Positions 1 through 10,504 of a stretch of DNA of 10,504 bases are shown here, piece after piece (the stretch's first letter is position 1; the number at the start of each line of letters is the position of its first letter). The translations under genes were made by a program, and so were the position numbers. This DNA comes from Candidatus Adiutrix sp. Its GTDB lineage: Bacteria; Desulfobacterota; Desulfarculia; Adiutricales; Adiutricaceae. The notes under the pieces were generated by a model that was not told the origin of the DNA, searched no databases, and was given only the letters and a program-made list of their open reading frames with translations. The stretch is taken from the NCBI GenBank assembly GCA_031286085.1, contig JAITUX010000178.1:1-10504 (forward strand), written 5' to 3'.

Positions 1-205
1 CTGGCAACGGTTGCTTGCCCCCCCCGTCTCCCCAACGCCCTGAATATCCCTTCTTAATTATATCACGATTCTGACAGAGCCGAAGTCAAAAATTTGGCGA
101 TTATAAGTGTATGGCCTCCCCTTTATAAAAAGACGGATAATATACTTTTAATTTACAATATGAAGAATTTGATTAAACATTGTTGCGAAAATATTAAAGG
201 GAGGG
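1..205. other. AT-rich non-coding region upstream of the small secreted protein gene
   Basis: I see no gene here. Bases 1-50 hold an inverted repeat (GCAAC-G-GTTGC) and a run of eight C (18-25). From about 50 to 200 the composition turns strongly AT-rich, unlike the rest of the window, which is typical of a promoter region. Several promoter-like hexamers are visible, such as TTTACA at 152-157, GATAAT at 136-141 and TACAAT at 154-159. No pair has a convincing -35/-10 spacing, so I name no promoter. The region most likely drives the + strand genes that follow. Confidence 0.4.
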
Positions 206-286
206 ATGATGTTGGGCGTTACCGGTTGGCGCCGCAAAACGCCTCTGAAGCCCCCTAAATCATACCCCAAAAACCTTGTTGGATGA
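206..286 (+). CDS. possible 26-residue leader ORF before the small secreted protein
   Basis: A short ORF begins with two adjacent ATG codons (206 and 209) right after a strong purine-rich stretch (AAAGGGAGG, 196-204) and ends at TGA 284-286. This is 3 bases before the ATG of the next gene at 290. The peptide would be basic and Pro/Lys-rich (about 26 residues) with no recognisable domain. The ribosome binding sequence is much better than the one directly before the 290 gene, so the ORF could act as a leader that feeds ribosomes to the next start. The spacing is tight: about 1 base for the first ATG and 4 for the second. It could equally be chance, and I know no homologue. Confidence 0.25.
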   Translation: MMLGVTGWRRKTPLKPPKSYPKNLVG

Positions 287-289
287 TTT

Positions 290-670
290 ATGAACCGAAT
301 GGCTGCCGCCCTGACTGTTATCCTCGCTTTGACCCTTTCAGCCCCGGGTTGGTCTCAGGTTGGAGGCAAGGATGCGGGCGGCTGCTACACGGACCAGAAG
401 TGGCGGCGGTATTGCCCGGAGGCCGTCAGCCCAGCCTCGGCCTCGGAGGCCGTAAAACAGGCCAAGGCCCGGGCCAAGGAAAAGACCCTGGAAACTTACG
501 AGGCCATGGAAAAGGCCAGGGCCAAGGCCAAGGAGAGGACGCTGGACGCACACGCCGCCATGAAGAAAGCCTTGGCTGCTGCTGGGGCCAAGTCCAGTGT
601 TACCGGCCGAATCCCGGGCGGCTATTGGTATATTGCCGAAAACCAGGACCCGGGGACCGAAATCGAATGA
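290..670 (+). CDS. small secreted protein with a duplicated Lys/Ala-rich helix, function unknown
   Basis: I do not recognise this 126-residue protein. Residues 1-23 look like a Sec signal peptide: Arg at position 3, a hydrophobic core (AAALTVILALTLSA) and a polar PGWSQ end. The mature part has two cysteines (C32, C42) ten residues apart that could form a disulfide. It then has a charged helix in which a segment of about 18 residues is repeated: KARAKEKTLETYEAMEK near 59-75 and KARAKAKERTLDAHAAMKK near 75-93. The tail is Gly/aromatic (GGYWYIAENQ). Codon use matches the GC-rich neighbours, and an overlapping frame on the same strand lacks such features. The ribosome binding site is weak (GGA at 281-283), so translation may depend on the ORF just upstream. 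It is probably periplasmic or surface-exposed. It converges with the tRNA-Sec/selA transcript, and no functional link to that operon is visible. Confidence 0.65.
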   Translation: MNRMAAALTVILALTLSAPGWSQVGGKDAGGCYTDQKWRRYCPEAVSPASASEAVKQAKARAKEKTLETYEAMEKARAKAKERTLDAHAAMKKALAAAGAKSSVTGRIPGGYWYIAENQDPGTEIE

Positions 671-765
671 CCCGCTTTTTAGCCTGACGATGGCTGGCAA
701 CGAAAAGGTAACGAAAAACGGAGTGGGGCGGAAAAGTCTTATGTGCTGGATTTTAAAAGACAAGT

Positions 766-863
766 TGGCGGGAATATGTGGGAATCGAACCCACCCAGGC
801 GGCTATTAACCACCAACACTGGTTTTGAAGACCAGGGGGCACACCAGTTACCCATATATTCCC
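766..863 (-). tRNA. selC: tRNA-Sec (anticodon UCA)
   Basis: This is selenocysteine tRNA. SerRS charges it with serine, SelA converts the serine to selenocysteine, and SelB delivers it to UGA. It has an 8-bp acceptor stem (GGGAATAT with ATATTCCC) and a T stem GTGGG/CCCAC with loop TTCGATT, giving the 8+5 pattern of bacterial tRNA-Sec. The anticodon stem is CTGGT/ACCAG with loop CTTCAAA, so the anticodon is UCA (bases 828-826). The variable arm is long and pairs GGTGGT with GCCGCC. A discriminator G and CCA are encoded at 769-766. Length is 98 nt. It starts 13 bases after the selA stop on the same strand, which suggests cotranscription and processing from the selA mRNA. Downstream, GTCTT/AAGAC followed by TTTT (about 735-762) is a weak terminator candidate. 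Confidence 0.97.
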
Positions 864-876
864 GTTAAACAATTTA

Positions 877-2277
877 TCATATTAACTCCTGGCCGGTCAA
901 ATCCTCCAGCGCGGCGGCGGCCCCGGCCAGGATAGCCAACTGGTCGGGCCTGATGGTCCGCACATCCAAAAGCAGCCGCTCGCGGTGGAGCCGGCCCACG
1001 ACGGGCGGCTCGCCCCGCCTCAAGGCGGCGTCCAGGCGTTCGGCCGACAGGCGGGGGTGGGTCACGGCCACGGCCCAGGAGGGCAGGGGGTATTCCGGGG
1101 CCGCCCCGCCGCCGGCCTGGCCCTCCACTTCCACCACGGCCAGCTGTAGGGCCGGGGCCGCATCGGCCAGGGCTGTTCTAAGGGTCTCGGCCCGGGCCCG
1201 GAGTTCCCCGTCTTCAATAGTCAGCATGGCCAGGGTCGGTATGTCCCGGCGGGCCCGGTCCGGGTCGAGGTGAAGCCTTAAGGTGGCTTCCAGGGCGGCC
1301 AGGCAGAGCTTGTCGATGCGCAGGGCCCGGGCCAGGGGATGGACCCTGAGCCGGGCCACCAATTCGGCCCGGCCAACCAGAAGTCCGGCCTGGGGGCCGC
1401 CCAGGAGCTTGTCGCCGCTGAAACAGACGAGGTCGGCCCCCGCGGCCAAGGCTTCGGCCGGCTCGGGCTCTCCGGGCATATCAAGCCCCACCGCGCCGCT
1501 GCCCAGGTCACAGATCAGGGGCAGGCCCCGGGCCGAGGCCAGAGCGGCCAATTCGGCCACCGTGGGTTTATGGGTATAACCTATCAGGCGGAAATTACTC
1601 GGGTGGATTTTTAACAGGCAGCCTGAACGCCCCGGCGCAATGGCCCCGGCATAGTCGGCCAGGGTGGTCTTGTTGGTGGTGCCGACTTCCCGCAGCACCA
1701 CGCCGCCCTGGGCCAGTATCTCCGGCAGACGGAAGGAGTCGCCGATCTCCACCAGTTCGCCCCGGGAGACGACGGCCTCCAGGCCGCCGCAGACGGCGGT
1801 CATGGCCAGGAGCAGAGCCGCGGCGTTGTTGTTGACCGCCAAGGCGGCGGCCCCGCCGGTCAGGCGGGTGAGGAGGCTTTCCACATGGGCCTGGCGGCTG
1901 ACCCTCTCCCCGGCCTGGGGGTCATATTCCAGGTTGGAGTAGGCCGCCGCTACTTCCGCCACCCTGGCGGCCACGGCCTGGCCCAGAACCGAACGTCCCA
2001 GGTTGGTGTGGAGAACCACGCCGGTGGCGTTCACCACCGGCCTTAGCCTGTGGGCGGTTTCCTCGGCCAGATGGCCGCGGACCGCGGCCAGAAGGCTTTC
2101 CGGGGCGGGCACGTCCGCGAGGCGGCCGGTCAGGAGGTCCCGGCGCAATTCCGCCAGGGCGCGGCGTATGGCCGCCAGGAGATGGACTCGCGGGGCCGAC
2201 GACAAGTCCGGCACGGCTTCGGCCCGCCGCAGGAGAAGATCGACCTTGGGTATGGCCCTAAGCGCAGCCGACGGCAT
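877..2277 (-). CDS. selA: L-seryl-tRNA(Sec) selenium transferase (selenocysteine synthase)
   Basis: This is a PLP enzyme that converts Ser-tRNA(Sec) to Sec-tRNA(Sec) using selenophosphate, as a ring-shaped oligomer in the cytoplasm. The 466 residues match the family's usual length. Residues 6-16 (LRAIPKVDLLL) are the typical N-terminal motif. VNATGVVLHTNLGRS (82-96) and VNNNAAALLL (148-157) are classic SelA motifs. EVGTTNKT lies near 197-204, and CFSGDKLLGGPQAG (285-298) holds the PLP lysine, K290. The ATG at 2277 is preceded by GGGGAGG with 8-base spacing. The stop is TGA followed immediately by TAA, a tandem stop that may guard against UGA readthrough in a Sec-using cell. The gene lies 102 bases after grdA and 13 bases before tRNA-Sec, so the Sec biosynthesis genes sit beside the selenoproteins that need them. 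A strong hairpin precedes it. Confidence 0.97.
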   Translation of the reverse strand: MPSAALRAIPKVDLLLRRAEAVPDLSSAPRVHLLAAIRRALAELRRDLLTGRLADVPAPESLLAAVRGHLAEETAHRLRPVVNATGVVLHTNLGRSVLGQAVAARVAEVAAAYSNLEYDPQAGERVSRQAHVESLLTRLTGGAAALAVNNNAAALLLAMTAVCGGLEAVVSRGELVEIGDSFRLPEILAQGGVVLREVGTTNKTTLADYAGAIAPGRSGCLLKIHPSNFRLIGYTHKPTVAELAALASARGLPLICDLGSGAVGLDMPGEPEPAEALAAGADLVCFSGDKLLGGPQAGLLVGRAELVARLRVHPLARALRIDKLCLAALEATLRLHLDPDRARRDIPTLAMLTIEDGELRARAETLRTALADAAPALQLAVVEVEGQAGGGAAPEYPLPSWAVAVTHPRLSAERLDAALRRGEPPVVGRLHRERLLLDVRTIRPDQLAILAGAAAALEDLTGQELI

Positions 2278-2300
2278 TTCCTGGGCCTCCCCTGGCGCAC

Positions 2301-2351
2301 GGGGAAGCGTTGATTAATGGTCTTTGGGCTTCCATTAATCAACGCTTCCCC
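2301..2351. repeat. perfect 20-bp inverted repeat (hairpin) between grdA and selA
   Basis: Arms 2301-2320 and 2332-2351 are perfect reverse complements of 20 bases each, around an 11-base spacer. The outer halves are GC-rich (GGGGAAGCG) and the inner halves AT-rich (TTGATTAATGG), unlike the surrounding sequence. In the grdA-selA transcript it would form a very stable stem ending 9 bases before the selA ribosome binding site. It has no U-tract on the - strand, so it is not a standard intrinsic terminator. More likely roles are 3'-end protection of the grdA message, partial attenuation, RNase processing, or a remnant of a small mobile repeat. Which applies cannot be told from one copy. Confidence 0.85.
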
Positions 2352-2379
2352 GAAGTCGTGATTGTTTTCAGTTCAGCGG

Positions 2380-2856
2380 TCAGAGGACGGACTTGCCGTG
2401 CCGGCCGCGCATTTCAGACACGGACTTGGCCAGGGCGGCGGTATCCAGAACCATCTCCATCATGCTGACCTGGTTTTCCCATTCCGCCGGGTCGGCTTCG
2501 GCCCGGAGGGCTTCTTCGAATATGTGGTAAACCGGCAGGCCCAGGGCAACCCCGGCCAGGGGACCGGCGAAGGTCGGGTCGCCGGCGGTGACTGTTTCGG
2601 CGTAGATGCCGGCCCCTTCCGCGTCGGAGGAGCCCAGGACCACGATGACGGCGTCGGTCCCGAATTTTTCAGCCGCGTCCTTGATCCGCTGTTGGTTCGC
2701 CAGATCCATGGCGCCAGCGGCCGTTCAGACAAAACACTCGGTGGCGGAAAAGACTATCTCCGCGCCGGAGTTTTTAAAGACGCTCTCCATGGCCGGGCTG
2801 GGGACTCCGTCCCTTTCTCCCAGGAGGAGAAGCTTTTTGCCGGTCAATTTTCCCAT
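2380..2856 (-). CDS. grdA: glycine/sarcosine/betaine reductase selenoprotein A (UGA-encoded Sec44)
   Basis: GrdA is the small selenoprotein that takes the carboxymethyl group from protein B as Sec-carboxymethyl selenoether and passes it to protein C; it is reduced by thioredoxin. The 477 bases include an in-frame TGA at 2727-2725, codon 44. Read as Sec, the product is 158 residues, exactly the usual GrdA length. Residues 39-50 read TECFVUTAAGAM, the invariant GrdA active site, with C41 three residues before U44. The N-terminal part contains GERDGVPSPAME (13-24). A conventional gene caller would start at the ATG at 2709 and lose the first 49 residues, including the active site. The ATG at 2856 has AAGGAG 6 bases upstream. 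A SECIS-like hairpin follows the UGA. The real stop is also TGA (2382-2380). Confidence 0.97.
2698..2727 (-). promoter_or_regulatory. bacterial SECIS-like element of grdA with the Sec UGA codon
   Basis: After the UGA (2727-2725) come 11 bases and then the stem CGCCA (2713-2709) / TGGCG (2702-2698), closing a 6-base loop TGGATC. The loop starts 16 bases after the UGA and has G at its second position, matching the general bacterial SECIS pattern of a short stem and a G near the start of the apical loop. SelB would bind this to insert Sec. The fold was made by eye. Confidence 0.7.
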
Positions 2857-2925
2857 AAAACGCTCCTTTCAGCAAGCGGCCCGGGCCAAAACCGCCAGGC
2901 GCTTTTTTTGAATTGGCATTACGCC

Positions 2926-2951
2926 CCGGAGCAAGGGATAGCGGGCTCCGG
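2926..2951 (-). other. intercistronic hairpin between grdB and grdA
   Basis: CCGGAGC (2951-2945) pairs with GCTCCGG (2932-2926) around a 12-base loop, beginning 10 bases after the grdB stop codon. No U-tract follows at once, although a run of seven A lies further down the transcript (2909-2903). It may stabilise the upstream message or favour separate grdA transcripts. GrdA is normally needed in large amounts, but that regulatory role is inference. Confidence 0.4.
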
Positions 2952-2961
2952 TTGGCTGGTT

Positions 2962-4263
2962 TTAAAAAACAGTCTGGTCCGACACATCGGCCGAAAGGGC
3001 CATAAGAGCCTTTTCCACCAGCTGGCGGCGGACCGCCACCTCCTCTTCCCGGGGGAGGGCGGGGTTGCCCAAGGGGTGGGGGATGGCCACGGTGGGAATG
3101 ATGCGGTTGGCCCCGACGCTCTTGGAGATGGGCACGATGGAGGCCATATGCGCCACGGGCATATCGCCTTTGTCCTCAATGGCTTTGGCCAGCGTTGCGC
3201 CGCAACGCGTGCAGGTCCCTCAGGTGGAGGTCAGGATGACCGCCTGGACTTCGGCCTCCCGAAGCTTCTGGCCGATCTCCCCGCCCCACTGGGCGGCGTG
3301 GGCCACCGCCGTGCCGTTGCCCACCGTGGCAAAATAAGTGGGGAAGAGACGGCCGATGCGGCCTTCCCTTTCCATGCACCGGAGCACGTCCACCGGCAGA
3401 ACCCGGTCGGGATCCTCGTTGGCGAAGGTCTGGTCATAGCCGCCGTGGGCGGTCTGGAAGTCTTCGCCGGTCAGGTCGTCCACCCCTTCCAGGCTGTAGG
3501 CGCCGTAGCTGCGGGCGCTGGAGGCGGGGATGTGGTCCGGGTTGCCCTTGGGCACTATGCCCCCGGAGGTGACCAGGGCGATGGTGGCCCGGCTCATGTC
3601 CTTGACGCCCGGGCGCGGCCTGACCCGGTCAAAGGCGGGCATCTTGTATTCGGTGAGGAAATACTGGCCCTTGATTTTCTTCATCAGCATATTCACCGCC
3701 CGTTCGGCCCCGATTTCATCGTGGAAGGTGTTCAGGCGCACCCCGCGTTCAATGTAGCCCTCCTCCGCCGCGCTCCCCAGCCGCCGGCCGTTCAGGAGCT
3801 TTATGGCGAAGGCGGCCATGGCCGGCACGGCCTGGCCCATGCCCCTGGCGCTGTCGGCGGTGGGCAGGATGAAGGTGTTGGCCTTGTATATCTCCACCCC
3901 GGGGTTTTCCGGAAACATGGCCGTCAAAGAGACGCGGCCGCGGGCGGCGGCGGCCGAAGCGGCCAGCCCGCAGGCCAGGCCGTAGCGCCCGGCGTTGAAG
4001 GCCGGGCCGGCCACCAGGGCCTGGGCCTGGTATTTATCCAGGGCTTGGCCGATGAACCCGGCCACCTCTTCCGGATGCCCCACGCAGTAGTTGTCCCCGC
4101 AGACCACGGTGGCCGCGATTTCCGCCTGGTCCCCCCAGGCCTGCTTCAAGGCCAGGCCGGGTCCGGCCGCCCCCGCGCGCAATTCAGGCGGGTGGTCGGC
4201 CTTATCCTCGCCGCCGACGCCGCCGAAGAACTGGTTTATGTAATGTATGATGCGGTAAGCCAT
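2962..4263 (-). CDS. grdB: glycine reductase complex protein B, selenoprotein subunit (UGA-encoded Sec348)
   Basis: GrdB is the substrate-specific selenoprotein subunit of protein B. With the processed GrdE subunits it activates glycine as a Schiff base and transfers the carboxymethyl group to GrdA. The TGA at 3222-3220 is codon 348. Read through, the protein is 433 residues, close to the family's size. The upstream part ends ILTST and continues as U-GTCTRCGAT, the known Sec-x-x-Cys-x-x-Cys site of GrdB/GrdF/GrdH proteins (U348, C351, C354). The N-terminus RIIHYINQFFGGVGGEDKAD is the usual family start. I chose the ATG at 4263 because AAGGAG lies 7 bases upstream; an in-frame ATG at 4299 would add 12 atypical residues. 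The stop is TAA. The paralogues GrdF (sarcosine) and GrdH (betaine) are similar; glycine is favoured because a glycine riboswitch heads the operon. Confidence 0.95.
3192..3222 (-). promoter_or_regulatory. bacterial SECIS-like element of grdB with the Sec UGA codon
   Basis: Eleven bases after the UGA (3222-3220) a perfect 7-bp stem forms between GCGTTGC (3208-3202) and GCAACGC (3198-3192), closing the 3-base loop GGC. The loop begins 18 bases after the UGA with G first, as in typical bacterial SECIS elements. The hairpin also encodes the conserved TRCGAT residues, so it must satisfy both protein and RNA constraints. Confidence 0.78.
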
Positions 4264-4344
4264 AAGGCAACTCCTTGAGGTGAGGGCTGAAACTGTCATG
4301 CCCGGCTGCTTTCGAAATAAGAACCCTTTGAAAGCGGCTTGGTA

Positions 4345-5640
4345 TCAAATCGTGTAGGCGCCGATGCGGCTTAGGCCCAATTCGCAGGTGGCGCCCATAA
4401 TGGCCTGAAGCTCGACTTCCAGGGAACCGTCCGGGCGCCGGGAGCCGAAGAAGCCGCCGGCGACGACCTCGGCCTGGCCCGGGTCGCCGATGACCTTGGC
4501 CATGGCCGGCAGGATGATGGTGGCGTTGGCGTTGCCCGCGGTGACCACGGCGTCGCCTTCGGGGCAGGAATCGGCCAGGGACTGGCTGGCCCCGTTGGTC
4601 CCGGCGTATTCGTCGGTGACCAGGACCGTCTTGACGCCGGCCTTTTCAGCCTTGACGCAGTTGAGGATCAGGTCGGCGTCGGGGTTGCCGAAACCCTCCT
4701 CGGAAATGATGGCCGCCTCCGCCCCCAGGAGCCGGACCAGCCTGATGGCCAGGGATGAACTGCGCTGCTTGTCGGCCAGGGTCACGTTTTCATTGGTGAC
4801 GACCACGCCCACGAAGTTCAGTTCCGTCCCGTGGCGCTTGAAGAGGGCTTCGATGATGGGGTTGTTCTGGTGGGAAAAGGTGTTGTTCTTGTCGCAGGCC
4901 GAAACGCAGTTGCCCGAGACTATGGCCCCGTCCATGATTTCCGTGGGGCTCATGAGGGTGGGCAGGATTCTTTTGGCGTCCACGCCGTAAACCCAGGTGT
5001 CGTGGAGCAGGCCCTGGGACTGGAGCATATAGACGTAGGCCACCTTGGGCAGGTTCGGGTGGCGGGCCAGGGTTTCGCTCAAAGGCTGAAAATCATAGAC
5101 GGCCACCCGGTCGGCCCGGGCCGCCGCGGCCCGGCATTCGGCCGCCAGGTAGTGGGCCGCCTTAAGGCCGGCCAGCCGGCAGCATTGCTCGGCTTCGTGG
5201 AGCCTGACCCCCTCCCGCGGGGTCAGGACCAGCACCAGGTTGGCGGTCCTGGAAAACGGGGTATAGTCGGCGCCCGGGCCGCTCATGTCCACGATGCCCT
5301 CCTGGGCGGCGACCAGGCGGCCGGCGGTGAGCACGGCCGCGCCTTCCAGCACCAGGGTCTGGCCTTCGCCCACGGTCGTGTCCAGGGGGCCTATGAAGCC
5401 GGGGAAGACCTCCCCCGGGCCGGAGAGCTTGGCCCGGGGCTCCAGGGCGTCCTTGACCGGCATGATCCTTGTGTCTTCGCCGGGGTGGGCCAGGTCCAGC
5501 TCCACGCCGGCCAGGCCCCGGTCTTCCATTATGAGCGCCTTGAGTTCCTCCCGGTTTACGGTCAGAAGGCCGTTTTCCACATGGGTGGCCTCGCCGAAGC
5601 ATATCCGCCGGACGGAGATCTTATGCAGTTCCAGTTTCAA
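4345..5640 (-). CDS. grdE: glycine reductase complex protein B, GrdE proprotein (pyruvoyl-forming)
   Basis: GrdE is made as a proprotein that cleaves itself just before a cysteine. The new N-terminal residue becomes a carbonyl (pyruvoyl-type) group that binds the glycine amino group. The 431 residues match the family's length. The cleavage motif SGNCVSACDKNNT is present, with N244-C245 as the predicted cleavage pair (Cys242 in the studied Eubacterium protein, from memory). The start MKLELHKISVRRICFGEAT is characteristic. The start codon is TTG at 5640, supported by AAAGGAGG 5 bases upstream; no in-frame ATG nearby has an equal site. It overlaps the end of grdX by 20 bases, so the two are probably translationally coupled, and it is followed by grdB after 81 bases. 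The stop codon is TGA. The sarcosine (GrdG) and betaine (GrdI) paralogues cannot be excluded, but the glycine riboswitch favours glycine. Confidence 0.96.
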   Translation of the reverse strand: MKLELHKISVRRICFGEATHVENGLLTVNREELKALIMEDRGLAGVELDLAHPGEDTRIMPVKDALEPRAKLSGPGEVFPGFIGPLDTTVGEGQTLVLEGAAVLTAGRLVAAQEGIVDMSGPGADYTPFSRTANLVLVLTPREGVRLHEAEQCCRLAGLKAAHYLAAECRAAAARADRVAVYDFQPLSETLARHPNLPKVAYVYMLQSQGLLHDTWVYGVDAKRILPTLMSPTEIMDGAIVSGNCVSACDKNNTFSHQNNPIIEALFKRHGTELNFVGVVVTNENVTLADKQRSSSLAIRLVRLLGAEAAIISEEGFGNPDADLILNCVKAEKAGVKTVLVTDEYAGTNGASQSLADSCPEGDAVVTAGNANATIILPAMAKVIGDPGQAEVVAGGFFGSRRPDGSLEVELQAIMGATCELGLSRIGAYTI

Positions 5641-6172
5641 GGGAACCTCCTTTCAAGGGCCAGGCGTCCATGGTCCCGGCGCCTGGCGCCGAAAGGACCG
5701 CCTCGGACCAGCCCGCTTGCTCCAAGGCCGGACGCAGAAGTTCAAAATCCAAAAGGGCGCAGGCTTCCCGGAGCCCGGGGGGGGCCGGATTCGGGGCCTG
5801 GCTGTCCTGATACAGGGCCAGGGCTTCTTCCAAAAGCCTTAGGGACCACTCGTCGGCCAAAAGGCGCGTCGCTCCTTCCCGGGTCTGGACGGAGGCGCCG
5901 TCAAAGCGCCAAAGCAACGAGCGGTAAGGCTGCTGACGGGGTAGGAAATTGCCGTAGAGGGGATGGTGGAGAAGCCGCCAGCCGGCGTGAAGAAATCCGC
6001 GCCCGGCCAGAAGAACCTCCAAGGGGGGGCCTTCAATCAGAAAACACCGGAATTCGTCCGGGGCTTGAGAACTGGCCCGCAGCACCTGCGGGCTGGACCC
6101 GGCCCAGGGAATTCAGGCCAAGCCGTCGGCCTGACGCCAAACCGGGTTGTTGGTCAGAAGAGTGACAGACAC
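5621..6172 (-). CDS. grdX: GrdX family protein with an in-frame UGA at codon 20 (candidate selenoprotein or broken gene)
   Basis: GrdX is a small protein of unknown function found at the head of glycine/sarcosine/betaine reductase operons. The GTG at 6172 has GAGGTG 5 bases upstream, and residues 4-10 read TLLTNNP, the N-terminal motif I associate with GrdX. The same frame then meets TGA at 6115-6113 (codon 20, context DGLA-U-IPWAG) and continues into the family core: FLIEGPPLEVLLAGR (44-58), HAGWRLLHHPLYGN (62-75) and QQPYRSLLW. Read through, it is 183 residues, longer than GrdX proteins I recall (about 120), with extra residues between TNNP and the core and a C-terminal tail reaching into grdE. 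The alternative start GTG at 6085 would drop TNNP and has no clear ribosome binding site. There is no cysteine beside the UGA, unlike typical redox Sec sites. Whether it is a Sec codon or a nonsense mutation is open. Confidence 0.72.
6075..6115 (-). promoter_or_regulatory. candidate bacterial SECIS element after the grdX UGA
   Basis: From 6093 to 6075 the - strand forms a perfect 8-bp stem, GCCCGCAG with CTGCGGGC, closing loop GTG. The loop starts 27 bases after the UGA (6115-6113) with G first. Shape and loop resemble the grdB hairpin in this window (7 bp, loop GGC), and GCAGGT recalls the E. coli fdhF element. It lies further from the UGA than the grdB (18) or grdA (16) hairpins but inside the range I recall for bacterial SECIS models. 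In DNA this GC-rich, chance hairpins are common. Confidence 0.45.
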
Positions 6173-6177
6173 GGAAA

Positions 6178-6195
6178 CACCTCAAGGTTTCGAGG
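6178..6195 (-). promoter_or_regulatory. grdX ribosome binding site and a hairpin that could mask it
   Basis: GAGGTG (6183-6178) lies 5 bases before the GTG start of grdX and decides that start. CCTC (6195-6192) can pair with GAGG (6183-6180), hiding the site. With the riboswitch just upstream and no U-tract terminator visible between them, this suggests glycine controls translation by freeing the ribosome binding site. That is inferred from base pairing by eye. Confidence 0.45.
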
Positions 6196-6245
6196 CTCTG
6201 TCGCGTCTGCCCTTCCCAATGGAGCGGCGGCTTCAGAGGGCGTCG

Positions 6246-6331
6246 GATCATGCTCCTGGAACCTGAGAGTTTCGGTAAACCTTGCCCCTTCGGTGGCGGC
6301 CAAGCCCAGTAGGCCGCTCTCTCGCATGATC
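6246..6331 (-). ncRNA. glycine riboswitch aptamer (gcvT motif) upstream of the grd operon
   Basis: The leader RNA contains the conserved glycine aptamer in order: the 5' half GATCATGC of P1 (6331-6324), GAGAG, an internal stem GCGGCC/GGCCGC, the core CACCGAAGGGGCAA, then GAAACTCTCAGG and CCAGGA, then GCATGATC (6253-6246) closing a perfect 8-bp P1. GAGAG pairs with CTCTC as in the known fold. Only one complete aptamer is visible. The following 70 bases can form further pairing (CTCTG with CAGAG, GCCC with GGGC) that may act as a partner or ghost aptamer, or as the switching part. Glycine riboswitches usually turn genes on when glycine is present, which suits an operon that consumes glycine. 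The leader runs from about 6340 to the grdX start at 6172. Confidence 0.93.
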
Positions 6332-6346
6332 TTCATCCGCTGGCTT

Positions 6347-6375
6347 ATTATACAGAAAACCGCCGGCGCCCGCAA
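6347..6375 (-). promoter_or_regulatory. sigma-70-type promoter for the glycine riboswitch and grd operon
   Basis: The -10 element is a perfect TATAAT (6352-6347), standing out in GC-rich DNA. Seventeen bases upstream is TTGCGG (6375-6370), a partial match to TTGACA (TTG conserved). The predicted RNA start is near 6340, about 10 bases before riboswitch stem P1, which is a sensible leader layout. It lies 28 bases after the recN stop codon, so grd need not depend on recN transcription. Confidence 0.7.
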
Positions 6376-6398
6376 GGCCGAAACGGCCGGGGGGGGGG
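6376..6398. repeat. short hairpin and ten-base homopolymer tract after recN
   Basis: GGCCG-AAA-CGGCC (6376-6388) is a 5-bp stem just beyond the end of recN, next to ten G in a row on the + strand (6389-6398; C in the recN mRNA). The hairpin lacks a U-tract, so it is at best a weak recN terminator. The homopolymer is a likely place for slippage or sequencing error but lies outside any gene. Confidence 0.4.
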
Positions 6399-6402
6399 AG
6401 AC

Positions 6403-8073
6403 TCAGCCGCCCAGCAATCGTTCGGCCAGGGCCGCCGCCTCCGGGCTGGGGGCGGCCCCTCCCAGCATCCGCGCCAGTTCCTCCACCCGTTCCCGGGGCT
6501 CCAGGGGAATTATGTCCGTCATGGTGCGGCCCTGGTCTCCGGCCAGCCCCTTGACCACCCTGAAATGCCGTCCGGGCAGGGCGGCCACCCGGGGCAGATG
6601 GGTGATTATCACCAACTGGCGCCGGCCGGCCAGCTCGGCCAGGCTCCCGGCCACGGCCTCGGCCGCGACCCCGCCCAAGCCGGCGTCTATTTCGTCAAAG
6701 ACCAGCATCTGGTCTCCGGGCCGGTCTTCCACGGTCTTCAAAGCCAAAAGCACCCGGGAAAGTTCACCCCCCGAGGCGATGCGGCCCAAGGGCGCCCGGC
6801 CTTCCCCGGGATTGGGGCTGAACAGGAAATCAACCCGGTCAAAACCGGACGGCCCCAGGCGGCCGGCCTTTTCCTCCGGCGTCTCCAGCTCGACTTCCAT
6901 GGTCATCTTGGGGAAACCCAAGGGTCTCAAGGCGGCGGTGAGGCGGGCGACCAGGTGGTCAGCCGCCCCTCGGCGGGCCTGGGAGAGCCTTTCGGCCGCC
7001 GTGAGGGCCCGGGCCAGGGCGGCCTCTTTTTCGCGGGCCAGACGGGCCCTATCCAGCCCGGCCCCGTCCAGGCGGTCCAGGATTTCCGCCAGCCGGCGGC
7101 CCCGGGCGATGAGTTCCGCCAGGGTGAGGCCGTATTTGCGCCTGACTTTGGCCAGATCGTTCAGGCGGTCCTCCACCCATTCCAAGCGTTCGGGGCTGAC
7201 CTCCAGGTTCCGGCTGAAAATTTCCAGTTCCGCCGCCAGGTCGGCCAACTGATGGGCGCAAGTCTCCGCCGTGGCCAGACCCTCGGCCAGACGCGGCTCC
7301 AGGCCGGCGGCCGTCTCCAGCCCGCGCCGGACCCGGCCCAGCTTTTCCACCACATTGCCGGGCTCGCCGCCCAAGAGGGCCACGGCGGCGGCCAGGCTTT
7401 CGGCCAGGCGGCCGCTGTGGCGGGCGGCGTTTTTTTCCGCCAGGAGTTCTTCGTCCTCGTCCGGCCGCGGGTTAAGCTTTTTGATTTCCTCAAGCTGGAA
7501 TTCGTAGAGATCGCGCTTTTCCGCGTCTTCGCGCAGGCTCTCCTCCAGGGCCGCCAGTTCCCCGGCCGCCCTGGTAAGGCCCGTCCAGGCGGCGGTCATT
7601 TCCGCCAAAAGTTCCGCGTGGCCGCCGAAGCGGTCGAGATAGTCCAAGAGGCGGCCCGGCCTGGTCAGGGACTGCTGTTCATGCTGGCCGGAGATGCTCA
7701 AAAGTTCATCCCCCAGCCGGGCCAGCTGGGCCACCGAGGCCGGCGCGCCGCCGATGTAGGCCCGCCCCCGCCCGGACGCGTTGACCACCCGGCGCAAAAG
7801 AAGCTCGTCGGTCGGCGCCAGGCCCTGCTCGGCCAAGAGGGGGGCGAAGGCTTCCGGGTCGGCCAGGTGGAAAAGGCCGGCGACCTCGGCCTCTTCGGCC
7901 CCGGCCCGCACCAGTTCCGCCCCGCCCCGGCGGCCGGTCAAAAGGCCCAGGGCGCCCACCAGGATGCTTTTGCCCGCCCCGGTCTCGCCGGTCATGAGGT
8001 TGGCCCCGGGCCCGAAAGTGATGGTCAGGGCCTCGATGAGGGCCAGATTCCTGACGGTCAGCTCGGTCAGCAC
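6403..8073 (-). CDS. recN: DNA repair protein RecN (SMC-like ATPase)
   Basis: RecN is a cytoplasmic SMC-family ATPase that acts early in recombinational repair of double-strand breaks. The 556-residue length is normal for the family. The N-terminus LTVRNLALIEALTITFGPG leads to Walker A GETGAGKS (29-36). The middle is a long Glu/Arg/Leu-rich coiled coil. The C-terminal head has the signature ASGGELSRV (433-441), Walker B LVFDEIDAGLGG (457-468) and the ITHLPRVAA motif after it. I chose the GTG at 8073 because the conserved N-terminus begins there; an upstream in-frame start at 8205 adds 44 low-complexity residues and lies inside the preceding gene. The start overlaps the end of that gene by 7 bases, so the two are probably coupled in translation. 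No SOS operator can be recognised. The stop is TGA. Confidence 0.96.
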   Translation of the reverse strand: MLTELTVRNLALIEALTITFGPGANLMTGETGAGKSILVGALGLLTGRRGGAELVRAGAEEAEVAGLFHLADPEAFAPLLAEQGLAPTDELLLRRVVNASGRGRAYIGGAPASVAQLARLGDELLSISGQHEQQSLTRPGRLLDYLDRFGGHAELLAEMTAAWTGLTRAAGELAALEESLREDAEKRDLYEFQLEEIKKLNPRPDEDEELLAEKNAARHSGRLAESLAAAVALLGGEPGNVVEKLGRVRRGLETAAGLEPRLAEGLATAETCAHQLADLAAELEIFSRNLEVSPERLEWVEDRLNDLAKVRRKYGLTLAELIARGRRLAEILDRLDGAGLDRARLAREKEAALARALTAAERLSQARRGAADHLVARLTAALRPLGFPKMTMEVELETPEEKAGRLGPSGFDRVDFLFSPNPGEGRAPLGRIASGGELSRVLLALKTVEDRPGDQMLVFDEIDAGLGGVAAEAVAGSLAELAGRRQLVIITHLPRVAALPGRHFRVVKGLAGDQGRTMTDIIPLEPRERVEELARMLGGAAPSPEAAALAERLLGG

Positions 8074-9110
8074 ATTCCGGTCTCGCGCCTTAGATAAAGG
8101 GCGGCCTCGACCGCCAAGGCCAGGGCCGCGGACGCCTCGTTCTCCGGCAGGGTTCCCAGGCCGCAGGCCGTGGTGACCAGGGATTGGCGGGCCAGAAGTT
8201 CCCAAGGCACGCCTTGGCCGGCCAAGCCCCGCCAGGCGTCCAGGAGACGGCCGGCCAGGAAGCCGGCGGTCAGGTCCTGGCGGAAGCCGACGGTCGGAAC
8301 CAGGCCCCAGGCGATACGGCCGCCCCTTTCCAGAAAAGCCTTGATGGGCCCCGGGTAGAGGCAGAATTGCTCCAGAACCGTGAAGGCGTCGAAGTTCACT
8401 ATGTCCAGACCCGAGCCCAAAAGTAGGGACCAGTCGGTGTTGCCGCAGACATGGGCGCCCAAGAGGGCCGGGCCGCCTTGGCGGACCACGGCGCCGGCCG
8501 AGTCCATGGCCTGGAGGACCTTTTCCGCGCTCAGGGTGGAAAAGGCCGAGCCGAAAGCGGTCAGGCCCGGCTCGTCCAGGAAGACCACCGGGGTTCGCCC
8601 CAGGGCCCGGACCTGGGCGGCCGCCCAGGCGGCCTTGCCGCCCAAGGCCAAGGCCGCGGCCTCCAGCATCTCCGGGTCGTCCCCCAGGGTTTTTTGTCCG
8701 TCTTCCAGCAAAACCATCTGGCCGAAGGTTACGGGCCCCAGGATCTGGACTTTTAAAAAATCAGGCCCGAAAGCGGGGTCGGAACGGGCCCGGTCCAAAA
8801 AGGCGTCCCAGCCCAGGCGGGAGCGGGGGGCCAGGGCCAGAAAATCCCTTTCCCCGGCCAGGAAACGGGCGTAAAAAGCGGCCAGTTCCTCTTCCCGGCC
8901 CTGGCTCCGGACCCGGACCTGGCGCTTGTCCGGGTCAACCGCCAGAGCCGGGAGACCGTCCAAGGCGCTCCAGAACATGTCTTCCCAAAAGCTTGAGGCT
9001 ACCATCTGGGGCGCGGCCGGCACGGTCAGGGCGGCCAGGTCTCTCAAGGCCGGCCCGACCTCCCGGTAAGGGAAGGAGCCGATGGCCGTGGTGGCGAAGG
9101 GGGCGAGCAT
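8067..9110 (-). CDS. short MetE-type (UROD/MetE-like fold) zinc methyltransferase, possible folate-independent methionine synthase
   Basis: The 347-residue protein resembles only the C-terminal catalytic half of cobalamin-independent methionine synthase. Its start TTAIGSFPY (7-15) is the usual opening of MetE catalytic domains. FLDEPGL (177-183) fits the MetE DEP motif with a glutamate near the metal. HVC (220-222) and the cysteine in TTACGLG (C316) match the His-x-Cys...Cys zinc site that activates a thiol acceptor. The N-terminal half of MetE, needed with methyl-folate, is absent. Such short core-MetE proteins include methionine synthases that take methyl groups from corrinoid proteins and also other thiol methyltransferases, so the substrate is not settled. 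The ATG at 9110 has GGGAG 5 bases upstream. The stop overlaps the recN start and the next gene upstream ends 36 bases away, so it probably sits in one operon with both neighbours. Confidence 0.8.
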   Translation of the reverse strand: MLAPFATTAIGSFPYREVGPALRDLAALTVPAAPQMVASSFWEDMFWSALDGLPALAVDPDKRQVRVRSQGREEELAAFYARFLAGERDFLALAPRSRLGWDAFLDRARSDPAFGPDFLKVQILGPVTFGQMVLLEDGQKTLGDDPEMLEAAALALGGKAAWAAAQVRALGRTPVVFLDEPGLTAFGSAFSTLSAEKVLQAMDSAGAVVRQGGPALLGAHVCGNTDWSLLLGSGLDIVNFDAFTVLEQFCLYPGPIKAFLERGGRIAWGLVPTVGFRQDLTAGFLAGRLLDAWRGLAGQGVPWELLARQSLVTTACGLGTLPENEASAALALAVEAALYLRRETGMC

Positions 9111-9146
9111 ATTTTCTCCCGATTTAGGCTGAAGGGGCGGGAAGCC

Positions 9147-10504
9147 TCAACCAGGCAGGGCGGACAGGAGGTTGTCGCCGATGCTCAGGTAACGGTTGAA
9201 GGCTTGGACCAGGGCCAGTTTTTTGCGATAGACCGCCTCGATGAAAGCCTCTTTTTCGCCCAAGGCCTCGTCAAGGTCGCACAGAAGGGGCCGGCCGGCC
9301 TCCCAGGACACCGCGGCCAATCCGGCCTGCCGGGCCAGGTGGGCGGCCCGGTGGCGGAGGGCCAGGGTGGCGCCCCGGTGAAAGAGGTCGCCGGTCAGGC
9401 CCTCTTCGGCTTCCTGTTGGATAAGGACGGCAAAGAGAGTCAGGGGCAGATGGAAAAACCGGACGTTGAAATAAAGGTCGCCGGCCAGCCGCCGGGCGGC
9501 CAGTTCCCGGGGACGGCCGCCGGCTCCGGCCCAGGCCGTCTTGACGTGGGCGGCCATGAAATCGATGAAACGGTCCGGGCCCAGGTTTTCCAGGGGACTG
9601 AAGGGCGCCAGGCGGCCGGCGAATTCCAGCCGGAAGGCGGCCTCGCCCCGGCCGGCCATATAATTGAGCAGTCTGCCCAGGGCCGCGGACTGGTCGCCGC
9701 TTTCAGCCCAGAGGTCGAAGAACAGCCGTTCCCAGAAACCGCCTTCGCCGGGCTTGAAATCGGCGGCGTTTTTGAGGAGGGCGGCCAGACGGCCGGGTTC
9801 CAGTATTTCCGGCGGCCAGGCGGTCATATGGCGGACCAGCTTGGGGCAATGGGGCTGGATCAGGGCCAGGGCGCCTTCGCGGTCGCTGAAGTCGGACAGG
9901 TGGACGGTGGTTTCCGGGCCGCGGGCCGCCCGGACCAGCCGCAGAAATTCCCCGTCCGTCAGCCCCTGGGCCGAGGCCAGCTCCCTGGCCATGGCCGCCA
10001 GGCGCTCTTCCACCGCCTCCCGGCCCGCCAGGCGGGGGGTGGATTCCACCAATTCCAAACCCACGGGCCGGCCGAAATAGATTGAATCGAAGCGGGTGGC
10101 CAAGGCGGGCGGCAGGGCCGGCGCCCGGTCCGGTTCCAGGGGGCCGGCCTCGCTTTCGGCCGCGGGGCTGGCCAAGACCAGGGAACCGGCCAGAACCAGG
10201 CTGAACAGGCCGCGCCGGGCCACCTTCTTGGCCCCTTCCAAGACCTGGCGTCCCAGGCTGAAACCGCCGCCGGTCCCGGTCCGGCCCAAGGCCGGAGACG
10301 GCAAGTCGGCCGCGGCCGGGGGGGCCGGGAGCGGGGCCTCGGCCGAGGCCCCGGCGTGGGCCACCAGGGTCCAATACAACAGGGAGAGCTGGTCCTGCCT
10401 CTCTTCCAGTTCCTGGATGCGCACCTTGCGCCGGCCCAATTCCTCCGTCAGGTTGTCCACCTGGCGGGTCTGGCTTTCCAGGCGGTTGCGCATTTCTCCC
10501 AGGC
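9147..10504 (-). CDS. coiled-coil, single-membrane-anchor protein of unknown function (5' end cut by the window)
   Basis: I do not recognise a family. The frame stays open to the window edge, so the start probably lies outside. An ATG at 10493 exists, but the coiled coil seems to continue through it and its GGGAG is only 2 bases away. From that ATG (448 residues): 1-40 are a charged heptad-like coiled coil (QVDNLTEELGRRKVRIQELE), 48-75 a Pro/Ala-rich linker, 89-94 a basic patch (KKVARR), then a hydrophobic segment (95-110, GLFSLVLAGSLVLASP) and AAESEAG, like an internal signal anchor. The remaining 330 or so residues are mostly helical with no visible catalytic motif and would lie outside the membrane: coil inside, domain outside. 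It comes first in the run with the MetE-like gene and recN. The stop is TGA. Confidence 0.7.
   Translation of the reverse strand, partial: LGEMRNRLESQTRQVDNLTEELGRRKVRIQELEERQDQLSLLYWTLVAHAGASAEAPLPAPPAAADLPSPALGRTGTGGGFSLGRQVLEGAKKVARRGLFSLVLAGSLVLASPAAESEAGPLEPDRAPALPPALATRFDSIYFGRPVGLELVESTPRLAGREAVEERLAAMARELASAQGLTDGEFLRLVRAARGPETTVHLSDFSDREGALALIQPHCPKLVRHMTAWPPEILEPGRLAALLKNAADFKPGEGGFWERLFFDLWAESGDQSAALGRLLNYMAGRGEAAFRLEFAGRLAPFSPLENLGPDRFIDFMAAHVKTAWAGAGGRPRELAARRLAGDLYFNVRFFHLPLTLFAVLIQQEAEEGLTGDLFHRGATLALRHRAAHLARQAGLAAVSWEAGRPLLCDLDEALGEKEAFIEAVYRKKLALVQAFNRYLSIGDNLLSALPG

Follow-up and report, generated by a model that had tools for sequence, protein, structure and literature searches.

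The glycine reductase operon and its first gene

The window, by which we mean the whole 10,504-nucleotide stretch of Candidatus Adiutrix DNA analysed here, carries a set of glycine reductase genes on its minus strand. In minus-strand order, a glycine riboswitch aptamer in the grdX leader (6241..6336; Rfam RF00504, 64.9 bits) is followed by grdX (5621..6172), a grdE-type subunit gene (4345..5640; PF09338, 634.3 bits) whose predicted start overlaps the end of grdX by 20 nt, grdB (2962..4299; TIGR01918, 570.7 bits; PF07355, 494.2 bits), grdA (2380..2856; NF040748, 243 bits; PF04723, 239.9 bits), selA for selenocysteine (Sec) synthase (877..2277; TIGR00474, 515.5 bits), and a tRNA-Sec gene (770..863; Rfam RF01852, 68.2 bits). 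Both grdA and grdB are of known selenoprotein types with UGA as Sec, and grdB has its SECIS element at 3182..3219 on the same strand (Rfam RF01990, SECIS_4, 43.9 bits), within which lies the 7-bp hairpin with loop GGC that a sequence-only reading of this DNA had already pointed out. Between grdA and selA (2301-2351), a perfect 20-bp inverted repeat, GGGGAAGCGTTGATTAATGG ... CCATTAATCAACGCTTCCCC, was read by eye; it is perhaps a terminator or a processing hairpin.

The grdX gene starts with GTG at 6172-6170, preceded by GAGGT and followed by the TNNP motif. At codon 20 its frame meets an in-frame UGA (6113..6115, minus strand) and then stays open through the conserved GrdX core until the TAA at 5623-5621, giving a translation of 183 residues if the UGA is counted as Sec. 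This product scores 52.5 bits against the NCBIfam model NF038093 (cut-off 40) and so belongs to the GrdX family; the listed name and description of that model make no mention of Sec. Nineteen nucleotides past the UGA lies a SECIS-like hairpin (6075..6093, minus strand), a perfect 8-bp stem formed by GCCCGCAG (6093-6086) and CUGCGGGC (6082-6075) around the loop GUG (6085-6083). The ribosome binding site, the uninterrupted frame beyond codon 20, and the 8-bp hairpin at this distance are all as the sequence-only reading had described them, and its remark that the hairpin lies farther from the UGA than that of grdB also holds, with a UGA-to-loop distance of 27 nt against 18 nt.

According to the rules for bacterial SECIS (bSECIS) elements printed in an excerpt of PMC13188914, the loop should have 3-9 nt with a G in the first two positions, the stem 4-16 bp, and the UGA-to-loop distance should be 16-37 nt; the grdX hairpin (8 bp, GUG, 27 nt) satisfies them. 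On the other hand, the covariance-model check that had been proposed for this region turned out negative, as none of the Rfam SECIS families reached its gathering score on the grdX hairpin of the window or of any UGA-bearing locus scanned. The SECIS_4 matches in the scanned UGA loci sit elsewhere in the cluster, and where checked (the window and L115) they are those of grdB. GrdA and GrdB (PF04723 and PF07355) resemble GrdX in that UGA codons and hairpins occur together in one gene cluster, and the grdB loops (GGC, GGU, or GGA) resemble part of the grdX loops.

Part of the apparatus for Sec insertion is close at hand. Since tRNA-Sec and selA adjoin the grd genes in the window, and selB lies on the grdX contig in both same-genus relatives with grdX (G003 and G004), glycine reductase and the Sec machinery form a cluster in this genus. 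A selB gene was not found in the window's own metagenome-assembled genome (MAG; 82% complete, 273 contigs); a short SelB-like match at the end of a G000 contig (L185) was assigned by eye to the beginning of EF-Tu. Among the other genomes tested, SelB exceeded its cut-off in 29 of 31, including 23 of the 25 that bear a UGA in grdX; the two UGA-bearing genomes below the cut-off are G521 and G535.

Conservation of the UGA and its hairpin

Six genomes of the same genus were searched, and two have grdX. Both have the UGA at the aligned codon, with equal spacing and stem length, at a protein identity of about 50%. Together with five Desulfovibrionaceae, the three Candidatus Adiutrix genes form what we call class A: eight genomes that share the same UGA, the 19-nt spacing, and the 8-bp stem. 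Homologues with UGA at codon 20, which the sequence-only reading had proposed to look for, therefore exist in seven other genomes.

In the alignment of these eight sequences (A2), four of which are close relatives, all 64 pair cells of the stem are standard pairs, and none of 500 shuffles reached this. The covariation value (0.348, compared with a shuffled mean of 0.169) was likewise reached by 0/500 shuffles. However, two of the five covariation measures do not go beyond the shuffles: the number of pairs in which both bases have changed (two) is reached by 56/500 shuffles, and that of pair types by 143/500. The compensatory changes are one pair that goes from C-G to U-A and the loop-adjacent pair, which is C-G, G-C, or A-U. 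The hairpin is kept though the peptide that it encodes differs (SPQVLRA, RPHGVRA, and GLQGLQA). Conserved residues inside the hairpin also tend to keep identical codons: 7/7 between L006 and L007, compared with 26/53 elsewhere in the gene, and 5/7 between the window and L006, compared with 22/51 elsewhere. Pairs with L010 have no such excess (0-1 of 1-3 codons).

How often might such a hairpin arise by chance? The 16 context loci, which partly overlap, hold 3796 distinct other TGA trinucleotides; of these, 36 (0.9%) are followed at an allowed distance by a stem of at least 8 bp with a G-first loop of 3 nt, and 165 (4.3%) by a stem of at least 8 bp with any allowed loop; with overlaps included, the counts are 40 and 196 of 4560. 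At the shorter length seen in class B, described below, a stem of at least 6 bp follows 5.2% of the TGAs with a G-first 3-nt loop and 20.8% with any allowed loop. When the window was recoded synonymously, the stem was kept in place in 127 of 5000 sequences; for the 13 of the 26 UGA-bearing genes tested in this way, it was kept in place in 0.4-15%, and an equally long stem appeared somewhere at an allowed position in 2-26%. The window hairpin alone is thus only mildly unusual in GC-rich DNA, and both the widened TGA controls and the complete set of shuffle results make any one hairpin count for less. It becomes decisive because the UGA, the spacing, and the 8 bp are conserved across A2.

Genes that lack the UGA are also informative. 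The class A column is filled in ten GrdX rows without UGA, six of them with Trp, two with Arg, one with Leu, and one with Gly. The sequence-only reading had regarded ordinary residues at codon 20 of relatives as evidence against a Sec codon; such residues do occur, and the Sec claim nevertheless stands, for L008, a relative with the inserted segment and TGG at the class A site, has no stem longer than 3 bp. In P0011 and P0014-P0016, as judged from the proteins, the SPQVLRA-type segment that encodes the hairpin is degraded. The loss of the stem in L008 and the degraded segment in these proteins are what is expected if the UGA and the hairpin work together.

UGA codons at five positions in two phyla

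The UGA is not confined to codon 20. Among 288 Desulfovibrionaceae genomes surveyed, 18 have GrdX; in ten of these the gene contains a UGA, five at the class A site and five at a second site (class B). In the Synergistota, 124 of 185 genomes match GrdX, and 13 of the 109 inspected have an in-frame UGA between the TNN motif and the core, at three further sites; the 15 matches left uninspected have best E-values from 5e-19 to 6e-7. Some Synergistota matches were first listed with an internal TAG or with several stops, but these lists included stops upstream of TNN; between TNN and the core, the stop was TGA in each case seen. In total, 26 genomes carry a UGA in grdX at five positions (eight in class A, five in B, six in C, three in D, and four in E), so that the presence of a Sec-type UGA with a SECIS in GrdX, as proposed for the window, is supported by comparison well beyond this genus. 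The five class B genes read LISG-U-SASV inside the core, with a 6-bp stem and a UGA-to-loop distance of 20 nt. The three Synergistota classes are C (TNNARL-U; 24 nt; 9 bp in five of the six genes and a mismatch in the stem of L105), D (GAL-U-VSGHGG; 21 nt; 8 bp), and E (KEL-U-xxxSSAWEVL; 19 nt; 8-9 bp); the core alignment of one class E gene, L102 of G725, is uncertain because its core contains an ambiguous residue X. In all five classes, the loop has 3 nt and begins with G, the stop codon is UGA in 26/26 genes, a TNN or SNN motif is kept before it in 26/26, and an uninterrupted stem of 6-9 bp stands at the class position in 25/26, L105 being the exception. Counted from the nearest plausible start, the UGA falls at codons 15-28 throughout.

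In a tree of the GrdX core, built from 122 of 131 loci (nine were lost to a motif filter) and 115 columns, with 22 inner branches open, classes B, C, D, and E each fall on one side of a branch, with support values of 97/89, 92/90, 100/99, and 100/98, respectively. The UGA class labels need eight changes on this tree, where the least possible number is five.

Three side observations from the surveys may be recorded here. A GrdX-like frame (tblastn, 30.3% identity) lies on a 2.1-Mb replicon, plasmid pDA100 of Photobacterium sp. DA100 (L064), and stays open from the SNN motif to the core; a member of the Vibrionaceae is an unexpected host for a glycine-reductase-type gene. One clostridial locus, also from a plasmid record (L063), has grdX without UGA. 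Many Synergistota genomes (e.g., G728, G749, G750, G830-G834, G836, G837, G842, G843, G845, G846, G850, and G851) have a second, weaker GrdX-like match, and these are possible paralogues.

The gene neighbourhoods are similar across the classes. The grdX gene is preceded by a glycine riboswitch in the window, in 11/12 loci of one set, and in 10/10 context loci that span all five classes. In those loci of classes A and B that were checked, the gene after grdX is of the grdE type; in classes C, D, and E, with one locus checked for each, a thioredoxin-like gene that scores below the equivalog cut-offs stands between grdX and grdE. The genes grdA and grdB, both of which require Sec, are near grdX in the loci checked. 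The gap between grdX and the next gene is at most 77 nt in 17/17 UGA loci and exceeds 100 nt in 18 of 42 loci without UGA (47 were examined, five had no call, and some genomes were counted twice); because this difference is confounded by clade, we keep it out of the proof.

If these codons specify Sec, the residue might be expected to serve the GrdX protein itself in redox chemistry or as a metal ligand, as it does in most selenoproteins, and any effect of its decoding on the operon would be a by-product. Class C gives this explanation its best support: Cys is the commonest residue at that position in GrdX without UGA (17/105, in the motif TNNxxLC), which is the usual pairing of Sec and Cys. 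In addition, residue C43 is common to the three Adiutrix GrdX, and thioredoxin-like genes follow grdX in the loci checked of classes C, D, and E. However, Cys is rare at the positions of classes B, D, and E (2, 1, and 1 of 105) and is found in none of the ten UGA-less rows with the class A column filled. A Cys homologue at the Sec position is a supporting, though not a defining, mark of a selenoprotein, and GrdX does not provide it. Moreover, when positions are counted without gaps from the core helix, the UGA sites correspond to window residues 20, about 37, 44, 45, and 49, and these fall in different places of an AlphaFold model of GrdX (pLDDT 87.3, pTM 0.81): residue 20 at the start of an inserted strand (20-22), residue 37 in a linker, residues 44 and 45 in a strand (40-45), and residue 49 in the loop after it. 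The fold itself gave no function, because Foldseek found no match in the PDB at E ≤0.001 (the best was 0.52). GrdA and GrdB differ here, as their Sec lies in a fixed motif (CxxU and UxxC in the table excerpted from PMC13188914), whereas that of GrdX varies in position. We therefore consider a role of Sec in the chemistry of GrdX unlikely as the main explanation, although it is the strongest of the alternatives to the reading developed below.

Reading through the UGA

A quite different explanation is that the UGA is a real stop, that codons 1-20 form a leader peptide, and that GrdX starts downstream, for example at the GTG at 6085. In the window, this GTG lies 10 codons past the UGA, and a TTG with a Shine-Dalgarno-like motif lies 31 codons past it. 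The protein listed for the window (P0003) starts at that TTG, and P0004-P0010 begin within, after, or shortly before the hairpin segment. However, in 19 of the 26 genes the stretch from the UGA to the first core helix offers no start codon (ATG, GTG, or TTG). Its length is 30-35 codons in class A, three in B, 15 in C, and 7-8 in D and E, so the start-codon test is short in classes B, D, and E. The GTG at 6085, which the sequence-only reading had named as a possible start, is inside the hairpin and has no Shine-Dalgarno motif; initiation there is not general, as both same-genus relatives have GTT in its place and no ATG, GTG, or TTG before the core helix. In GrdX genes that lack the UGA, the strand with the TNNP or TNN motif runs on into the core without a break. 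Selection on the protein points in the same direction: after the UGA, pN/pS is 0.19-0.45 in 10/10 pairs tested, while the values before it, from only 12-27 codons, range from 0 to 1.65 (with 0.69, 0.80, and 1.65 in three pairs). Because 19/26 genes lack an alternative start and the core is under purifying selection, readthrough is needed, and a leader peptide is very improbable.

Readthrough might in principle proceed without SelB. Hairpins past stop codons are able to promote readthrough with another amino acid or frameshifting, and the grdX hairpin could control such an event. Yet the stop is UGA in every one of the genes, the hairpins fit the loop and spacing rules of bSECIS elements, the great majority of the other hosts have SelB over the cut-off, and the neighbouring grdA and grdB are Sec genes; we give this explanation as little credence as the leader peptide. 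A nonsense mutation or a sequencing error, both of which the sequence-only reading had allowed for, and likewise a pseudogene, can be discarded. The sequence does come from a MAG contig, and a single base separates UGA from UGG, which L008 has at this site; yet the same UGA and hairpin recur in seven other genomes, a further 18 have a UGA elsewhere in grdX, TNN and the core are not separated by a second stop, and the codons after the UGA evolve as coding sequence.

Since the UGA, the hairpin, and the coding sequence behind them are conserved together, the GrdX core requires recoding.

Probable selenocysteine and a possible checkpoint at the head of the operon

UGA-hairpin pairs of this sort are read by SelB with Sec-tRNA. 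From the conserved UGA and hairpin, the need for readthrough, and the SelB genes of the other genomes, it is therefore very likely, with a probability of about 0.93, that the grdX UGA is decoded as Sec. In mechanistic terms, the hairpin 19 nt past the UGA would direct Sec insertion at codon 20 by the bacterial SelB/SECIS mechanism. If the UGA at codon 20 is so decoded, the conserved GrdX core could be produced only when Sec-tRNA is available, and such a recoding, with GrdX synthesis conditional on Sec, seems to us highly probable from the sequences compared. The results for L008 and for the riboswitch add support to it.

What, then, would the Sec codon be for? When selenium is short, ribosomes would stop within about 28 codons and GrdX would be absent. 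The genes downstream, with grdE overlapping or close by and grdA and grdB themselves requiring Sec, would presumably be lowered through lost translational coupling or Rho-type polarity. In other words, the grdX UGA may act as a checkpoint of the selenium supply at the head of the operon, a proposal to which we assign an even chance. It is favoured over a catalytic Sec because the position of the UGA moves and because Cys is rare at the homologous positions, save in one Synergistota class; shifting of the position within a short N-terminal stretch is easier explained by selection on decoding than by residue chemistry. Against a checkpoint stand the 105 of 131 GrdX loci without UGA and the partial Cys counterpart in class C. 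More tentatively, and at somewhat less than even odds, we speculate that the checkpoint has been re-invented repeatedly, several lineages in two phyla having each acquired a UGA and a SECIS on their own, at different codons but always among about the first 28 of the gene that comes first behind the riboswitch, and that the decoding itself, and not the chemistry of the residue, has been selected.

Two known types of regulation offer partial parallels. The SECIS-like element of E. coli selAB is also a SECIS-type hairpin used in selenium-dependent regulation, but it lies in an untranslated leader and is not known to involve UGA decoding, whereas the grdX hairpin comes after a UGA within the coding sequence of the operon's first gene. 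The trp leader and other amino-acid attenuators detect a shortage of an aminoacyl-tRNA through translation close to the operon's 5' end, as is proposed for grdX; the difference is that the codon sensed in grdX would be a stop that SelB recodes, within the gene of a conserved protein.

As for earlier work, the function of grdX is described as unclear and possibly regulatory in a passage of PMC4536689, and a passage of PMC2897892 reports its co-transcription in C. sticklandii. Table 1 of the 2026 selenoprotein review PMC13188914, as excerpted, lists 119 families and subfamilies, and GrdX is not one of them. The passages on GrdX in several papers (PMC12674515, PMC10838667, PMC10880999, PMC4536689, PMC2897892, PMC3510511, and PMC10536192) mention no Sec in GrdX, and a search of the freely accessible literature found, in the texts it returned, no description of GrdX as a selenoprotein. 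The combination of selenocysteine, a leader peptide, and a glycine riboswitch was likewise not found by the literature search. From its absence in the review table and in these passages, we therefore file GrdX as a new selenoprotein family. Judged from sequence comparison, it would be one with an unusual, position-variable Sec codon, for which a checkpoint function is plausible.

The grdX gene would thus be added to the selenoprotein families, and its members are currently shortened by gene callers, as P0003 illustrates. If the checkpoint is true, Sec would be used here for regulation, with Sec codons that are free in their position. This would break the rule by which selenoproteins are found through their Cys homologues, and would imply that other genes of this kind have gone unnoticed.
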